Below are positions 1-64,000 of a stretch of DNA of 64,000 nt, piece after piece. A program made the translations under genes and the position numbers. The stretch comes from Agromyces mediolanus (GTDB taxonomy: Bacteria; Actinomycetota; Actinomycetes; Actinomycetales; Microbacteriaceae). The stretch covers positions 1 to 64,000 of the forward strand of contig NZ_BMRJ01000002.1 of NCBI RefSeq assembly GCF_014648575.1. The letters run 5' to 3'. Positions within the stretch are counted from its first letter, which is position 1; each line of letters starts with the position of its first letter. The notes beneath the pieces are model-generated. The model ran no database searches, was not told where the DNA came from, and saw only the letters and a list, made by a program, of their open reading frames with translations.

Positions 1-721
1 GGGCTGATGCGGTTTCTGGGGGTTCGAGTCGGGTGCGGAGCCGTCGGGCACGCTGCCGGAACCGGCCCAACGGGATCGTGCCGGCCAGGTGCACCAACGC
101 CTCGTCGAACTCGGCGAGTGCGGCAGCGTGCCGGGCGGCATCGGCCGGGGTGCGGTGCGGGTCGTTGAGGGGGACTTCGTCGAGGGTGTCGAGCGCGGCA
201 CGTACCTCGGCATACGAGGCGATGCCGTCGCGGAACCTCGCCCACAGTCGGGGCAGGTGGCGGTGGGCGACGGCGGCGTGGTGGGCGCGGTTGCGGATCG
301 TCGCGGCCGGCAGTTGCAGCCGCATCGACAGTTCCGCCGCGACCGAGCGGGCCGCGAGCTCTGCGACGGAGATGCCGCCGCGGGACTCGGCATGGTGCGC
401 GTCGGGGTGGACGTACAGTTCGGGGTGGGCGTCGGCGAGCGCGAAGGCCTGCCGGTACGCGTCGAGCTGCGCAGCCTGCATGCGGTTCGCTTCCAACTGG
501 GCGCCCTCGGCGGCATCCAGCGTGGCCTGCAGTTCAGCGAACACCGCCCGCGACCCGCCAGCGGCCGACGCGACCCGCCACCCATCCAACGACGGCCAAT
601 CAGGATCAGCCCACTCAGGGTCAGCCCACCCAGGCTCAGCCCGCTCGGCAGCACTGACCGCGGCCGGGTCGGCCGGGTCGGCCAGGTCGGCCGGGTCGTC
701 GGGGTGCAGCGCTTCAGGCAT
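1..721 (-). CDS. DUF222/HNH-endonuclease signature protein (N-terminal part, runs off window)
   Basis: Translating the minus strand from ATG at 721 gives an open frame of 240 codons that reaches the window edge without a stop, so only the N-terminal part is present. An acidic, repetitive start (DPADLADPADPAA, then three W-A-D-P type repeats) is followed by an Ala-rich helical region with the pattern AELAARSVAAELS...RLQLP...R...A, which is typical of the DUF222 domain. That domain precedes a C-terminal HNH nuclease motif in a family that is multi-copy in Microbacteriaceae and mycobacteria. The HNH part would lie outside the window, so nuclease activity cannot be judged. The tandem 9-bp and 12-15-bp repeats at the 5' end are in frame. 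TAGTGT at 728-733 ends 6 nt before the ATG, suggesting leaderless translation. Confidence 0.75.
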   Translation of the reverse strand, partial: MPEALHPDDPADLADPADPAAVSAAERAEPGWADPEWADPDWPSLDGWRVASAAGGSRAVFAELQATLDAAEGAQLEANRMQAAQLDAYRQAFALADAHPELYVHPDAHHAESRGGISVAELAARSVAAELSMRLQLPAATIRNRAHHAAVAHRHLPRLWARFRDGIASYAEVRAALDTLDEVPLNDPHRTPADAARHAAALAEFDEALVHLAGTIPLGRFRQRARRLRTRLEPPETASA

Positions 722-727
722 ACCCCG

Positions 728-733
728 ACACTA
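728..733 (-). promoter_or_regulatory. -10 hexamer of leaderless promoter (DUF222 gene)
   Basis: TAGTGT on the minus strand with exactly 6 nt before the ATG at 721. The spacing puts the transcription start on the start codon, and no Shine-Dalgarno sequence is present. Confidence 0.5.
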
Positions 734-795
734 TCGAACACAGCTTCGAAACTCACCACCGAAGTGGCGCTGTGGAAAACCGGCGCCCCCGGCCC

Positions 796-1200
796 TCACG
801 CCTCGTCGGGCAGCCAGCTCAGCCGCGACAGCATCCGTTCGAACTCGGCGACGATGAGGGCGCGCTCCTCCCCGCTCCACGTCGCGGTCCTCGACCTCGA
901 GCCTCGCGATACCAGCGCCAGCAGCAACGGGCCGAGCAGTCGTCGTTGCTCCTCCATCGTCAGGCCGGAGAGATCCTCTTCCGCGACCCGCAGGTCCACG
1001 AGGAGCACCGCATCGCGGCGGTCGTAGCGCACGAAGGAGCGTGGCGACAGCTCGCTCGGCAGCGATCGCAACGCGACGAACAGCGCGTCGGAAACAGATT
1101 CGGTCGCCTGCGCGAAGGCGGTGGACGACTCCGAGAGCTCGTGCGCCAGTTCGCGCACGTCGCCGATCCAGCCCGTGTCGCTGGTGGTGTCGAACTCCAT
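796..1200 (-). CDS. Hypothetical protein, 134 aa
   Basis: I do not recognise a family. The product is small, soluble and acidic, with no signal peptide or membrane segment. The first 50 residues look helical and Ser/Glu-rich. A central strand-like segment (DAVLLVDLRVAEEDL) is followed by a Leu-rich helix (EEQRRLLGPLLLALVSRG). It starts 15 bp after the stop of the Nudix gene on the same strand and is probably the last gene of a glyS-Nudix-hypothetical transcription unit. Codon use and GC match its neighbours. Confidence 0.6.
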   Translation of the reverse strand: MEFDTTSDTGWIGDVRELAHELSESSTAFAQATESVSDALFVALRSLPSELSPRSFVRYDRRDAVLLVDLRVAEEDLSGLTMEEQRRLLGPLLLALVSRGSRSRTATWSGEERALIVAEFERMLSRLSWLPDEA

Positions 1201-1215
1201 GTCGCCCGCGCAGAC

Positions 1216-1659
1216 CTAGTCGATGAGCCCGTCGGCCGCGAGGCGCCGGAGCACCTCGGCCCCGGCCGGCGGGCAGCGGTCGAGCTCGGCGGTCGTCACC
1301 CAGTGCAGTGCGCCGACCTCGGCCGAGGCCTTCGGCGAGGCATCCGTGCGCGTCAGGAAGACGCGCATGCGCACCATCCGCCCCTCGGGCTCGCCGTGCG
1401 CCTGCGTGACGACTTCGAAGAGCTCCTCGAGCTCGGCGGGATCGAGTTCGAGCGACACCTCCTCGCGAGCCTCGCGCGCGGCCGCCTCGGCCGCGGTCTC
1501 GCCGTCGTCGATCTTGCCGCCCGGCATGTAGTGCACCTCGCGCTCGCGCGCGGTCACCATCAGCACGCGGCGATCGCGGACGAGCGCGATCGCCGCGACG
1601 AGCAGATCGGGCAGGGCGGATGCCTCGGAGCCGCGCTCCGCCCCTGACTCCACGGCCAC
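1216..1659 (-). CDS. Nudix hydrolase, 147 aa
   Basis: Nudix enzymes cleave nucleoside diphosphates linked to other groups, using the GX5EX7REUXEEXGU box and a divalent metal. Here the box begins at the GK of PGGKIDDGE (residues about 46-52) and continues through AAREAREEVSLEL, so the general-base glutamates REAREE are intact and the usual Gly near the end is Ser. A beta-strand start (LLVAAIALVRDRRVLMV) and the length fit a single-domain enzyme. I chose GTG at 1659 because CGAGGA lies 5 nt upstream; GTG at 1653 is the alternative. It begins 14 bp after the glyS stop and so is probably co-transcribed. The substrate cannot be told; MutT-like sanitation is only one possibility. Confidence 0.85.
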   Translation of the reverse strand: MAVESGAERGSEASALPDLLVAAIALVRDRRVLMVTAREREVHYMPGGKIDDGETAAEAAAREAREEVSLELDPAELEELFEVVTQAHGEPEGRMVRMRVFLTRTDASPKASAEVGALHWVTTAELDRCPPAGAEVLRRLAADGLID

Positions 1660-1664
1660 GGCGA

Positions 1665-1670
1665 TCCTCG
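1665..1670 (-). promoter_or_regulatory. Ribosome binding site deciding the Nudix start
   Basis: CGAGGA on the minus strand, 5 nt before GTG at 1659, inside the short glyS-Nudix gap. Confidence 0.5.
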
Positions 1671-1673
1671 CGG

Positions 1674-3059
1674 TCAGGCGCCGAGCAGGCGCGTCGCCAG
1701 GTAGCCCTCGAGCTCGGCGAGCGGCACGCGCTCCTGCGACATCGTGTCGCGGTCGCGCACCGTCACGGCGTCGTCGTCGAGCGAGTCGAAGTCGACCGTG
1801 ATGCAGAACGGGGTGCCGATCTCGTCCTGACGGCGGTAGCGGCGGCCGATGGCGCCCGCGTCGTCGAAGTCGATGTTCCAGGTGCGGCGCAGCTTCGCTG
1901 CGAGCTCGCGGGCGAGCGGCGAGAGCTTCTCGTTGCGCGAGAGCGGCAGCACCGCGGCCTTCACGGGGGCGAGGCGCGGGTCGAGCTTCAGCACGGTGCG
2001 CTGGTCGGTGCCGCCCTTCGCGTTCTGCACCTCCTCGACGTGGTACGCGTCGACGAGGAACGCCATGAGCGCACGGGTGAGGCCGAACGCCGGCTCGATG
2101 ACGTAGGGCACCCAGCGCTCGTTCTTCGACTGGTCGAAGTACGAGAGGTCTTTGCCGGAGTGCTTCGAGTGCGTCGACAGGTCGAAGTCGGTGCGGTTCG
2201 CGACGCCCATGAGCTCGCCCCACTCGCCACCGGCGAAGCCGAAGCGGTACTCGATGTCGATCGTGCGCTTCGAGTAGTGGCTGAGCTTCTCCTGCGGGTG
2301 CTCGTAGCGGCGGATGTTCTCGGGGTCGATGCCGAGGTCGGTGAACCAGTCCCAGCAGTGCTGGATCCAGTAGTCGAACCACTCCTCGTCGGTGCCGGGC
2401 TCGACGAAGTACTCCATCTCCATCTGCTCGAACTCGCGCGTGCGGAAGATGAAGTTGCCGGGCGTGATCTCGTTGCGGAAGCTCTTGCCGATCTGCGCGA
2501 TGCCGAACGGGGGCTTCATGCGCGCCGCCTGCAGCACGTTCGCGAAGTTCACGAAGATGCCCTGCGCGGTCTCGGGGCGCAGGTAGTGCAGGCCCGACTC
2601 GTCGTCGACGACGCCGAGGTAGGTCTTCAGCAGGCCCGAGAACGCGCGCGGCTCGGTCCACTGGCCGCGGGTGCCGCAGTTCGGGCAGACGATCTCGGCG
2701 AGGCCGCCCTCGGGCTCCCGCCCCTTCTTCGCCTCGAAGGCCTCGACGAGGTGGTCCTCGCGGAAGCGCTTGTGGCAGCTGAGGCACTCGATGAGCGGGT
2801 CGCTGAAGACCTCGACGTGGCCGGAGGCCTCCCACACCTGCTTCGGCAGGATGACGCTGGAGTCGAGGCCGACGATGTCGTCGCGCTGCTGCACCATGTA
2901 GCGCCACCACTGGCGCTTGATGTTCTCCTTCAGCTCGACGCCGAGGGGGCCGTAGTCCCACGCGGAACGCGAGCCGCCGTAGATCTCGCCGGCTTGGAAG
3001 ACGAATCCGCGGTGCTGGGCGAGGGTGATGACGGCGTCGAGCGTGCTGGGTGCGGCCAC
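1674..3059 (-). CDS. glyS: Glycyl-tRNA synthetase (class II, single-chain alpha2 type), 461 aa
   Basis: Charges tRNA-Gly with glycine using ATP, in the cytoplasm. The class II catalytic core is clear: the N-terminal [14 protein letters not shown]...WDYGPLG block, motif 2 [14 protein letters not shown], the glycine-site segment [20 protein letters not shown], and motif 3 [15 protein letters not shown]. Two CxxC pairs (CLSCHKRF and CPNCGTRG) form the usual zinc-ribbon insertion. The C-terminal anticodon-binding domain is at about 360-455. GTG at 3059 is chosen because GGAG lies 6 nt upstream and the protein then begins [14 protein letters not shown], as in relatives; a longer open frame extends upstream but is not protein-like. 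461 residues is the normal actinobacterial length. A TAGGAT hexamer at 3097-3102 is a plausible -10. Confidence 0.96.
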
Positions 3060-3096
3060 GGTGGCTCCAATGGTCGGTGAAGGGGGTTCACCTGCA

Positions 3097-3102
3097 ATCC
3101 TA
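3097..3102 (-). promoter_or_regulatory. Candidate -10 hexamer of glyS
   Basis: TAGGAT on the minus strand, about 37 nt before the glyS GTG, leaving a short leader that carries the GGAG ribosome site. Confidence 0.35.
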
Positions 3103-3134
3103 CGGAAATCCGCGGCGGCCGGGCCCCCGACCGC

Positions 3135-3140
3135 TACCCT
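3135..3140 (+). promoter_or_regulatory. Candidate -10 hexamer of the hydrolase/aaPGS pair
   Basis: TACCCT on the plus strand, 31 nt before ATG 3172. It is divergent from the glyS promoter. Confidence 0.35.
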
Positions 3141-3171
3141 GTCGTCAACGCGGGGAGGCTTGGGGGGTCGC

Positions 3172-4473
3172 ATGCTGGACGCGCTGCTCGAGGTGAGCGT
3201 GGTCGACGGCTGGTTCCCGATCGCGCTCTCGGTGCTCGCCGTGCTCCTCCTGCTGTACCTGCTCGGCCGGGATCGCACCGGCGGCTGGGTGATGACGGCG
3301 ATCATCATCCTCATCGTCGGGGGGCTGATCGGCGGCGCGGCGCTGTGGCTCTGCGCGAACTTCCTGGACCTCTTCGGCGGGCCGGTCGCCGACGCCGCCT
3401 GGCTCTGGGCCCCGCTCGCCTCCGGCGCGATCCTGCTGGCGATCTGGAACCTCTGGCGCTCGCGCTGGTGGCGCAAGCTCATCGCGATCCTCGCCATCCC
3501 GGTCTTCGCCGTCACCGCGGCCGTCGGCGTCAACGCCGCCTACGGCATCGACACCACCATCGGCGCCATGCTCGGCATCTCCACGGCCGATCCCATCGAC
3601 ATCCCGGACCCCGATCCGGCGGAGACGAACGATCCCGCCGAACCGTTGTACGCCACGTGGAAGCCGCCCGCAGACCTTCCGGCGCACGGGGAGACGGGCC
3701 TCGTTCCCGGCGGCATCCCGAACACGAACTCGGGATTCGACGCACGCCCGGCGCAGCTCTACCTTCCGCCCGCGGCCCTCGTCGCCGATGCGCCGCGGCT
3801 GCCGCTCGTCATCATGATGATGGGGCAGCCGGGCGACCCCGACCCGCAGTTCATCGCCAAGGTGCTCGACGAGCACGCCGCGGCCCACGACGGTCTCGCG
3901 CCGATCGCCCTCGTGGTCGACCAGCTCGGTGATCCGACCGCGGACCCGATGTGCCTCGACACCGATCTCGGGAAAGTGGAGAGCTACGTGATGCAGGATG
4001 TCGTGCCCTGGGCCCGCGAGCACCTCGACGTGCTGCGCAGCGCCGCGAGCTGGACGGTCGCCGGCTACTCCAACGGCGGCGGCTGCGCCGCCTACTTCGG
4101 CGCCAAGTACCCCGAGGTCTTCGGCAACATCCTCGCGGTCTCTCCCGTCGAGTACGCGGGCGCCGAGCACCCGCAGGACACGCTCCGCGACGTCTTCGGC
4201 GGCGACCAGGCCGCCTACGACGCCGTGAAGCCCGCGAACATCATGGCGGCGAAGGCGCCCTATCCGGACTCGACGGCGGTCTTCACGGCGGGCGAGAACG
4301 ACCCGGCGTACGTCGCGAGCGCGACGGCGTTGACGGATGCCGCGACCGCGGCGGGCATGGCGGCGAGCCGCTTCCTCGTGCCGGGCGCCGATCATGGCGT
4401 CTCCGCACTGCTCGGCGGACTGGATCACGGCTTCGACGTGCTGTACCCGAGGCTCGGGCTGGTGGCGCCGTGA
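3172..4473 (+). CDS. Membrane-anchored alpha/beta-hydrolase (esterase-like), 433 aa
   Basis: The N-terminal 120 residues hold four hydrophobic segments (about 15-31, 40-62, 76-92 and 103-123). After a Pro/Asp-rich linker comes an alpha/beta-hydrolase domain (about 195-433) similar in layout to the esterase D/mycolyltransferase-like fold. The nucleophile elbow is GYSNGG (Ser300). Asp377 in AGENDP and His408 in GADHGV are spaced as expected for the other triad members. The catalytic domain is probably extracytoplasmic. The next gene, an aminoacyl-phosphatidylglycerol synthase-like protein, overlaps it by 4 nt, so a role in hydrolysing aminoacyl-lipids or another membrane ester is a reasonable inference. 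ATG 3172 follows a G-rich ribosome site; an upstream in-frame ATG at 3025 would overlap glyS and is unlikely. Confidence 0.8.
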
Positions 4474-7064
4474 GCGCGGCGACGGGCGGGGCCCCGCAGC
4501 CCGGCGGGGGCGGCGGCGACGCGGCGGTGCTCGACGCGGAACCCGTCGGCCGGCTCCGATCGACGGGCGAGGCGCTCGGGCAGTTCGCCCGACGCATCCC
4601 GTTCAGCCTCGCCTTCGCGGCGCTCCTGGTCGTGACCGCCGTCGTCACCGGCACCATCACCGGACCGCCCTCCCACGCGACCGAATCGCAGTGGGCCGCG
4701 GGCGTGCTGACGACGATCGACGCCGGCCGCTGGTGGACCGTGCTGAGCGCGCTCGTCATCCCCTGGGACCCGTTCCAGCTCGCCGCGGGCGTGCTCGCGA
4801 GCGTGCTGCTCCTCGGTATCGCGGAACGGCGGATGGGGACGGGCCGCACGGTGCTCGCGCTCGTCGTGACCGGCACGATCGGCGTGCTCCTCGGCGTCGT
4901 GCTGCAGTGGATCGGCTCGCTCGCGGGCGAGTGGTGGGCGAGCGGCACCTCCATCGACCTCACGCTCGACCCGCTCACCGGCATCGCCGGCGCGCTGATC
5001 ACGGCGACCGCGTTCATGGGACCGCTGTGGCGGCGGCGCTTCCGGGTCGTCACCCTCGCCTTCCTCTGCATCTTCGTGCTGTACGACGGCGACTCCTCCG
5101 ACGTGTACCGGCTCATCGCGGTGCTCGTCGCGGCGCCCTTCGGCGCACTGCTCGCGCGCGACGCATCCGCGCTCCGCATCCCGCGCAGCTCGCATCGCGA
5201 GACGCGCACCCTCATCGCCGCCGTCGTCGCGGTCACCGGCCTCGGCCCGGTCGTCGCCTTCGCCACCCGCACCGAGCTGACGCCCTTCGCCTTCGGCTCC
5301 TTCCTCTTCGCCGACCAGCCCGTCGACCTCGACGCGGTGGAGCGCAGCTGCCGCGACGCGGCGTCCCTCGCCGCCGAGTGCCTGCGCCAGCTCACGCTCC
5401 TCTCGGCGCAGGGTGTCGGCATGTTCCTGCTGTCGTTCCTGCCCGTCGTGCTGCTGCTGCTCGCGGCCTGGGGACTGCACGAGGGACGGCGCTTCGGGCT
5501 CTGGCTGGCCGTCGCCGTGAACGCGATGATCCTGCTCTTCGCCCGGCCCGCCTTCGAGGTGACGAACGAGCTCGGCGACCTCGACTCGGGGGACTGGTCG
5601 GTGTTCGACCTCGGCGAGCTGCTGGTCTGGCTCGCGGCGATCGCCCTCCTGCCGATCGGCGTCATCGTGCTGCTCTTCGTCATGCGGCGGCACTTCCGCA
5701 TCCGCGTGCAGCGCCGGGCGCTCCGCCGCTTCGCCGTCGTCGTCGTCGGCTCGTTCGTGGTGCTGGCCGGCGCCTATCTCGTGGTCGGGCTCTCGACCAT
5801 CCGGGAGTACTGGCCGCAGGCCACCGTCGGCGACGTCGTCCTCGACACCCTCAAGCGCTTCGTGCCGCCGCACTTCCTCGCCGCCACCGACCCGATCGTG
5901 CTGCCCGGGCACGACCTCGCGAGCTTCCTCTACGAGTGGGTGGGGGTCGCGTTCTGGACCGTCTTCGTCGTCGCGGCGATCCGCGTCATGCACCGCCCGG
6001 CCGGGCCGGCCGCCGACGGCGACGAGGCGCGGCTGCGGGCGCTGCTGCACCGCCACGGCGGGGGCACGCTCGGCTTCATGACGACCTGGCCCGGCAACAC
6101 GCCGTGGTTCAGCGCGGACGGCGAGGCCGCCGTCGCCTACCGCGAGATCAACGGGATCGCGATCACCATGTCCGACCCGATCTGCGCCCCCGAGCGCCTC
6201 GCCGAGACGGTGCGCGAATTCGCCGCGTTCTGCGACGCGCGCAACTGGAGCCCCGTGTTCTACAGCGTCCACGACGAGCTGCTGCCCGTCTTCGACGAGC
6301 TCGGCTGGCAGCACATGTCGGTCGGCGAGGAGACCGTCGTGCGCACCACCGGACTCGAGCTCACCGGCAAGCCGTGGCAGAAGGTGCGGCAGGCCCTGAA
6401 CCGCGGGATCAAGGAGGGGATGACGACCGTCTGGGCGAGCTGGGACGAGCTGCCCAGGCCCACGATCGCCGAGATCACCGCGATCTCGGAGGAGTGGGTC
6501 GCCGAGAAGGAGCTGCCGGAGATGGGCTTCACGCTCGGCGGGATGGCGGAGCTGAAGGACCCCGAGGTGCGGCTCATGCTCGCCGTCGGCCCCGACGGTC
6601 GCCTGCAGGCGGTCACGAGCTGGCTGCCCGTGCACCGCGACGGCGAGGTCGTCGGCTGGACGATCGACTTCATGCGCCGGGCCGACGGTTCGATGAACGG
6701 CATCATGGAGTTCCTCATCGCCTCCGCCGCACTGCACATGAAGGAGGCCGGCGCCGAGGTGCTGAGCCTGTCGGGTGCGCCGCTCGCCACGAAGCCGCTC
6801 GCGCCGGGGGAGGAGCCGCCCCCGCCGACCGCGATGAGCCGGCTGCTCGAGTGGCTCGGGCGCACCCTCGAACCCGCGTACGGCTTCTCCTCGCTGTTCC
6901 GGTTCAAGGCGAAGTTCAACCCCGAGTACCGCACGATCTCGATGAGCTACGCCGACCCGCTGATGCTGCCCGCGATCGGCATCGCCGTCGGCAAGGCGTA
7001 CCTGCCGGAGGTGTCGCCGAAGGAGGCGATGGCGCTCGTGCGCACGCTCACCCGGGCGGAGTGA
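4470..7064 (+). CDS. MprF/DUF2156-type aminoacyl-phosphatidylglycerol synthase with rhomboid-like membrane region, 864 aa
   Basis: The C-terminal about 330 residues (from TLGFMTTWPGNTPWF, near residue 532) match the phosphatidylglycerol lysyltransferase C-terminal (DUF2156) domain, an acyltransferase fold that moves an amino acid from aminoacyl-tRNA to phosphatidylglycerol. The FKAKFNPEYRTISMSYADP ending is characteristic. The first about 500 residues are membrane-spanning. The first six segments resemble a rhomboid (ATIDAGRWWTVLSALV, AERRMGTGR), but the site equivalent to catalytic Ser reads GIAG (Ala173) and I see no partner His. GTG 4470 overlaps the upstream stop by 4 nt. Lipid aminoacylation usually lowers surface charge and gives resistance to cationic peptides. 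Whether Lys or Ala is transferred cannot be told. Confidence 0.85.
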   Translation: MSAATGGAPQPGGGGGDAAVLDAEPVGRLRSTGEALGQFARRIPFSLAFAALLVVTAVVTGTITGPPSHATESQWAAGVLTTIDAGRWWTVLSALVIPWDPFQLAAGVLASVLLLGIAERRMGTGRTVLALVVTGTIGVLLGVVLQWIGSLAGEWWASGTSIDLTLDPLTGIAGALITATAFMGPLWRRRFRVVTLAFLCIFVLYDGDSSDVYRLIAVLVAAPFGALLARDASALRIPRSSHRETRTLIAAVVAVTGLGPVVAFATRTELTPFAFGSFLFADQPVDLDAVERSCRDAASLAAECLRQLTLLSAQGVGMFLLSFLPVVLLLLAAWGLHEGRRFGLWLAVAVNAMILLFARPAFEVTNELGDLDSGDWSVFDLGELLVWLAAIALLPIGVIVLLFVMRRHFRIRVQRRALRRFAVVVVGSFVVLAGAYLVVGLSTIREYWPQATVGDVVLDTLKRFVPPHFLAATDPIVLPGHDLASFLYEWVGVAFWTVFVVAAIRVMHRPAGPAADGDEARLRALLHRHGGGTLGFMTTWPGNTPWFSADGEAAVAYREINGIAITMSDPICAPERLAETVREFAAFCDARNWSPVFYSVHDELLPVFDELGWQHMSVGEETVVRTTGLELTGKPWQKVRQALNRGIKEGMTTVWASWDELPRPTIAEITAISEEWVAEKELPEMGFTLGGMAELKDPEVRLMLAVGPDGRLQAVTSWLPVHRDGEVVGWTIDFMRRADGSMNGIMEFLIASAALHMKEAGAEVLSLSGAPLATKPLAPGEEPPPPTAMSRLLEWLGRTLEPAYGFSSLFRFKAKFNPEYRTISMSYADPLMLPAIGIAVGKAYLPEVSPKEAMALVRTLTRAE

Positions 7065-7069
7065 GCGGT

Positions 7070-7320
7070 GGTGCGCTGAGCCCGGCTGGTTCGCTGAGCC
7101 GGTCTGGTCCGCTGAGCTCGTCGAAGCGGGCGGCTGTGGTTCGCTGAGCTTGTCGAAGCGCGCGGCTGTGGTCCGCTGAGCTTGTCGAAGCGGGCGGGGC
7201 CGATGCGCCTCGCTTCGACGAGCTCAGCGAACCAGGGCGCGCTTCGACGAGCTCAGCGAACCAGGGCGCGCTTCGACGAGCTCAGCGAACCAGGGTGCGC
7301 TTCGGCGAGCTCAGCGAACC
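7070..7320. repeat. Two-armed array of short repeats between convergent genes
   Basis: Fills the gap between the stops of two converging genes. The left arm has units beginning GGTNCGCTGAG at 7070, 7088 and 7106 (18-bp spacing, the first two degenerate), then 7106, 7138 and 7170 (32-bp spacing), ending in GTCGAAGC. The right arm carries the reverse complement: core GCTTCGACGAGCTCAGCGAA starts at 7212, 7241 and 7270 and, with one change, at 7299, an exact 29-bp period. The arms can pair into a long cruciform or a bidirectional terminator-like hairpin. The same family appears inside hemL (30712-30769). Confidence 0.9.
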
Positions 7321-7328
7321 AGGGCGCA

Positions 7329-9128
7329 CTAGGGCTTCCCGAACAGCCCCACGCCGTACTGGTGCAGCAGCTCGTACGCCTCGGCGTAGGTGATGGGCTC
7401 CTCCTGGTCCTGCACCCCGGCCTTCGCCAGCAGGATGCCCAGCAGGCCGCGACCGGGCGGGCTGAGCGGCTTGTCCTTGTGCGCGTGGGCCGGGTGCGGT
7501 GCCTCGGCCTGCGGGTTCGGCGGGATGTACTGGGGATGCGTCTCCGGCCAGTCGTCAGGGTGCCGGGGCTGTTCCAGGTTGACCACGTCGAACAAGTCGT
7601 TGGCGCCGGCGTCCCGGCGGGTCAGGGGTTTCAGCCCGTGCAGCCGGTTGAGCGTCGCGATCACCGAGCCGTGGTGCATCTCGTCGTTGATGACGGTGCC
7701 CTTCCGCGTGTACGCCGAGACGGCGATCGCCGGCACGCGGCATCCGAGCCGGTCGAACTCGAATCCCATCTCGCCGGGGCCCGCATCGGCGTGCGGAGGC
7801 GTGGCGGGCGGCGGCGCGACATGGTCGTAGGTGCCGCCGTGCTCGTCGAAGGTGATCAGCAGCATCGTGTTGACGGCATTGGAACCGTGCTCGGAATGGC
7901 TCCGCCGGATCGCCGAGTAGATCTCGTGGATCAGCGCCTCGCCCGCGCGCACGTCCGAGACGGCGCTGTCGATGATGGCGCGCCCGTCGACGTCGCTCGA
8001 GCGGAACACCCCGAACGGCGGGTGGAAGTCGTTGTGGTTGTACGTCATGCGCGGCTCGATGAAGGCGTAGGCGGGCAGGGTGCCCAGCCGCACGTCCTCG
8101 TAGAACTCGCTCATGGTGGCGAAGTGCTCGGTCTGCCAGTACTGCTCGAGCACGGGGGCGTGCAGCACGCCGGTGAAGGAGACCAGCTGGAGCTCGTCGT
8201 AGTAGATGCGCCAGCTGAGCCCCGCCTCCTCCAGCCGGTTGAAGATCGTCGGGGCGGCGGGGGCGTCGAGCCACTTGTCGTAGCCGCCGCCGTGCTTGTT
8301 GGTGACGAAGCCGTGCGACGTCGACGCGTGGAAGAACGAGCGGTTGCAGAACGTCTGCGACGGCACCGCGCAGTGCCAGGCGTCGAAGACCGCGAACTCC
8401 TGGGCGAGGGTGGAGAGCACCGGCAGCATCTCGGGCGAGAACGACCCCATGATCTGGCTGGCCTCCTCTGCCGTCGGCGGGGTCCCCTTCTTCAAGCGCA
8501 TGAAGTTGACGTAGTAGTCGTTCAGGAAGCCGCTCATGTCGGCCTGTTCGCCGTGCTGCGGGGCGTTGTACGGCGGCTTCATCGCCTCGACGAAGAGCGC
8601 GGCGTTGCCCGCGGGCTCGATCGTGTCGAACAGCTGCGTGTTCACGTGCGGGAACTCTTCGCCCGGGTCGGGGTTCGGCCGGCCCATGATCTCGTCGGTC
8701 GGTCCCTCGTAGACATGCGCCTTGACGGTGACGCCGTCGGGGCCGGTGTTGCCGTAGTCGCCGAAGGCGAGCCCGTCGAAGCTCTGCCCCTCCGGCAGCG
8801 TGTCGGGCGTATAGAGCCAGCCGAGCAGGTTGTCGAACGAGCGGTTCTCGCCCATCACCACGACGAGGTGGTCGAATCCGGGCTTGTTGCGCGGCGAGAG
8901 GCCGGCGAAGTCGTCGGCGCCCTCGACGAAACCCGCGCGGTGCCCGATCGCGGCGCCGATCGCGGCCCCGGCTCCGCCGCCGACGACGGCGCCGGCCGCG
9001 GCCGCGCCGCCGATCTTCAGGAAGTCGCGCCGGGAGCGGCGGGGACCGTCGGGCGAGGGCGGCGTGGATGCCGGCTCGGCGCCTTCGCCGGTGCCCCTGC
9101 CCGCGCCCGGTTCGTCTCGTTCGGTCAT
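7329..9128 (-). CDS. Tat-exported phosphoesterase (phospholipase C/acid phosphatase family), 599 aa
   Basis: A twin-arginine signal (SRRDFLK at residues 32-38, followed by an Ala/Gly-rich hydrophobic stretch) sends the protein out folded. The mature part begins with VVVMGENRSFDNLLG, the metal-binding NRSFD signature of the PF04185 phosphoesterase family (phospholipase C of Pseudomonas and Mycobacterium, acid phosphatase A). Later blocks FDEHGGTYDHVAPP and RVPAIAVSAYTRKG are also family hallmarks. Expected action is hydrolysis of phosphodiester or phosphomonoester bonds outside the cell, for lipid turnover or phosphate supply. The start is supported by GAGGGG 6 nt upstream; TACACT at 9173-9178 is a possible -10. 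It is convergent with the aminoacyl-PG synthase gene across the repeat array. Confidence 0.9.
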   Translation of the reverse strand: MTERDEPGAGRGTGEGAEPASTPPSPDGPRRSRRDFLKIGGAAAAGAVVGGGAGAAIGAAIGHRAGFVEGADDFAGLSPRNKPGFDHLVVVMGENRSFDNLLGWLYTPDTLPEGQSFDGLAFGDYGNTGPDGVTVKAHVYEGPTDEIMGRPNPDPGEEFPHVNTQLFDTIEPAGNAALFVEAMKPPYNAPQHGEQADMSGFLNDYYVNFMRLKKGTPPTAEEASQIMGSFSPEMLPVLSTLAQEFAVFDAWHCAVPSQTFCNRSFFHASTSHGFVTNKHGGGYDKWLDAPAAPTIFNRLEEAGLSWRIYYDELQLVSFTGVLHAPVLEQYWQTEHFATMSEFYEDVRLGTLPAYAFIEPRMTYNHNDFHPPFGVFRSSDVDGRAIIDSAVSDVRAGEALIHEIYSAIRRSHSEHGSNAVNTMLLITFDEHGGTYDHVAPPPATPPHADAGPGEMGFEFDRLGCRVPAIAVSAYTRKGTVINDEMHHGSVIATLNRLHGLKPLTRRDAGANDLFDVVNLEQPRHPDDWPETHPQYIPPNPQAEAPHPAHAHKDKPLSPPGRGLLGILLAKAGVQDQEEPITYAEAYELLHQYGVGLFGKP

Positions 9129-9231
9129 CGGCGTCCCCTCGTCGAATGCGGCCGCGGTGCCGCGTGCTTGCGAGTGTAGCCAGCGGGAGCGGGCGCGGGG
9201 CCCGGCGGTGCTCCGCGCGCCGACTCGGGGC

Positions 9232-9930
9232 TCAGCCGGCGAGGCGGGCGGCGAGGTGCTCGCGCCGGAGGACGGCGTAGAAGGCCATGTCGAGCCAGGC
9301 GCCCGCGTCGCGGTCGTACTCGTCTTCGACGAAGGTCGCCTCGTGGCGCATGCCGAGGCGCAGGCAGAGCTTCGCCGAGGCGGTGTTGGCGGCGACGAGC
9401 TCCGCGAGCACGCGATGCGCCTGCAGCGTGTCGAACGCGAAGGCGAGCACCGCGGCCGTGCCCTCCGCGGCGAGCCCGCGCCCCTGGAAATCGGGATGCA
9501 GCACCCAGCCGAGCTCGAGCCGCGCGTGCTCGACGCTCGCCACCCGCACCATGACGTCGCCGACGACCCGGTCGCGCCCGGACCCGGTGGGCGAGGGCTC
9601 GCCGGAGAGGACCATCGCGAAGTGCACGTTGTCGCCGTCCTCCGCGAGGAGCCGGCTGCCCACCCGCCGCATCGTGTGCTCGTGGGCCTCCTCGCGGCTG
9701 CGCTCGGGCCACGGGATGTAGCGCAGCACCTCGGGCAGGCGCTGGTACTCCCAGATGTCGTCGCTGTCGTCGGCCGTGATCGGCCGGATCACCAGACGCT
9801 CGGTGACGATCGGTCGGCGCTCGATCTCCTCGACGTCGAAGGGCAGCGCGAGCGCCGGCGCCCCCGAGCTGTGCGCGGTGTCGACGGGAGGGACGGAGTC
9901 CGGAGTGGTGGGGCGAGCGTCGGCGGTCAT
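9232..9930 (-). CDS. GNAT acetyltransferase, RimJ/RimL-like, 232 aa
   Basis: A GCN5-related N-acetyltransferase of the RimJ/RimL group: ERLVIRPITADDSDDIWEY opens the fold, LGWVLHPDFQGRGLAAEGTAAVL is the acetyl-CoA pyrophosphate-binding motif A, and LVAANTASAKLCLRLGM is the following helix. These enzymes acetylate protein N-termini, sugars or antibiotics; the substrate here is unknown. The first about 38 residues are a low-complexity extension without counterpart in the domain. ATG at 9930 is supported by TAGCGT ending 6 nt upstream (leaderless). It is apparently monocistronic. Confidence 0.85.
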   Translation of the reverse strand: MTADARPTTPDSVPPVDTAHSSGAPALALPFDVEEIERRPIVTERLVIRPITADDSDDIWEYQRLPEVLRYIPWPERSREEAHEHTMRRVGSRLLAEDGDNVHFAMVLSGEPSPTGSGRDRVVGDVMVRVASVEHARLELGWVLHPDFQGRGLAAEGTAAVLAFAFDTLQAHRVLAELVAANTASAKLCLRLGMRHEATFVEDEYDRDAGAWLDMAFYAVLRREHLAARLAG

Positions 9931-9936
9931 GGCACG

Positions 9937-9942
9937 ACGCTA
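9937..9942 (-). promoter_or_regulatory. -10 hexamer of leaderless promoter (GNAT)
   Basis: TAGCGT on minus, 6 nt before ATG 9930. Confidence 0.5.
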
Positions 9943-10059
9943 CCCGCAGCGGACGACATCCGTACCGGTCGGGGCAAGCGGGCGTTTTCTGCGGGTGCGG
10001 AGCCGCCGCGACCCACGAAAACTGCCGTTATGCCCCGCCGCGGAGAGAACCTGGCCCGA

Positions 10060-11409
10060 TCAGCGGGCGTCGTCGGCCCGGACGCCGAAGAGGGCGTCGA
10101 GCGCCTCGATCCAGGCCCGCTGCTCGCCCGAGCGGGCGAACTCGCGCGAGCGCACCATCGGGGTGTGCAGGAGGACGCCCGCCATATGCCGCAGCGCCTG
10201 CTCGACGCGTCCGTCGGGGTCGCCCTGGCCGCGGCCCCTCGCCCGCTCGATCTCGGCGTCGAGGATGCCGGCGACGTGCGAGCGCAGCGCGACCACGGAC
10301 GGTGCGAGGTCGAGCTCCTCGCCGACCGCGCCGAAATTGCGCGCCGCGCTGTTGACGAGCTCGCGGGCGGCCTCGGTGGCGCCGAGCTCCTCGAGCGGAG
10401 CGTGCCGGCGGATCGTCTCGAGGTCGAGCAGCTCGACGCCCTCCACCTCGACGACGTCCGTCGCGACGTTGCGGGGCATGCCGAGGTCCACGACCAGCTG
10501 ACGGGCGCTGCGGGCGGCGCCGGGGACGGGGCACCAGGCGCGGAACTCGGCGAGCACGGCGGATGCCTCGGCATCCGTCGGCGCCGCATGCGAGGAGGCG
10601 AGCGTCGCCTTGCCGCCGGCGAGCAGGACCCGGTCGACGACGTGGTGGTCGGCGGTGGTGCAGGTGATGATCACGTCGGCGGCCGCCGCGGCGACCGCGT
10701 AGCCGGCGTGGCTCACAGCCTCGATGCCGTGGCTGCGGGCGAAGCGCGCGGCCCGGCCGGACGGCGAGTAGACGCGCACGTCGTTCGCCCCGCGGTCGCG
10801 GAGGGCCGCGAGCGAGGCGCCGGCGTACTGGCCGGTGCCGACGAGCAGCACCCGCGCCTTGCCCCAGTCGGCGACGCGGGACGACGCGAGCTCGAGCGCG
10901 AGGCGCACGAGCGAGCGGCCGGCGCTGCCGACCCCGGTGCGGTTCTTCACCGTGCGGGAGGTCTGCGAGGCCCGCTGGAACAGGCGCTCGAGCTCCGGAG
11001 TGGTCGTGCCCTCGTCGCGGGCGCGTTCGAGCGAGCGTCGCACCTGCCCGGCGATCTCGCCCTCGCCGACGACGACCGACTCGAGGCCCGAGGCGACGGA
11101 GAAGAGGTGCCCGGCGACGGCGTTGCCGTGGGCGAAGTCGAAGGTGCTGCGCAGCTCCTCGGGCTCGAGGCCGGCGACGTCGCCGACGGCGCGGATCGCC
11201 TCGTGCACGATGGGAACGGGGGACTCGCCCTCGGGGGTGGCGAGGTCGAGGTAGGCCTCGAAGCGGTTGCAGGTGGCGACCACGACGGCGCCCTGCAGGG
11301 CGGCGTGGCCGTCGACGATGCGGCCGGCCGCGGCGTCTGCGGAGGCGGAGAGCCGCTCGAGCATGTCGAAGCCGGCGTTCTTGTGGCTCGCGGAGAGGCA
11401 GATGAGCAC
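10060..11409 (-). CDS. hemA: Glutamyl-tRNA reductase, 449 aa
   Basis: First committed step of tetrapyrrole synthesis: NADPH reduction of glutamyl-tRNA to glutamate-1-semialdehyde. The catalytic cysteine is Cys47 in VVVATCNRFEAYLD. A substrate-binding segment HLFSVASGLESVVVGEGEIAGQVR and a Rossmann NADPH domain (VLLVGTGQYAGASLAALRDRG) follow, then the helical dimerisation tail. HemL, the next enzyme, lies at 30.7 kb. hemA is on the minus strand while the other hem genes are on plus, separated by a membrane-protein gene. GTG at 11409 is preceded by TAGAAT with 6 nt spacing, so the message is probably leaderless. The N-terminus LICLSASHKNAGFDMLERL matches the family exactly, which supports the start. 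Confidence 0.95.
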   Translation of the reverse strand: MLICLSASHKNAGFDMLERLSASADAAAGRIVDGHAALQGAVVVATCNRFEAYLDLATPEGESPVPIVHEAIRAVGDVAGLEPEELRSTFDFAHGNAVAGHLFSVASGLESVVVGEGEIAGQVRRSLERARDEGTTTPELERLFQRASQTSRTVKNRTGVGSAGRSLVRLALELASSRVADWGKARVLLVGTGQYAGASLAALRDRGANDVRVYSPSGRAARFARSHGIEAVSHAGYAVAAAAADVIITCTTADHHVVDRVLLAGGKATLASSHAAPTDAEASAVLAEFRAWCPVPGAARSARQLVVDLGMPRNVATDVVEVEGVELLDLETIRRHAPLEELGATEAARELVNSAARNFGAVGEELDLAPSVVALRSHVAGILDAEIERARGRGQGDPDGRVEQALRHMAGVLLHTPMVRSREFARSGEQRAWIEALDALFGVRADDAR

Positions 11410-11415
11410 CAGAGG

Positions 11416-11421
11416 ATTCTA
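11416..11421 (-). promoter_or_regulatory. -10 hexamer of leaderless promoter (hemA)
   Basis: TAGAAT on minus, 6 nt before GTG 11409. There is no ribosome site between them. Confidence 0.55.
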
Positions 11422-11485
11422 CCCGCCGTAGAGTGCCGCACGGACTCGCCGCGACATCCGGCGCACTCGCGGGGCGGAGGCCCCG

Positions 11486-12295
11486 CTAGCGGCGCGCGCC
11501 CCGGCGAGTGTCGCGACGCGCGGCGCGGCGCGGCGACGCCGAGTCCGCGAGTGCGGCCGTGCTCGCGGTGATGACCGGGATCGGGGTCGTGCTCGTCGGC
11601 GGCTCCAGGCCCTCGTGCTCGAGCGCGGTGCGGTGCAGCGCCTTCCAGGAGCGCACCACGGCGTAGAAGGGCGCGTCCGTGACGGCGAAGACGCCGGGCT
11701 GCTCGCCCGCGAGGAGGAGCGGCAGGGCGATGCTCGTGCCCTGGCGGCGCACGCGGACGATGACGACCGGGGCGGGGCGCGAGCCCGCGATGAGCTCGTC
11801 GGGGCGGATGCTCCGCACCTCGCGCCAGGCGACGTGGGCCGCGCGGCGCGGGCGGGCGCCGCCGTTCCAGAACGTCAGACCGGCCCGGTCGGCCACGATC
11901 GAGTAGCGCGTCGCGAGCGGGACCTCGCAGCCGGGCAGCTCGGCCAGGGCGTCCTCGAGCTCGCGGTGCCGGAGGCCGCACGAGATGCCGCCCTCGAAGC
12001 GGGCCTCGAGCGCGCGGCGGCGGGCCCGGTTGCGGGCCAGCAGGGCGAAGCGCACCGCGATCGTCGCGAGCGCCAGCACGCCGACGACGGCGAGGAAGAC
12101 GCCGGCCGCTGCCGGCCCGTTCACGGAGGGCAGGGAGCCGATGAGCTCGTCGAGGGCCGGGCCGGCGACCGCCAGCACCGCGACGACCGCGACGGTGGCC
12201 GCGGCGACGGCGACGGTGAGGCCGAGCCGGTGCTCGCCGGGGCGATCGTCGGCCGGGGTCGGGAAGGCGGACTGGGGTGTGACGATTCGGGACAC
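11486..12295 (-). CDS. Membrane protein of unknown function, 269 aa
   Basis: I do not recognise a named family. Two hydrophobic helices (about residues 25-48 and 62-88) are followed by an Arg-rich cytoplasmic segment (LARNRARRRALEARF). A soluble domain of about 150 residues includes an internal PH-like strand pattern (YSIVADRAGLTFWNGG, VAWREVRSIRPDELI), which suggests a bPH/YdbT-like fold, but this is weak. The tail is Thr/Pro- and Arg-rich. GTG at 12295 is chosen because GGAGAGAG lies just upstream; the longer open frame upstream is implausible sequence. It lies between hemA and the divergent hemE. No role in haem synthesis is evident. Confidence 0.6.
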   Translation of the reverse strand: MSRIVTPQSAFPTPADDRPGEHRLGLTVAVAAATVAVVAVLAVAGPALDELIGSLPSVNGPAAAGVFLAVVGVLALATIAVRFALLARNRARRRALEARFEGGISCGLRHRELEDALAELPGCEVPLATRYSIVADRAGLTFWNGGARPRRAAHVAWREVRSIRPDELIAGSRPAPVVIVRVRRQGTSIALPLLLAGEQPGVFAVTDAPFYAVVRSWKALHRTALEHEGLEPPTSTTPIPVITASTAALADSASPRRAARRDTRRGARR

Positions 12296-12400
12296 GTCGT
12301 CTCTCTCCGTGGGGCGCGGAGGCGCGTCGACGTCGCGGTCGACGCGTCGTCGCACCACTGGGGGATGGCGCGACGGCACCGATGCTAGCGCGAACCGCTC

Positions 12401-12421
12401 GCAAAGGTAAGGGCTCCTTGC
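12401..12421. promoter_or_regulatory. Possible operator between the membrane gene and hemE
   Basis: Imperfect inverted repeat GCAAAGG...CCTTGC in the 208-bp divergent gap. The left half AGGTAAGG resembles half of a DtxR/IdeR box, but the right half does not match well. Iron control of hemE is only a suggestion. Confidence 0.2.
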
Positions 12422-12506
12422 AAATCTCGTCATCCGGCCCGGCGCGCGCACGCGCCGCCGCGCGTCAGGGCGCACGTTCAGCCCGGTGCGCGAGAATGGC
12501 GGGGTG

Positions 12507-13661
12507 ATGCTCGACACCACCCACCCCCTGCAGGCCGGCCTCACCGCCGATTCCCGTCTCGTCCGCGCCTACGGCGGCGAGCGCCCCGAGACGACGCCCG
12601 TCTGGTTCATGCGCCAGGCCGGCCGCTCGCTGCCCGAGTACCGCGAGCTCCGCGTCGGCACCCGCATGCTCGACGCCTGCCTCGACCCCGAGATGGCGGC
12701 GGAGATCACGCTGCAGCCCGTCCGCCGCCACGGCGTGGACGCCGGCATCTTCTTCAGCGACATCGTCGTGCCGCTGAAGCTCGTCGGCGTCGACGTCTCG
12801 ATCGAGCCGGGCCGTGGCCCGGTCTTCGCCCGCGGCTACGCCGACGCCGAGGGCGTCGCGGAACTCACCGCGATCGACCCCGCGCTCCTCGACGAGCGCG
12901 CCGCGCCCATCGCCGAGGCCGTGCGCCGCACGGTGGCGGAGCTGAACGAGACGGCGCCGTCAGGCGCCGAGTCGGGCGCGACCCCGCTGATCGGCTTCGC
13001 GGGCGCCCCCTTCACGCTCGCCGCATACCTCGCCGAGGGCGGCCCCTCGAAGGACCACCTCGCGGCGCGCACCCTGATGCACGCCGACCCCGGAGCCTGG
13101 CGCGCGCTGATGGACTGGACCGCCGAGCTCACCGGCCGCTTCCTGCGCACGCAGGTGCTCGCCGGCACCTCGGCCGCGCAGCTCTTCGACTCCTGGGCGG
13201 GCGCCCTCTCGCTCGCCGACTACGAGCGCCACGTCGCGCCCGCCTCGGCGAAGGCGCTCTCCTTCGTGCACGACCTCTCGTACGAGCGCCGGCTCGGCGA
13301 CGGCAGCGGCAGCAGCACGACCGTGACCCGCAGCGTGCCGGTCGTGCACTTCGGCGTCGGCACGGGCGAGCTGCTCGGGGCCATGCACGACATCGGCGTC
13401 GACACGGTCGGCGTCGACTACCGCATCCCGCTCGACGTCGCCGCGGAGCGCGTCGGCGGGGACGTGCCGCTGCAGGGCAACCTCGACCCCGCCCTGCTCG
13501 CGGCGCCGTGGCCCGTGCTCGCCGACGCGGTCCGCGACGTGCTGCGCCGAGGCCGCAGCGCGCCCGCCCACGTGTTCAACCTCGGCCACGGCGTGCCGCC
13601 CGAGACGGACCCGACCGTGCTCACCCGCGTCGTCGAGCTCGTGCACGAGGCCGGCGCGTGA
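12507..13661 (+). CDS. hemE: Uroporphyrinogen III decarboxylase, 384 aa
   Basis: Removes four carboxyl groups from uroporphyrinogen III to give coproporphyrinogen III. The N-terminal signature PVWFMRQAGRSLPEYR carries the invariant Arg residues that hold the propionates. ITLQPVRRHGVDAGIFFSDI and IGFAGAPFTLAAYL follow, and VFNLGHGVPPETDP is the C-terminal signature. Length is normal for the family. GTG 12504, directly before the ATG, is an alternative start because GAGAAT (12492-12497) ends 6 nt before it. The gene overlaps cgoX by 4 nt, so the two are translationally coupled. In this organism coproporphyrinogen III goes to CgoX rather than to a HemF/HemN step. Confidence 0.95.
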   Translation: MLDTTHPLQAGLTADSRLVRAYGGERPETTPVWFMRQAGRSLPEYRELRVGTRMLDACLDPEMAAEITLQPVRRHGVDAGIFFSDIVVPLKLVGVDVSIEPGRGPVFARGYADAEGVAELTAIDPALLDERAAPIAEAVRRTVAELNETAPSGAESGATPLIGFAGAPFTLAAYLAEGGPSKDHLAARTLMHADPGAWRALMDWTAELTGRFLRTQVLAGTSAAQLFDSWAGALSLADYERHVAPASAKALSFVHDLSYERRLGDGSGSSTTVTRSVPVVHFGVGTGELLGAMHDIGVDTVGVDYRIPLDVAAERVGGDVPLQGNLDPALLAAPWPVLADAVRDVLRRGRSAPAHVFNLGHGVPPETDPTVLTRVVELVHEAGA

Positions 13662-15193
13662 GCAGCGATCCCGCCGGGCTCGACCCCGCCGCGCTCGATC
13701 CGGCCGCGGCGGCGGGCGAGCCCGTCGAGCCCGAGCAGCGACGCAGCGACGTCGTGGTCGTGGGCGGCGGGGTCGCCGGGCTCGTGGCCGCGCTCGAGTG
13801 CGCCAAGATCGGGCTCTCGGTCACGGTCGTCGAGCGTCAGGAGGAGCCGGGCGGATGCGTCGGCCGCATCGAGCTCGAGGGGCTCTCGCTCGACTCCGGC
13901 GCCGAATCGTTCGCGACCCGCAACGGCTCCGTCGCCGAGCTCCTCGAGGCGCTCGGCCTCGCCGACGACATCGTCACGCCGAACCGCGCCGGCGCGTGGC
14001 TGGTCTGGGGCGCCGGGCTGCGGGCGGCCCCGCTGCCGAAGACGGGCGTGCTCGGCATCCCCGCGAACCCGCTCGGCGACGACGTGCGCGCCATCATCGG
14101 CTGGGGCGGGGCCATCCGCGCATATGCCGATCGGCTCATGCCGATCCTGCGCATCGGGCGGGCCGACAGCGTCGGCAAGCTCGTCCGCTCCCGCATGGGC
14201 GCCGCCGTGCTCGAACGCCTCGTGACCCCGATTTCCTCCGGCGTCTACTCCGCCGATCCGATGGACCTCGACCTCGACCTCGTCGCCCCCGGCCTCAACG
14301 CCGCGATGACCCGCGCCGGCTCGCTGTCGGGCGGCGTGGGCGAGCTCGTGGAGACCCGTCGCGCGGGTAGCGCCGTGCTCGGGCTGCGGGGCGGCATGCA
14401 CCGGCTCGTCGACGCCCTGCGCGGGGAGCTCGCCCGCTTCGGCGCCGTCGTGGAGACGGGCCGAGAGGTGGTCGAGCTGCAGCGCGTCGAGTCGCCGGAC
14501 GATGAGGCCGCGAGCTGGCGCGTCCGGGCCCTCGGCTCGGAGCGCGACCTCGTGATCGACGCGCGCTACGCGATCCTCGCCGCCCCGGCGCAGACCTCGC
14601 GCCGCCTGCTCGGCCAGGCGGTCGAGGGCTGGGCGGACGCCTCGGACTGGCCGAGCGCCGCCTCCGTCGAGATCGTCACCCTCGTGCTCGACGCCCCCGC
14701 GCTCGACGCGGCCCCTCGCGGCACCGGCGTGCTCGTGGCGGCCGACGCCGTCGGCGTGCAGGCGAAGGCCCTCACGCACTCCTCGGCGAAGTGGTCCTGG
14801 CTGGCCGAGGCCGCCAAGGCGAGCGGCGGCAGCGGTTCGCGCCACGTCGTGCGGCTCTCCTACGGCCGAGCGGGCGCGGCGAATCCGCTCGAGGGGCTCG
14901 ACGACGAGGCGGTCGCCCGCCTCGCGGTCGCGGATGCCTCCGCCCTCCTCGGCGTCGAGCTCGATGCCCAGGCGCTCGTGGCCTCGGGCCGCACCGCCTG
15001 GCGCGACGCGCTCTCGCACGCCGCGCTCGGTCAGCGGGCGAGGGTCGCCGAGTTCGAGGACGCGCTCACCGCGGAGCCCGGCATCGAGGCGACGGGCTCC
15101 TGGGTCGCCGGCACCGGGCTCGCCTCGGTCGTGCCGCACGCCATCGAGGCTGCGGCGCGCATCCGGCACCTGGCGGTGCAGGAGCGCCAGTAG
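13658..15193 (+). CDS. cgoX: Coproporphyrinogen III oxidase, FAD-dependent, 511 aa
   Basis: HemY-type flavoenzyme. In Gram-positive bacteria it oxidises coproporphyrinogen III to coproporphyrin III with oxygen. The FAD dinucleotide motif VVVVGGGVAGLVAALECAK is at about residues 33-51, followed by EEPGGCVGRIELEGLSLDSGAESF, the substrate-domain blocks GGMHRLVDAL and VTPISSGVYSADP, and a C-terminal FAD segment (GSWVAGTGLASVVPHAIEAAARI). GTG 13658 overlaps the hemE stop (GTGA). A 30-residue Pro/Ala-rich extension precedes the flavin fold. The presence of chdC and cpfC later in the window confirms use of the coproporphyrin route. The gene is sometimes named hemY or hemG. Confidence 0.93.
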   Translation: MSSDPAGLDPAALDPAAAAGEPVEPEQRRSDVVVVGGGVAGLVAALECAKIGLSVTVVERQEEPGGCVGRIELEGLSLDSGAESFATRNGSVAELLEALGLADDIVTPNRAGAWLVWGAGLRAAPLPKTGVLGIPANPLGDDVRAIIGWGGAIRAYADRLMPILRIGRADSVGKLVRSRMGAAVLERLVTPISSGVYSADPMDLDLDLVAPGLNAAMTRAGSLSGGVGELVETRRAGSAVLGLRGGMHRLVDALRGELARFGAVVETGREVVELQRVESPDDEAASWRVRALGSERDLVIDARYAILAAPAQTSRRLLGQAVEGWADASDWPSAASVEIVTLVLDAPALDAAPRGTGVLVAADAVGVQAKALTHSSAKWSWLAEAAKASGGSGSRHVVRLSYGRAGAANPLEGLDDEAVARLAVADASALLGVELDAQALVASGRTAWRDALSHAALGQRARVAEFEDALTAEPGIEATGSWVAGTGLASVVPHAIEAAARIRHLAVQERQ

Positions 15194-15239
15194 CGCGGCA
15201 GAGGCCATCCGGGTCCGACCCGGCTCGGCCCCGCTCTGC

Positions 15240-15821
15240 TCAGGCGAGGGTCGCGGCGAGCTGCGCGGCGGTGAGCTCGCGATCGGCGTAGACGAGGCGG
15301 ATGGCCGAGGCATCCGGATTGCCCGCATCGGGCGCGCGGTGCCGCAGCGTCAGCCCGACCTTCTCGGCCACCCTGGCCGACGCCGTGTTGTGCTCCAGCA
15401 GGTAGGCGACGATCGGGAGTCCGGGTCGGCGCAGCCTGGCCGCCTCGACCGCGGTGCGCGAGAGCTCGGTCGCGAGCCCCCGGCCCTGCGCCTCGGGGCG
15501 GAAGCGGTAGCCGAGGTTCCAGTACGCCCCGTCGCGGGCCGCATGGTCGTGCGCGCCGGCCGCACGGCCGCGGACCGCGCAGCCGCCGTGCCCGATCACG
15601 AGCTCGGGTGCGGCCGCCTCCCGGATCGTCCAGGCGCCGAAGCCTTCGCTGCGCCAGTCGTCGAGCCAGCGCTCGAGCACCTCGGCCGTGCGCTCGCGGT
15701 CGGGGTGGCGGCCGGTGGGCAGGTGGGTCCAGGTGCGGGCGTCGCCGTAGATCTCGTGCAGGGCGTCGAGGTCGTCGGCGCTCGTCGGGTCGAGCAGGAG
15801 GCGTGCGGTGCGCTGCGGCAT
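15240..15821 (-). CDS. GNAT acetyltransferase, 193 aa
   Basis: GNAT fold: TARLLLDPTSADDLDALHEIY at the N-terminus, a middle strand block ending NLGYRFRPEAQGRGLATELS (acetyl-CoA loop Q-G-R-G-L-A) and LLEHNTASARVAEKVGLTLRH. It is closest in layout to the RimL-like acetyltransferases; the substrate is unknown. It is convergent with cgoX, with 46 bp between the stops, and begins the block that separates the two haem gene groups. The ATG at 15821 is supported by TACACT ending 6 nt upstream. Confidence 0.85.
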   Translation of the reverse strand: MPQRTARLLLDPTSADDLDALHEIYGDARTWTHLPTGRHPDRERTAEVLERWLDDWRSEGFGAWTIREAAAPELVIGHGGCAVRGRAAGAHDHAARDGAYWNLGYRFRPEAQGRGLATELSRTAVEAARLRRPGLPIVAYLLEHNTASARVAEKVGLTLRHRAPDAGNPDASAIRLVYADRELTAAQLAATLA

Positions 15822-15827
15822 GCCAGG

Positions 15828-15833
15828 AGTGTA
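15828..15833 (-). promoter_or_regulatory. -10 hexamer of leaderless promoter (GNAT)
   Basis: TACACT on minus, 6 nt before ATG 15821. Confidence 0.5.
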
Positions 15834-15868
15834 GGCATCCCGACCGACACGGCGAGTTCATGACCGAA

Positions 15869-15883
15869 ACGGAATATTTCCGT
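15869..15883. promoter_or_regulatory. AT-rich palindrome upstream of the YtxH operon
   Basis: ACGGAA-TAT-TTCCGT, a perfect 6-bp inverted repeat in a GC-rich background. It lies about 10 bp upstream of a possible -35 (TTGCGC, 15893-15898) and 31 bp upstream of a -10 (TACCCT, 15915-15920). It is a candidate binding site for an unknown regulator. Confidence 0.35.
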
Positions 15884-15892
15884 CAACCCCCC

Positions 15893-15920
15893 TTGCGCCC
15901 ATCTGCTCGGGGTCTACCCT
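15893..15920 (+). promoter_or_regulatory. Candidate promoter of the YtxH/holin/DUF3618 operon
   Basis: TTGCGC and TACCCT with a 16-bp spacer, about 43 nt before ATG 15964. Confidence 0.35.
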
Positions 15921-15963
15921 TGGAAGGGTCGCCGTGCCGAAGGCGGCAGGAGATGGGGTGGAA

Positions 15964-16446
15964 ATGAAGGGCAAGATCCTCTTCGTCGTCGGCCTTGGTG
16001 TGGGCTACGTGCTCGGCACCCGAGCCGGCCGCGAACGGTACGAGCAGATCAAGCGCGCGGCCGAGGGCGTCTGGAACCAGCCGGCCGTGCAGCAGGGCGT
16101 CAGCACCGTCACCGACTTCGCCAAGGACAAGCTCGGTGACGTCTCCGACACCGTGCTCGACGCCGCCAAGTCGTTCATCGGCAACGCGACCCGCGGTTCG
16201 GGCGCCACGAAGTCCGAGGTGCGCGAGGCCGCAGAGGCCGCCAAGCGCGGCGTCTCGAAGACGGCCAAGGCTGCGAGCTCGGCCGTCGAAGACGCCGCCG
16301 ACGCGGTCGGCGACGCGATCGACGCCGCAGCGAAGACCGCGGAGCAGGCGGCGAAGCCCGGCACGCAGAAGCGCACCGCCGCCAAGAGCGGCGCAGCGAA
16401 GAAGTCGGGCGGCACGAGCGGCCGTTCGGCGGGCTCCGACTCCTAG
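15964..16446 (+). CDS. YtxH-like membrane-anchored protein, 160 aa
   Basis: One N-terminal hydrophobic segment (KILFVVGLGVGYVLGTRAG, residues 4-22) ends in the GTRAGRERYEQIK motif common in YtxH-type and other actinobacterial general-stress proteins. A long Ala/Lys-rich amphipathic helix follows (repeating AA..AKRGVSKTAKAA, VEDAADAVGDAIDAA) with a Lys/Ser/Gly-rich tail. The function is unknown in the family; an envelope or DNA-proximal structural role has been proposed for relatives. It is first in an operon with a holin-X-like protein, a DUF3618 protein and a GntR regulator. The ATG is preceded by AGGAGATGGGG. Confidence 0.75.
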   Translation: MKGKILFVVGLGVGYVLGTRAGRERYEQIKRAAEGVWNQPAVQQGVSTVTDFAKDKLGDVSDTVLDAAKSFIGNATRGSGATKSEVREAAEAAKRGVSKTAKAASSAVEDAADAVGDAIDAAAKTAEQAAKPGTQKRTAAKSGAAKKSGGTSGRSAGSDS

Positions 16447-16458
16447 GAGGGCGGCAAG

Positions 16459-16866
16459 ATGAGTGCACCCACAGAAGACGAACGCTCGCTCTTCACCCTG
16501 ATCGGGCAGCTGCCCGACACGGTGTCGAGCCTCGTCCGCGCCGAGGTCGACCAGGTCAAGGCCGAGTTCAGTTACAAGGCGAAGCACTTCGGCATCGGCT
16601 CGGGGCTCTTCGTCACGGTGCTGGTGCTGCTGCCGTTCCTGGTGTTCTGCCTGCTCGCGGCGGCGATCTTCGCGCTCGCGCTCGTCATGCCCGCGTGGGC
16701 CGCGGCCCTCGTGGTCGCCGGCGCCATCCTGCTCGTCATGGCGATCCTCGTGGGCATCGGCATCATGAATTTCAAGCGCGGCGCCGAGCCGCTCGAGTCG
16801 ATCGACAGTCTCAAGGCCGACCTCGACGCCCTGAAGGGAACGGGTGACTATGACCGCCGCTACTGA
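16459..16866 (+). CDS. Putative actinobacterial holin-X family membrane protein, 135 aa
   Basis: Matches the PF07332-type phage-holin-like layout: a short amphipathic start containing SLFTLIGQLPDTVSSLVRAEVDQVKAE, then two transmembrane helices (about 53-77 and 80-104) and a charged tail (PLESIDSLKADLDALK). Despite the name, chromosomal copies like this sit in non-phage envelope operons, and no phage genes are nearby. The ribosome site AGGAGGG is 8 nt upstream. Its last codons overlap the DUF3618 gene by 17 nt, so the two are coupled. Confidence 0.8.
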   Translation: MSAPTEDERSLFTLIGQLPDTVSSLVRAEVDQVKAEFSYKAKHFGIGSGLFVTVLVLLPFLVFCLLAAAIFALALVMPAWAAALVVAGAILLVMAILVGIGIMNFKRGAEPLESIDSLKADLDALKGTGDYDRRY

Positions 16867-17164
16867 CGCGCCCGGCTCTGGCTCCAAGCGCGAGCAGAAG
16901 ACCCGCGAACGCAACCTCGGCCGGGTGCAGGCCCGAGCGGCCGTCGTCGACGCCCGCGCCGAGTTCGCGAGCACGCTCAACGCCCTCGAGGACAAGCTCA
17001 ACGTGCCGAAGCAGCTCGGCATCCGCGTCGATCGCGCGAAGGTGAAGGCCAGGGCCTTCGCCGACCGCAACCCCGCCGGGGCGGTCGCCGTCGCGATCGG
17101 GGCGGTCGTCGTGGTCGCCGGCGTCGTCGCCCTCGTCGTGCGCGCCGCCGTCAGCGACGACTGA
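16850..17164 (+). CDS. DUF3618 membrane protein, 104 aa
   Basis: Has the DUF3618 pattern: charged start (KREQKTRERNLGRVQARAAV), then DARAEFASTLNALEDKLNVPKQ and one C-terminal transmembrane helix (AVAVAIGAVVVVAGVVALVVR). The function is unknown; the gene regularly accompanies holin-X and YtxH-like genes in Actinobacteria. ATG 16850 is chosen over GTG 16844 because AAGGGAA ends 9 nt before the ATG but only 3 nt before the GTG. Eleven bases separate its stop from the GntR gene. Confidence 0.8.
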   Translation: MTAATDAPGSGSKREQKTRERNLGRVQARAAVVDARAEFASTLNALEDKLNVPKQLGIRVDRAKVKARAFADRNPAGAVAVAIGAVVVVAGVVALVVRAAVSDD

Positions 17165-17175
17165 GCCGCCGCGTC

Positions 17176-17862
17176 ATGCCGGCGCCCACCGCCGTCGAGC
17201 GGATGGCCGATGCGCTCCGTGACGAGATCCTGAGCGGCGCGCTGCCCTCGGGGGCGCCGCTGCGCGAGGAGCAGGCGGCCGAGCGCTTCGGGGTGTCCCG
17301 GCACACCGTGCGCGCCGCGTTCCAGCGGCTCGTGGCCGAGCGGCTCGCCGAGTCGGCGCCCTACCGCGGAGTGCGGGTCACCGAGTTCGACCACGCGCAG
17401 GTGCTCGCGCTGCAGCAACTGCGCGAGGCGCTCGAGGTCGAGGCCGTGCGCATCGCGGGCGACCGCTACGGCGCGCACTGGCCCGAGGCGGCGCTCGCCC
17501 CGGCGATGCTCGCCCTCGACGAGCTCGCCCGGCTCGCCGTCACCGAGGAGGCGCTGCGTCCTCCGGGCGAGCGCGAGACGACCCCGGCCTGGCTCGAGGC
17601 CGAGCGGCTGCACCTCGAGGTGCACCGGGCGATCGTCGCCGCCAGCGGCAGCCCCAGGATCGTCGAGGCGCACGCCGCGCTCGGCGCCGAGCTGCGGCTC
17701 TTCCTGCTGCACATCCGCCGGCACTACAGCCTCGCCGAACTCGTCGTCGAGCACCGCGAGCTGCTCGCCGAGGTGCAGGCCGAGGGCGTCGAGGCGATGC
17801 GGCGGCACATCGCCCACTCGACCGGGCTCCTCCTCGGCTCGCCGCCCCTCGACGGGGAGTGA
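17176..17862 (+). CDS. GntR-family transcriptional regulator (FadR/FCD type), 228 aa
   Basis: N-terminal winged helix-turn-helix (residues about 5-72): ALRDEILSGALPSGAPLREEQAAERFGVSRHTVRAAFQRLVAERL is a textbook GntR DNA-binding domain. The C-terminal helical FCD domain (about 80-220) carries His and acidic residues (EVHRAI, HIRRHYS, VEHRELL) placed for metal or carboxylate binding. The effector and targets are unknown. It may control the operon in which it is the last gene. The final codons and stop lie in an 18-19-bp sequence that is repeated immediately downstream (17863-17882). Confidence 0.88.
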   Translation: MPAPTAVERMADALRDEILSGALPSGAPLREEQAAERFGVSRHTVRAAFQRLVAERLAESAPYRGVRVTEFDHAQVLALQQLREALEVEAVRIAGDRYGAHWPEAALAPAMLALDELARLAVTEEALRPPGERETTPAWLEAERLHLEVHRAIVAASGSPRIVEAHAALGAELRLFLLHIRRHYSLAELVVEHRELLAEVQAEGVEAMRRHIAHSTGLLLGSPPLDGE

Positions 17863-17882
17863 AGCCCCTCGACGGGGAGTGA
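17845..17882 (+). repeat. Tandem duplication spanning the GntR stop codon
   Basis: CCCCTCGACGGGGAGTGA occurs twice in tandem, with the stop codon inside each copy. Each copy contains CCCC-TCGAC-GGGG, so the pair could also act as a weak bidirectional transcription stop between the convergent GntR and crtEb genes. Confidence 0.7.
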
Positions 17883-17921
17883 CGTGCTCGCGGACTCGCG
17901 CCCTCGCCGCGGAGCGACGGC

Positions 17922-18818
17922 TCAGGCCGTGAGCAGCGCGTACCAGATCAGCAGCATCGTCGCCGCGAAGCCGACGCCGTAGTTGATCGCGAGGAACCAG
18001 CGCCAGCCGCCGTTCGCGCGCGCCGACTCGGCGTCGCTCACCGAGCGGTACGGCCACGCCGCGACGAGGTACGGCACGGCGAGCACGGCGGCGAGCGGCC
18101 CCGGCCAGGACGTGCCGAGCATCAGCACGCCCGCCAGCAGCCAGAGGCCGATCGCGAGCCGGGTCGTGCGGCGGGCCCCCAGCGCGGTCGCGATCGAGCC
18201 GATCCCGGCCTCGCGGTCGGGCACGACGTCCTGCACCGCGCCGAAGGCGTGGCTCGCGACGCCCCACACGAAGAACGCGAGCAGCAGCAGCACGAGCTGC
18301 GGCGTCACCGTCGCCCCCGCGAGGGCGAGCCCGTAGCAGGCGGGCGAGACGAAATGGGTGCTCGAGGTGAGGGAGTCGAGGCCCGGGACCTCCTTGAACC
18401 TGAGGCCCGGCGCCGAGTACGCCACCACGGCGAACAGGCTGAGCGCGAGCCAGGCCCACGACCACGGGCCGCCGAGCAGCACGAGCCAGACGACGAACGG
18501 CACCGTCAGGGCGACCGCGGCGATCAGCACCGCGCGATGCCGGGCGGGCGGCAGCAGGGCCCCCTCGACGCCGCCCTTGCGCGGGTTCCTCGCATCGGAC
18601 TCGAAGTCGAAGACGTCGTTGATGCCGTACATCGCGAGGTTGTACGGCACGAGGAAGAACAGGGTGCCGACGACGAGGGCGACGTCGACCTCGCGCACGG
18701 TCAGCAGGTATGCGGCCGCGAACGGGAAGGCCGTGTTGATCCAGCTGAGCGGGCGCGATGCGGTGAAGAGCGCGGGGAGCAGGCGCTGGCCGGATGCCTC
18801 GGCGCCGACGGCGCTCAT
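17922..18818 (-). CDS. crtEb: Lycopene elongase (UbiA-family prenyltransferase), 298 aa
   Basis: Adds two dimethylallyl units to lycopene, yielding C50 flavuxanthin-type products. UbiA hallmarks are NDVFDFESDARNPRKGG (first Asp-rich site, residues about 65-81) and DVVPDREAGIGSIATALG (second site), within about eight transmembrane helices. It is the last gene of the crt operon, with the ATG overlapping the crtYf stop by 4 nt. The order crtYe-crtYf-crtEb is that of Corynebacterium glutamicum, where decaprenoxanthin is made; in Micrococcus the elongase precedes the cyclases. A general UbiA role is the alternative, but context argues strongly for the elongase. Confidence 0.9.
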   Translation of the reverse strand: MSAVGAEASGQRLLPALFTASRPLSWINTAFPFAAAYLLTVREVDVALVVGTLFFLVPYNLAMYGINDVFDFESDARNPRKGGVEGALLPPARHRAVLIAAVALTVPFVVWLVLLGGPWSWAWLALSLFAVVAYSAPGLRFKEVPGLDSLTSSTHFVSPACYGLALAGATVTPQLVLLLLAFFVWGVASHAFGAVQDVVPDREAGIGSIATALGARRTTRLAIGLWLLAGVLMLGTSWPGPLAAVLAVPYLVAAWPYRSVSDAESARANGGWRWFLAINYGVGFAATMLLIWYALLTA

Positions 18819-19162
18819 CGCTCGGCTCCTCTGGGCGCGCGGGCGGGCCGGTCACGAGCCGCCGAGGCATCCGCTCGCCCGAGCAGCGTCCAGACCGCGG
18901 AGCAGAGCAGCAGCGCGGCGATTGGGTAGGCGAAGTCCTCGATCGGGGCAAGCCCGAGGCGCGGGCCGAGCAGGGGCGCGTCGGCGTAGTCGAACAGGCC
19001 CGCGGCGATCATCAGCGAGTCGAACACCGCGGTGAGGAGCACGAGGCCGCCCGCCGTGAGCGCGAGCGCGGCCGCGTGACCGGCCGGAGCACGTCGCCAG
19101 GCGATCACGGCGAGCACCGCCGAGACGGCGAGGAACGGGAGGCAGAGCACGGCGTAGCTCAT
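18815..19162 (-). CDS. crtYf: C50 carotenoid cyclase subunit (CrtYf-like), 115 aa
   Basis: A small three-helix membrane protein of the lycopene-cyclase-domain family: VLCLPFLAVSAVLAVIAW, then a helix ending FDSLMIAAGLFDYADAPLLGPRLGLAPIEDFAYPI. The PIEDF.YP motif is diagnostic of the heterodimeric bacterial/fungal cyclase domain. It works together with the preceding subunit to close the rings of the C50 carotenoid. Its ATG overlaps the crtYe stop and its own stop overlaps the crtEb start, each by 4 nt. Ring type (epsilon as in decaprenoxanthin, or gamma/beta) cannot be decided from sequence alone. Confidence 0.88.
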   Translation of the reverse strand: MSYAVLCLPFLAVSAVLAVIAWRRAPAGHAAALALTAGGLVLLTAVFDSLMIAAGLFDYADAPLLGPRLGLAPIEDFAYPIAALLLCSAVWTLLGRADASAARDRPARAPRGAER

Positions 19163-19530
19163 CGGCGGGCCCCTTCGGCGGTGGAGTCGGCAGCGGGGCC
19201 GGTGGCGGGCTGCGCGGATCGGTGCGCGAGGAGGCGCAGCAGTCCCGTGTAGCCGACCATCGCGAGCTGGCAGAGGAAGGCGAGGAACACCGGCTCCTCG
19301 ATCGGCAGGTGCGGCGCGATGAGCAGTCCCGTGGAGTAGGCGTTCGGCTCGCGGAAGAAGATGCCGAGCGAGATGCCCCAGAGGTCCCAGACGAGGAGCA
19401 TCGCGACGCCGAGGGCGACCACGACCGTCGCCCGCAGCGGCGCCCGCCAGAAGAACAGCCGGTAGCGCGCGTCGACGAGTGCGATGCACGCGATCGAGGC
19501 GAGCAGCAGCCCCAGGTGGAGGAAGGTCAT
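19159..19530 (-). CDS. crtYe: C50 carotenoid cyclase subunit (CrtYe-like), 123 aa
   Basis: Partner of CrtYf. Three hydrophobic helices with the motif DLWGISLGIFFREPNAYSTGLLIAPHLPIEEPVFL; the PIEEP/PxEE element is the conserved acidic site of this cyclase family. The C-terminal 20 residues are a variable Ala/Thr tail. The ATG at 19530 overlaps the crtI stop (ATGA). Together the two half-size subunits do what a single fused cyclase does elsewhere. Confidence 0.88.
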   Translation of the reverse strand: MTFLHLGLLLASIACIALVDARYRLFFWRAPLRATVVVALGVAMLLVWDLWGISLGIFFREPNAYSTGLLIAPHLPIEEPVFLAFLCQLAMVGYTGLLRLLAHRSAQPATGPAADSTAEGARR

Positions 19531-21176
19531 CCGGTGCGCTCCCGGTCGAGCGGGTCCGGGTGCAGCGGGTCGGGGTGCACTGGGTCTGGGCGCAGCGGGT
19601 CTGGGTGCGGCTCCTCGCTCGGCTCCGGGAGCGGGCCCGGGGCATCCTCGCCGCGGACGGCCTTCGCGACGAGCTCGGCGCTGATCAGGCACATCGGCAG
19701 GCCGATGCCCGGGATCGTCGTCGCCCCCGCGAAGTACAGCCCCTCGACGTTCGCCGAGGCCGTGCGCCCCCGGAACATGGCGCTCTGCCGCAGGGTGTGC
19801 CCCGGGCCGAGCGCCGAGCCGCGCCAGGACTGGAACCAGTCCTCGAAGTCCGCGGGCCCGATCGTGCGGCGCACGAGGATCCGCTCGGCGAGGTCGGGGA
19901 TGCCGGCCCACTCGGCGAGGGTCGCGATCGCCCGGTCGGCCGTCTCCTCGACCGCCCGGTCGCCGCGGCCGTCGACGCCGCCGGCACCGATCGTGGGGTC
20001 GGCGGGCACCGGCACGAGCAGGAACAGGTTCTCGCAGCCGGGGGGCGCCACGCCCGGATCCGTCGCACTCGGGCGGCAGACGTAGAACGACGCCGGGTCG
20101 GGGATCGCCGGTCGCGAGCCGAACACCCGCTGGAAGTTCGTGCGCCAGTCGGCCGTGAAGCAGAGCGTGTGGTGGGCGAGCTCCGGCAGCCGCCCGTGCA
20201 CGCCGAGCATGACGAGCACCGCGCCGGGTCCGGGGTCGCGGCGCGACCAGGATGCCTCGCTCCGCGTCCGCGCGCGGGGCGGGAGCAGCTCGGCATCCGT
20301 GTGGTGCAGATCGGCGGCGGAGACGACGAGCTCGGCCTCGACGAACTCCTCGGTGCCGGTGCCACCGGTCGGGCCGTGGTGCTGCACGCGCACGCCCGTG
20401 GCGCGCCCGCCCGCCGTCTCGATCCCGAGCACCCGCGCGCCGGTGACGAGCTCGGCGCCCGCCCGGCGGGCCAGCCTGGCCACGCTCGCGATGATCTCGC
20501 CGAAGCCGCCCATCGGGTAGAACACCCCGTCGGCGAGGTCGAAGCGGCTCATCAGGTGGTACATGCTCGGCGCCCGCTCGGGCGAGGTGCCGAGGAACAC
20601 CGCCGGGTAGCCCAGGATCTGCCGCAGCCGCACGTCGTCGAAGGAGCGCCCCACCATGCGGTCGAGCGGTTCGAGCAGCAGCTTCGCGAGCCGGCCGAGC
20701 CGCCGCCGGACCGGCGCGGCGAGCAGCGCCCCCGGGTGGGCGAAGTCGGTGTAGAGGAAGTGCGTCATCGCGAGCCGGTACGTCTCGTCGGCGGAGTCGA
20801 GGTGCCGGGCGAGCGCGGCGCCGGCGCCCGGTTCGATCGACTCGAAGAGGGCGATGGATGCCTCGCGCTCGGCCCGCACGTCGACCGGCTCGTCGTAGCC
20901 CTCGAAGTACACCCGGTAGCCGGGGTCGAGGCGCACGAGCTCGAGCTCGTCGGCCGCCGTGGTGCCCATCAAGCGGTAGAAGTGCTCGAACACCTCGGGC
21001 ATGAGGTACCAGCTCGGACCGGTGTCGAACAGGAAGCCGTTCGCCCGCCAACGCCCGGCACGGCCGCCGAGCTCGTCGCGCGCTTCGAAGAGCCGCACCT
21101 CGTGCCCGTCGCGGGCGAGCAGAGCCGCCGTGGCGAGCCCGGCGATGCCGCCGCCGATGACGACCGCGCGGCTCAC
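19527..21176 (-). CDS. crtI: Phytoene desaturase, 549 aa
   Basis: FAD enzyme that introduces four double bases-to-bond steps, converting phytoene to lycopene. The N-terminal dinucleotide fold AVVIGGGIAGLATAALLARDGHEV is followed by DELGGRAGRW and FDTGPSWYLMPEVFEHFY, all CrtI signatures. The C-terminal GLYFAGATTIPGIGLPMCLISAELVAK is the FAD-binding bacterial-type desaturase signature. GTG 21176 overlaps the crtB stop. The last about 45 residues are a low-complexity tail whose DNA is four 15-bp units (19548-19607) coding H/R-P-D-P-L/V; it is not part of the fold. Order and overlaps show a single polycistronic unit from idi to crtEb. Confidence 0.93.
   Translation of the reverse strand: MSRAVVIGGGIAGLATAALLARDGHEVRLFEARDELGGRAGRWRANGFLFDTGPSWYLMPEVFEHFYRLMGTTAADELELVRLDPGYRVYFEGYDEPVDVRAEREASIALFESIEPGAGAALARHLDSADETYRLAMTHFLYTDFAHPGALLAAPVRRRLGRLAKLLLEPLDRMVGRSFDDVRLRQILGYPAVFLGTSPERAPSMYHLMSRFDLADGVFYPMGGFGEIIASVARLARRAGAELVTGARVLGIETAGGRATGVRVQHHGPTGGTGTEEFVEAELVVSAADLHHTDAELLPPRARTRSEASWSRRDPGPGAVLVMLGVHGRLPELAHHTLCFTADWRTNFQRVFGSRPAIPDPASFYVCRPSATDPGVAPPGCENLFLLVPVPADPTIGAGGVDGRGDRAVEETADRAIATLAEWAGIPDLAERILVRRTIGPADFEDWFQSWRGSALGPGHTLRQSAMFRGRTASANVEGLYFAGATTIPGIGLPMCLISAELVAKAVRGEDAPGPLPEPSEEPHPDPLRPDPVHPDPLHPDPLDRERTG
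19548..19607 (-). repeat. Four 15-bp in-frame repeats at the crtI 3' end
   Basis: Units of the type CACCCGGACCCGCTG code for H/R-P-D-P-L/V. They lie just before the overlapping start of crtYe. Confidence 0.85.
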
Positions 21177-22096
21177 GGTCGGCCTCCGCGGGCGATCACG
21201 CGGGCGACGATGGCGAGCTTGCGCGGCGCGGGCACCCGGACCCGCCGGGTGACGAGTTCGGCCGCGGGCGTGCGGCGGAGCCGGGCGGAGAGCTCGCCGA
21301 ACAGGCCGTGCGCCGCGGCGACCGCGACGCGGCAGCCGCGGGGCAGCTCCGGGATCACGGCGGCCGCCTCGTCGAGCTCCGCGTCGATGCCGTCGAGGAG
21401 GCGCAGCTGCTGGGCCTCCGAGAAGCTCACCGGATCGACGCCCGGGAAGTAGCGGCGTCCGCGGAGCGAGGCATCCTCCCCGAGGTCCCGCAGGAAGTTG
21501 ACCCGCTGGAACGCCGAGCCCAGCGCCCGCGCGCCGCGCTCCCAGCGGGCGTCGCGCTCGGCGTCCGGGGCGAGCCCGATCGCGAAGCCGCGCAGGCACA
21601 TCAGGCCGACGACCTCGGCCGAGCCGTAGACGTACTCGTCGAGCTCGCGCTCCTCGGTGAAGGCGATGGGCTCGAGGTCGCGTCGCATCGAGGCGAAGAA
21701 GGGCCGGGTGAGCTCCTGGCCGAAGCCGCTGCGCCGCGCCGCGCGGGCGAAGGCGTGCACCACGAGGTTGGCGCTGTAGCCGCTCTCGAAGGCGGCCTCC
21801 GTGTCGGCCTCGAGGGCGTCGAGCAGCTCGCGGCGCCGCTCGCACGGCAGCCCGGCCTCCTCGGCCGGGCCGTCGACGAGCTCGTCGGCGATGCGCACGA
21901 GCGCGTAGACCTCGGCGAGGTGCTCGCGGACGGCGGGGGAGCAGAGCCGGCTCGCGAGGCCGAAGGAGGTCGAGTACGCCCGGATGACCCGGGCCGAGCC
22001 CTCGGCGGCGGTGCGGTCGTAGAGGGCGAGGCCGGTGGACGGTGCGGGCGGCGCGGTCGTGCGCTGGGTGGTGCGCTGGGTGGTGCGCGTGCTCAC
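21173..22096 (-). CDS. crtB: Phytoene synthase, 307 aa
   Basis: Head-to-head condensation of two geranylgeranyl diphosphates to phytoene. The squalene/phytoene synthase fold shows the first Asp-rich site in YALVRIADELVDG and the second in FQRVNFLRDLGEDA, plus AEVVGLMCLRGF. GTG 22096 follows AGGAGG at 22102-22107 with a 5-nt gap and overlaps the crtE stop. Residues 3-14 come from a 12-bp DNA repeat (T-T-Q-R). Length is normal. Confidence 0.93.
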   Translation of the reverse strand: MSTRTTQRTTQRTTAPPAPSTGLALYDRTAAEGSARVIRAYSTSFGLASRLCSPAVREHLAEVYALVRIADELVDGPAEEAGLPCERRRELLDALEADTEAAFESGYSANLVVHAFARAARRSGFGQELTRPFFASMRRDLEPIAFTEERELDEYVYGSAEVVGLMCLRGFAIGLAPDAERDARWERGARALGSAFQRVNFLRDLGEDASLRGRRYFPGVDPVSFSEAQQLRLLDGIDAELDEAAAVIPELPRGCRVAVAAAHGLFGELSARLRRTPAAELVTRRVRVPAPRKLAIVARVIARGGRP

Positions 22097-23202
22097 CTGG
22101 ACCTCCTGGTGGCTTCGGCGGCGAGGCCGAGCAACTCGGCTTCGAGCGCGGCGGGCAGGTCCGCCGCGGCGATCGCCGTGCGCGCCGCGGCCGCCTCCTC
22201 GGCGATGCGCAACTCGACGCGGGCGCGGGCGCCGCTCGCCTCGATCGCCGCGCGGAGGGGGCGGGCGCCCGCCTCGTCGAGGTCGGGGCGCCCGAAGGCG
22301 CCGGATGCCGCGACCCAGGCCGCGTGCCCCCGCGCGTAGGCGATGAGTAGCGTCTCCTTGCCCTCGCGGAGGTCCCCGAGTGCCGTCTTGCCGGTCACCC
22401 GCTCTTCGCCGTAGACGCCGAGCACGTCGTCCTGCAGCTGGAACGCGACGCCGAGTCGGCGGCCGATCTCGCCGAGCCGTTCGACCGTCGCGCGCGGGGC
22501 GCCGGCGAGCAGCGCCCCCGCCCGGAGCGGCGCGCTGAACGAGTAGCAGGCCGTCTTGTCCTCGATCATCGCGAGGATGTCCGCCTCCCCGGGCCGCACC
22601 CCGGCGGCGTGCCGCACGTCGGCGTGCTCGCCCGCCGCGGCGGCGAAGACGCACTCGTCGAGCACGGCGAGGATGGCTCGCCGGCGCTCGACCGGCACGT
22701 CGAGGCCGGCCGCCACGGAGTGCGCCGCCGCGATCAGCAGGTCGCCCGCGAGGATCGCCGAGGCCTGGCCGTAGGCGTCCGCCCGCTCCCGCTCGAGTCC
22801 GCGCAGCGCGGCGTCGAGCGCGAAGCGGCCGGCGACGTTGGGCTCGCCCCGGCGCACGAGGTCGCGGTCGATGACGTCGTCGTGCACGAGGAACGCGGTG
22901 TGCAGCAGCTCGAAGGCCGCCGCGAGCGCTACGGCCTCCGCAGCGGCGGCGGGCTCGGCGTCGGCCCGTTCGCGGCCGCTCACCGACGCACCCTGTGCGG
23001 CGAGCGCGTCGTAGGCGCCCAGCACGAGCCTGGGGCGGATCCGCTTGCCGCCGCTCGCGGCGTCCCGCGCCGCCGCCCAGAGCCGCCGGTAGTCGGCGGC
23101 GTGCGCGTCGGCCCGCACGATGGCGTCGTCGAAGAAGCCGCCGAGGTAGCGCTCCACCTCCGCCTGCCGGCTCGGGGCGACCACGGTCGCGACGAGGCTC
23201 AC
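22093..23202 (-). CDS. crtE: Geranylgeranyl diphosphate synthase, 369 aa
   Basis: Trans-isoprenyl diphosphate synthase: GGKRIRPRLVLGAYDAL, the first Asp-rich motif HDDVIDRDLVRRG, and the second FQLQDDVLGVYGEE with following TGKTALGDLREGKETLL. It makes the C20 precursor for phytoene from IPP and DMAPP. It starts with ATG overlapping the idi stop by 4 nt. Chain length is inferred from the operon; no bulky residue analysis was attempted. Confidence 0.93.
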   Translation of the reverse strand: MSLVATVVAPSRQAEVERYLGGFFDDAIVRADAHAADYRRLWAAARDAASGGKRIRPRLVLGAYDALAAQGASVSGRERADAEPAAAAEAVALAAAFELLHTAFLVHDDVIDRDLVRRGEPNVAGRFALDAALRGLERERADAYGQASAILAGDLLIAAAHSVAAGLDVPVERRRAILAVLDECVFAAAAGEHADVRHAAGVRPGEADILAMIEDKTACYSFSAPLRAGALLAGAPRATVERLGEIGRRLGVAFQLQDDVLGVYGEERVTGKTALGDLREGKETLLIAYARGHAAWVAASGAFGRPDLDEAGARPLRAAIEASGARARVELRIAEEAAAARTAIAAADLPAALEAELLGLAAEATRRSR

Positions 23203-23819
23203 GAGACGAGCGCTTCCGTGCGGACGCGCGCGTCGGCGTGGCCGCCGAGGAAGGGCAGCAGCTGCGCCTGCAGCACGAGCCAGGGACTGAACGCCCAGGG
23301 CGCGGCGCGGACCGCGGTGGCGAGCTCGCCCGGTTCGACCCAGGCGAGGTCGAGGACCTCGTCGGGATGCGGCGCCGGCGCCGAACTCGTGCGCGCCGTG
23401 TAGACCGGGCAGATCTCGTGCTCGACGATGCCCGAGGCATCCGTCGCCCGGTATCGGAAGAACGGCAGCACCGGCTCGACGTCATGGAGCTCGAGGCCGA
23501 GCTCGAACTCGGCCCGGCGGCGCACCGCGTGCGGCAGCGGCTCGGCCGGGGCGGGGTGCCCGCAGAAGGAGTTGGTCCATACGCCGGGCCAGGCGACCTT
23601 GCCGAGCGCGCGACGGGTCACCAGGAGGCGGCCGTCGTCGTCGAAGACGTGGCAGGAGAACGCGAGATGGAGGGCGGTGTCGGCGCCGTGCACGCTCGAC
23701 TTCGGGGCGGTGCCGATCTGGTTGCCGGCCTCGTCGAGCAGCACGACCAGTTCGGCGCTGGATGCGGGCTGCACCGGTGCGGCCTGGGCCGGCAGCGGCG
23801 TGATGCTGAGGTCGGTCAT
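23199..23819 (-). CDS. idi: Isopentenyl-diphosphate delta-isomerase type I, 206 aa
   Basis: Interconverts IPP and DMAPP, supplying both the crtE and crtEb substrates. It belongs to the Nudix-fold type I family: LHLAFSCHVFDDDGRLLVTRR, then the catalytic Cys in TNSFCGHP and the acidic helix AVRRRAEFELGLEL, with EHEICPVYTA downstream. It is the first gene of the carotenoid operon; GGAG lies 5 nt before the ATG. The promoter lies in the 119-bp gap shared with the divergent MarR gene, within an extensive palindrome. Confidence 0.94.
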   Translation of the reverse strand: MTDLSITPLPAQAAPVQPASSAELVVLLDEAGNQIGTAPKSSVHGADTALHLAFSCHVFDDDGRLLVTRRALGKVAWPGVWTNSFCGHPAPAEPLPHAVRRRAEFELGLELHDVEPVLPFFRYRATDASGIVEHEICPVYTARTSSAPAPHPDEVLDLAWVEPGELATAVRAAPWAFSPWLVLQAQLLPFLGGHADARVRTEALVS

Positions 23820-23898
23820 GTCGGCTCCTTCGACAACTCCGGCGCGAGGTGCTCGATCCGAACCCTCGCTGCGGCGAATATCTCGCCTGGCTAGTGAG

Positions 23899-23928
23899 TA
23901 GCTTAGCGAGATTCGTCTCGCTTAGCTA
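23899..23928. promoter_or_regulatory. Palindromic operator between idi and the MarR gene
   Basis: TAGCTTAGCGAGA-TTCG-TCTCGCTTAGCTA: 13-bp arms with one mismatch around TTCG. It overlaps the -10 of the MarR gene (TAGAAT, 23927-23932) and a possible -10 for idi on the other strand (TAAGCT, complement of 23900-23905). Binding of the MarR protein would therefore repress both directions. Confidence 0.75.
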
Positions 23929-23932
23929 GAAT
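23927..23932 (+). promoter_or_regulatory. -10 hexamer of leaderless promoter (MarR gene)
   Basis: TAGAAT, 6 nt before ATG 23939. Confidence 0.55.
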
Positions 23933-23938
23933 CTCGAC

Positions 23939-24484
23939 ATGGCAGATGAGCGGGAGCGCAGCCGGCGCGTGGAATCGGCGATGCACGATCCGCGCATCGT
24001 CGACCGCGACGAGGAGCTCGTCGACCGCAGCGGACTCGCCGACGAGGAGGTCGACCAGGTCGTGCGCGTCATGCAGGCGCTGCGCGGCTGGCACGCCGCC
24101 GCCGAGCGCATGAGTGAGGCCTCCCGGCGCTACATGCAGCTCAACCAGACCGACATGCGCGCCATCCGCTTCCTCATCGCCGCACGCAACCAGGGGCTCG
24201 TCGTGACGCCCGGCGCGCTCGCCGAGCACCTCGGCATCTCCAGCGCCTCCACCACGAAGCTCCTCGACCGGCTCGAACGCGGCGGCCACGTCACCCGATC
24301 GCCCCACCCGAGCGACCGCCGCGCCCTCGCGATCGCCGTCACCGAGCACACCCGGCACGACGCCCGCGAGACCGTCGGCCGTCAGCACGCGCGACGCTTC
24401 GCCGCCGCGGCGGCCCTCGCGCCGGAGGAGCGCGAGGTCGTCATCCGCTTCCTCGACGCGCTCGCCGCGACCGGACAGGACTGA
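23939..24484 (+). CDS. MarR-family regulator of the carotenoid operon (CrtR-like), 181 aa
   Basis: Winged-helix MarR protein. The recognition region is TPGALAEHLGISSASTTKLLDRLERGGHVTR, followed by the wing SPHPSDRRALAIAVT with its conserved D-R. The N-terminal helices (about 35-65) form the dimer and ligand pocket. It is divergent from idi-crt with a strong palindrome between them. In Corynebacterium glutamicum, CrtR is a MarR repressor divergent from crtE that is released by geranylgeranyl diphosphate; the arrangement here is analogous, so autorepression and control of crt genes is inferred. The start is supported by leaderless spacing. Confidence 0.85.
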   Translation: MADERERSRRVESAMHDPRIVDRDEELVDRSGLADEEVDQVVRVMQALRGWHAAAERMSEASRRYMQLNQTDMRAIRFLIAARNQGLVVTPGALAEHLGISSASTTKLLDRLERGGHVTRSPHPSDRRALAIAVTEHTRHDARETVGRQHARRFAAAAALAPEEREVVIRFLDALAATGQD

Positions 24485-24531
24485 GCCGTCCGCGGATTCC
24501 CGCGCCATTCGGCGGAGCCGACGCCTCCCTT

Positions 24532-24560
24532 TTGGACCTTCCGGGGGAAAGAGGGAGACT
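24532..24560 (+). promoter_or_regulatory. Leaderless promoter of chdC-cpfC-hemC-hemD
   Basis: TTGGAC (24532-24537), 17-bp spacer, GAGACT (24555-24560), then 6 nt to ATG 24567. Confidence 0.6.
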
Positions 24561-24566
24561 GGGGGT

Positions 24567-25304
24567 ATGTCTTCCCCCGCTGCCGAAGGGGCAGCCGACG
24601 AGCTCCGTCACGCGTCCGAACCCGAGCAGTCGCCCGAGGGCTACACGCTCTTCGCCGTGCTCCGAAAGGACCCCGCGCGCCCCGATGACCTCGACGGGCG
24701 CGATGTGCCGCGCTTCGTGACCGAACTCGACGGCGTCATCGCGCTCGTCGAGAACGAGGGCGTCACGGTGCGCGGGCTCTACGACGTCTCCGGCCTCCGC
24801 GCCGACGCCGACGTCATGATCTGGCTGCACGGCGCCACCGCCGAGGGCCTGCAGTGGGCGCTGCGCGAGCTGAAGCGCAGCCGCCTGCTGCGCGCGCTGC
24901 TGCCGACGTGGAACGCCATGGGCGTGCACCGCGACGCCGAGTTCAACAAGGCGCACGTGCCGGGCTTCCTGCGCGGCATCGAGCCCAAGGGCTGGCTGAC
25001 GGTCTACCCCTTCGTGCGCAGCTACGACTGGTACCTGCTCGACCCGGCCGAGCGCTCCCGCATGCTCGCCGACCACGGCCGCAAGGGCGCCACCTTCCGC
25101 GGCGCGATCGCCCACACCGTGAGCGCCTTCGCCCTCGGCGACTACGAGTGGCTGCTGCCGATCGAGTCCGACGAGCTCACCGAGCTCGTCGACCTCATGC
25201 GCGAGCTGCGCGCCACCGACGCCCGCATGCACGTGCGCGAAGAGGTCCCGTTCTACACCGGTCGACGGATCTCGACCGCCGAGCTCGTGGAGGTGCTGCA
25301 GTAA
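24567..25304 (+). CDS. chdC: Coproheme decarboxylase, 245 aa
   Basis: Last step of the coproporphyrin route: oxidative removal of two propionate carboxyls from iron-coproporphyrin III to give haem b, using peroxide. The chlorite-dismutase-like fold shows the catalytic Tyr147 in VYPFVRSYDWY. His170 in ADHGRKG is the likely iron ligand, and His130 in KAHVPGF matches the distal His reported for actinobacterial enzymes by its spacing of 17 residues from the Tyr. Also called HemQ. A short disordered start (about 24 residues) precedes the domain. The stop TAA shares one base with the cpfC ATG. Confidence 0.94.
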   Translation: MSSPAAEGAADELRHASEPEQSPEGYTLFAVLRKDPARPDDLDGRDVPRFVTELDGVIALVENEGVTVRGLYDVSGLRADADVMIWLHGATAEGLQWALRELKRSRLLRALLPTWNAMGVHRDAEFNKAHVPGFLRGIEPKGWLTVYPFVRSYDWYLLDPAERSRMLADHGRKGATFRGAIAHTVSAFALGDYEWLLPIESDELTELVDLMRELRATDARMHVREEVPFYTGRRISTAELVEVLQ

Positions 25305-26569
25305 TGGCCGCGACGAACCTGGGCTCGACCGGAGCCGCCGCGCCCGAGCGCGAGGCCGCCCGCGGCCGCAAGCCGGCCCCCGCCGCCGAGGCGTACTGCG
25401 CCTCGGGCGCGTGCGTGCCCGGTGCCACCGAGGCCGCCCAGTCGGGCCCCGAGCACGTCACCGAGCCCGTCGCCTACGACGCGATCCTGCTGGCCGGCTT
25501 CGGCGGGCCCGAGGGGCAGGACGACGTCATCCCCTTCCTGCGGAACGTCACGAGCGGCCGGGGCATCCCCGACGAGCGCCTCGAAGAGGTCGCCCACCAC
25601 TACCGCCACTTCGACGGCATCAGCCCCATCAACCAGCAGAACCGCGAGCTGAAGGCCGCTCTCGAAGCGGAGCTCGCCCGGCGCGGTGTGGAGCTGCCCG
25701 TGATCTGGGGCAACCGCAACTGGGACCCGTACCTCAACGACGCGCTGAACGAGGCGAACGAGCGCGGCTTCACCAAGCTCATCGCGATCGCCACGAGCGC
25801 GTACAGCTCGTACTCCAGCTGCCGCCAGTACCGCGAGGACTTCGCCGACGCGCTCGCCGACACCGGCCTCGCCGAGACGGTCCAGATCGACAAGGTGCGC
25901 CAGTTCTTCGACCACCCCGGCTTCGTGCAGCCGTTCATCGAGGGCGTGCGCGACGGCCTCGCCGAGCTCGAGCGCCGGGTGCCCGGCCTCGACCGCACGA
26001 GCGGCGTCGAGGTGCTCTTCGCGACCCACTCGATCCCGTCGACCGACGCGGCCAGGTCCGGGCCGGCCGAGCGCGGCTTCGGCGAGGGCGGCGCCTACGC
26101 GGCGCAGCACCGCGCCGTGGCCGAGGTCGTCATGCGCGAGGCGGGCGCGAGCGACGTGCCCTGGCAGCTCGTCTACCAGTCGCGCTCCGGCCCCCCGTCG
26201 ATGCCGTGGCTCGAGCCCGACATCAACGACGCCATCGCCGAACTGCCCGCCACGGGCCGCAAGGCCGTCGTCATCGTGCCGCTCGGCTTCGTGAGCGACC
26301 ACATGGAGGTGCTCTGGGACCTCGACAACGAGGCGCTCGAGAGCTGCGAGGAGCACGGGCTCGAGGCCGTCCGCGTGCCGACGCCCGGCACGCACCCCGC
26401 CTACGTCGCGGGCCTCGTCGACCTCGTGCTCGAGCGCGTCAACGGCACGCCGACCGAGGAGCGCCCCGCGATGACCGAGCTCGGCCCCTGGTACGACGTG
26501 TGCCGCCCGGGCTGCTGCGAGAACGTCCGCCTCGGCTTCCGCCCCGCCCTCGCCGGGATCGCGCCGTGA
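25304..26569 (+). CDS. cpfC: Coproporphyrin III ferrochelatase, 421 aa
   Basis: Inserts ferrous iron into coproporphyrin III. Family blocks are ILLAGFGGPEGQDDVIPFLRNV, YRHFDGISPINQQN, FATHSIP (catalytic His242) and PLGFVSDHMEVLWDLD (Glu335). Cys173 together with Cys400, Cys404 and Cys405 in VCRPGCCENV are in the places where actinobacterial ferrochelatases bind a [2Fe-2S] cluster. The first about 55 residues are an unusual extension that includes YCASGACVP; relatives usually start near VAYDAILL. The ATG overlaps the chdC stop by one base and the stop overlaps hemC by 4 nt. An internal start is possible but no better ribosome site is visible. Confidence 0.94.
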   Translation: MAATNLGSTGAAAPEREAARGRKPAPAAEAYCASGACVPGATEAAQSGPEHVTEPVAYDAILLAGFGGPEGQDDVIPFLRNVTSGRGIPDERLEEVAHHYRHFDGISPINQQNRELKAALEAELARRGVELPVIWGNRNWDPYLNDALNEANERGFTKLIAIATSAYSSYSSCRQYREDFADALADTGLAETVQIDKVRQFFDHPGFVQPFIEGVRDGLAELERRVPGLDRTSGVEVLFATHSIPSTDAARSGPAERGFGEGGAYAAQHRAVAEVVMREAGASDVPWQLVYQSRSGPPSMPWLEPDINDAIAELPATGRKAVVIVPLGFVSDHMEVLWDLDNEALESCEEHGLEAVRVPTPGTHPAYVAGLVDLVLERVNGTPTEERPAMTELGPWYDVCRPGCCENVRLGFRPALAGIAP

Positions 26570-27522
26570 CCGAGCTCATCCGCGTCGGCACCCGGGGCAG
26601 CGCCCTCGCGGTGGCCCAGACCCGCTGGATCGCCGAGCGCATCGCGAAGGCCGCCGGCGGCGCCGAGATCGAGCTCGTCGAGGTCACCACGCACGGCGAC
26701 ACCTCGCGCGCCTCGCTCAGCGAGATCGGCGGCGAGGGCGTCTTCGCCGCGGCGCTGCGCGAGTCGCTGCTCGCCGGCGACTGCGACGTCGTCGTGCACT
26801 CCCTGAAGGATCTGCCGACGGCCGAGCACGAGGGGCTGCGTCTCGGCGCGGTGCCCAAGCGCGCCGACCCGCGCGACGCGCTCTGCGCGCGCGACGGCCT
26901 GACCCTCGCCGAGCTGCCCGAGGGCGCCCGCGTCGGCACCGGCTCGCCCCGCCGCATCGCGCAGCTGCGCTCGGTGCGCCCCGACCTCGAGGTCGTCGAC
27001 CTCCGCGGCAACGTCGACACCCGCCTCGGCAAGGTGGCGAGCGGCGAGCTCGACGCCGTCGTGCTGGCCGCCGCCGGGCTCGGCCGACTGGGCCGGCTCG
27101 AGGCGGCGACCGAGCTGCTCGAGCTCTCCGACTGGCCCACCGCGCCCGGCCAGGGCGCGCTCGCCGTCGAGGTCCGCCGCGAGCGCGGCGAGCGGGTGCT
27201 GGAGCGCGCGCTCGAGGGCGTCGACCACCGCTCGACCCGGGCCACGGTGCTCGCCGAGCGGCTCGTGCTCGCCGGGCTCGAGGCCGGCTGCTCCGCGCCC
27301 ATCGCCGCGAACGCCTTCATCGAGGACGAACTTCTCTTCCTCACGGCCACCGTGTACAGTGCCGACGGGGCGCGCAAGCTGACGAGTTCTCACGCTGCGA
27401 CCCCCGAAAGCCGCTCGACCGCCGATCTGGCCGAGGCGGCCGGCGACGTCGCCGAGCGCGTCGTCGCCGAACTCCTCGGCAACGGTGCCGCAGACCTGGC
27501 AGCACTCGAGGAGCCGCGGTGA
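26566..27522 (+). CDS. hemC: Hydroxymethylbilane synthase, 318 aa
   Basis: Joins four porphobilinogens into hydroxymethylbilane on a dipyrromethane cofactor. Recognised by VGTRGSALAVAQTRWIAER, VVVHSLKDLPTAEHEGL, GTGSPRRIAQLRSVRPDLEV, LRGNVDTRLGK and APGQGALAVEVR. The cofactor cysteine is in GLEAGCSAPIAANAF. GTG 26566 overlaps the cpfC stop (GTGA). Length is normal. Confidence 0.95.
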   Translation: MTELIRVGTRGSALAVAQTRWIAERIAKAAGGAEIELVEVTTHGDTSRASLSEIGGEGVFAAALRESLLAGDCDVVVHSLKDLPTAEHEGLRLGAVPKRADPRDALCARDGLTLAELPEGARVGTGSPRRIAQLRSVRPDLEVVDLRGNVDTRLGKVASGELDAVVLAAAGLGRLGRLEAATELLELSDWPTAPGQGALAVEVRRERGERVLERALEGVDHRSTRATVLAERLVLAGLEAGCSAPIAANAFIEDELLFLTATVYSADGARKLTSSHAATPESRSTADLAEAAGDVAERVVAELLGNGAADLAALEEPR

Positions 27523-28334
27523 GCGAATTCGAACCGATGACGGGCACGATCAACGTGTCCGTCTCGGGCGACGGCAAACCGCTCGCCGGCTGGCGCGTGC
27601 TCGTGCCCCGCGGCGGCCCGTGGGGCGACGCGGTCGCGGCCGCGCTCCGCTCGCGCGGGGCCACCCCCGTCATCGCCCCCATGATCAACTTCGCCCCGGC
27701 CGACGACCAGGCCGCCCTGGAGTCCGCGCTCGAGAAGCTCGGCCGCGGGGAGTTCGACTGGGTGACCCTGACGAGCGCGACCACGGTCGACGTGCTCTCC
27801 ACCTACGGCGCCACCATCCCGGCGTCGACGAAGGTCGCGGCGGTCGGCGAGACCACCGCCGCGGCGCTCACCGCCGCCGGGTACCACGTCGACATCGTCC
27901 CCTCCGAGGAGAACTCGGCGCGCGGCCTGCTCGAGGAGTGGGAGGCGGCGACCGAGGGGCAGAAGGGCCTGCGCGTGCTCGCCCTCCGCTCGGCGATCGC
28001 GAAGCAGGTGCTCTCCGTCGGCCTGCAGCGCATCGGCCACCACGTCGAGGCGGTCGTCGCGTACCGCACCGTCGGGGTGCCCATCGCCGACAAGGTCGTC
28101 GACGACGTCCGCGCCGGCAACGTCAGCGCCGTGCTCGTGACCTCGGGAAGCGTCGCCGAGCAGGTGCAGCAGCAGCTCGGGCCGATCCCCGAGCAGACGC
28201 TCGTCGCGGCCATCGGGCCGCAGACGCAGCGGGATGCCGCGAAGCTCGGCCTGCGGGTCGACGTCGTCGCCGTCGAGCGCAGCGCCGAGTCGCTCATCGA
28301 CGCGGTCGTGAACGCCGCCCTCGCCCGGGCGTAG
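27519..28334 (+). CDS. hemD: Uroporphyrinogen III synthase, 271 aa
   Basis: Cyclises hydroxymethylbilane with inversion of ring D. The family is poorly conserved, but the two-domain alpha/beta layout is clear: WRVLVPRGGPWGDAVAAALRSRGATPVIAP at the start, FDWVTLTSATTVDVL, VAAVGETTAAALTAAGY, and in the second half AVLVTSGSVAEQV and VAAIGPQTQRDAAKLGL. GTG 27519 overlaps the hemC stop by 4 nt. Position directly after hemC agrees. Confidence 0.92.
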   Translation: MSEFEPMTGTINVSVSGDGKPLAGWRVLVPRGGPWGDAVAAALRSRGATPVIAPMINFAPADDQAALESALEKLGRGEFDWVTLTSATTVDVLSTYGATIPASTKVAAVGETTAAALTAAGYHVDIVPSEENSARGLLEEWEAATEGQKGLRVLALRSAIAKQVLSVGLQRIGHHVEAVVAYRTVGVPIADKVVDDVRAGNVSAVLVTSGSVAEQVQQQLGPIPEQTLVAAIGPQTQRDAAKLGLRVDVVAVERSAESLIDAVVNAALARA

Positions 28335-28371
28335 CAGCCGCGGACGGCGGGCCGCGCGCCGCCGCTGCCCG

Positions 28372-28377
28372 TAGTCT
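28372..28377 (+). promoter_or_regulatory. -10 hexamer of leaderless promoter (acyltransferase-hemB-hemL)
   Basis: TAGTCT, 6 nt before ATG 28384. It gives the second half of the haem genes its own promoter. Confidence 0.5.
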
Positions 28378-28383
28378 CGGCTC

Positions 28384-29718
28384 ATGACTTCGAGCGGGAC
28401 CGGTGAGCGCACCGTCGACGACGGCTCCCGTGGCACGCGCGCGGCCCGCATCGTCGGCATCGACTACGCGCGCTTCCTGGCCCTCGCCGGCATGATGGCG
28501 ACCCATCTCTGGACGTGGCAGCCCGACGGCGGCACGCCCGCGCTCTCCGCCGCGCTGCAGGGCAAGGCCGCCGCGCTCTTCGCCGTGCTCGCCGGCGTCG
28601 GCATCGCGCTGTCCACGCGTCGGGCCGTCGCCGAGGGGCGGGTGTCGTCGGCGCGCTGGGCGGTGTTCGGCCGCGGGCTCGCCCTGCTCGTCATCGGGCT
28701 GACCCTCGGCCTGTTCCCCGGCAGCATCCTCGTCATCCTCGCCTACTACGCGCTGACGTTCTGGGCGATGATCCCGTTCCTGCGCGTGCCCAGCCGGGTG
28801 CTGCTGCCGATCGCCGTGGGCTGGGCGCTCGTCTGGCCGCCGCTGCTGCAGCTCGCCCGGGCCGAGCTCGTCGTGCCGTTCGAAGTCGGCAGCGCGAGCT
28901 GGCTCGATTTCGAGGACCCGCTGCGGCTCGTGCGGGGCCTCCTCGTCACCGGCGTGTACCCGGTCGGCACCTGGCTCGTCTACACGATGGTCGGGCTCGT
29001 GGTCGGCCGCGCGGTGCTCGCCGTCGTCGCGGAGCCCGCCCGGCTCCGCGCCCTCGGCATCCGCCTCGCGGTGATCGGCGCCGGCCTCGCCGCCGTCGCC
29101 GTCTCGCTCAGCTGGCTGCTCGCGGTGGGGTTCGGCGGCCTCGAGCGCCTCGCCGAGGCTCGGCCGGAGCTCGGCGCGGCCGGCGTCGCCGAGCAGTTCC
29201 TCGCCGAGCAGTTCGGCGGACCGCCCGGCGGCAGCCTCTGGTGGCTCGCCTCGCCCGCGCCGCACACGGGCACGAGCTTCGACCTCGCGATCACCTGCGG
29301 CACCTCGCTCCTCGCCCTCGGCCTCTGCCTCGCGCTCGGCGCGATCCTGGGACCGCGGACGCGTCTCGTGCTCGCCCCGATCGGCGCCGCGGGAGGTGCC
29401 CCGCTCACCGTCTACACGGCGCACGTGCTGGCCGCCGGGCTCGTCGACGCGCTCGCCTCGCTGGAGCCGTGGGACGACGGCCTCCCCTGGCAGGTGTCGA
29501 GCCTCCAGCTCTGGCTGCTGCACGTCGCGGGCGCCCTGCTCATCGGGCTCGTGCTCGCCCTCCTCGGCCGGCGCGGGCCGCTCGAGGCCGTCGTCGCCTG
29601 GGTCGCGCGCCGCTTCGCGCGGCTCGGGAAGGGCGAGGCGGATGCCGCGCCGGCGGCGCCGAGCGGCGATGCCCCGCCAGGCGACGTCCAGCCGGGCCCG
29701 CGTAGGCTTGACGGGTGA
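28384..29718 (+). CDS. Integral membrane acyltransferase-like protein (DUF1624/DUF418 type), 444 aa
   Basis: About ten transmembrane helices. The N-terminal [19 protein letters not shown], followed by [20 protein letters not shown], is the pattern of heparan-alpha-glucosaminide N-acetyltransferase-like/DUF1624 proteins. The C-terminal half ([15 protein letters not shown]) resembles DUF418. Such proteins are thought to move acyl groups across the membrane onto sugars, but the substrate is unknown. Oddly, it is inserted between hemD and hemB and its stop overlaps the hemB start by 4 nt, so it is translated with haem enzymes. No link to tetrapyrroles is known to me. Confidence 0.75.
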
Positions 29719-30707
29719 GCTCCGCGCCAGCCATCCGCCCCCGTCGTCTGCGGCAGAGTCCCGCGCTCCGCCGCCTCGTCTCCGAGACCCGGCTGCACCC
29801 CGCCGACCTCGTGCTGCCGATCTTCGTCCGCGAGGGCGTGTCCGAGGCGGTGCCGATCGCCTCCATGCCGGGCGTCGTGCAGCACTCCCTCGAGAGCGTG
29901 AAGGGCGCCGTCGCCGAGGCCGCCGCGGCCGGCGTCGGCGGCGTCATGCTGTTCGGCGTCCCCGAGACCCGCGACGCGATCGGCTCGGGCGCGACCGACG
30001 CCGACGGCATCCTGAACGTGGCGACCCGCATCGTGCGCGAGGAGGCCGGCGACGCGCTCGTCGTGCAGACCGACCTCTGCCTCGACGAGTTCACCGACCA
30101 CGGCCACTGCGGCGTGCTCGATCCCTCCGGCGCCGTCGACAACGACGCCACCCTCGACCGCTACCGCGAGATGGCGCTCGTGCAGGCCGCCTCCGGCTCC
30201 CAGCTGCTCGGGCTCTCCGGCATGATGGACGGCCAGGTCGCCGCCGTCCGGCACACGCTCGACGCCGCAGGCTTCGCCGACACCGCGATCCTCGCCTACT
30301 CCGCCAAGTACGCCTCGGCGTTCTACGGGCCGTTCCGCGACGCCGTCGAGTCGACGCTCGAGGGCGACCGGCGCAGCTACCAGCTCGACCCCGGCAACCG
30401 CCGCGAGGGCCTGCGCGAGGCGACCATCGACATCCAGGAGGGCGCCGACGTCGTCATGGTGAAGCCCGCCGGCGGCTACCTCGACGTGCTCGCCGACGTC
30501 GCCGCCGTCTCGGAGGTGCCGGTCTGGGCGTACCAGGTGTCCGGCGAGTACGCGATGATCGAGGCCGCCGCCATGCACGGCTGGATCGACCGCCGCCGCG
30601 CGATCGTCGAATCCGTGCGCTCCATCCGCCGCGCCGGCGCCGACGCGGTGCTCACGTACTGGGCGAGCGAGCTCGCCACCTGGATCCGGAACGGGGACGA
30701 GGCATGA
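29715..30707 (+). CDS. hemB: Porphobilinogen synthase (delta-aminolevulinate dehydratase), 330 aa
   Basis: Condenses two 5-aminolevulinates to porphobilinogen. The Schiff-base region [16 protein letters not shown] and the second active-site Lys in [14 protein letters not shown] are present, with [18 protein letters not shown] near the end. The metal segment reads [14 protein letters not shown]: the middle Cys of the classical zinc site is Asp, so full zinc-type coordination is not present. GTG 29715 overlaps the upstream stop; the stop overlaps hemL by 4 nt. Confidence 0.95.
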
Positions 30708-32080
30708 GCGCCCTTCGACGAGCTCAGGGGACCAGCGGAGCTCAGGGGACCAGCGGAGCTCAGGGAACCAACGCCGAGCTGTTCGCGCGCGCGCAGGCCG
30801 CGATCCCCGGCGGGGTGAACTCGCCCGTGCGCGCCTTCCGCTCCGTCGGCGGAACGCCCCGCTTCCTCGTCTCCGCCCGCGGGCCGTACGTCACCGACGC
30901 CGAGGGCCGCGAGTACGTCGACCTCGTCGCCGGCTGGGGCCCCGCCATCCTCGGCCACGCCGACCCGCGCGTCGTCGAGGCGGTGCAGGCGGCCGCCGCC
31001 CGCGGCCTCTCCTTCGGCTCCTCGACGCCCGCCGAGACGGAGCTCGCCGAGCTCGTCGAGGCCCGCGTCGCCCCCGTCGAGCAGCTGCGGCTCGTGTCCA
31101 CCGGCACCGAGGCCACCATGAGCGCCATCCGCCTCGCCCGCGGGGCGACCGGCCGCGACGTGCTCGTGAAGTTCGCCGGGCACTACCACGGCCACTCCGA
31201 CGGCCTGCTCGCCGAGGCCGGCTCCGGCCTCGCGACCTTCGCGCTGCCCGGCTCTGCCGGCGTGCCCGCCGACATCGCCGCGCTCACCCTCGTGGTGCCG
31301 TACAACGACCTCGACGCGCTCGCCGCGGTCTTCGCCGAGCACGGCGAGCGCATCGCCGCCGTCATCGTCGAGGCCTCCGCCGCGAACATGGGCGTCGTGC
31401 CGCCGCGGCCCGGCTTCAACCGCGCGCTCGTGGAGCTCGCGCACGCGCACGGCGCGCTCGTCATCAGCGACGAGGTGCTCACCGGCTTCCGCGTGTCCGA
31501 GGCCGGCTGGTGGGGCCTCGAGGCGCGCTCGGCCGACACGGCGTACACGCCCGACCTCATGACCTTCGGCAAGGTCATCGGCGGCGGAATGCCGGTGGCC
31601 GCCCTCGGCGGTCGCGCCGAGCTCATGCAGCAGCTCGCGCCGCTCGGCCCGGTCTACCAGGCGGGCACCCTCTCCGGGAACCCGGTCGCCGTCGCCGCGG
31701 GCATCGCCACGCTCCGCGCCGCCGACGCCGAGGTGTACGGGCGGCTCGACGCCGCGGCCGCGACGATCTCGGCCGCCGTGTCCGAGGCGCTCGCCGCCGA
31801 AGGGGTCGCCCACGCCGTGCAGCGGGCCGGCAACCTGTTCAGCTTCGTCTTCGGCGAGGAGCTCGCGAGCGGCGCCCACGACTACGCGACCGTGCAGCGG
31901 CAGGAGTCGTGGCGCTACGCCCCGTTCTTCCACGCCATGCTCGACGCCGGGGTCTCGCTGCCGCCGAGCGTCTTCGAGGCGTGGTTCGTCACCGCCGCGC
32001 ACGACGAGGCGGCGATCGGCCGCATCCTCGACGCGCTGCCCGCCGCGGCCCGCGCCGCGGCATCCGCCCGCCCCGCCTGA
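30704..32080 (+). CDS. hemL: Glutamate-1-semialdehyde 2,1-aminomutase, 458 aa
   Basis: PLP enzyme that makes 5-aminolevulinate from glutamate-1-semialdehyde, so it acts directly after HemA. Family blocks: [58 protein letters not shown] and the PLP Lys in [23 protein letters not shown] 30704 overlaps the hemB stop (ATGA). The first about 20 residues ([13 protein letters not shown]...) are not family sequence: their DNA (30712-30769) is a member of the same repeat family as the 7.1-kb array. No ATG, GTG or TTG lies between the repeat and the conserved start, so the repeat must be translated. Confidence 0.95.
30712..30769. repeat. Short-repeat element inside the hemL 5' end
   Basis: CCTTCGACGAGCTCAG followed by GGGACC, then two 18-bp units AGCGGAGCTCAGGGGACC and AGCGGAGCTCAGGGAACC. 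It is the same TTCGACGAGCTCAG core and the same 18-bp spacing as in the array at 7070-7320. Confidence 0.85.
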
Positions 32081-32118
32081 GCCGCCTGCGCCGCCTGCCC
32101 GCCCGCCGCCCCTGCAGA

Positions 32119-32133
32119 ACTCCGCGCCGGAGT
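32119..32133 (+). terminator. Possible end of the haem transcript
   Basis: ACTCCG-CGC-CGGAGT hairpin 38 nt after the hemL stop, followed by ATTCCTGAATTG. The stem is short and there is no clear T-run. Confidence 0.3.
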
Positions 32134-32173
32134 ATTCCTGAATTGTCGGTGGTGATCGGGCAGGATGGAGGGC

Positions 32174-32563
32174 ATGGCGAAGCTCCGCGTGCACAGCGAC
32201 CGCGTCGAGGTGCAGCTCACCGCGACTGAGAAGTCGCTCGCGCTGCGCGGCGACGACATCGTCGTGCAGCAGGGCGACATCCGTTCGGCCATCATCACCG
32301 ACGACCCGTGGATCTGGATCCGGGGCATCCGCCGCCGCGGCACCGAGGTCCCGCTCGTCGTCGCTGTCGGCGTGTGGAAGTACCACGGCGGCAGCGACTT
32401 CGTCATCGTCAAGGGCAAGCGGCAGGCGGTCGTGCTCGAGCTCTCCGGCGGCGAGTTCGCCCGGCTCATCGTGTCGACGAACCACGCCGCGCAGCTCATC
32501 GACTCGCTGCGGCTCACCGCCGCCTCCGACGTCGAGGCCGAGTCGGCCGGCGCGGGCGAGTAA
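32174..32563 (+). CDS. Small protein of unknown function, 129 aa
   Basis: No recognised domain. Predicted mostly beta: LRVHSDRVEVQLTATEKSLAL, then DDIVVQQGDIRSAIITDDPWIWIRGI, VPLVVAVGVWKYHGGSDFVIVKG and KRQAVVLELSGGEFARLIVSTNHAAQLIDSL. This looks like a bacterial PH-like fold, as it ends in a helix and has the F-V-x-V-K-G strand. ATG 32174 is chosen because CAGGAT ends 7 nt before it; ATG 32165 is the alternative. It is monocistronic between hemL and the kinase operon. Confidence 0.6.
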   Translation: MAKLRVHSDRVEVQLTATEKSLALRGDDIVVQQGDIRSAIITDDPWIWIRGIRRRGTEVPLVVAVGVWKYHGGSDFVIVKGKRQAVVLELSGGEFARLIVSTNHAAQLIDSLRLTAASDVEAESAGAGE

Positions 32564-32594
32564 CCCCGGGTTCGTCACCCGAGCGCGGGTCATC

Positions 32595-32600
32595 TAGGAT
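32595..32600 (+). promoter_or_regulatory. Candidate -10 of the kinase/MoxR operon
   Basis: TAGGAT, about 127 nt before the kinase start. It is followed at once by the hairpin at 32605-32631. Confidence 0.4.
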
Positions 32601-32604
32601 GACT

Positions 32605-32631
32605 CGCGGACGCCGGAGGCAGGCGTCCGCG
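32605..32631 (+). other. Strong hairpin in the kinase-operon leader
   Basis: CGCGGACGCC and GGCGTCCGCG pair perfectly (10 bp) around the loop GGAGGCA. It sits at the predicted 5' end of a leader of about 120 nt. It could stabilise the mRNA or hold an unpaired GGAGG; there is no U-run, so it is probably not a terminator. Confidence 0.55.
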
Positions 32632-32726
32632 GGATCCGGGGGCCGCGACGACGGCGGCCGGACTCGGAGAACGGAACGGGGTGCGCCTGTCGGCGGTCCG
32701 ATGACGAGCTGGCAGGGAGGGGCCGC

Positions 32727-33857
32727 GTGGCGAAGCGATTGCCCTCTGCGCCGCCCGTGCTCGCGGGCTACAGCTACGTGCGCCCGCTCGGCACCGGCGG
32801 CTTCGCCGACGTCTTCCTCTACGAGCAGGACCTGCCGCGCCGCGTCACCGCGGTGAAGGTGCTGCTCGCCGACGTCGTCGATGCGGAGGCGCGCCGCTCC
32901 TTCACGGTCGAGGCCGACGCGATGGCCAGGCTGAGCGCCCACCCCTCGATCGTGACCATCCATCAGGCCTCGATCTCCGCAGACGGCCGCCCGTACCTCG
33001 TGATGGAGTACTGCCCCGACTCGCTCGGCGCGAAGGCCAAGCGCGGCCCGATGCCCTACGACGAGGTGCTCGACATCGGCGTGCGGATGGCGGGCGCCCT
33101 CGAGACCGCGCACCGCACCGGCCTGCTGCACCGCGACATCAAGCCCAGCAACCTGCTGCTGAACTCGCTCGGCGCGCCCGTGCTCGCCGACTTCGGCATC
33201 GCCGCGGCGATCGGCGACGGGCAGGGCGAGGCGTTCGCGATGTCGATCCCGTGGAGCGCGCCGGAGGTGCTCGGCGAGCAGACCACCGGCACCGTCGCCT
33301 CCGAGATCTGGGGGCTCGGCGCGACCCTCTACACGCTGCTCGCGGGGCACAGCCCCTTCGAGCTGCCCGATCGCGCCCGCAACACGGTCGACCAGCTCTC
33401 CCGTCGAGTGCTCTCGGCGAGGTACACGCCGCTCTCCCCGCGCGGCGTGCCGCCCCGCATCGACGCGGTGCTCGCGACGGCGATGCAGCGCGACCCCTCG
33501 CGCCGCTACGCCTCGATGAGCGAGTTCGGCGAGCAGCTGCGCTGGGCGCAGTACGAGCTCGGCCTCACCCCGACGACGCTCGAGGTCGCCGCGACGGAGT
33601 GGGCCGCCGCCGCACCCATCGACTTCGCCGACGCCTCGAGTCGCGGCCCGGTGATCTCGACGGTGAAGCCCGAGGGCCGCCTCGCCGCGCGCACCGCCTC
33701 CGCCGCGACGCCGCGTGGCCGCGTCGTCGACGACGGCGGGCTGGCCGCGGCTCCGGCGCGGAACGGATGGCTCAAGCCGACGCTCATCGGCGTGGGCGCC
33801 GGCCTCGGCGTCCTCATCGCCGGCGCCGTGGCGATGAACCTCGCGGGAGTGCTCTGA
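32727..33857 (+). CDS. Tail-anchored Ser/Thr protein kinase, 376 aa
   Basis: Hanks-type kinase with all key residues: glycine loop GTGGFADVF (22-30), Lys44 in AVKVL, catalytic Asp137 in LLHRDIKPSN, ADFG (154-157) and SAPE (177-180). The kinase domain spans about 15-280. A linker with Thr/Ser and VISTVKPEG follows, then one transmembrane helix (about 352-374) at the very end. Nothing of note is left outside, so unlike PknB-type kinases it has no sensor domain of its own. GTG 32727 follows GGGAGGGG. The next gene, a giant extracytoplasmic protein, overlaps by one base and could supply the sensing part. Substrates probably include the FHA and TVVVxR proteins of the operon (inference). Confidence 0.9.
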   Translation: MAKRLPSAPPVLAGYSYVRPLGTGGFADVFLYEQDLPRRVTAVKVLLADVVDAEARRSFTVEADAMARLSAHPSIVTIHQASISADGRPYLVMEYCPDSLGAKAKRGPMPYDEVLDIGVRMAGALETAHRTGLLHRDIKPSNLLLNSLGAPVLADFGIAAAIGDGQGEAFAMSIPWSAPEVLGEQTTGTVASEIWGLGATLYTLLAGHSPFELPDRARNTVDQLSRRVLSARYTPLSPRGVPPRIDAVLATAMQRDPSRRYASMSEFGEQLRWAQYELGLTPTTLEVAATEWAAAAPIDFADASSRGPVISTVKPEGRLAARTASAATPRGRVVDDGGLAAAPARNGWLKPTLIGVGAGLGVLIAGAVAMNLAGVL

Positions 33858-36800
33858 TGGCGGCCGCAGCGCGCGAGCGCAGCGGGCGCCGGCCGTCGCG
33901 CGGCGCGATCATCGGCGCCGTGGCGGGCGTGGCCGCCGTCGCGACCGTGGTCACCCTCGCGGTGACGGCGAACGGCTACGAGGCCCAGCAGGTGCCCCGG
34001 CTCGAGACCGCCGTGTGGGTGAGCCGCGACGCCGGCCAGTACGCGCGGGTCAACACCGACCTCGCCGAGATCGACGTCGTCCGCGACGTCGACGACCCGA
34101 GCGCGATCGTGCAGTCCGGCGCGCGCGCCTCCGTCTACAGCCAGGGGCTCGGGCAGCGCTGGCAGGTGAACGTCGCCGACCCCGTCGATCTCGTCGGCGC
34201 CGACGGCGTGGGCGGCACGCCGACCCCCGTCGGCACGCGCGAGGTGCAGTCGGCCGGCGACTGGATCGCCTACCGCACCGACACCGGGACCGTGCACGTC
34301 GGCCGGGTCGAGAGCGATCAGGCGGTGCCGGTCGACCCGTTCGCGGGCGAGGAGGGCGACACCGACGAGACGTACGCCGCCAACGCGATCGGCATCTCCC
34401 CGAACGGCCTGCTCGTCATGTACTCGGCGCGCGAGGGCGCGGTGCGCAGCTACGACGCGGAGAGCGGTCGCTTCGGCGACGCGGTGTCGATCGAGGCGCC
34501 GCCCGCCGCGGACGCCGGGGTCCAGCTCGCCGTGATCGGCGAGCACTGGCTGCTCGTCGACGCGGCGGACGGTCGCACGTGGCGCGAGGGCGGCGGGGCC
34601 CCGACCACGCTCGACGTCGGAGCCGACGCGCTGCTGCAGCAGAGCGCGGCGACGGGCGACGCGGCGTTCCTCGCGGACTCCGACGGGCTCGTCTCGATCC
34701 CCCTCGACGGCGGGGAGCCCGAGCGCGTCGCCGCCGACGGCGGCGTGCCGGCCAGGCCCGTCGTGGCCGACGGCGGCGTGGTCGCGGCGTGGCTCGCGCC
34801 GGGCGGCGGCACCGCCTGGTTCGGAGACACCGGCGAGTCGGTGGCCCTCGGCATGCCGTCGGGCGAGATCGATGCGGCCGCCTCGCTCTCGCCGATGCTG
34901 CGCACGAACGGCGACCGCGCGGTGCTGAACGAGACGACGAGCGGGCTGCTCTGGACGCTCCCCGACGGCCGGCTCGTGCCGCTCGAGCAGTGGGACCTCG
35001 ACGACGAGGTCGAGGACAAGGTCGGCACCCAGCAGGTGGAGGACCTCGCGAGGCAGGAACCGCCCGTCGCGGTCGCGGACTCCTTCGGCGTGCGCGCGGG
35101 GCAGCAGGTCGAGCTGCCCGTGCTGCTCAACGACCACGACCCGAACTCGAAGGACGTGCTGACGGTCGATCGCGCCTCCATGGCGGGCGGGCTCGCGGAC
35201 CCGGGCTTCGGCGAGCTCTCGCTCGTCGCGAACGACCAGACGCCGACCGTGCGGGTGCGGGCGACGAGCGGCTCGACCACCTTCAGCTACGCCGTCACCG
35301 ACGGGCAGGCGAGCTCCGCCCCCGTGACCGTGACGCTCACCGTCGTCCCCGACGACCAGAACTCGGCGCCCGTCTGGTGCGGCGTGGAGGCCTGCGTGCA
35401 GGAGTGGCCCTCGCCGCAGCTCATGCCCGGCGGGACCGCGATCGTCGACGTGCTGTCCGGCTGGGTCGACCCGGAGGGCGACGCCTTCGTGCTCGCCGGC
35501 GCCGAGCCGCTCGACCCGTCCGCGCCCGTCACGGTCGTCCCGATGGGCGACGGCCGCGTCGCCATCCGCCACACCGACCCGAACGCCGCGGGCACGACGG
35601 TCCCGGTGAAGATCACCGTCGCCGACGTCCACGGCGCGAGCGCCGACGCGACCCTCGACCTCCGGGTGTCGGCCAACGCCGGCCTCGACGTCGCGCCGGT
35701 CGCCGTGACCGCCGGAGCCGGACGCACCACGATCGTCCCGATCGCCGACCACGCCTCGGGCGGCTCGGGCTCGCTGCGGCTCCTCGACGCGGTGCCGACG
35801 GCCTCCGCGGAGGGCGCCGGGCTCGAGGTCGTGCCGAACGCGGCCGCCGGCCAGGTCGAGCTCCGCGCCGCCGAGCCGGGCGCCTACACCGCCACCTACA
35901 CGGTGCAGGACCTCGTGACGCGTGCCGAGCAGTCCGCGACCATCCGGGTCACCGTGGCCGCCGCCGGCGCGCCGATCGCGATCGCCCCGATGACCGCGTT
36001 CGTCCGACAGGGCGAGGACTCCATGGTCGACGTGCTCGGCGCCGTGCAGAACACCGGCGGCCGGGTGCTCATGGTCACGGAGGCCGTCTCGGTCTCGCCC
36101 GAGCTCAACATCGGCCTCGTCGGCCAGTCCCAGGTGCGCGTCGCCGGGTCGACCCAGGACGGTCAGCCCGGGCTCGTCGGGCGCGCCAGGGTCACCGTCT
36201 CGGACGGCGCCGGCGGCACGGCGGTCGGCGACCTCAGCGTGTTCCTCGTCGCCGCCTCCGCCGGGCTCAGCCCGATCGCGATGCCGGACACGGTCACGAT
36301 GCGGGCGGGGGAGCTCGTCAGCATCCCCGTCACCGCGAACGATGTGAGCCCCAGAGCCGAGCGCCTCGTCGTGCACCCCGAGGTGACCGGCTCCGGCACC
36401 GAGGGCGAGCTCGTCTTCGCGTCCGGCAGCAGCGTCCGCTACCTCGCCCCGAAGACGCCGGGCACGTACGAGCTCGGCTACGCGGTCGGCCTCGAGCAGG
36501 CGCCCGACCGGCTCGACCACTCGACCGTCACGGTCACGGTGCTCCCGGACGGCGCGAACCGCGCGCCGCAGCCGCGCTCGCTCGTCGCGCGCGTGCTCAG
36601 CGGTCAGAGCGTGTCGATCCCCGTGCCGGCCGCGGGCATGGACCCCGACGGCGACCGCACCCGCCTCGTGTCGGTCACCCAGCCGGGCAAGGGCCTCGGC
36701 GTCGCCACGATCTCGGCCGAGGGCGATGCGATCGTGTACACGGCCCCCGCCGACGGCACCGGCGACACCCAGCCGAACTTCGAGTACACCGTGCGCGACG

Positions 36801-39800
36801 CCTCGGGCGCGACGGGCAGCGCCGCCGTGCGCGTCGGCGTGCTGAGCGCCGCCGTGAGCGATGCCGCGCCGGTCACCTTCAGCGACTACGTGCGGGTGCA
36901 GCGCTCCTCCGACTCGCCGGTGACGATCGATCCCGCCGGCAACGACCTCGACCCCGCGCAGGGCGCCCTCCGCCTGGTGAAGCTCGTGCCGAACGCCCCC
37001 GAGGGCACCCCGGAGTACGAGCGGCTCCTCGCCCTCATCGACGACCGCACCTCGCTCGCCGACCGCCGCGTCGTCCTGCGCGCCGGCGACGTGGTCGGTA
37101 CGAACTCCTACCGCTACACGGTGGCCTCCGAGCGCACCTCCTCGACGGCCGAGGGGCTCGTCGTGGTGAACGTCACCGAGGCCGCCTCGACCGATGTGCC
37201 CGTCGTGCGGGACACCGTCGTCACCGCGCGCTCCCGGCTCGAGCTCGCCGACCGCGGGCTCGACGTCGTCAGCGGCCGGGTGGTCTGGGCCTCCGGCGAC
37301 CCGGCGAAGCTGAAGCTCGAGCTCTGGGGCGACGGCCCCGCCGCCGCCGGCTTCTCGGTGCAGGGCCACCGCATCCGTGGTCCGCTCCCCGACGAGGGCG
37401 CGCTCGTGCCGTTCCGGGTGAGCGGCACCAACTCCGCGGGCGGCGAGGTCGAGGCGTTCGGCTTCCTCGTGGTCCCGGCCGCCGACGAGCTCCGGGTGCA
37501 GCTGCGCGGCGACGTCAGCCCCGTCGAGGTGAAGGAGGAGGCGTCGAAGACCTTCGACGTCCAGAAGCTCCTCGACCTCCCGTCGGGCGATCGGGTCGAG
37601 CTGGCGGGCGACGGCGAGTACCCCGTGCAACGCGACGCGGCGAGCTGCGTCCCCGCGGGCGGCACCGGGGCGGAGTACCGAGCCGGTGCCGGCTCGCCGT
37701 GGTCCGACCTCTGCCTCATCGGGGTCCGGCTCCCGGGGCAGCAGCAGTGGTCGCAGGTCGCCGTGCCGATCAGCGTCATCCCGAAGGACCCGCAGGCGAT
37801 CCTCTCGGCCGTGTCGCGCACGGTCCCGCCCGGCGCGAGCGAGACGGTGCGGCTCTACGAGGAGATGACGAGCTGGGAGGGCGGTCGCGAGGGCGACCGC
37901 GGCAAGCTCGACTACGCGGTCACCTACCAGGGCTCCGCCTTCACCGTCACCCAGCAGGGCGCGACCGTGACGGCCGAGGCTCGGGCGGATGCCCGGCCGG
38001 GCACCCGCGAGACCGTCACCGTGGGCGTGAGCGCCTTCGGCGGGCTGACCTCCGCGATCACGCTCGTCGTCGGTCAGGCGCCGGCGGACCAGCCGCGGGG
38101 CGCGGTCTTCACGCAGCAGTGCTCGGTGGGGCAGGGCAGCTCCTGCTCGATCCCCGTCGTGGGCGTCTCCGGCGAGTACGACCCGTTCTCGGGCAAGGCC
38201 GGCTCCGGTCTGAAGCTGCGCTCGCTGGGCGCCACCGCGTGCCCCGTCGCGAGCATCGGGATGCAGGGCGACACCGCCGTCACGGTGACCTGGCCGAGCG
38301 GGCAGAACGCCTACGGCGGTCAGTGCGTCGTGCCGTTCACCGTCGCCGACGCCCAGGGGCGCACCGGCGAGGGCCGGCTCACCGTCGACCTGCTCGGCCT
38401 GCCGCAGGCGCCCGCGTCGATCGTCACGGCCGACTACACGAAGGACTCCGTGACGATGGAGGTCTCGCTCGGCGAGGCGCTCCGGGCCCACCCGGAGGTC
38501 ACCGGTGTCGAGATCCTCGAGGGCGGCCGCTCGGTGGGCGCCTCCTGCGGACCGGGCGCACCTGGCGTCTGGCGGTGCACCGTCGGCGGGCTCGTCCCCG
38601 GTGAGCGGCATTCCTACTCGGCCCGCGCCGTGAACAGCGTGGGGCCCTCGGCCGCCACGAACACGGTCGAGACCTGGGCCTACGAGGCGCCCTCGGTCGA
38701 CGGCGTCGTCGCGACCCCCGTGTACCGCGCCGGCACGACCTCGCCGAGCGCCGGCGTGGTGCAGCTGACGATCACCTCGGACGCCGACGCCCGCTCGTTC
38801 CGCGTGCAGGAGACCGGGCAGACGATCGATCGCACGGGGGCGCAGACGAACGCCGAGCTGACTCTCGCGCCGGGCCCGCAGATGATCACCCTGGTGCCGA
38901 TCAGCGTGTACACGCCGCCCACCGGGCGTGGCAACAACGAGGGCGGCCAGGCCGCCACGCCGGTCACCGTCGCCGGCGGGCCCTACTTCGAGCCGAACGC
39001 CATCCAGGCGGTCGCCACCACGAACTCCTCGATCCGCATCTCGGGCGTCGGCCTCGCCGGCAACTCGAGCGCGAAGCCGAACGAGCTCGTGTACTTCGCC
39101 TGGCGCTCCGGCGGCGAGCCGCAGTGCTCGGCCGACGGCAACGGCGGGCTCACCTACAGCGCCGGCTCGGCGCGGGTCTCGACCTCGCCGGACATCGACG
39201 GCCTCGACGAGCGCAAGCGCTACTACATCAAGGCGTGCGGCTCCAACGGCTTCGGGGTCGTCGCCTCGGGGATCGGCGAGGTGCGCGTCTACACGAGCGC
39301 GGACACGCCCACGGGCGACGCGAGCTACACCGTCGCCACTTCACCGAGTCCGGCGGGTCCCACCCACTACCGCTACGAGGTCACCGGCCCGAGCCTCGCC
39401 TCGATCGAGGACTTCCACGTCGAGTACTCCTCGAGCAGCTCCGGCGGCTGGACGACGGACTTCGGCTCGGCCGTCAACGACGGGTCGAACCCGGGCCAGG
39501 TGCTCGCCCGGCAGTGCCACGACACCTGGGGCGGCCTCTACTGCTCCAACGAGATCACCGTGAGCGCGAACACCGCGCCCGCGCCCGTGTCGGTCGACTT
39601 CAGCAGCTCCTGCGTGCCCGCCCCCGCGAACCCGAGCAACGTCTCGACGGGCGAGGCCGGGGCCACCGTCACCTCGGCCGCGGCGGGCTCCGCCGTCATC
39701 CAGAACTGGGCGCCGGACGCGAACGACCCGAACAAGGCGAGCTTCCGGCTCGCGTTCACCGGGGCGTTCAGCGGCCTGCAGCCGATCGACCGCACCGTCG

Positions 39801-39853
39801 ACGTCTGCCAGCCGCCAGCGCCGAACCCGGGCGATACCGGGGGCGGCGGATGA
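33857..39853 (+). CDS. Giant extracytoplasmic beta-domain (Ig/cadherin-like and FN3-like) protein, 1998 aa
   Basis: Basic N-terminus (RERSGRRPSRG) and one membrane helix at about 17-38, so the rest is outside. About 45-390 is rich in short repeats such as WQVNVADPVDL, WIAYRTDTGTVHVG and LLVMYSAREGAVRSYD, like a beta-propeller. From about 403 come Ig/cadherin-like modules with tandem-95 features: VELPVLLNDHDPNSKD (403), SGWVDPEGDAF (about 535), SIPVTANDVSP (805) and DPAGNDLDP (1005). From about 1514 there are four fibronectin-III-like modules. There is no LPXTG or sorting signal; it ends in Pro/Gly. The overlap TGATG with the kinase gene and position at the head of the MoxR cassette suggest it is the client or sensor of this machine. 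It is not a known enzyme. Confidence 0.85.
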   Translation: MAAAARERSGRRPSRGAIIGAVAGVAAVATVVTLAVTANGYEAQQVPRLETAVWVSRDAGQYARVNTDLAEIDVVRDVDDPSAIVQSGARASVYSQGLGQRWQVNVADPVDLVGADGVGGTPTPVGTREVQSAGDWIAYRTDTGTVHVGRVESDQAVPVDPFAGEEGDTDETYAANAIGISPNGLLVMYSAREGAVRSYDAESGRFGDAVSIEAPPAADAGVQLAVIGEHWLLVDAADGRTWREGGGAPTTLDVGADALLQQSAATGDAAFLADSDGLVSIPLDGGEPERVAADGGVPARPVVADGGVVAAWLAPGGGTAWFGDTGESVALGMPSGEIDAAASLSPMLRTNGDRAVLNETTSGLLWTLPDGRLVPLEQWDLDDEVEDKVGTQQVEDLARQEPPVAVADSFGVRAGQQVELPVLLNDHDPNSKDVLTVDRASMAGGLADPGFGELSLVANDQTPTVRVRATSGSTTFSYAVTDGQASSAPVTVTLTVVPDDQNSAPVWCGVEACVQEWPSPQLMPGGTAIVDVLSGWVDPEGDAFVLAGAEPLDPSAPVTVVPMGDGRVAIRHTDPNAAGTTVPVKITVADVHGASADATLDLRVSANAGLDVAPVAVTAGAGRTTIVPIADHASGGSGSLRLLDAVPTASAEGAGLEVVPNAAAGQVELRAAEPGAYTATYTVQDLVTRAEQSATIRVTVAAAGAPIAIAPMTAFVRQGEDSMVDVLGAVQNTGGRVLMVTEAVSVSPELNIGLVGQSQVRVAGSTQDGQPGLVGRARVTVSDGAGGTAVGDLSVFLVAASAGLSPIAMPDTVTMRAGELVSIPVTANDVSPRAERLVVHPEVTGSGTEGELVFASGSSVRYLAPKTPGTYELGYAVGLEQAPDRLDHSTVTVTVLPDGANRAPQPRSLVARVLSGQSVSIPVPAAGMDPDGDRTRLVSVTQPGKGLGVATISAEGDAIVYTAPADGTGDTQPNFEYTVRDASGATGSAAVRVGVLSAAVSDAAPVTFSDYVRVQRSSDSPVTIDPAGNDLDPAQGALRLVKLVPNAPEGTPEYERLLALIDDRTSLADRRVVLRAGDVVGTNSYRYTVASERTSSTAEGLVVVNVTEAASTDVPVVRDTVVTARSRLELADRGLDVVSGRVVWASGDPAKLKLELWGDGPAAAGFSVQGHRIRGPLPDEGALVPFRVSGTNSAGGEVEAFGFLVVPAADELRVQLRGDVSPVEVKEEASKTFDVQKLLDLPSGDRVELAGDGEYPVQRDAASCVPAGGTGAEYRAGAGSPWSDLCLIGVRLPGQQQWSQVAVPISVIPKDPQAILSAVSRTVPPGASETVRLYEEMTSWEGGREGDRGKLDYAVTYQGSAFTVTQQGATVTAEARADARPGTRETVTVGVSAFGGLTSAITLVVGQAPADQPRGAVFTQQCSVGQGSSCSIPVVGVSGEYDPFSGKAGSGLKLRSLGATACPVASIGMQGDTAVTVTWPSGQNAYGGQCVVPFTVADAQGRTGEGRLTVDLLGLPQAPASIVTADYTKDSVTMEVSLGEALRAHPEVTGVEILEGGRSVGASCGPGAPGVWRCTVGGLVPGERHSYSARAVNSVGPSAATNTVETWAYEAPSVDGVVATPVYRAGTTSPSAGVVQLTITSDADARSFRVQETGQTIDRTGAQTNAELTLAPGPQMITLVPISVYTPPTGRGNNEGGQAATPVTVAGGPYFEPNAIQAVATTNSSIRISGVGLAGNSSAKPNELVYFAWRSGGEPQCSADGNGGLTYSAGSARVSTSPDIDGLDERKRYYIKACGSNGFGVVASGIGEVRVYTSADTPTGDASYTVATSPSPAGPTHYRYEVTGPSLASIEDFHVEYSSSSSGGWTTDFGSAVNDGSNPGQVLARQCHDTWGGLYCSNEITVSANTAPAPVSVDFSSSCVPAPANPSNVSTGEAGATVTSAAAGSAVIQNWAPDANDPNKASFRLAFTGAFSGLQPIDRTVDVCQPPAPNPGDTGGGG

Positions 39854-39929
39854 GGCATCCGCACCGCAGCCGGGCGGAGCCCGAGCCCGCCACCCAGCCC
39901 AGCACCGATCCCCGCCGAGAGGACCACCG

Positions 39930-40895
39930 ATGACCATCGCCCCGGAACAGGCCGCCTGGTTCCACGAGACGTTCGGACTCATCGCCGACAACGTCGAGCA
40001 GGCGCTGCTCGGCAAGCGCCACGTGATCGAGCTCGTGCTCGCGACCGCAGTCTCCGGCGGACACGTGCTGCTCGAGGACGCCCCCGGCACCGGCAAGACC
40101 GCGCTCGCCCGCGCCATCGGGCAGACGATCCACGGCACCAGCTCGCGCATCCAGTTCACGCCCGACCTGCTGCCCGGCGACGTCACCGGCATCACCGTGT
40201 TCGACCAGAAGTCCGGCGAGTTCGAGTTCCACGCCGGACCGGTGTTCGCGAACATCGTGCTGGCCGACGAGATCAACCGGGCGAGCCCGAAGACGCAGTC
40301 CGCGCTGCTCGAGGTGATGGAGGAGGGGCAGGTCACGATCGACGGCGTCACCCGCTCCGTCGGCACCCCCTTCCTCGTGCTCGCCACGCAGAACCCGATC
40401 GAGCAGGGCGGCACCTACCGCCTGCCCGAGGCGCAGCTCGACCGCTTCTCCATCAAGACCTCCATCGGGTACCCGGACGAGGCCGCGACGATGCGCATCC
40501 TGCAGGGCGTCGGCACGCCCAAGGGCGAGCTCGAGGCCATCGTCGGCACCGACACCATCGTCGCGATGACGGAGCTCTCGCGCAGCGTGTACGTCAACCC
40601 GCTCGTCTCCGACTACATCATGCGGCTCGTCGACGCCACGAGGCGCGCCTCCGAGGTGCGCCTCGGCGTGAGCGTCCGCGGCGCGATCGCCCTGTCCCGG
40701 CTCGCGATGACGTGGGCGGCCGCGGCCGGCCGCAGCTACGCGACCCCCGACGACGTGCGCGAGCTCGCCGTCGCCGCCCTCGCCCACCGGCTCGTCCTCG
40801 AGCCCGAGGCCGAGTTCGACGGCGTCACGCAGAGCGCGGTCGTCAACCAGATCCTGCTCGACGTGCCGGCGCCGAGGGAGAACGGGGTGGCGTGA
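39930..40895 (+). CDS. MoxR-family AAA+ ATPase, 321 aa
   Basis: Walker A EDAPGTGKTALARAIG, Walker B IVLADEINRASPKTQSALLEVMEE, sensor 1 VLATQNPIEQGGTYRLPEAQLDRF and sensor 2 in the C-terminal helical lid (VRLGVSVRGAIALSRLA). MoxR ATPases remodel or activate protein partners, often with DUF58/vWA proteins encoded next to them, as here. Cytoplasmic. A 76-bp gap with GAGAGGA before the ATG separates it from the giant protein gene, the only real gap in this operon. The stop overlaps the DUF58 start (GTGA). Confidence 0.93.
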   Translation: MTIAPEQAAWFHETFGLIADNVEQALLGKRHVIELVLATAVSGGHVLLEDAPGTGKTALARAIGQTIHGTSSRIQFTPDLLPGDVTGITVFDQKSGEFEFHAGPVFANIVLADEINRASPKTQSALLEVMEEGQVTIDGVTRSVGTPFLVLATQNPIEQGGTYRLPEAQLDRFSIKTSIGYPDEAATMRILQGVGTPKGELEAIVGTDTIVAMTELSRSVYVNPLVSDYIMRLVDATRRASEVRLGVSVRGAIALSRLAMTWAAAAGRSYATPDDVRELAVAALAHRLVLEPEAEFDGVTQSAVVNQILLDVPAPRENGVA

Positions 40896-42280
40896 GCGCA
40901 CCCGAACGCCTGCTCCGCGAACCCGCGGGCCACGACACCGTCACCTCGACGCGCGGCGCCAGCGTCACGCGTCGTTCGGCGACCCGTCTCGGCGGCATCA
41001 CGGGCGGCGCGGTGCGGCTGCGCCGCGGCTGGCGACGCGCGGGGGATGCCGCGGGCCGGGCCGTGCGCTGGGTGCGCGAGACGGTGTCGCCCGCCGGGGT
41101 CCTGCTCGCCGTGCTCACGGTCGGCGGGGTGCTCGCGGGCTGGGCGTTCGGCTGGATGGAGGCGTGGGTCGTCGCGGCCATCGCCGGCGTGCTGCTGCTC
41201 GCATGCGTGCCGTTCCTGCTCGGCGCGCACGACTACCGGGTGCGGCTCGAGCTCGACCGCGACCGGGTGGTCGCGGGCTCCGAGATCCGCGGCGGCCTCG
41301 ACCTCGTGAACGAGGGCCGCCGGCTGGCGCTGCCCGGCGTCGTCGACCTGCCGGTCGGCACGGGGCTCGTCGAGGCCCACGTGCCGCTGCTCCGCGCCGG
41401 CGCGCACCACCACGAGGAGCTCGTCATCGCCGCGCAGCGCCGCGGCGTCATCGACATCGGACCGATGACGGTCTCGCGCGGCGACCCGCTGCGCATCCTC
41501 CGCCGCGAGCTCAGCTGGCCCGAGGTGCAGCGCGTCTACGTGCACCCCGTGACCGCGCAGCTGCCGCCCTCGAGCGCCGGACTCATCCGCGACCTCGAGG
41601 GCGCGCCGTCGAGCCAGCTCGTCGACGCCGACCTCTCCTTCCACGCGGTGCGGGAGTACGCGCCCGGCGACTCGCAGCGCCACATCCACTGGAAGGCGAC
41701 CGCCCGCACGGGCACCCTCATGGTGCGCCAGTACGAGGAGTCCAGGCACGCCCGCATCGCCGTGCTGCTCGACCTCGACCTCGGCGGGTACCGCGACGAG
41801 GACGAGTTCGAGCTGGCCGTCAGCGCCGCGGCCTCCCTCGGCGTGCAGGGCGTCCGCGAGGGCCGCGACGTGCTCGTCGGCGTGAGCGCCGAGCTCGACC
41901 CGGCCGACCGCGGCAGCGTGCAGGCCATGCGCTCGCTGCCGACCGTCTCCCCCCGGGTGCTGCTCGACGCCACCTCCGCGATCGAGGGCGGCGCCGCCGA
42001 AGGGCTCGACGCCGACGTCATCCGCCTGGAGTCGCTCGCCGCGCTCGTCGCGCGCTCCTTCGCCGATCTGTCGATCGCCTACCTCGTGACGGGCGCCGAG
42101 GTGCCCACCGCCCGGCTGCGCCGGGCCGCCGTCGCCCTCCCGCCCGGCATCGCGATCGTCGCGGTCCGCTGCGAGCCGGGCGCCGAGCCGGGGCTCCGCC
42201 GCTCGCGCGAGCTCGCGGTGCTCACGATCGCCGAGCTCGCCGACCTCGGCCAGCTGCTCGCGAGAGGAGCGGCGCGATGA
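40892..42280 (+). CDS. DUF58 membrane protein, 462 aa
   Basis: Basic cytoplasmic start (about 55 residues), two transmembrane helices (about 65-108), then a soluble region. The beta-rich part (RVRLELDRDRVVAGSEIRGGLDL) resembles the usual extracellular-type Ig module, and the DUF58 signature is FHAVREYAPGDSQRHIHWKATARTG, followed by a vWA-like stretch (HARIAVLLDLDLGGYRDEDEFELAV). DUF58 proteins are the standard partner of MoxR ATPases. GTG 40892 overlaps the moxR stop and the stop overlaps the transglutaminase-like gene by 4 nt. The precise biochemical role in the family is unknown. Confidence 0.9.
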   Translation: MSAPERLLREPAGHDTVTSTRGASVTRRSATRLGGITGGAVRLRRGWRRAGDAAGRAVRWVRETVSPAGVLLAVLTVGGVLAGWAFGWMEAWVVAAIAGVLLLACVPFLLGAHDYRVRLELDRDRVVAGSEIRGGLDLVNEGRRLALPGVVDLPVGTGLVEAHVPLLRAGAHHHEELVIAAQRRGVIDIGPMTVSRGDPLRILRRELSWPEVQRVYVHPVTAQLPPSSAGLIRDLEGAPSSQLVDADLSFHAVREYAPGDSQRHIHWKATARTGTLMVRQYEESRHARIAVLLDLDLGGYRDEDEFELAVSAAASLGVQGVREGRDVLVGVSAELDPADRGSVQAMRSLPTVSPRVLLDATSAIEGGAAEGLDADVIRLESLAALVARSFADLSIAYLVTGAEVPTARLRRAAVALPPGIAIVAVRCEPGAEPGLRRSRELAVLTIAELADLGQLLARGAAR

Positions 42281-44832
42281 GCGCGCCGGAGGCGGCGCCG
42301 GCCCGCGGTCGCCGCGCCGACCGGCCCGAGCGCTTCGAGCGCGGACCGTCGCCCTTCGACGAACGGAGCCTGCTCGGGCTCGGCTACGTCGTCGTCGCCG
42401 TCGTGCTGGCGACGATCGCGGCGTGGCCCGTCTACGGCTCCCCGCGCATGATCCTCGTCGCCGCCGTGGGACTCGTGCTCGGCCTCGGGCTCGCGGTCGT
42501 CGCCCGGCTGCTGCGCTGGCGCGGCGTCGTCGGCGCCCTGCTCGTCACGGCGTTCGCCGTCGTCGGCTACGCGCTCGTCGTCGTGCCCGTGGCGATCCCC
42601 TCCGCGCTCGGCGGCCCGATGCGCATCGTCGAGGGCGTGCGCGACGGCTTCGTCGGCGTCATCGTCGGCTGGAAGCAGCTGCTCACCCTCGCGCTCCCGC
42701 TCGGCGAGTACCAGGCGGTGCTCGTGCCGTTCCTGCTCGTCATCCTGCTCGGCTCGCTCGTCGGCGGGCTGCTCGTGCTCCCCGACCGCGGCTGGTCGCC
42801 GCTCGCGGTGCTCGTGGGCTTCGGCATGACGGTGTTCGGCATCGTGTTCGGCTCGAGCGCCCTGAGCGCCCCGCTGCTGCTCGGGCCCGTGCAGGTGCCG
42901 GCCCCGAGAGAGCTCCTGGTCGGCGTCGGGGGGCTCCTCGCGGCGGTCGGCTGGCTGCTCCTGCGCTCCCGCTCCGCACGGCGGATCGCGCTGCAGCGGG
43001 CGACGGCCGGCACGGTGCAGCGCTCCGGCCTGTCGGGCTGGGTCGCGGTGCGCCGCCGGGCCGTCGCCGGCGGCCTCGTCGCGGTCGCGCTCATCGCTGG
43101 CGCCGCCGTCGCCCCCGCCGCCGCGGAGCTGAGCGACCGCAGCGCGCTGCGCGACCGCATCGAGCCCGAGCTCGCCGTGCGCCAGGCGCCGTCGCCGCTG
43201 TCGGCCTACCGCTCGGCCTTCACGAGCGAGCGGATCGACGAGGCCTGGCTCGAGCTCGACGGCGACACGGCCGGCGTGGAGCGCGTCCGCATCGCGACGC
43301 TCGACGACTTCGACGGCGAGATGTTCCAGGTCGCCGCCGACCCCGACGACGCCGCCACCCGGTTCACCCGGCTGCCGCGCGCCGCGACGAAGGGGGCCGG
43401 CGACGCCGAGTTCGCGCTCGCCGTCGGCGACGGCTACCGCGGCCTGTGGGTCCCGGTCCCGGGCGGGCTGATGGCGGCCCCCGACTTCTCCGGCGAGCGT
43501 GCGGTCGCGCTCGAGGACGGCTTCCACCGCTCCGCCGACGGGGCGACCTCGATCTCGATCGCGACGCTGCCGGGTTCGAGCGGCCGCGACGCCCAGCGGG
43601 GGCTCGTCGCCGGCGACCGGTACCGGGTCGTCGCGCACGCCGACGAGATCCGCGGACTCGAGACCCTCGGCAGCCCCGCCACCCAGTCCGCCATCGACGA
43701 GGAGAGCTATCCCGCGCTCACCGCCTGGGCGGAGCTGCAGGCGCAGCCGCGCTCGGCCGAGGGCCTGGCGACCCTCGTGGAGCGCCTGCGCGCCCGCGGC
43801 TATCTGAGCCACGCGGCCGGCGACGGCGAGGCGGCGGCCGAGTGGATCGGGCGGATGGGTCCGGGCTACGCGTTCCTGCCGAGCTACTCCGGCCACTCGA
43901 CGGCGCGGATCGAGGCGCTCTTCACGCAGCTCGTCGACCAGCAGCGCCTCGCCGGGGAGCAGGCCGGCGACGCCGAGCTCGTCGCGGGCATCGGCGACGA
44001 CGAGCAGTTCGCCCCCGCCGTCGCGCTCCTCGCCCGGTACCTCGGCTACGAGTCGCGGGTCGTGCTCGGGTTCCGTCTCGACTCCGCCGGAGAGGTCGAC
44101 GGCGTCGAACGCTGCACCGAGGTCTGCACGGGCGGTGCGCTCGCCGCGTGGGTCGAGGTCCGTTCGGCGAACGGCGACTGGGCGACGGTCGACGTGACCC
44201 CGCAGCACGAGATCGCGCCGAGCTTCATCAAGGAGGGCGAGCAGCTGCCGCAGCACCCGACTCGCCCGGAGCGGCCCGACACGGACACCCTCGACCCGCC
44301 GCCCGCGCAGAGCGACGCGAGCGAGGCCGAGGCCGCGCCCGCCGAGGAGACCGGGCCGGATCTCTCGCTCCTCTTCGCGGTGCTCAGGTGGACGGGCATC
44401 GGACTCGCGGCGCTGCTCTGCCTCCTGCTGCCCGTCCTCGTCCTGCTCGCCGCGAAGCGGTGGCGGCGCGCCGGCCGTCGCCGCGAGCCCGCGCCGGAGG
44501 TGCGGATCGTCGGCGCATGGGACGAGCTCGTCGACCGCTACGTCGACGAGGGCGTCCTCGCGGGGGAGTCCGGCACGCGCGCGGCGACCGCTCGGGCGAG
44601 CGGCCGGCCCGCCGCGGTCGCGCTCGCGGCGCTCGTCGAGCGCGCCGTCTTCGCCGGCGACCCGCCGACCCCGGCCGATGCGGACGCCGCGTGGGCCATC
44701 GTCGATCAGGAGACGGCGGCCCTCCGCAGCCGGGACGGCGCCCCCCGCCGTCTCGGGGTGATGCTGTCGTTCGCGTCATTCCTGCGTACAATCCGACCCG
44801 CACGTGTTCTCACGGAGGAGCCCGCCAGATGA
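42277..44832 (+). CDS. Transglutaminase-like membrane protein without catalytic Cys/His, 851 aa
   Basis: Seven hydrophobic helices in residues about 30-290, a large outside region (about 290-700), one further helix (about 707-735) and a cytoplasmic tail of about 115 residues. The TgpA-type transglutaminase core is recognisable as GDDEQFAPAVALLARYLGYE, AAWVEVRSANGDW and VDVTP. In active enzymes the first has Cys where Asp575 stands and the second has His where Ala623 stands; only Asp639 is kept. A nearby pair Cys613/Cys617 (RCTEVCTGG) could form a disulphide. So it probably binds rather than cross-links peptides. ATGA overlaps at both ends join it to DUF58 and the FHA gene. Confidence 0.88.
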   Translation: MSAPEAAPARGRRADRPERFERGPSPFDERSLLGLGYVVVAVVLATIAAWPVYGSPRMILVAAVGLVLGLGLAVVARLLRWRGVVGALLVTAFAVVGYALVVVPVAIPSALGGPMRIVEGVRDGFVGVIVGWKQLLTLALPLGEYQAVLVPFLLVILLGSLVGGLLVLPDRGWSPLAVLVGFGMTVFGIVFGSSALSAPLLLGPVQVPAPRELLVGVGGLLAAVGWLLLRSRSARRIALQRATAGTVQRSGLSGWVAVRRRAVAGGLVAVALIAGAAVAPAAAELSDRSALRDRIEPELAVRQAPSPLSAYRSAFTSERIDEAWLELDGDTAGVERVRIATLDDFDGEMFQVAADPDDAATRFTRLPRAATKGAGDAEFALAVGDGYRGLWVPVPGGLMAAPDFSGERAVALEDGFHRSADGATSISIATLPGSSGRDAQRGLVAGDRYRVVAHADEIRGLETLGSPATQSAIDEESYPALTAWAELQAQPRSAEGLATLVERLRARGYLSHAAGDGEAAAEWIGRMGPGYAFLPSYSGHSTARIEALFTQLVDQQRLAGEQAGDAELVAGIGDDEQFAPAVALLARYLGYESRVVLGFRLDSAGEVDGVERCTEVCTGGALAAWVEVRSANGDWATVDVTPQHEIAPSFIKEGEQLPQHPTRPERPDTDTLDPPPAQSDASEAEAAPAEETGPDLSLLFAVLRWTGIGLAALLCLLLPVLVLLAAKRWRRAGRRREPAPEVRIVGAWDELVDRYVDEGVLAGESGTRAATARASGRPAAVALAALVERAVFAGDPPTPADADAAWAIVDQETAALRSRDGAPRRLGVMLSFASFLRTIRPARVLTEEPAR

Positions 44833-46325
44833 CCCCCGCCGATTCCCAGCAGTTCGCCGTCGTCATGCTCGTCATGACCCTCGTCTGGCTCCTCGTCGCG
44901 GTCGGGGTGTACGTCTGGTACGCGGCGATGCTCGCCCGGGTCTTCCAGAAGTTCGGCCTGCCCGCGTGGTCGGCCTGGGTGCCCGTTTACAACGAGATGC
45001 AGCTCTTCGGGCTCGGCGGGCAGCCGAAGTGGGCGGCCATCCTGCTCTACGTGCCGATCGTGCAGCTCGTAGGCCTGTACTTCCGCATCCTCGCCGTGCA
45101 CCGCGTGACCACCCAGTGCTGGCGCGGGGTCGGCACCACCGTCGTCGGCATCCTGCTGCCCCCGGTGTGGGCGACGATGCTGGCGCTCGGCGCCGCACCC
45201 GACCCGGAGCGCGGCCGGCTGCCCAAACCGTTCGGCACGAACACCGGCCCCTCGCCCGTCGCGCAGGGCCCGCTCGCCGTCGGCCAGCCGGGAGCCATCC
45301 CCCCGGTCGCCCCGCAGGGCTCCGCGTTCCTGCCGTCGCAGGAGCCGTTCGCGGCCGGCGGAGCCGGGCACGCGGGCGCACCCGCGCAGGCCGCAGCGCC
45401 GGCGCACGCGCCGTTCTCCGCGCCCGCGCCGGCGACGGCCCGTCCGGCTCCGGCCGCTCCGGCCGCAGCGCCGATCGTGCCGCCGAGCTTCGCGGTGCCC
45501 CCGGTCGCCCCGCCCGCGGGCGGCACGCTGCCGCCGACGGCCCAGACTGGGGTCCAGCCGGCGGCCCAGCCCGCGCCGCCGACCGCTCCGCAGCAGCCCG
45601 CAGCCCCGCAGCAGCCCGCGGCGCCGGTCTTCGCGCCGCCCGCGCCCCCGGCGCCGCAGGCCGCAGCACCCGAGCCCGCGGCCCCGGCCGCGGCGCCCGC
45701 CGCCCCCGCGGTTCCGGCCGCCCGTCCCGAGGAGCCCACCGGGCCGAATCGCATCGAGCCGATGCCCCCGGGACCCGCCTTCGTCGAGTCCGCCTCCGCG
45801 TTCGCGGACTCCGCGTCGATGTTCGCCGGTGCGGCCTCCGCGTTCGCGGCATCCGCCCGCGCCGAACCGGCCTTCAGCCCGCCGGCCGACGACGAGATCG
45901 CCGACGCCGCCACGATCATGGTCGCCCCCGCCGAGGAGGACCCGATCGACCGCACCGTCGTCGTCGAGCGCCGCCCGCGGATCACCTGGATCCTCGTCAC
46001 CGACGAGGGCGCGCGGCTGCCCCTCGACGCCGCGCTCGTCGTGCTCGGCCGCAACCCGCGCCAGGTCGGCGAGGGCGAGCAGCGGCTCATCGTGCCCGAT
46101 TCCAGCCGCACGCTCTCGAAGACGCACGCCGAGCTCCGCCGCGACGGCGAGCAGTGGACCGTCGTCGACCTCGGCTCCACGAACGGCGTGCTCGTGCCCG
46201 ACCGCTTCGGCGAGGAGCAGCTGATCGACCCCGGAGTGCCGACGCCCGTCGCCGAGCGGTTCGTGCTCGGCACGCTGGGCCTGCGGATCCTCCGCGGCGA
46301 GTCCGAGCGGACCGGCCCGGTATGA
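44829..46325 (+). CDS. FHA-domain protein with DUF5684 membrane region, 498 aa
   Basis: Residues 1-125 hold three or four hydrophobic helices and the DUF5684 pattern FQKFGLPAWSAWVPVYNEMQLF. Residues 130-345 are a long Pro/Ala/Gln linker. A forkhead-associated domain (about 385-490) shows LVVLGRNPRQ, the Ser/His of SRTLSKTHAEL and STNGVLV, so the phosphothreonine pocket is intact. Just before it lies DRTVVVERR (Thr376), and earlier DAATIMVAP (Thr362), which look like phospho-acceptor sites. Start and stop overlap neighbours by 4 nt. Probable adaptor that gathers kinase-phosphorylated partners, perhaps including its own tail as in OdhI/GarA. Confidence 0.88.
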   Translation: MTPADSQQFAVVMLVMTLVWLLVAVGVYVWYAAMLARVFQKFGLPAWSAWVPVYNEMQLFGLGGQPKWAAILLYVPIVQLVGLYFRILAVHRVTTQCWRGVGTTVVGILLPPVWATMLALGAAPDPERGRLPKPFGTNTGPSPVAQGPLAVGQPGAIPPVAPQGSAFLPSQEPFAAGGAGHAGAPAQAAAPAHAPFSAPAPATARPAPAAPAAAPIVPPSFAVPPVAPPAGGTLPPTAQTGVQPAAQPAPPTAPQQPAAPQQPAAPVFAPPAPPAPQAAAPEPAAPAAAPAAPAVPAARPEEPTGPNRIEPMPPGPAFVESASAFADSASMFAGAASAFAASARAEPAFSPPADDEIADAATIMVAPAEEDPIDRTVVVERRPRITWILVTDEGARLPLDAALVVLGRNPRQVGEGEQRLIVPDSSRTLSKTHAELRRDGEQWTVVDLGSTNGVLVPDRFGEEQLIDPGVPTPVAERFVLGTLGLRILRGESERTGPV

Positions 46326-47158
46326 CCGATCCCCACGCCGTGACCGTCGCGGCCGCCGTCGCCACCGACGTCGGCCTGGTCCGTCGCGCGAACGAGGACT
46401 CCGCGCTCGCCGAGTGGCCCGTCTTCCTCGTCGCCGACGGGATGGGCGGCTACGAGGCCGGCGATCGGGCGAGCGCCGCGGTCGTCGAGGCGTTCCGGGT
46501 GCACGTCGCCGGACGGCCCACCGCCACGGTCGGCGCGGTCCGGGACGCGCTCACCGCCGCAGCGGACGGCGTCGCGAAGGTCGCCGCCGAGACCGACCGG
46601 GGCGCGGGCAGCACCGTGACCGGCGTGGTGCTCATCGAGGACGAGGGCGAGCCCGCCTGGCTCGTGTTCAACGTCGGCGACTCGCGGGTCTACCGCCATC
46701 ACGGCACCGAGCTCGAACAGCTCACCGTCGACCACTCCCTCGGTCAGGAGCTCATCGACCGCGGCGCGATGCGCCGGGAGGACCTCGCGAGCTTCGACCG
46801 CCGCAACGTTATCACCCGCGCGATCGGGGCACCGGACAGCACCGCGGACAGCTGGCTACTCCCCGTCGTGAACGGCGAACGGCTGCTGCTCTGCTCCGAC
46901 GGACTCACCGCCGAGGTGAGCGACGAGGGCATCCGGGCGACGCTCACCATGAGCGGCCGCCCGGAGTCCGCGGCCCAGGCGCTCGTGCAGCGCGCCCGTC
47001 AGGCGGGCGGCCGCGACAACATCACCGTCGTCGTCGTCGACGTCATCTCCGGCGGCATCGAGGAGCTCGGCGACGGCACCACCTCGATCCGCCCCGCGGC
47101 GGACGGCGAGGAGGCCGACGACCACACGACGATCCCGGTGCGTCGGGCGGCCTCGTGA
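46322..47158 (+). CDS. PP2C-type Ser/Thr protein phosphatase, 278 aa
   Basis: PPM/PP2C family: RRANEDSAL, LVADGMGGYEAGDRAS, LVFNVGDSRVYRHHG, LLLCSDGLT and GRDNITVVVVD supply the Asp ligands of the two-metal centre. The domain occupies about residues 5-245; no membrane helix. The tail is Asp/Thr-rich (TTSIRPAADGEEADDHTTIPVRR) and might itself be phosphorylated. It balances the kinase at the head of the operon. ATG 46322 overlaps the FHA stop; the stop overlaps the next GTG by 4 nt. Confidence 0.93.
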   Translation: MTDPHAVTVAAAVATDVGLVRRANEDSALAEWPVFLVADGMGGYEAGDRASAAVVEAFRVHVAGRPTATVGAVRDALTAAADGVAKVAAETDRGAGSTVTGVVLIEDEGEPAWLVFNVGDSRVYRHHGTELEQLTVDHSLGQELIDRGAMRREDLASFDRRNVITRAIGAPDSTADSWLLPVVNGERLLLCSDGLTAEVSDEGIRATLTMSGRPESAAQALVQRARQAGGRDNITVVVVDVISGGIEELGDGTTSIRPAADGEEADDHTTIPVRRAAS

Positions 47159-47841
47159 GCGAGGAGCGCGGGCGGGGCGAGCTGATGCCCTCGCAGGATG
47201 TGGCCGGTGCGCCCGACGAGGTCGAGGACGCGACCGTGATCGTCGAGCGCACGGCCGAACGGCTCGCGGGCGCGTCGCCGCTCGCCGATGCCGACTGGGA
47301 CCCGGCGGATGCCGACACGGCCGACCGGCCCGAGGAGGCCACCGTCGTCGTGGATCGCACCGGCGGTGCCGAGATCGATGAGACCCGCGTCGTCGACCGT
47401 GGCGCCTCGGCCGAGCGCGCGGAGCGCGGCACGCCGGCCGAACCGCTCGCAAGCGCGGCCGAACCGCTCGCACGCCCCGCCGAATCGCTCGCGACCCCCG
47501 CCGAACCGGTGCTCAACGCGCCGAACCGTCGTCGCCGTCGCCGCGAGCCGGCACCCGCCCCCGTCGCGGACGAGGTGCTGCGCACGGCCGAGCACGGTCC
47601 CGGCGTCGGCGTGCTCGACCGCTATCCGGCGCGCACCGGCGAACCGTTGCGGATGCCGATCCCCGAGCTCGGCGAGGGCCCGGACCCGACGCGCGACCCC
47701 GCGGCGCCGCTGCCCTCGGTCGCCCGCCGCAGCCGACGTTCGGCGATGGTCTCGCTCCTCGCCGTCGGGGTCGCCGGGGTGCTCGGCCTCGCCGGGCTCA
47801 TCGCCGTCGGCTCGATCCTCTGGCGCGCGCTCTTCGGCTGA
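47155..47841 (+). CDS. Tail-anchored protein with repeated TVVVxR-like motifs, 228 aa
   Basis: No known domain. A long acidic, probably disordered cytoplasmic region carries EDATVIVERT (Thr27), EEATVVVDRT (Thr63) and DETRVVDRG (Thr77). Then come A-E-P-L-A repeats (about 95-120), a basic patch RRRRRR (125-130) and one transmembrane helix (about 203-226) at the end. The motifs resemble the one just before the FHA domain two genes upstream, so this may be the multi-site phospho-scaffold for the operon's FHA protein (inference). GTG 47155 overlaps the phosphatase stop. It is the last gene of the operon; the next genes are convergent. Confidence 0.75.
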   Translation: MSEERGRGELMPSQDVAGAPDEVEDATVIVERTAERLAGASPLADADWDPADADTADRPEEATVVVDRTGGAEIDETRVVDRGASAERAERGTPAEPLASAAEPLARPAESLATPAEPVLNAPNRRRRRREPAPAPVADEVLRTAEHGPGVGVLDRYPARTGEPLRMPIPELGEGPDPTRDPAAPLPSVARRSRRSAMVSLLAVGVAGVLGLAGLIAVGSILWRALFG

Positions 47842-47895
47842 CGCTCGCTCCGGCTCCGCCCCGGGGCATCCCGCCCCGAGGCATCCGCTGCCGCG

Positions 47896-48729
47896 TCAGG
47901 ACACGTCGCGACGCCAGCTCGTCGCCCCGCCGATCACGGCGAGCACGACCGCGATGCCGAGCAGCACGAGTCCGCCCTGCCACCACACCAGCATCTCGGC
48001 GGCGCCGCCCGGCGTCGCCAGCGCGTAGAACGAGGCGCCGACGAGCGCGTCGCTCGCCGAGCCGGGCAGGAACTTGCCGATGGCGGCGGTCGCGTCCGAG
48101 AACGAGGTCGCGAGGCGCAGCAGCGGCTCGACGAACTGGGTGAAGGCGAGCACGATGACGATCGCCGCGACCTGGTTCGGCACGACCGAGCCGAGCGCCG
48201 CACCGATCGCGGCCCAGAGCGCCATCGCGAGGATGCCACGGCCGATCATCGCCCAGGTGTCGCTCTGGTCGAGCAGCGTGTCGAGTCCGAAGACGGCGAG
48301 CATCGCCGCGCCGGCCCCGACCGAGGCGAGGAACGCGATCACGCCGAAGCCGGCGCCGATCGGCAGCTGCGCGAGGAGCTTCGCGCCGAGCACCGTGGTG
48401 CGCTGCGGCGTCGCGAGGAACGTGGCCGTGAGCGTGCGGTGCCGGAACTCGCCGGTGACGGCCAGCACGCCGATGATCACCGCGAAGACGTAGCCCATCG
48501 AGGTCGCGAAGCTGTAGATGAGCGGCGCCAGCGGCATGTCGCCGAGCGAAGGGGCCGACGCGCCGGTCGCGGCGGCGGCGTCGGGGTTCGCGATCGTGAA
48601 GCCGAACAGCGCCGCCAGCCCGCCCGCGATGAACGCGAGATAGGCGAACATGATGATGGCGAGCAGCCACCACATGCGGGTGGTCGTGACCTTCAGGAAC
48701 TCGGATGCCAGGACGCGCATGCCGTTCAC
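47896..48729 (-). CDS. ABC transporter permease, 277 aa
   Basis: An ABC-2-like permease with six hydrophobic helices: RMWWLLAIIMFAYLAFIAGG, SFATSMGYVFAVIIGVLAVTGEFRHRTLTATFL, then four more. The GEFRHRTLTATF element between helices 2 and 3 is typical of bacitracin/antibiotic-type ABC-2 permeases (the 'E-x-R-x-x-T' coupling helix). ATG 48729 overlaps the ATPase stop by 4 nt; ATG 48720 is the alternative. Substrate is unknown: lantibiotic or drug export, or lipid handling. Confidence 0.85.
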   Translation of the reverse strand: MNGMRVLASEFLKVTTTRMWWLLAIIMFAYLAFIAGGLAALFGFTIANPDAAAATGASAPSLGDMPLAPLIYSFATSMGYVFAVIIGVLAVTGEFRHRTLTATFLATPQRTTVLGAKLLAQLPIGAGFGVIAFLASVGAGAAMLAVFGLDTLLDQSDTWAMIGRGILAMALWAAIGAALGSVVPNQVAAIVIVLAFTQFVEPLLRLATSFSDATAAIGKFLPGSASDALVGASFYALATPGGAAEMLVWWQGGLVLLGIAVVLAVIGGATSWRRDVS

Positions 48730-49622
48730 CCCTCACCCTCGCCGACGAGCGCGAGGAAGGCGTCCTCGAGCTCGGACTTCAGACGGTGCAGCTCCGAGAG
48801 CTCCACCCCGCCGACGAACGCGGCGCGACCCACCCGTCCCGGTTCCGGCTCGTCGACGATGAAGCCGTTGCGGCCCTCGGCGTAGGCCAGGCCCGCGGCG
48901 CCGAGCGCGGCCGCGAGCGCCGGGCGGTCGGGCGAGTCGACGATGGTGCGCGGGGCGCGGTCGAGCTCGAGGCTCGCGAGCGTTCCCGTGCGCATGAGCC
49001 TGCCGCGCGCGATGATGACGACCTCGTCGACCGACTGCTGCACCTCGCTCAGCAGGTGCGAGCTGATCAGCACCGTGCGGCCCTCGGCGGCGAGCTGCTG
49101 CAGGAAGCCGCGGATCCACCGGATGCCCTCCGGGTCGAGCCCGTTGATCGGCTCGTCGAGCACGAGCACGCCCGGGTCGCCGAGCAGGGCGGTCGCGAGC
49201 GAGAGCCGCTGGCGCATGCCGAGGGAGTAGCCGCCGACGCGTCGGCCGGCGTAGTCGCTCATGCCGACCTGCTCCAGTACCGTGTCGACCCGCTGGCGGG
49301 GCAGTCCCGCGGCGGTCGCGTAGACGCGCAGGTGGTCGCGCCCCGTGCGGCCGGGGTGGAAGCTCGCGTCGAGCGCGGCGCCCACGGTCTCGAGCGGCCG
49401 TTCGAGCTTCGCGTACGGGGTGCCGCCGAACGTGGCGGTGCCGGCGTCGGCGCGGACGAGGCCGAGCAGCATCCGCAGCGTCGTCGTCTTGCCCGCGCCG
49501 TTCGGGCCGAGGAAGCCGGTCACCACGCCCGGGCGCACGGTGAAGCTCAGATCGTCGACCGCGGCGACCTGGCCGAACCGCTTGCCGAGTCCCGAGACCT
49601 CGATGGGGATTCCGCCGGTCAT
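48726..49622 (-). CDS. ABC transporter ATP-binding protein, 298 aa
   Basis: Walker A GPNGAGKTTTLRM, Q-loop region, signature YSLGMRQRLSLA and Walker B GVLVLDEPINGLDPEG are all intact. A C-terminal extension of about 70 residues follows (RAPRTIVDSPDRPALAAAL), as in the DrrA/BcrA-like export ATPases. It pairs with the overlapping permease gene. AGGAGAG precedes the ATG. Confidence 0.92.
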   Translation of the reverse strand: MTGGIPIEVSGLGKRFGQVAAVDDLSFTVRPGVVTGFLGPNGAGKTTTLRMLLGLVRADAGTATFGGTPYAKLERPLETVGAALDASFHPGRTGRDHLRVYATAAGLPRQRVDTVLEQVGMSDYAGRRVGGYSLGMRQRLSLATALLGDPGVLVLDEPINGLDPEGIRWIRGFLQQLAAEGRTVLISSHLLSEVQQSVDEVVIIARGRLMRTGTLASLELDRAPRTIVDSPDRPALAAALGAAGLAYAEGRNGFIVDEPEPGRVGRAAFVGGVELSELHRLKSELEDAFLALVGEGEG

Positions 49623-49674
49623 GCGCTCTCCTCACGTGGCGTGCAGGCGGGTGCAGCCGCCTGCCATCACCCTA

Positions 49675-49704
49675 GCGACGGATGCCGGTGGAGGCATCCG
49701 TCGC
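49675..49704 (-). terminator. 12-bp hairpin after the PEP-mutase-family gene
   Basis: GCGACGGATGCC and GGCATCCGTCGC pair perfectly around GGTGGA, 17 nt past the stop of the minus-strand gene and before the ABC genes. It is a good candidate for an intrinsic-type terminator, though no U-run follows, as is common at this GC. Confidence 0.55.
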
Positions 49705-49720
49705 GCGGGGGAGATGCGCG

Positions 49721-50533
49721 CTAGTTGAGCGGGCGGATGTCGGACGGCAGCACGCCGCCGGCGTAGAGCTGCGCGGCGGCATCCTCCAGCGCGCCGAGCG
49801 CGAGCCGCTGCGTGTACGGGCCGTAGGAGACACGGGCCACGCCGAGCTCGGCGAGGCGCGCCGGAGCCGGCACTCCCGGCAGGCCGATGACGGACAGCCG
49901 GCGCTCGCCGAGCGCGTCGACGAGCTCGGCGATCTCGGCCTCGCCGAGGGCGCCGGGCACGAAGACGCACGTCGCCCCCTCGTCGAGGAACGCGCGGCCG
50001 CGCTCGATCGCGTCGGCCAGCCACACCTCGCGCGGGCGCTCGTGGCCGCGCAGCCAGGCGTCGGTGCGCGCGTTCAGCGCGAACGGGACGCCCTCGGCCT
50101 CGGCCGCCGCGACCGCGGCCCGCACCGCCGCGACCGAATCGGCGAGCGGCTTGAGCTCGTCTTCGAGGTTCGCGCCGACGATGCCCTCGCCGATCGCCCG
50201 CCGGATCGTCTCGCCCGGCGCGCCGTAGCCCGCCTCGAGGTCGGCGCTGACCGGCACCTCGACGGCCCGGGCGATGCGCCCGGCCATGTCGAGCATGAGC
50301 TCGACCGGGATGCGCTCGCCGTCAGGGTAGCCGAAGCTCGCCGCGATCGAGTGGCTCGCCGTGGCGAGCGCCGTGGTGCCGGGCAGCGCGGCGACGACGC
50401 GGGCGCTCACGACGTCCCAGACGTTCACCACCTGCAGCAGCTCGGGCGCCGCGTGCAGCTCGCGCAGGCGCTCGGCGCGGGAGACGGTGAGCTCGGCGAG
50501 GTGGGCGGCGTGGTCGTGCGGCGTGGAGGTCAT
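49721..50533 (-). CDS. Isocitrate lyase/PEP mutase family protein, 270 aa
   Basis: TIM-barrel enzyme: LLQVVNVWDVVSARVVAALPG, ATASHSIAASFGYPDGE, VPVSADLEAGYG (the metal-site D-x-E-x-G-Y-G), GANLEDE and FALNARTDAWLRG are standard for the PEP mutase/ICL superfamily. The family includes carboxyphosphonoenolpyruvate mutase, 2-methylisocitrate lyase and oxaloacetate decarboxylases. The lyase signature KKCGH is missing, so a true isocitrate lyase is unlikely. ATG 50533 is preceded by TACCCT with 6 nt spacing; a longer frame extends upstream but lacks support. Confidence 0.85.
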   Translation of the reverse strand: MTSTPHDHAAHLAELTVSRAERLRELHAAPELLQVVNVWDVVSARVVAALPGTTALATASHSIAASFGYPDGERIPVELMLDMAGRIARAVEVPVSADLEAGYGAPGETIRRAIGEGIVGANLEDELKPLADSVAAVRAAVAAAEAEGVPFALNARTDAWLRGHERPREVWLADAIERGRAFLDEGATCVFVPGALGEAEIAELVDALGERRLSVIGLPGVPAPARLAELGVARVSYGPYTQRLALGALEDAAAQLYAGGVLPSDIRPLN

Positions 50534-50539
50534 GAGGCG

Positions 50540-50545
50540 AGGGTA
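50540..50545 (-). promoter_or_regulatory. -10 hexamer of leaderless promoter (PEP-mutase-family gene)
   Basis: TACCCT on minus, 6 nt before ATG 50533. Confidence 0.5.
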
Positions 50546-50606
50546 GCCGGAGCCGGTGACGGCGAGCCGGGTCGATGCAGGAAGCCCCGGCCGCACCAGG
50601 AATCGC

Positions 50607-50612
50607 TAGCAT
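50607..50612 (+). promoter_or_regulatory. -10 hexamer of leaderless promoter (LssY_C gene)
   Basis: TAGCAT, 6 nt before ATG 50619. Confidence 0.5.
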
Positions 50613-50618
50613 GACCGC

Positions 50619-52037
50619 ATGGGGGCGACGACGGCGAGCGGGGGCAGGCGTCTCTCGGTCAACGCCCTGCTCGACGGCGCGGTCTTCGTCTACGCGGGCG
50701 TCGCCGCGATCTGGCTCGCCTGGCTCGTGCTCAGTCAGTCGTTCGAGTTCGGCTGGTTCGGCATCCTCTTCTTCCTCGCGTTCTGGCTGCTGCTCGCCTA
50801 CCTCGTGCTGCCCCGGCTGCACCGCATCCTCACGACGATCTACGTGCCCGACTACTTCATCGGCCGGGCGCGCACGAGCGACGGCCTGCTCGGCGACCCG
50901 GTCAACCTCGCGCTGCTCGGCGAGGAGGGCGCCATCCACGAGGCCATGCGCGGCGCCGGGTGGACGCGAGCCGACGACGTCGATGCCGCCTCGAGCTGGC
51001 GCATCATCCTCTCCACGATCACCCGCCGCAGCTACGACGAGGCGCCCGTGAGCCCGCTCTTCCTCTTCGGGCGGATGCAGGACTTCGCGTACCAGCAGGA
51101 GGTCGAGGGCAATCCGGCGAAACGGCACCACGTGCGCTTCTGGCGGACGCCGGAGGGCTGGCTGCTGCCGGGCGGCCGCCGCGTCGACTGGCTCGCCGCC
51201 GGCACCTTCGACCGGGCCGTCGGCTTCTCGCTGTTCACCCTGCAGATCACGCACAAGATCGACGCCGACACCGACGTCGAGCGCGACCACATCGTGCGAA
51301 CCGTGCTCGACTCCGGCGTGCCGGCGTCGGTCGACGTGATCCGGGACTTCTCCACCGGCTATCACTCGCGCAACGGCGGCGGCGACACGATCACGACCGA
51401 CGGCGACCTGCCGGTGCTCGCGCTCGGCTCCGCGGTCGCGGCGGCGGATGCCTCGGCCGGGGCATCCGCGACCCGACCCGCCTCCCGCGGGGCGCCCGGC
51501 GAGCCGGCCGAGCATCCGGAGACCGCGAAGCGCACCGCGTTCGAGCCGCTCACCCGGCTCGCCGACCGCGACGCGGAGCGGGCCGCGCTCGCCCGGGTGC
51601 ACCGCCGACCGGCGGCGACCTCGCTCGGGGCGCTGCTCATCGTGGTCCGGGTACTGCTCGGCGTGATCTGGCTGATCGGCCTGTACGTGCAGTGGCCGAC
51701 GGTCGTGCGCGAGCTCGACCTCGTCGCCGAGGGCGTCACGGAGGGGGAGGTGTCCGCCTTCGTGCTCTGGACGGTCATCGTCGGCGGTGCGGTCGTGCTG
51801 CTCGCCGAGCTCGTGTTCGCGTGGCTCGTGTTCCGGGGCAGCAACTGGGCGCGCATCACCGTGATGTTCGTCGCGATCCTCAGCACGCTCGTCTCGGCGG
51901 TGGACTACTTCGGCGGCGACGCCGAGATCACGATCCGCACGACGCTGCTGACGCTCGCCGTCGACATCCTCGTGCTGCTCGCCCTGTCGAGCCGCTCGGC
52001 CCGCGCCTACGCCCGGCGGGGTCGCGCGGAGCCCTGA
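50619..52037 (+). CDS. LssY_C-domain membrane protein, 472 aa
   Basis: Two N-terminal helices (about 24-44 and 46-70), then a soluble LssY C-terminal-like domain (about 80-265). Its features are DPVNLALLGEEGAIHEAMRGAGWTRAD, LFGRMQDFAYQQEVEGNPAKRHHVRFW and VGFSLFTLQITHKIDADTDVERD. A Ser/Ala-rich linker (about 268-325) leads to four C-terminal helices (about 340-365, 383-408, 412-432 and 438-460). The LssY domain is named from a Legionella secretion-locus protein; its activity is unknown. Monocistronic; the start is set by leaderless spacing. Confidence 0.8.
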   Translation: MGATTASGGRRLSVNALLDGAVFVYAGVAAIWLAWLVLSQSFEFGWFGILFFLAFWLLLAYLVLPRLHRILTTIYVPDYFIGRARTSDGLLGDPVNLALLGEEGAIHEAMRGAGWTRADDVDAASSWRIILSTITRRSYDEAPVSPLFLFGRMQDFAYQQEVEGNPAKRHHVRFWRTPEGWLLPGGRRVDWLAAGTFDRAVGFSLFTLQITHKIDADTDVERDHIVRTVLDSGVPASVDVIRDFSTGYHSRNGGGDTITTDGDLPVLALGSAVAAADASAGASATRPASRGAPGEPAEHPETAKRTAFEPLTRLADRDAERAALARVHRRPAATSLGALLIVVRVLLGVIWLIGLYVQWPTVVRELDLVAEGVTEGEVSAFVLWTVIVGGAVVLLAELVFAWLVFRGSNWARITVMFVAILSTLVSAVDYFGGDAEITIRTTLLTLAVDILVLLALSSRSARAYARRGRAEP

Positions 52038-52061
52038 GCCCGGTCGAGCGGCGTTCCGGCC

Positions 52062-52571
52062 TCACAGCGAGCCCGCGTAGCCCTGGCACGCGTCGGGAGT
52101 GAGGCCCGCCGCGGCGGCCTGTTCGGCGACGTCGACCGCGGACTCGAGGGGGGTGATGCCATGGCCGATGAGGCAGGCCTGCAGGAGCCGGGTCGTGAAC
52201 GAGTCGTCTTCGTTCGCGATCTGCCAGGCTTCGTCGACACCGGCGAACTCGCGCTGGTAGCAGCGGTCGTCGTCTCCTGACTGCACGGCTTCGTCGGGCA
52301 CCGAGTACGCGATGACCTTCTCGCCCCGGGTGATGTTCGCGAGCGGCTGGCCGGCGTCCGACATGCAGTCCTCGTAGCGCGCGAAGGCGTCCTGGTACTC
52401 GGGCAGCGACACCGAACCGTCGGCGAGGGCCATCGTCTGCTGCGCCGAGGGGCCGACCGGCGGGAGCTCATCGCGCGTGAGCGGCGCTCCATCCGCCGAC
52501 GCGCCCGGAACCGAGCACCCCGCGCAGGCGAGCGCGGCTGCGAGGACGAGGGCCTTGGCTGAGTGCTTCAT
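52062..52571 (-). CDS. Small lipoprotein, 169 aa
   Basis: Signal peptide with lipobox L-A-C-A-G-C (modified Cys19) predicts a lipid-anchored surface protein. The mature part is acidic and has four further cysteines (EDCMSDAG, DDRCYQRE, LQACLIGHG and PDACQGY), so two disulphides are likely. No family is recognised, though the layout resembles actinobacterial lipoproteins of unknown role. It starts 12 nt after the secreted-protein gene and is probably co-transcribed. Confidence 0.75.
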   Translation of the reverse strand: MKHSAKALVLAAALACAGCSVPGASADGAPLTRDELPPVGPSAQQTMALADGSVSLPEYQDAFARYEDCMSDAGQPLANITRGEKVIAYSVPDEAVQSGDDDRCYQREFAGVDEAWQIANEDDSFTTRLLQACLIGHGITPLESAVDVAEQAAAAGLTPDACQGYAGSL

Positions 52572-52583
52572 GGTGTCCGCCCT

Positions 52584-52952
52584 TCAGGTGGAGAAGACGC
52601 CCTGCCCGGACACGCCGTGCTCGCCGTCACTGGTGCCTGACTGATACTGGGTCACCGACGATGAACCGTAGCTGAATCCGGTCCAGTAATAGGGGCCTCC
52701 TGGGTATGACTGATACTTGACCCGCACCGACAGCGTGAGTGCCGTGCAATCGGGGGTCTTGTTCGTGTAGGCGCCACCGCTGAAATCGCTGTTTCGCCAG
52801 CTGTATCCGGTCACGTATCCAGTCCCTGGCGGGTTGTAGACGCAGCTCACGGTTCTCGTGCCGAGCGCCACCGCCGGCGCGCTCTGGGTGACCATCAGGC
52901 CGCAGCTGAAGCCGAGGAGCACCGCGCCTGCGAAGGCTCGCGACAGCTTCAT
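52584..52952 (-). CDS. Small secreted protein, 122 aa
   Basis: Signal peptide MKLSRAFAGAVLLGFSCG...APAVA, then a Tyr/Ser/Gly-rich mature part of about 93 residues with two cysteines (VSCVYN and DCTALTL) and a beta pattern (GYVTGYSWRNSDF, LSVRVKYQSYPGGPYYWTGF, SSSVTQYQSG). No family is recognised. AGGAGGG at 52958-52964 fixes the ATG. The codon usage is clearly less GC-biased than in the neighbours (for example AAT, GTA, TAT, ATA), a sign of recent acquisition or fast evolution. Confidence 0.7.
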   Translation of the reverse strand: MKLSRAFAGAVLLGFSCGLMVTQSAPAVALGTRTVSCVYNPPGTGYVTGYSWRNSDFSGGAYTNKTPDCTALTLSVRVKYQSYPGGPYYWTGFSYGSSSVTQYQSGTSDGEHGVSGQGVFST

Positions 52953-53133
52953 GACGACCCTCCTGACCCTGTTGCTGCGGTTGTGCCTGAAATCACAGCA
53001 CATCGACAAGGGCGCGTCAAGAGGAAATCTCATTTCGGGATCCCAGGAGGCTCCTGAATCGTGGGCTTATGGCGTTTAGTCCAATGTGGACGTTCGTAAT
53101 CCGGGATTCCAAGGGTGCCCCTGTCCGCCGAGC
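52953..53133. other. Intergenic stretch of lower GC
   Basis: 181 bp between the secreted-protein gene and the siderophore-interacting protein gene. It contains the AGGAGGG ribosome site of the former. I see no tRNA, clear promoter or open frame of interest. Confidence 0.5.
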
Positions 53134-53949
53134 TCAGTGCGGAGCGTGGTACTCCGCCTCGCCGCGGCGCCAGTAGCCCTTCACCACGAGCTGATCGGAC
53201 GCGAGGCCCCAGCGGTCGAGCACGAGCGCACGCGCCGGCTTCACGATCGCGTGCTCGGCGGCGACGAAGGCGAACACCTCGCCGGCGGGCCGGTCCTCGG
53301 GGCCGAGCGCATCGAGGGCCGCCACGAGCGCCTCGCCCTGCGGGCGCCCGTCGCGGTGCACCCAGCGCAGCTCGGTGCCGGCGGGGGCCTCGAGAGCGGG
53401 CCGGTGCGCGGCGTCGGGCACCTCGACGAGCACGAGTCCGCGGGGCGTCGCGTCGCCCTCGCGGGAGAGGCGGGCGAGGAAGCGACGGATCGCCGGCAGC
53501 GCCGTCTCGTCGCCCGCGAGCAGCCAGCCGTCGGGCTCGCCGGTGATCACCGTCGCGCCGCGCGGTCCGCCCACCCCGATGACCGAGCCGATCGGCGCGC
53601 GGTCGGCCCAGCGTCCGGCGATGCCGTGCTCGCCGTGCACGACGAACTCGATCTCGAGCACGCCGGCCTCGGCGTCCCAGGCGAGCGGGGTGTACTCCCG
53701 GCTCGGGGACTCGCGGAGCGCCCCGACGTCGAGCGCACCGGCATCGCCGTCGAAACCGAATCCTTCGGCCGGGCTTTCGCCGGGGAAGAACAGCCGGATG
53801 TGGTCGTCGCTGCCGAGCGAGTCGAAACCGCGCAGCGCCTCGCCCTCGAGGCGGAGGCGCAGGTAGTGCGGGGCCAGCCGCTCGCGGGCGGTCAGCGTGA
53901 CGGGGCGGAAGACGAGCTCGCGGGGCACGCGGTCGAGGGTGAAGGGCAT
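53134..53949 (-). CDS. Siderophore-interacting protein (ferric-siderophore reductase), 271 aa
   Basis: SIP family flavoprotein that reduces ferric siderophores in the cytoplasm to free the iron. The FAD site SREYTPLAWD (R-x-Y-T) and the FVVHGEHGIAGRWADRAPIGSVIGVGGPRG block are typical, with GWLLAGDETALPAIRRFL for the nucleotide domain and the ending GYWRRGEAEYH. It lies 41 bp after the ATPase gene and is the last gene of the iron operon. Confidence 0.92.
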   Translation of the reverse strand: MPFTLDRVPRELVFRPVTLTARERLAPHYLRLRLEGEALRGFDSLGSDDHIRLFFPGESPAEGFGFDGDAGALDVGALRESPSREYTPLAWDAEAGVLEIEFVVHGEHGIAGRWADRAPIGSVIGVGGPRGATVITGEPDGWLLAGDETALPAIRRFLARLSREGDATPRGLVLVEVPDAAHRPALEAPAGTELRWVHRDGRPQGEALVAALDALGPEDRPAGEVFAFVAAEHAIVKPARALVLDRWGLASDQLVVKGYWRRGEAEYHAPH

Positions 53950-53990
53950 TGCGGGTCCTTTCGGGGTCGCTGCGGTGGTGCGGACGGCGG

Positions 53991-54803
53991 TCAGTGCTCG
54001 GATGCGGATGCGGACCCGGTGCCCGCTGCGGCGGGCACGGCGTCCGGGCGGTAGTAGACGGCGAGGCGCTGGCCGCCGTGCTCCACGACGTCGACGGGGG
54101 TGTCGAAGACCGCAGAGAGCACCTCGGGCCGCATGATCTCCTCGGGCGTGCCCGAGGCGACGATCCGGCCGTCGGCGAGGGCGATGATGCGGTCGGCGTA
54201 GGCCGAGGCGAAGTTGACGTCGTGCACGACGAGCACGATCGTCTTGCCGAGCTCGTCCGCGGCGTCGCGCAGCCGCTGCATCATCGCCGCCGCGTGCCGC
54301 ATGTCGAGCGCCGCGAGCGGCTCGTCGAGCAGCACGACCTCGGTGTCCTGCGCGAGCACCATCGCGACGAAGGCGCGCTGGCGCTGCCCGCCCGAGAGCT
54401 CGTCGAGGAAGCGCTCCTCGAAGCCCTCCAGGTCGAGGAAGGCGAGCGCCCGGTCCACGGCCTCGCGGTCGGCGGCGGTCAGCCGGCCCTGCGAGTGCGG
54501 GAACCGGCCGAAGGACACGAGCTGGCGCACCGTGAGCCGGGCGACGAAGTGGTTCTCCTGCTTCAGGATCGAGACGACCTTCGCGAGCTCGCGCGGCTTC
54601 GCCGTGACGACGTCGAGGCCGCCGACCCGCACCCGCCCGCTGTCGGGGTCGAGCAGCCGCCCGACGATCGTGAGCAGGGTCGACTTGCCGGCCCCGTTCG
54701 GGCCGACGAGTGCGGTGAGCCCGCCCGAGGCGATCTCGAGGTCGACGGGTCCGAGCGCGCGAGTCGCCCGGTAGTGCTTGTCGACCGCTTCGATGGTGAT
54801 CAA
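53991..54803 (-). CDS. Siderophore ABC transporter ATP-binding protein, 270 aa
   Basis: FepC/FhuC-type ATPase: Walker A VGPNGAGKSTLL, signature ELSGGQRQRAFVA and Walker B EVVLLDEPLAALD, with the switch His in VLVVHDVNFAS. It couples ATP hydrolysis to ferric-siderophore import through the two preceding permeases. The ATG overlaps the permease stop by 4 nt. Confidence 0.94.
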   Translation of the reverse strand: MITIEAVDKHYRATRALGPVDLEIASGGLTALVGPNGAGKSTLLTIVGRLLDPDSGRVRVGGLDVVTAKPRELAKVVSILKQENHFVARLTVRQLVSFGRFPHSQGRLTAADREAVDRALAFLDLEGFEERFLDELSGGQRQRAFVAMVLAQDTEVVLLDEPLAALDMRHAAAMMQRLRDAADELGKTIVLVVHDVNFASAYADRIIALADGRIVASGTPEEIMRPEVLSAVFDTPVDVVEHGGQRLAVYYRPDAVPAAAGTGSASASEH

Positions 54804-55837
54804 CGCAGCCCCTTCCTGAGGATGACGATGAGGAACGCGAGCCCGCCGACGAACTCGATGACGATGCTGACGAGACCCGCGGCGGCGAAGACGTGCTGCA
54901 TGACGAAGTACGCGCCGAGCAGGGTCGCGAGGCCGAGCAGCACGGCGACGGGCAGCACCTGGCCGTGCCGATCGGAGGAGACGAACTGGTAGCTCATGAT
55001 CGCCACCAGGAAGCCGAAGAACGTCATCGGCCCGACCATGGTCGTCGACACCGAGACGAGCACGGCGACGACCACGAGGAGCACGACGATCTCACGCCGG
55101 TAGCGCAGGCCGAGGCTCGTCGCGGCATCCCGCCCGAGCGCGATCACGTCGAGCGCCGCGCGTCGCCGCCACGCCCACACCGCGATCGCCGCGACGACGA
55201 GGGCGGCCCACGGCAGCACCTCGGGGTTGCCGCGGCCGATGCTGCCGTAGAGCCGCGCGGCGAGCACGTCGAACTCGCTCGGCGTGAGCATCCGCTGCAG
55301 GAACGTCGAGACCGAGCCGAAGCCGACCCCGAGCACGACGCCGACGAGCAGCAGCACGTGCAGGTTCGCCCGTTTCCCGGAGAACAGCCAGCCGTAGAGC
55401 AGTGTCGCGAAGAGCACCATGAGCGCGCTCTGCGCGACGATCTTGCCGACGCCCTCGACCTGCGTGGCCGCCATCCCGAACACGAAGACGAGCGCCGTCT
55501 GCATCAGGGTGTAGAGCGCGTCGAAGCCGAGGATCGACGGCGTCAGGATGCGGTTGCCGGTGGCCGTGTGGAAGAGCACCGTCGCGAGGGCCTGCGCGGC
55601 GGCGACGAGCGCGATCGTCGCGACGGCGACCGAGCGGCTCTGCACGATGACCCAGAAGCCGGGCTGGTCGGCCGGCACCGGGTTGCCCCACACGAGCAGT
55701 CCCACGGCGAAGAGCGCGGCGGCTGCTCCGGCGACGATCGCGGCGAGGGGGACGCGCCGCTCGCGCGTCGTGGCCGCGGCGGCGGGTCGGGCGGATGCCT
55801 CGGCGCCGACGGTCGGGACGGATGCCTCGGCGCTCAC
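54800..55837 (-). CDS. Siderophore ABC transporter permease 2 (FecCD type), 345 aa
   Basis: FecCD-family permease, about nine to ten helices: NRILTPSILGFDALYTLMQ, LHVLLLVGVVLGVGFGSVSTFLQRM, RLYGSIGRGNPEVLPWA, TMVGPMTFFGFLVAIMSYQF and RHGQVLPVAVLLGLATLLGAYF are the usual conserved loops. GTG 55837 overlaps the stop of permease 1 (GTGA). The first about 25 residues are a variable cytoplasmic start with A-S-A-repeat. Confidence 0.92.
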   Translation of the reverse strand: MSAEASVPTVGAEASARPAAAATTRERRVPLAAIVAGAAAALFAVGLLVWGNPVPADQPGFWVIVQSRSVAVATIALVAAAQALATVLFHTATGNRILTPSILGFDALYTLMQTALVFVFGMAATQVEGVGKIVAQSALMVLFATLLYGWLFSGKRANLHVLLLVGVVLGVGFGSVSTFLQRMLTPSEFDVLAARLYGSIGRGNPEVLPWAALVVAAIAVWAWRRRAALDVIALGRDAATSLGLRYRREIVVLLVVVAVLVSVSTTMVGPMTFFGFLVAIMSYQFVSSDRHGQVLPVAVLLGLATLLGAYFVMQHVFAAAGLVSIVIEFVGGLAFLIVILRKGLR

Positions 55838-56772
55838 GAGCGCACCGCCCGCTGCCGGAGGAGCAGGGCGATGAACACCGCGCTGCCGACGATGCCGAGC
55901 ACCATCGACACGGGCACCTCGAACGGCATCCGCACGGTGCGCCCGACGAGGTCGCAGGCGGTCACGAGCACGACGCCGCCGACGCAGACCCACGGCAGGT
56001 TCGAGCGGAGGTCGTCGCCGCGCACGAGGGAGACGATGTTCGGCACGACGAGTCCGAGGAACGGCAGGAAGCCGACCACCACGACGGTCACGCCAGTGGC
56101 GACCGCCACGAGGCTCGTGCCGAGGAGCACGACGGCCTCGTAGCGGACGCCGACGGTGGTCGCGACGTCGCGACCGAGCCCGGCGACCGTGAGCCGGTCG
56201 GCGACGACGAAGACGAGGATCGTGACGATCGCGACGGCCCAGAGCACCTCGTAGCGGCCGCGGACGACGCTCGTGAAGCTGCCCATGAACCAGGTGCCGA
56301 GCAGTTGCAGCGCGTTGTTCGTCGCGGCGAGGTAGGTGGTGACGGCGCTCACGACGGCGCCGAGCATGATGCCGATGAGCGGCACCACGAGGGTCGAGCG
56401 GAGCGCGATGCGGCGGAGCACCGCGAGGAAGACGAGGGTGCCGGCGAAGGCCGCGAGGGAGGCGACGAGCATCTGCACGGGCAGCGGTGCGGTCGGCACG
56501 ACGAGGAGGGTGACGAGGAGCCCCAGCGCGGCCCACTCGGTGGTGCCGGAGGTGGTGGCGTCGACGAAGCGGTTCTGGGTGAGCATCTGCATCACGAGGC
56601 CGCTGACGGCCATCGCGCAGCCCGAGAGCACGAGCGCGACGGTGCGCGGCACGCGGGTGATCCAGAACATCTCGCCGCCGCCCTCCGCGCCGACGACGTC
56701 GTAGACGCCCACGAACAGGGAGGCGGCGAGCAGGGCGATCGCGAGCGCGATCGCCGCGGGCAGGGCGAGCAC
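55834..56772 (-). CDS. Siderophore ABC transporter permease 1 (FecCD type), 312 aa or longer
   Basis: FecCD-family permease: ITRVPRTVALVLSGCAMAVSGLVMQMLTQNRFVDATTSGTTE is partly visible as RVPRTVALVLSG and MQMLTQNRF, plus VVVGFLPFLGLVVPNIVSL, the classical loop near the end. The start is unclear. GTG 56772 lies only 2 nt from a 14-bp hairpin and lacks a ribosome site. The only in-frame alternative before the binding-protein stop is CTG at 56856, which overlaps that stop as CTGA, just as GTGA and ATGA do elsewhere in the operon. With CTG the protein would have 340 residues and a 28-residue cytoplasmic start. Confidence 0.88.
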   Translation of the reverse strand: MLALPAAIALAIALLAASLFVGVYDVVGAEGGGEMFWITRVPRTVALVLSGCAMAVSGLVMQMLTQNRFVDATTSGTTEWAALGLLVTLLVVPTAPLPVQMLVASLAAFAGTLVFLAVLRRIALRSTLVVPLIGIMLGAVVSAVTTYLAATNNALQLLGTWFMGSFTSVVRGRYEVLWAVAIVTILVFVVADRLTVAGLGRDVATTVGVRYEAVVLLGTSLVAVATGVTVVVVGFLPFLGLVVPNIVSLVRGDDLRSNLPWVCVGGVVLVTACDLVGRTVRMPFEVPVSMVLGIVGSAVFIALLLRQRAVRS

Positions 56773-56774
56773 GC

Positions 56775-56806
56775 GGAGGCGCGCGCCGCGAACGGCGCGC
56801 GCCTCC
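56775..56806 (-). other. Intercistronic hairpin in the siderophore operon
   Basis: GGAGGCGCGCGCCG-(4)-CGGCGCGCGCCTCC: perfect 14-bp arms; on the transcribed sense (minus) the loop is TTCG, a very stable tetraloop. It lies 46 nt after the binding-protein stop. Likely role: partial termination or mRNA protection that gives more binding protein than permease. Confidence 0.7.
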
Positions 56807-56852
56807 GGCCGGGCGGCGGGGTCTGCCGCCCGAGCGTGGGACGTGTCGAGGC

Positions 56853-57842
56853 TCAGGATGCCGCCCCGAACGCCTTCGCGAGCTGCTCGTAGACCCCGGT
56901 GTAGGTCTGGATGTCCTCGCGGAGGTAGAACGCCGGGTCGACGTAGACGACCTGGCCGCGCTTCACGGCCGTGACGTTCGCGAGCGCCTCCGAGCCTTCG
57001 ATGAGCTGCTTGGCGGGCACGTAGCCCTCGGCGTCGGTCATGGCGCCCTCGCGGTCGATCACGACGATCCAGTCGGGGTTCGCCGCGGCGATCGCCTCGA
57101 CGCTGATGTCGTCGCCGTGCGAGGTGTCGTCGGCGGCCTGCTCGATGCCGGGCTTCAGATCGAGCGCGGGGTAGAGCATGCCGAGGCCGCGGCCGGTGAC
57201 CGGGGCGATGTAGGAGATCTCGCCGCCCGAGGTCATCAGACTGACGACGGTCGAGCTGCCGTCGTAGGCCTCCTTGGCGTCGGCGATCGACTGCTCGAAG
57301 TCGGCGACGATCTTCGCCGCCTCGTCCTCGCGGTCGAAGATCTGGCCGAGGATCTCGACCTGGCGCACGAGCTCGGCGGCGGGGTCCTCGCCCTCGCGCG
57401 GCGCGATCTCGATGACGGCGGCGTCGGGGTTCTGGCTCACGATCTGGTCGTACGACTCGGCGAAGCGGTAGCCGCCGATGATGAGCTCGGGCTGGGCCGC
57501 GACGATCGACTCGAGGTTCGGCTCGAAGTGGGCGCCCACGTCGAGCACCGCCTCGTCGCCGGTGTACTCGGGCCAGATGTCGGTGCCCATGACGCCCTTG
57601 GGCGCCGCGGCGAGCGGGATGTCCCAGGCGGAGAGGGTCTCGAAGACGTGGTTGTCGAGGGCGACGACGCGCTTCGGGTTCACCGGGACCTCGACCTCGC
57701 CGTGGTTGTCCTCGATCGTGACCGTGGTGGCCGCGGCGGTGCTCGGTTCGGCCTCGGCCGTGCCGCTCGCGCAGCCGGCGAGGAGGAGGCTCGCGGCGGC
57801 GAGCGCCCCGGCGGCGGCGAAGATCGACTGGCGTCTGGGCAT
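56853..57842 (-). CDS. Siderophore-binding lipoprotein (ABC substrate-binding), 329 aa
   Basis: Signal peptide with lipobox L-L-L-A-G-C, so anchored outside the membrane. It has the FepB/FecB-type periplasmic-binding fold: VPVNPKRVVALDNHVFETLSAWD, LESIVAAQPELIIGGY, VEAIAAANPDWIVVIDREG and VKRGQVVYVDPAFYL. ATG 57842 gives a normal signal peptide; TTG 57872 is less likely. It is the first gene of the operon and lies under a DtxR/IdeR box. Its conserved Glu/Asp loops suggest the usual salt bridges to the permease Arg residues. Confidence 0.93.
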   Translation of the reverse strand: MPRRQSIFAAAGALAAASLLLAGCASGTAEAEPSTAAATTVTIEDNHGEVEVPVNPKRVVALDNHVFETLSAWDIPLAAAPKGVMGTDIWPEYTGDEAVLDVGAHFEPNLESIVAAQPELIIGGYRFAESYDQIVSQNPDAAVIEIAPREGEDPAAELVRQVEILGQIFDREDEAAKIVADFEQSIADAKEAYDGSSTVVSLMTSGGEISYIAPVTGRGLGMLYPALDLKPGIEQAADDTSHGDDISVEAIAAANPDWIVVIDREGAMTDAEGYVPAKQLIEGSEALANVTAVKRGQVVYVDPAFYLREDIQTYTGVYEQLAKAFGAAS

Positions 57843-57899
57843 GCGGAAGTCCCCGTTCGTAGGAGTGTGCAAGGAATGCCGACCCCTCGTCGCGTCGAC

Positions 57900-57918
57900 T
57901 AAGGTGAGGCTAACCTTA
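57900..57918. promoter_or_regulatory. DtxR/IdeR iron box of the siderophore operon
   Basis: TAAGGTGAGGCTAACCTTA, 19 bp, near-perfect dyad (one mismatched pair and the usual non-palindromic centre). It matches the corynebacterial/mycobacterial consensus TTAGGTTAGGCTAACCTAA at most positions. On the minus strand it covers a TAGCCT -10, with TTGAGA 18 bp upstream, so iron-loaded repressor would block transcription. Confidence 0.88.
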
Positions 57919-57932
57919 ACCGTAGGCGAATC

Positions 57933-58826
57933 TCAAACCCCGGCGTGCGCCGCGCAGGGGACCGCCGTGCACCCCTCGCACACCACGGACTGCTGCCGGC
58001 ACGAGGCATCCGGGCAGTTCGCCGTGCGCTTCGTCGCGGCGCCGCAGCCCGCGCAGCGACCGATCACCTCGGCGTGATCGCTGAAGTCCACCGAGCCGCG
58101 CCCATCGAAGACGTACAGCGAGCCCTGCCACAGCCCGTCGTCGCCGAAGCGCTCGCCGTAGCGGACGATGCCGCCCTCGAGCTGGTACACCTCGCCGAAG
58201 CCGCGGCTCGCCATCAGCCCCGACAGCACCTCGCAGCGGATGCCGCCCGTGCAGTACGTGACGACGGGCCGGCCCTTCAGGTGGTCGAAGTCGCCGCGGT
58301 CGAGCAGCTCCACGAAGTCCCGCGTCGTCTCCGTGGCAGGGACCACCGCCCCTCGGAAGCGGCCGATCTCCGCCTCGAGCGCGTTGCGGCCGTCGAAGAA
58401 GACCACCTCGTCGCCGCGCTCGGCGACGAGCTCGTGCAGCGCCTCGGGGTCGAGCCGGGTGCCGCCGCCGACCACGCCGCCCGCGTCGACGACGAGCTCG
58501 CCCGGGGCGCCGAAGGACACGATCTCCTCGCGCACCCGCACGCTGAGCTTCGGGAAGTCGAGGCTGGCCCCCGCCTCGTCGAGGCCGGTGCCTTCGCTCC
58601 ACTTGAAGTCGATGCCGCGGAACGGCGCGTACTCGCGCGTCTTGCGCACGTAGCGCTTCAGCGCGCCGAGCTCACCGCCGAGCGTGCCGTTCAGCCCGTC
58701 GCCCGAGATCAGCAGCCGGCCGCGCAGTCCGAGCGACTCGGCGAGGTCGCGCTGCCAGAGGCGGATCGCCTCGGGGTCGGCGATGGGGGTGAACACGTAG
58801 TACAGCAGGATCTTGGCGACGGCCAC
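57933..58826 (-). CDS. trhO: tRNA uridine(34) hydroxylase, rhodanese-type, 297 aa
   Basis: TrhO/YceA family, which makes 5-hydroxyuridine at the tRNA wobble position using oxygen. An N-terminal ferredoxin-like domain ([27 protein letters not shown]) precedes a rhodanese domain with the active Cys192 in [12 protein letters not shown] Cys-rich tail (CAGCG, CPDASC, CEGC) probably binds zinc. GTG 58826 is preceded by TAGGAT with 6 nt spacing. The stop is only 14 bp from the iron box of the next operon. Confidence 0.92.
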
Positions 58827-58832
58827 CCCGAA

Positions 58833-58838
58833 ATCCTA
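58833..58838 (-). promoter_or_regulatory. -10 hexamer of leaderless promoter (trhO)
   Basis: TAGGAT on minus, 6 nt before GTG 58826. Confidence 0.5.
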
Positions 58839-58930
58839 CGTGGGGCCGCGACGTAGGCTGGGCGGAGGACCGGATGCCGGCGCCTCCGCGTGGATCGAGC
58901 GAGGGCCCGGCGAACGACGGAAGGACAGAG

Positions 58931-59491
58931 ATGTTCGATTTCGACCCGTACGAACAGCTGCAGAAGCTGCGGCCGATGGGCTCCTTCGCCCTCACGAGCG
59001 AGGACCTCGCGCCGGGGCAGCCGCTCGCCGAGGCGCAGCGCGGGGCCGGTCGTGGCGGCGGGGACGTGTCGCCGCAGCTCAGCTGGTCGGGCTTCCCCGC
59101 CGAGACGAAGAGCTTCGCCGTGACCTGCTTCGACACCGACGCCCCGACGGGCTCCGGCTGGTGGCACTGGGCGGTCGCGAACATCCCCGCCTCGGTGACG
59201 AGCCTCGCCGCGGGGGCCGGGGCGCCCGACGCGCTCGCCACGGGCGCGCTGCCCGAGGGGGCGCTCGTGCTGCAGAACGAGAACCGCGAGCCGCGGTACC
59301 GGGGGTCCGGGCCGCCCGCCGGCAGCGGCCTGCACCGCTACTTCTTCGCCGTGCACGCGCTCGACGTGGCGCACCTCGACCTCGACCCGGCCGTGACGAC
59401 GCCGGCCGTGCTCGGCTTCAACTGCTTCTTCCACGGGCTGGCTCGGGGCATCCTGATCGGCACCGACGTCAACCCCGCCGACGCGGGCTGA
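58931..59491 (+). CDS. PEBP-family protein (YbhB/YbcL), 186 aa
   Basis: Phosphatidylethanolamine-binding-protein fold: DVSPQLSWSGFPAETKSFAVTCFDTDAPTGSGWWHW is the conserved ligand-pocket region (D-x-D-A-P, W-x-H-W), with the second conserved block GLHRYFFAVHALD. No signal peptide, so cytoplasmic. The bacterial role is unknown. ATG 58931 follows GAAGGACAGAG. Divergent from trhO. Confidence 0.92.
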   Translation: MFDFDPYEQLQKLRPMGSFALTSEDLAPGQPLAEAQRGAGRGGGDVSPQLSWSGFPAETKSFAVTCFDTDAPTGSGWWHWAVANIPASVTSLAAGAGAPDALATGALPEGALVLQNENREPRYRGSGPPAGSGLHRYFFAVHALDVAHLDLDPAVTTPAVLGFNCFFHGLARGILIGTDVNPADAG

Positions 59492-59515
59492 TCGGGGCGG
59501 GCCGGCTCGGTCGCC

Positions 59516-60469
59516 TCAGCCGGCCGAGCCCGCACTCGGGGTGAACGCGATCGACCCGCTCGCGTCTCGCGAGACCGTGCCGGTGTACGAGGCCTCGACC
59601 GTGGTGGAGACGTCGCCGTTCCAGAACACGACGTCGTACTCCGCGGTGGTGACGAACTCGCCGTCCAGGAAGACGATCTGCGGTTCGCTCTTCGGGAACC
59701 ACTCCGTGCCGGAGCTCTCGCGGGGCTCGGTCGGGAACCCGGCCGGGCACGACGGCCCGGCGAAGCCGTCGGCCTCGCACGCCGCCTGGAGTCGCGCGAG
59801 CGCGTCGGCCAGGCCGGGATCGACGTCCTGCATGAACACGGGAGTGAACGCGAAGCCCGTGCCGATGATCGAGCCGTCGGCGGCGACGACCTCGGGGACG
59901 TAGGCCGTGAAGGCGGACGCCCCGCCGGCGCCTTCCAGGAGCCCGGTGGGGTCGGCGTACTCGACGGCGTAGGCGCCGGGCAGCAGGGCGACCTCGGCGG
60001 CGGGTTCGAGGAGCGGGAACTCCACGCGGTCGTTGACGATCAGGGTGCCGGGGACCGGAGCGGGCGCCCCGATCCGTTCCGCCGGGCCCAACCGGTCGAT
60101 CTTCACCTCGTCGCCGTCTCTGCTGGTGCCGAGTTCCAGGGTGACCGGGGCGTCGACGCCGTCGAACGCGAACTCCACGGTCACCGTGGCGCCGTCGGCC
60201 GACCCCGCCGACGAGACGATGTGCGCGTCGGTCGGCAGGGCCGCCGAGGCCCGGTAGAACGCGTCGTCGATGAGCGCGTCGTCGAACTCGATCGTGGTCA
60301 GCGCGGCGGCCTCGCTCGCCTCGCCCGCTTCGAGGTGCGCGAGGAACGCGTCCACGACGGCGGTGCTCTCGGACGTGTCGGTGCCCGCCGGCTGCGGTGC
60401 GCAGCCGGCCAGGGCGGCGCTCGCGATGCCGAGGGCGGCTGCGGCGGTCAGGGGTTTCCAGCGTGTCAC
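59516..60469 (-). CDS. Lipoprotein of unknown function, 317 aa
   Basis: Signal peptide RWKPLTAAAALGIASAALAGC with lipobox; mature acidic protein. A NTF2-like helix-strand start (VVDAFLAHLEAGEASEAAALT) is followed by beta-rich segments (VTLELGTSRDGDEVKIDRL, YAVEYADPTGLL) and a C-terminal part with two cysteines (ACEADGFAGPSCPAG). It resembles the family of actinobacterial lipoproteins that share a DUF4878/NTF2-like start, but I do not assign it. GTG 60469 follows GGGAGC. Probably co-transcribed with the membrane protein upstream (65 bp gap). Confidence 0.75.
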   Translation of the reverse strand: MTRWKPLTAAAALGIASAALAGCAPQPAGTDTSESTAVVDAFLAHLEAGEASEAAALTTIEFDDALIDDAFYRASAALPTDAHIVSSAGSADGATVTVEFAFDGVDAPVTLELGTSRDGDEVKIDRLGPAERIGAPAPVPGTLIVNDRVEFPLLEPAAEVALLPGAYAVEYADPTGLLEGAGGASAFTAYVPEVVAADGSIIGTGFAFTPVFMQDVDPGLADALARLQAACEADGFAGPSCPAGFPTEPRESSGTEWFPKSEPQIVFLDGEFVTTAEYDVVFWNGDVSTTVEASYTGTVSRDASGSIAFTPSAGSAG

Positions 60470-60534
60470 GGATGCTCCCGTCTTCGGAGTGCGTGCGGTC
60501 GGGATGAGCGGACTCGGCTCGTGCGGCTCGGCGC

Positions 60535-61242
60535 TCACCGGGCGAGGAGCAGCAGGAGGAACGTCAGGACCAGCGCCGCGGCTCCGGCCCCGATCCACGG
60601 CAGCAGCCGGCGGAATTCGAACGCCACGCCGCGCTGCGGCTTGGAGAGTCCGGTCAGCGCGGGGTCGTGCGCGGCCGCCGCGTGGTCGCCCGCGGTGGCG
60701 GCGGGGTCGAGCAGCGCGATCGCCGGGTCGTGCGGATGGAGCAGCAGCCTCGCGCCGCTGTCCTGCGCCGGCACCGGCTGCGGGGCGAGGCGCACCGCCA
60801 CCGGGAGCGTTCCCCGGGCGCCGAGGTCCGCCACGTACATCGCCGTGCGGAACGGCGCCCGCTTGCCGGCGCGCGGGACTCGCGAGAGGATCGCCGGCAC
60901 CCGGGGCCACGAGGAGACCGCGCCGGGGTCGGCGGCGAGCAGCGCGGATGCCGCGGACAGGCGGTGCTGCAGCCCCGCCTCCTCCCGCGCCATGACCGTG
61001 AGGGCGACCAGCGTGCCGATCATCCACGCGACCCAGCCCGCCGCGATGACGACGACGGGTGCGAGCGTGAGCTCGCCGGGCGCGAACAGCGACGCCACCC
61101 CGCCGAGCATGACGCCCGCCGGGATGAGCTGGAGCGGCAGGACCACTCGCATGAGCCGCGCCTGCGCGTCGGGCACCGAGCGGAGGTGCGAATCGGATGC
61201 GTACGGAGGTGCTGGCAGTCGCCCCTGCTGCTGATCACTCAC
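60535..61242 (-). CDS. Membrane protein of unknown function, 235 aa
   Basis: Three hydrophobic helices: VVLPLQLIPAGVMLGGVASLF (about 33-53), LTLAPVVVIAAGWVAWMIGTLVAL (about 58-82) and, at the very end, WIGAGAAALVLTFLLLLLA (about 215-233). The middle is soluble with a strand pattern (LPVAVRLAPQPVP, ARLLLHPHDPAIALLDP). No family is recognised. GTG 61242 is preceded by TAGACT with 7 nt spacing. Confidence 0.65.
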   Translation of the reverse strand: MSDQQQGRLPAPPYASDSHLRSVPDAQARLMRVVLPLQLIPAGVMLGGVASLFAPGELTLAPVVVIAAGWVAWMIGTLVALTVMAREEAGLQHRLSAASALLAADPGAVSSWPRVPAILSRVPRAGKRAPFRTAMYVADLGARGTLPVAVRLAPQPVPAQDSGARLLLHPHDPAIALLDPAATAGDHAAAAHDPALTGLSKPQRGVAFEFRRLLPWIGAGAAALVLTFLLLLLAR

Positions 61243-61249
61243 GCAACGA

Positions 61250-61255
61250 AGTCTA
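61250..61255 (-). promoter_or_regulatory. -10 hexamer (membrane protein gene)
   Basis: TAGACT on minus, 7 nt before GTG 61242. Confidence 0.4.
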
Positions 61256-61371
61256 CGAACTCGGCGTTCGGTATGCCAGGCGGGCGGCGTCTCCCCGAGA
61301 TCTGGCGCGTGTCGGATGCGGTGGCGTCGGATCGATCTCCGTGCTCGGACACCAGCTCGTCGGCGGGAGGG

Positions 61372-62010
61372 CTAGTGCTTCGCGCCGCTGAGCGCGAGCA
61401 CGCCGCCGAGGCCGATCATCATGACGCCGCCGGTGGTCGCGAGGTGCTCGGCGCGCTTCGGCGAACGGGCGAACCAGTCGCGCGCCGAGCCCGCCGCGAG
61501 CGCCCACACCGAATCGCAGGCGAGCGCGAGCACCACGAACACGACGCCGAGCGTCGCGAGCTGCAGCGGGATCGCGCCCGCGCCGAAGTCGACGAACTGC
61601 GGCAGCACCGCCACGAAGAACGCGATCGTCTTCGGGTTCGTCACGCCCACGAGGAATCCCTCGCCGAGCAGCTGCCACGGTGACCGACGCGCCACCCGGC
61701 CGGCGATCGCGGCCGAGGCATCCCTCCGGTGCCGGATGGCCTGCACGCCGAGGTAGGCGAGGTAGAGCGCCCCGACGATCTTCACGATCGTGAACAGCAC
61801 CACCGACTGCGCCACGACGACGCCGACGCCGAGCGCGACGGCCGCGACGAGCGGGATCATGCCGAGCGCGTTGCCGACGACGCTCAGCATCCCGCCGACC
61901 CGGCCGAGCGCGAGCGAACGGCCGATCACGAACAGCACGCTCGGGCCGGGCACGACGATGAGCACGACCGAGGCGGCCACGAAGGCCCAGAGGTTGGCGG
62001 CGGGGACCAT
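61372..62010 (-). CDS. LysE/RhtB-family amino-acid exporter, 212 aa
   Basis: Six-helix LysE-type translocator: LIVVPGPSVLFVIGRSLALGR (with the family G-P-x motif), GNALGMIPLVAAVALGV, KIVGALYLAYLGVQAIR, then GFLVGVTNPKTIAFFVAVLPQFV (N-P-K-x-x-x-F). It exports an amino acid or derivative; the substrate is unknown. ATG 62010 is preceded by TAGCAT with 6 nt spacing. Divergent from the hydrolase-like gene. Confidence 0.92.
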   Translation of the reverse strand: MVPAANLWAFVAASVVLIVVPGPSVLFVIGRSLALGRVGGMLSVVGNALGMIPLVAAVALGVGVVVAQSVVLFTIVKIVGALYLAYLGVQAIRHRRDASAAIAGRVARRSPWQLLGEGFLVGVTNPKTIAFFVAVLPQFVDFGAGAIPLQLATLGVVFVVLALACDSVWALAAGSARDWFARSPKRAEHLATTGGVMMIGLGGVLALSGAKH

Positions 62011-62016
62011 GCGAGG

Positions 62017-62022
62017 ATGCTA
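62017..62022 (-). promoter_or_regulatory. -10 hexamer of leaderless promoter (LysE)
   Basis: TAGCAT on minus, 6 nt before ATG 62010. Only 6 bp separate it from the opposing hexamer of the next gene. Confidence 0.5.
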
Positions 62023-62028
62023 CTCCGC

Positions 62029-62034
62029 TAGCGT
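62029..62034 (+). promoter_or_regulatory. -10 hexamer of leaderless promoter (HIBCH-like gene)
   Basis: TAGCGT, 6 nt before GTG 62041. Confidence 0.5.
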
Positions 62035-62040
62035 GGCGGT

Positions 62041-63090
62041 GTGAGCCCCCACATCTCCGCCACGGTCGCCGACGGCGTCGGCCACGTGACGCTCGACCGG
62101 CCAGAGGCCATCAACGCCCTCTCCTACGAGATGGTGCGCGAGCTCACGGGCGTGCTCGAGGCGTGGCGGCGTGACACCGAGGTCGGCCTGGTCGTCCTCG
62201 ACGGGGCGGGGGAGCGCGGCTTCTGCGCCGGCGGCGACATCCGCGAGCTCTACGGCTACGCCACGAGCGACGGGCACGAGGAGGCACGGGCCTTCTTCCG
62301 AACGGAGTACCGGCTGGATGCCGCGATCGCCCGCTACCCGAAGCCGGTCGTCGCCATCATGGACGGCATCGCGATGGGCGGCGGCATCGGTCTCGCCGGG
62401 CACGCCGCGATCCGCATCGTGACCGAGCGCTCCCGCGTCGCGATGCCCGAGACCCGCATCGGCTTCACCCCCGACGTCGGCGGCAGCTGGCTGCTCGCGA
62501 AGGCCCCCGGCGAGCTCGGGGTGCACCTCGGGCTGAACGCCCGCACCATGGACGCGGCCGACGCCCTCCATGCCGGCTTCGCCGACGCGTACGTGCCCTC
62601 CGAGCGGCTGTCCCACCTCGTGCAGGCGCTCGCCGAGCGCGCTGACCCGGGCAGCCCCGCCGAGATCGTCATGCTCTTCGACGAGACTCCCGAGCCCTCG
62701 AAGCTCGCGCTCGCCCGCGACTGGGTGGACGCCTGCTACTCGGCGCCGACGGTCGCCGAGATCGTGCGCCGGCTGCGCGAGCACGGGCACGAGGATGCCG
62801 AGGCCGCCGCCGACGAGCTCGAGTCGCTGTCGCCGACGGCGCTCGCCGTGACGCTCGCCTCGATCCGCCGGGCGCGCACGCTGCCCGCGCTCGAGGACGC
62901 GCTGGAGCAGGAGTTCCGGGCGGTCAGCTGGTTCCTCGACCAGCCCGATCTGCACGAGGGCATCCGTGCGCGGGTCATCGACAAGGACCGGTCCCCGCGC
63001 TGGAACCCGCCCGAGATCCGCGACGTGCCGCTCGACCTGCCGGGCCGCGTGCTCGAGACCCCGGCGCCCGGCGGCGGCGTCTTCGCCTGA
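62041..63090 (+). CDS. 3-hydroxyisobutyryl-CoA hydrolase-like crotonase, 349 aa
   Basis: Crotonase superfamily: DGVGHVTLDRPEAINALSYEM, GFCAGGDIRELY (oxyanion hole), MDGIAMGGGIGLAGHA (second oxyanion) and AMPETRIGFTPDVGGSWLLAK. The E-T-x-I-G-F-x-P-D-V-G stretch and the C-terminal FRAVSWFLDQPDLHEGIRARVIDKDR are those of 3-hydroxyisobutyryl-CoA hydrolases of valine breakdown rather than of enoyl-CoA hydratases. Length (about 350) also agrees. GTG start is set by leaderless spacing. Monocistronic. Confidence 0.9.
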   Translation: MSPHISATVADGVGHVTLDRPEAINALSYEMVRELTGVLEAWRRDTEVGLVVLDGAGERGFCAGGDIRELYGYATSDGHEEARAFFRTEYRLDAAIARYPKPVVAIMDGIAMGGGIGLAGHAAIRIVTERSRVAMPETRIGFTPDVGGSWLLAKAPGELGVHLGLNARTMDAADALHAGFADAYVPSERLSHLVQALAERADPGSPAEIVMLFDETPEPSKLALARDWVDACYSAPTVAEIVRRLREHGHEDAEAAADELESLSPTALAVTLASIRRARTLPALEDALEQEFRAVSWFLDQPDLHEGIRARVIDKDRSPRWNPPEIRDVPLDLPGRVLETPAPGGGVFA

Positions 63091-63108
63091 CCCCCGCGGC
63101 CGAGCAGC

Positions 63109-63561
63109 TCAGCCGCGCGTCGCGCGCGCCTCGGTGAGGCAGGCCTCCAGGGCGACCCAGGAGAGCATCGCGCACTTCACCCGCATGACGTACTTCGAGA
63201 CGCCGTGGAAGGCGATCGCGTCCTCGAGCAGCTCCTCATCGGGTTCGCCGGCGCCCTGCGAGCGCAGCATCGCCCGGAAGGCGTCGATGCGCTCGCCGGC
63301 CTCCTCGAGGGTGCGGCCGGCCATGAGGTCGACGAGCGCCGACGCCGAGGCCATCGAGATGCTGCAGCCGTCGCCCTGCCAGGCGAGCTCCTCGATGCGC
63401 TCGCCCGCGTCGTCGAGGCGGATGCGCATGGTCAGCTCGTCGCCGCACGTCGGGTTGTACTCGTGGTGCTCCGCGGCCGCGTGCTCGAGCGGCCCGTCGC
63501 CGTGCCTGGCCTTCGAGTGGTCGAGGATGATCTGCTGGTACAGCCCTTCGAGCCCGCTCAC
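63109..63561 (-). CDS. sufU: SufU iron-sulfur cluster assembly protein, 150 aa
   Basis: Zinc-dependent sulfur acceptor for SufS in Gram-positive bacteria. The zinc ligands are Cys39 and Asp41 in NPTCGDE, Cys66 in GDGCSIS and the third Cys in VKCAMLSW. The SufU-specific 18-20-residue insertion (about 80-105: GRTLEEAGERIDAFRAML) separates it from IscU. The ATG overlaps the sufS stop by 4 nt, so they are made together. Confidence 0.94.
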   Translation of the reverse strand: MSGLEGLYQQIILDHSKARHGDGPLEHAAAEHHEYNPTCGDELTMRIRLDDAGERIEELAWQGDGCSISMASASALVDLMAGRTLEEAGERIDAFRAMLRSQGAGEPDEELLEDAIAFHGVSKYVMRVKCAMLSWVALEACLTEARATRG

Positions 63562-64000
63562 GCGACGACCCCCGTCTGCTCGCCGGCGCCCGCGACGCCG
63601 AAGAAGCGGCGCACGCCGCCGAGGGCGTCGATGAAGCGGTCGACCTCGTCCTCCGTGGTGTAGACGTGCGCGCTCGCGCGGGTCGTGGCGGTGACGCCGA
63701 GCGCCCGGTGCAGCGGCTGCGCGCAGTGGTGGCCCACGCGCACGACGACGCCCGCCTCGTCGAGGTACTGGCCGACGTCGTGGGCGTGCACGTCGTCGAC
63801 GACGACCGAGACGAGCCCGGCGCGCTCCTCGCCGGGCGGCGGCCCGATCAGGCGCACGCCGGGCAGCTCCGCGACGGCCTCGGCCATGCGGGCCGCGAGC
63901 GCGGACTCGTGCCGGGCGACCTCGGCCATGCCGAGCTCGTCGAGGTAGCGGGCCGCCTCGGCGAGGGCGACGACCTGGGACACCGGCTGGGTGCCCGCCT
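63558..64000 (-). CDS. sufS: SufS-type cysteine desulfurase (C-terminal part, runs off window)
   Basis: The window ends inside the gene; the last 146 residues are present. They begin at AGTQPVSQVVALAEAARYLDELG, the standard segment before the C-terminal domain, and contain the active-site Cys in VRVGHHCAQPLHRALG. A short loop around that Cys and pairing with sufU identify group II (SufS) rather than IscS. It takes sulfur from cysteine for Fe-S assembly. Any PLP lysine would lie outside the window. Confidence 0.92.
   Translation of the reverse strand, partial: AGTQPVSQVVALAEAARYLDELGMAEVARHESALAARMAEAVAELPGVRLIGPPPGEERAGLVSVVVDDVHAHDVGQYLDEAGVVVRVGHHCAQPLHRALGVTATTRASAHVYTTEDEVDRFIDALGGVRRFFGVAGAGEQTGVVA

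What the first reader, a model, noticed from the sequence alone, without database searches (positions are those of the whole stretch)
56772..56856. Hairpin with 14-bp arms and TTCG loop, and a likely CTG start, in the siderophore operon
Seen: the GTG start of permease 1 stands 2 nt after a perfect hairpin and lacks a ribosome site. The only in-frame upstream candidate is CTG at 56856, which overlaps the binding-protein stop as CTGA; every other overlapping junction in this operon is of this 4-nt type. Inference: either a rare CTG start puts the hairpin inside the coding region, or the hairpin reduces permease output relative to binding protein.
Basis: partly seen in the sequence, partly recalled or inferred. 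Interest (0 to 1): 0.55.

Follow-up and report, generated by a model that had tools for sequence, protein, structure and literature searches.

The report
Conserved hairpin between binding-protein and permease genes
A strong RNA hairpin sits where the binding-protein gene ends and the membrane-channel gene begins in an iron-uptake operon of a soil bacterium; such hairpins recur at this kind of junction in its genome and its relatives, and most likely keep the binding protein more abundant than the channel, a known kind of control.

Summary
The hairpin is real: 15-bp perfect arms (not 14), 56774-56807, minus strand, the window's only perfect hairpin of 14 bp or more; 20 simulated windows gave none that long. 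It lies between a siderophore-binding lipoprotein and a FecCD permease in an Agromyces operon. In 54 of 81 loci compared, this junction carries the strongest hairpin of its locus (4.9 expected). In this genome 22 of 43 binding-protein/permease junctions, from three binding-protein families, carry one, against 1 of 458 coding windows and 0 of 17 permease/permease junctions. Stems covary; no U-tract follows. Best reading: a barrier to 3'-5' decay that stabilises binding-protein mRNA, as in malEFG and other E. coli operons, where most such hairpins also lie inside the downstream coding region. Better support: the next orthologs start upstream of the hairpin, basic residues precede TM1 in 80 of 81 translations, and two other Agromyces have no start but CTG before TM1. 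No expression data.

The parts
56774..56807 (-). main hairpin, 15-bp perfect GC-rich stem, TTCG loop, +48 to +81 counted from the first base (0) of the binding-protein stop codon
   Evidence: covariation in Agromyces
56810..56832 (-). second, smaller hairpin, 8-bp arms and 7-nt loop (CGGGCGGC...GCCGCCCG)
   Evidence: 9-bp version in L083
56853..57842 (-). siderophore-type substrate-binding lipoprotein (PF01497), ATG start read from the sequence, stop TGA
   Evidence: lipobox LAGC read by eye in the translation
55834..56856 (-). FecCD permease 1 (PF01032) if started at CTG 56856 (preferred); GTG 56772 is the alternative start
54800..55837 (-). FecCD permease 2, GTGA overlap with permease 1
53991..54803 (-). 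ABC ATPase, TTGA overlap with permease 2
53134..53949 (-). siderophore-interacting protein (PF04954/PF08021), not overlapping
57900..57918 (-). DtxR/IdeR-like iron box upstream of the operon, 3 mismatches to a recalled consensus
   Evidence: matched on the + strand, near-palindrome; expected by chance 0.00

Best explanation
The hairpin is a selected RNA structure at the binding-protein/permease junction that sets unequal expression inside one operon. Most likely mechanism: after endonucleolytic cuts in the less translated permease part, 3'-5' exonucleases are stopped at the hairpin, so the binding-protein mRNA survives while permease mRNA is lost. In this clade permease 1 is most likely started at CTG 56856, in a 4-nt overlap coupled to binding-protein termination, so the hairpin lies inside the permease coding region (codons 17-28); the weak start would lower permease output further. 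Shown: the hairpin, its recurrence, its covariation, no U-tract, low divergence of the region. Inferred: the decay mechanism, the effect on the ratio, and use of CTG.
For: Recurrence: strongest hairpin of the locus in 54 of 81 loci (4.9 expected; median -25.7 against -7.9 kcal/mol). Own genome: 22 of 43 binding-protein/permease junctions at -20 kcal/mol or lower (PF01497 1 of 3, PF01547 16 of 24, PF00496 5 of 16), against 1 of 458 coding windows and 0 of 17 permease/permease junctions; 4 FecCD/FecCD junctions gave -11.0 to -12.9. Covariation: in 5 distinct Agromyces sequences 4 of 15 pairs change on both sides, 96% of cells paired, covariation score reached by 4 of 500 shuffles, lower in every slid version; 6 Leucobacter and 6 Cellulomonas-type stems also show compensatory changes. 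No U-tract: mean 1.59 T in 8 nt after the stem against 1.34 expected, 1 of 49 with four or more; mean 1.0 in 22 own-genome cases. CTG: scanning to 15 nt past the GTG-equivalent codon, orthologs L084, L086, L087 have no canonical start after the hairpin and L085 only a TTG at the edge of TM1; all four have ATG/GTG at +8 to +12. Basic residues before TM1 in 80 of 81 translations, absent if GTG is used. L089 and L090 have only CTG before TM1, with strong Shine-Dalgarno pairing (-11.3). In the 80 nt, 3 of 4 changes against the two nearest genomes fall on third codon positions, and divergence is below the permease third-position rate (P 0.003 and 0.002). Precedent: PMC5927463 sections 7 and 9.
Against: No RNA or protein data. 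In 27 of 81 loci the junction hairpin is not the strongest of the locus, and 32 of 81 do not reach -20, among them all 5 Pseudoclavibacter and three distant Agromyces permeases L091-L093. 21 of 43 own-genome junctions do not reach -20, including the two other siderophore operons L095 and L096. L083 has a C-C mismatch in the stem and is counted in the 49 through its smaller hairpin. The number of further pair types is not exceptional (110 of 500 shuffles reach it) and only 5 sequences were used. A coding hairpin would be opened by translating ribosomes. CTGA is common by default, and low divergence could reflect hairpin constraint (outside the main hairpin P is 0.06 and 0.008). Relatives within a genus are not independent.
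Confidence: 0.68

Rival explanations
1. The hairpin is a leaky internal transcription terminator between binding-protein and permease genes, so fewer transcripts reach the permease.
For: Stem-loops downstream of binding-protein genes act this way in cellulolytic Clostridia (PMC9045158 abstract and passages); same position, long GC-rich stem here.
Against: No U-rich tract: CGTGCTCG follows the stem and T is hardly enriched over 49 loci (1.59 against 1.34). In that paper a stem without its U-rich tail gave only the read-through transcript. Terminators without a U-tract have been proposed for actinobacteria (recalled, not tested).
Confidence: 0.17
2. Permease 1 starts at GTG 56772; the hairpin is intergenic and blocks or delays initiation there.
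For: GTG is an accepted start and is present in the two nearest genomes; in 10 other loci, 9 of them Microbacterium, no canonical start precedes the hairpin and an ATG follows it after 6-15 nt.
Against: The stem ends 1 nt before GTG, against 6-15 nt in those 10 loci; Shine-Dalgarno -1.7; opening cost 30.8 against 15.7 kcal/mol at CTG, although permease 2's GTG also costs 27.3. The protein would begin directly at TM1 without the basic residues seen in 80 of 81 translations. Orthologs L084, L086, L087 have no start there.
Confidence: 0.25
3. The inverted repeat is a by-product of a GC-rich, arginine/alanine-rich N-terminal peptide, without RNA function.
For: Peptide PE(A/V)R..RGARLR is partly conserved in Agromyces.
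Against: Compensatory changes keep pairing while residues change; in Microbacterium loci the hairpin precedes the only canonical start; coding windows reach -20 in only 1 of 458.
Confidence: 0.03
4. The palindrome is a DNA-binding site or a dispersed repeat element.
For: It is palindromic.
Against: The 22 own-genome hairpins differ in sequence (read), stems differ between genera, and the 301-nt query had only partial second matches in the genome. A separate iron box lies upstream of the operon.
Confidence: 0.02

Closest known systems
Differential decay of malEFG and other E. coli operons (Dar and Sorek 2018, PMC5927463, sections 7 and 9 and passages read; Newbury et al. 1987, cited there, not read)
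   Same: Binding-protein gene upstream, permease after; stable hairpin at the junction; no U-tract; in that study 17 of 26 protective hairpins lie inside the downstream coding sequence.
   Different: No decay measurement here; other phylum; in malEFG itself the structure is intergenic; here stems differ from operon to operon and the permease start appears to be CTG.
Internal terminators of ABC importer operons in cellulolytic Clostridia (Wu et al. 2022, PMC9045158, abstract and passages)
   Same: Stem-loops found mostly downstream of 5' binding-protein genes, unequal expression of binding protein and translocator.
   Different: Those carry U-rich tracts needed for termination; here T is hardly enriched.
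Selective RNA processing and stabilisation operons of Clostridium (PMC4423207, PMC8219983; search listings with the start of the abstract only)
   Same: Stem-loop at the 3' end of a gene sets stoichiometry.
   Different: Not tested here: no processing sites known for this operon.

Membership tests
Protective hairpins of differentially decaying operons | stable hairpin at the end of the more-needed upstream gene | tested here: met
   15 bp, -35.5 kcal/mol, after the binding-protein stop
Protective hairpins of differentially decaying operons | no uridine tract after the stem | tested here: met
Protective hairpins of differentially decaying operons | structure conserved in relatives | tested here: met
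   not in all: strongest of the locus in 54 of 81, -20 or lower in 49 of 81
Protective hairpins of differentially decaying operons | upstream segment decays more slowly; 3' ends map just after the hairpin | not testable with these tools
   needs a rifampicin time course and term-seq
Intrinsic (internal) transcription terminator | GC-rich stem | tested here: met
Intrinsic (internal) transcription terminator | U-rich tract after the stem | tested here: not met
   CGTGCTCG follows
Non-canonical (CTG) translation start | no canonical start between CTG and the conserved protein | tested here: inconclusive
   GTG 56772 exists in the window clade; in L089 and L090 none before TM1
Non-canonical (CTG) translation start | N-terminal peptide or initiation peak at CTG | not testable with these tools
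   needs N-terminal proteomics or ribosome profiling

The most novel reading that the evidence does not exclude
In Agromyces, permease output after a binding-protein gene is tuned by two coupled devices: a coding-region hairpin that protects the binding-protein mRNA, and a weak CTG start read only by ribosomes that have just terminated at the overlapping stop. In the window clade the codon at +8, GTG in L085, reads GAC, leaving only CTG upstream of the hairpin; L089/L090 have CTG with a different hairpin. Weak coupled starts would keep ribosomes from opening the hairpin.
Probability: 0.25. Interest if true: 0.5.

Novelty: new member of a known kind. Interest (0 to 1): 0.36.

Why it matters
It explains an odd hairpin as one case of a rule: in this Agromyces genome about half of the binding-protein/permease junctions examined carry a strong hairpin, each of different sequence, and relatives of this operon carry one too. 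That extends a mechanism known from E. coli and, in terminator form, from Clostridia, gives a simple genome-wide prediction about mRNA ends and half-lives, and warns that permease starts after such hairpins may be misannotated.

Tried and rejected
Tried and set aside: hairpin as repeat element or DNA site (other matches are partial; stems differ). Peptide by-product. Intrinsic terminator: no U-tract. The CTGA overlap as evidence for the CTG start: rejected as near-default; in the own genome L118 and L129 also have CTGA in frame but a GTG or ATG after the hairpin. Opening energy as a test of starts: not decisive, because permease 2's GTG, a coupled start, is nearly as closed (27.3). Paper searches: the listings showed nothing on actinobacterial binding-protein/permease hairpins (two returned no paper; 27 was useless because 'malE' matched 'male'); on CTG starts gave only listings that I did not follow. 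I therefore do not claim that the actinobacterial rule is unpublished.

Limits: the hairpin finder scores perfect stems only (G-U allowed), so bulged stems are missed (L023, L034, L035 fold strongly as a whole). Of 85 loci, 4 (L009-L012) were dropped before counting as duplicates of L082, L083, L084, L086; the 81 include the window's own locus L081. In one search the permease/permease control used the 30 PF00528 loci fetched out of 120 matches, of which 17 had a second permease close by; only three binding-protein families were searched (54 genes, 43 with a permease close behind). In one search, 31 of the 43 junctions were classified: the 22 with a hairpin and 9 of the 21 without. Start classes were scanned from 31 nt before the stop to 15 nt past the GTG-equivalent codon. 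Genus counts in the full report were made by hand from the lists.

Codons 17-29 was corrected to 17-28.

Full report
What is there. The window lies in an Agromyces genome: the nearest named records for the permease are Agromyces soli (99%) and A. mediolanus RA 14A.10 (98%). The operon on the minus strand is a binding lipoprotein (PF01497), two FecCD permeases (PF01032), an ABC ATPase and a siderophore-interacting protein, preceded by a DtxR-like iron box at 57900-57918 (consensus recalled). The hairpin has 15-bp perfect arms at 56774-56788 and 56793-56807. It is the only perfect hairpin of 14 bp or more in 64 kb, and 20 simulated windows gave none that long. The region folds with z = -4.1. A second small hairpin lies at 56810-56832.

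It is one of many. I took 72 named loci and 13 from the genus search, including the window's own, located a binding-protein stop in all 85, and dropped 4 duplicates. In 54 of 81 the junction holds the strongest perfect-stem hairpin of the locus, against 4.9 expected; medians are -25.7 and -7.9 kcal/mol. 49 of 81 reach -20: by hand count from the lists, 10 of 13 Agromyces (L083 through its smaller hairpin; the three misses, L091-L093, are distant permeases), 13 of 17 Leucobacter, 9 of 21 Microbacterium, 5 of 6 Cellulomonas, 0 of 5 Pseudoclavibacter (3 of these 5 still have the strongest hairpin of their locus). Sequences differ between genera, so shared ancestry of the letters does not explain it, but relatives within a genus are not independent.

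It is a habit of the genome. In the window's own genome, among binding proteins of three families (PF01497 7 genes, PF01547 29, PF00496 18), 43 are followed closely by a permease, and 22 of these junctions carry a hairpin at -20 or lower: 1 of 3, 16 of 24 and 5 of 16 by family. Controls: 1 of 458 windows inside binding-protein genes, 0 of 17 permease/permease junctions, 4 FecCD/FecCD junctions at -11.0 to -12.9, and 3 of 11 binding-protein ends without a permease close behind. The two other binding-protein/FecCD junctions, L095 and L096, do not reach it (-9.1 and -13.2).

It is selected as RNA structure. Five distinct Agromyces hairpins give 96% paired cells, 4 of 15 pairs with changes on both sides, and a covariation score reached by 4 of 500 shuffles; sliding the partner lowers it in every case, while the number of further pair types is not exceptional (110 of 500). 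Six Leucobacter and six Cellulomonas-type stems show compensatory changes as well. The one break inside the Agromyces stem is a C-C mismatch in L083, which is a synonymous change in the CTG frame.

Where the permease starts. Of the 49 loci with a hairpin at -20 or lower, 14 have a canonical start only before the hairpin, 2 have only CTG, 6 have a start inside the stem and none after, 2 have none, and 25 have a start after it, some of them also before it. So the hairpin follows the binding-protein stop while the permease start lies on either side of it. In the four next Agromyces orthologs (L084-L087) a start codon, ATG or GTG, lies at +8 to +12, upstream of the hairpin. The window clade has GAC at +8, where L085 has GTG (read), and only CTG remains upstream. 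The CTGA overlap alone proves little: of 24 loci with a TGA stop whose frame cannot use it, 19 show CTGA. Better evidence: GTG 56772 would remove the basic residues before TM1 that 80 of 81 translations have (in-frame translations, not proven proteins); it has weak Shine-Dalgarno pairing (-1.7 against -6.3 for CTG) and lies 1 nt from the stem; in 80 nt only 1 and 3 differences separate the two nearest genomes, below the permease third-position rate (P 0.003 and 0.002), 3 of the 4 at third codon positions. Outside the main hairpin the same test gives 0.06 and 0.008. The permease is under selection: 72 of 80 differences over the 900 nt from GTG 56772 fall on third positions (sum over both comparisons). 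L089 and L090 have no start but CTG before TM1, with strong Shine-Dalgarno pairing (-11.3) upstream. I put the CTG start at about 0.7.

How it works. Hairpins that protect an upstream gene from 3'-5' decay are established for malEFG and other E. coli operons; [quoted passage not shown]). The present hairpin, 50 to 83 nt into the CTG-started gene, fits. The rival is a leaky terminator as in cellulolytic Clostridia (PMC9045158: abstract and passages), but those rely on a U-rich tract, and T is hardly enriched after these stems (1.59 against 1.34 expected; 1.0 in 22 own-genome cases). No expression data were available, so the mechanism is inferred from position, structure and precedent.

Verdict. 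What is worth attention is the rule across this genome and its relatives, and the possible CTG starts.

Noticed in passing
L088, junction after the binding-protein stop: This Agromyces ortholog has no in-frame ATG, GTG, TTG or CTG between the binding-protein end and TM1 (only ATC at +11; next GTG inside TM1), yet the permease frame is open. Either a very unusual start or a sequence error.
   Followed up: partly
L089 and L090, junction: Permease 52% identical to the window's, with CTG as the only start candidate before TM1, a GAGGGG Shine-Dalgarno just upstream and a 13-bp hairpin after the CTG.
   Followed up: partly
own genome, L113, L121, L123, L128: Other transporter operons can be read with the window's layout: possible permease start (ATGA or GTGA) overlapping the binding-protein stop, strong hairpin between +19 and +99. 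The starts are not proven.
   Followed up: partly
own genome, L120, L134 and L186: Three binding-protein genes without a permease close behind also end in hairpins of -20 or lower (-49.3, -27.9, -22.1), possibly terminators or the same element.
   Followed up: no
window 1566-1597 and 49675-49704: The only two other perfect hairpins with stems of 11 bp or more in the window (13 and 12 bp); about one such is expected by chance.
   Followed up: no
window 54801-54803: The ATPase of the operon appears to start with TTG in a TTGA overlap with good Shine-Dalgarno pairing (-11.2), so if CTG is used three successive overlapping starts of the operon are all non-ATG.
   Followed up: no
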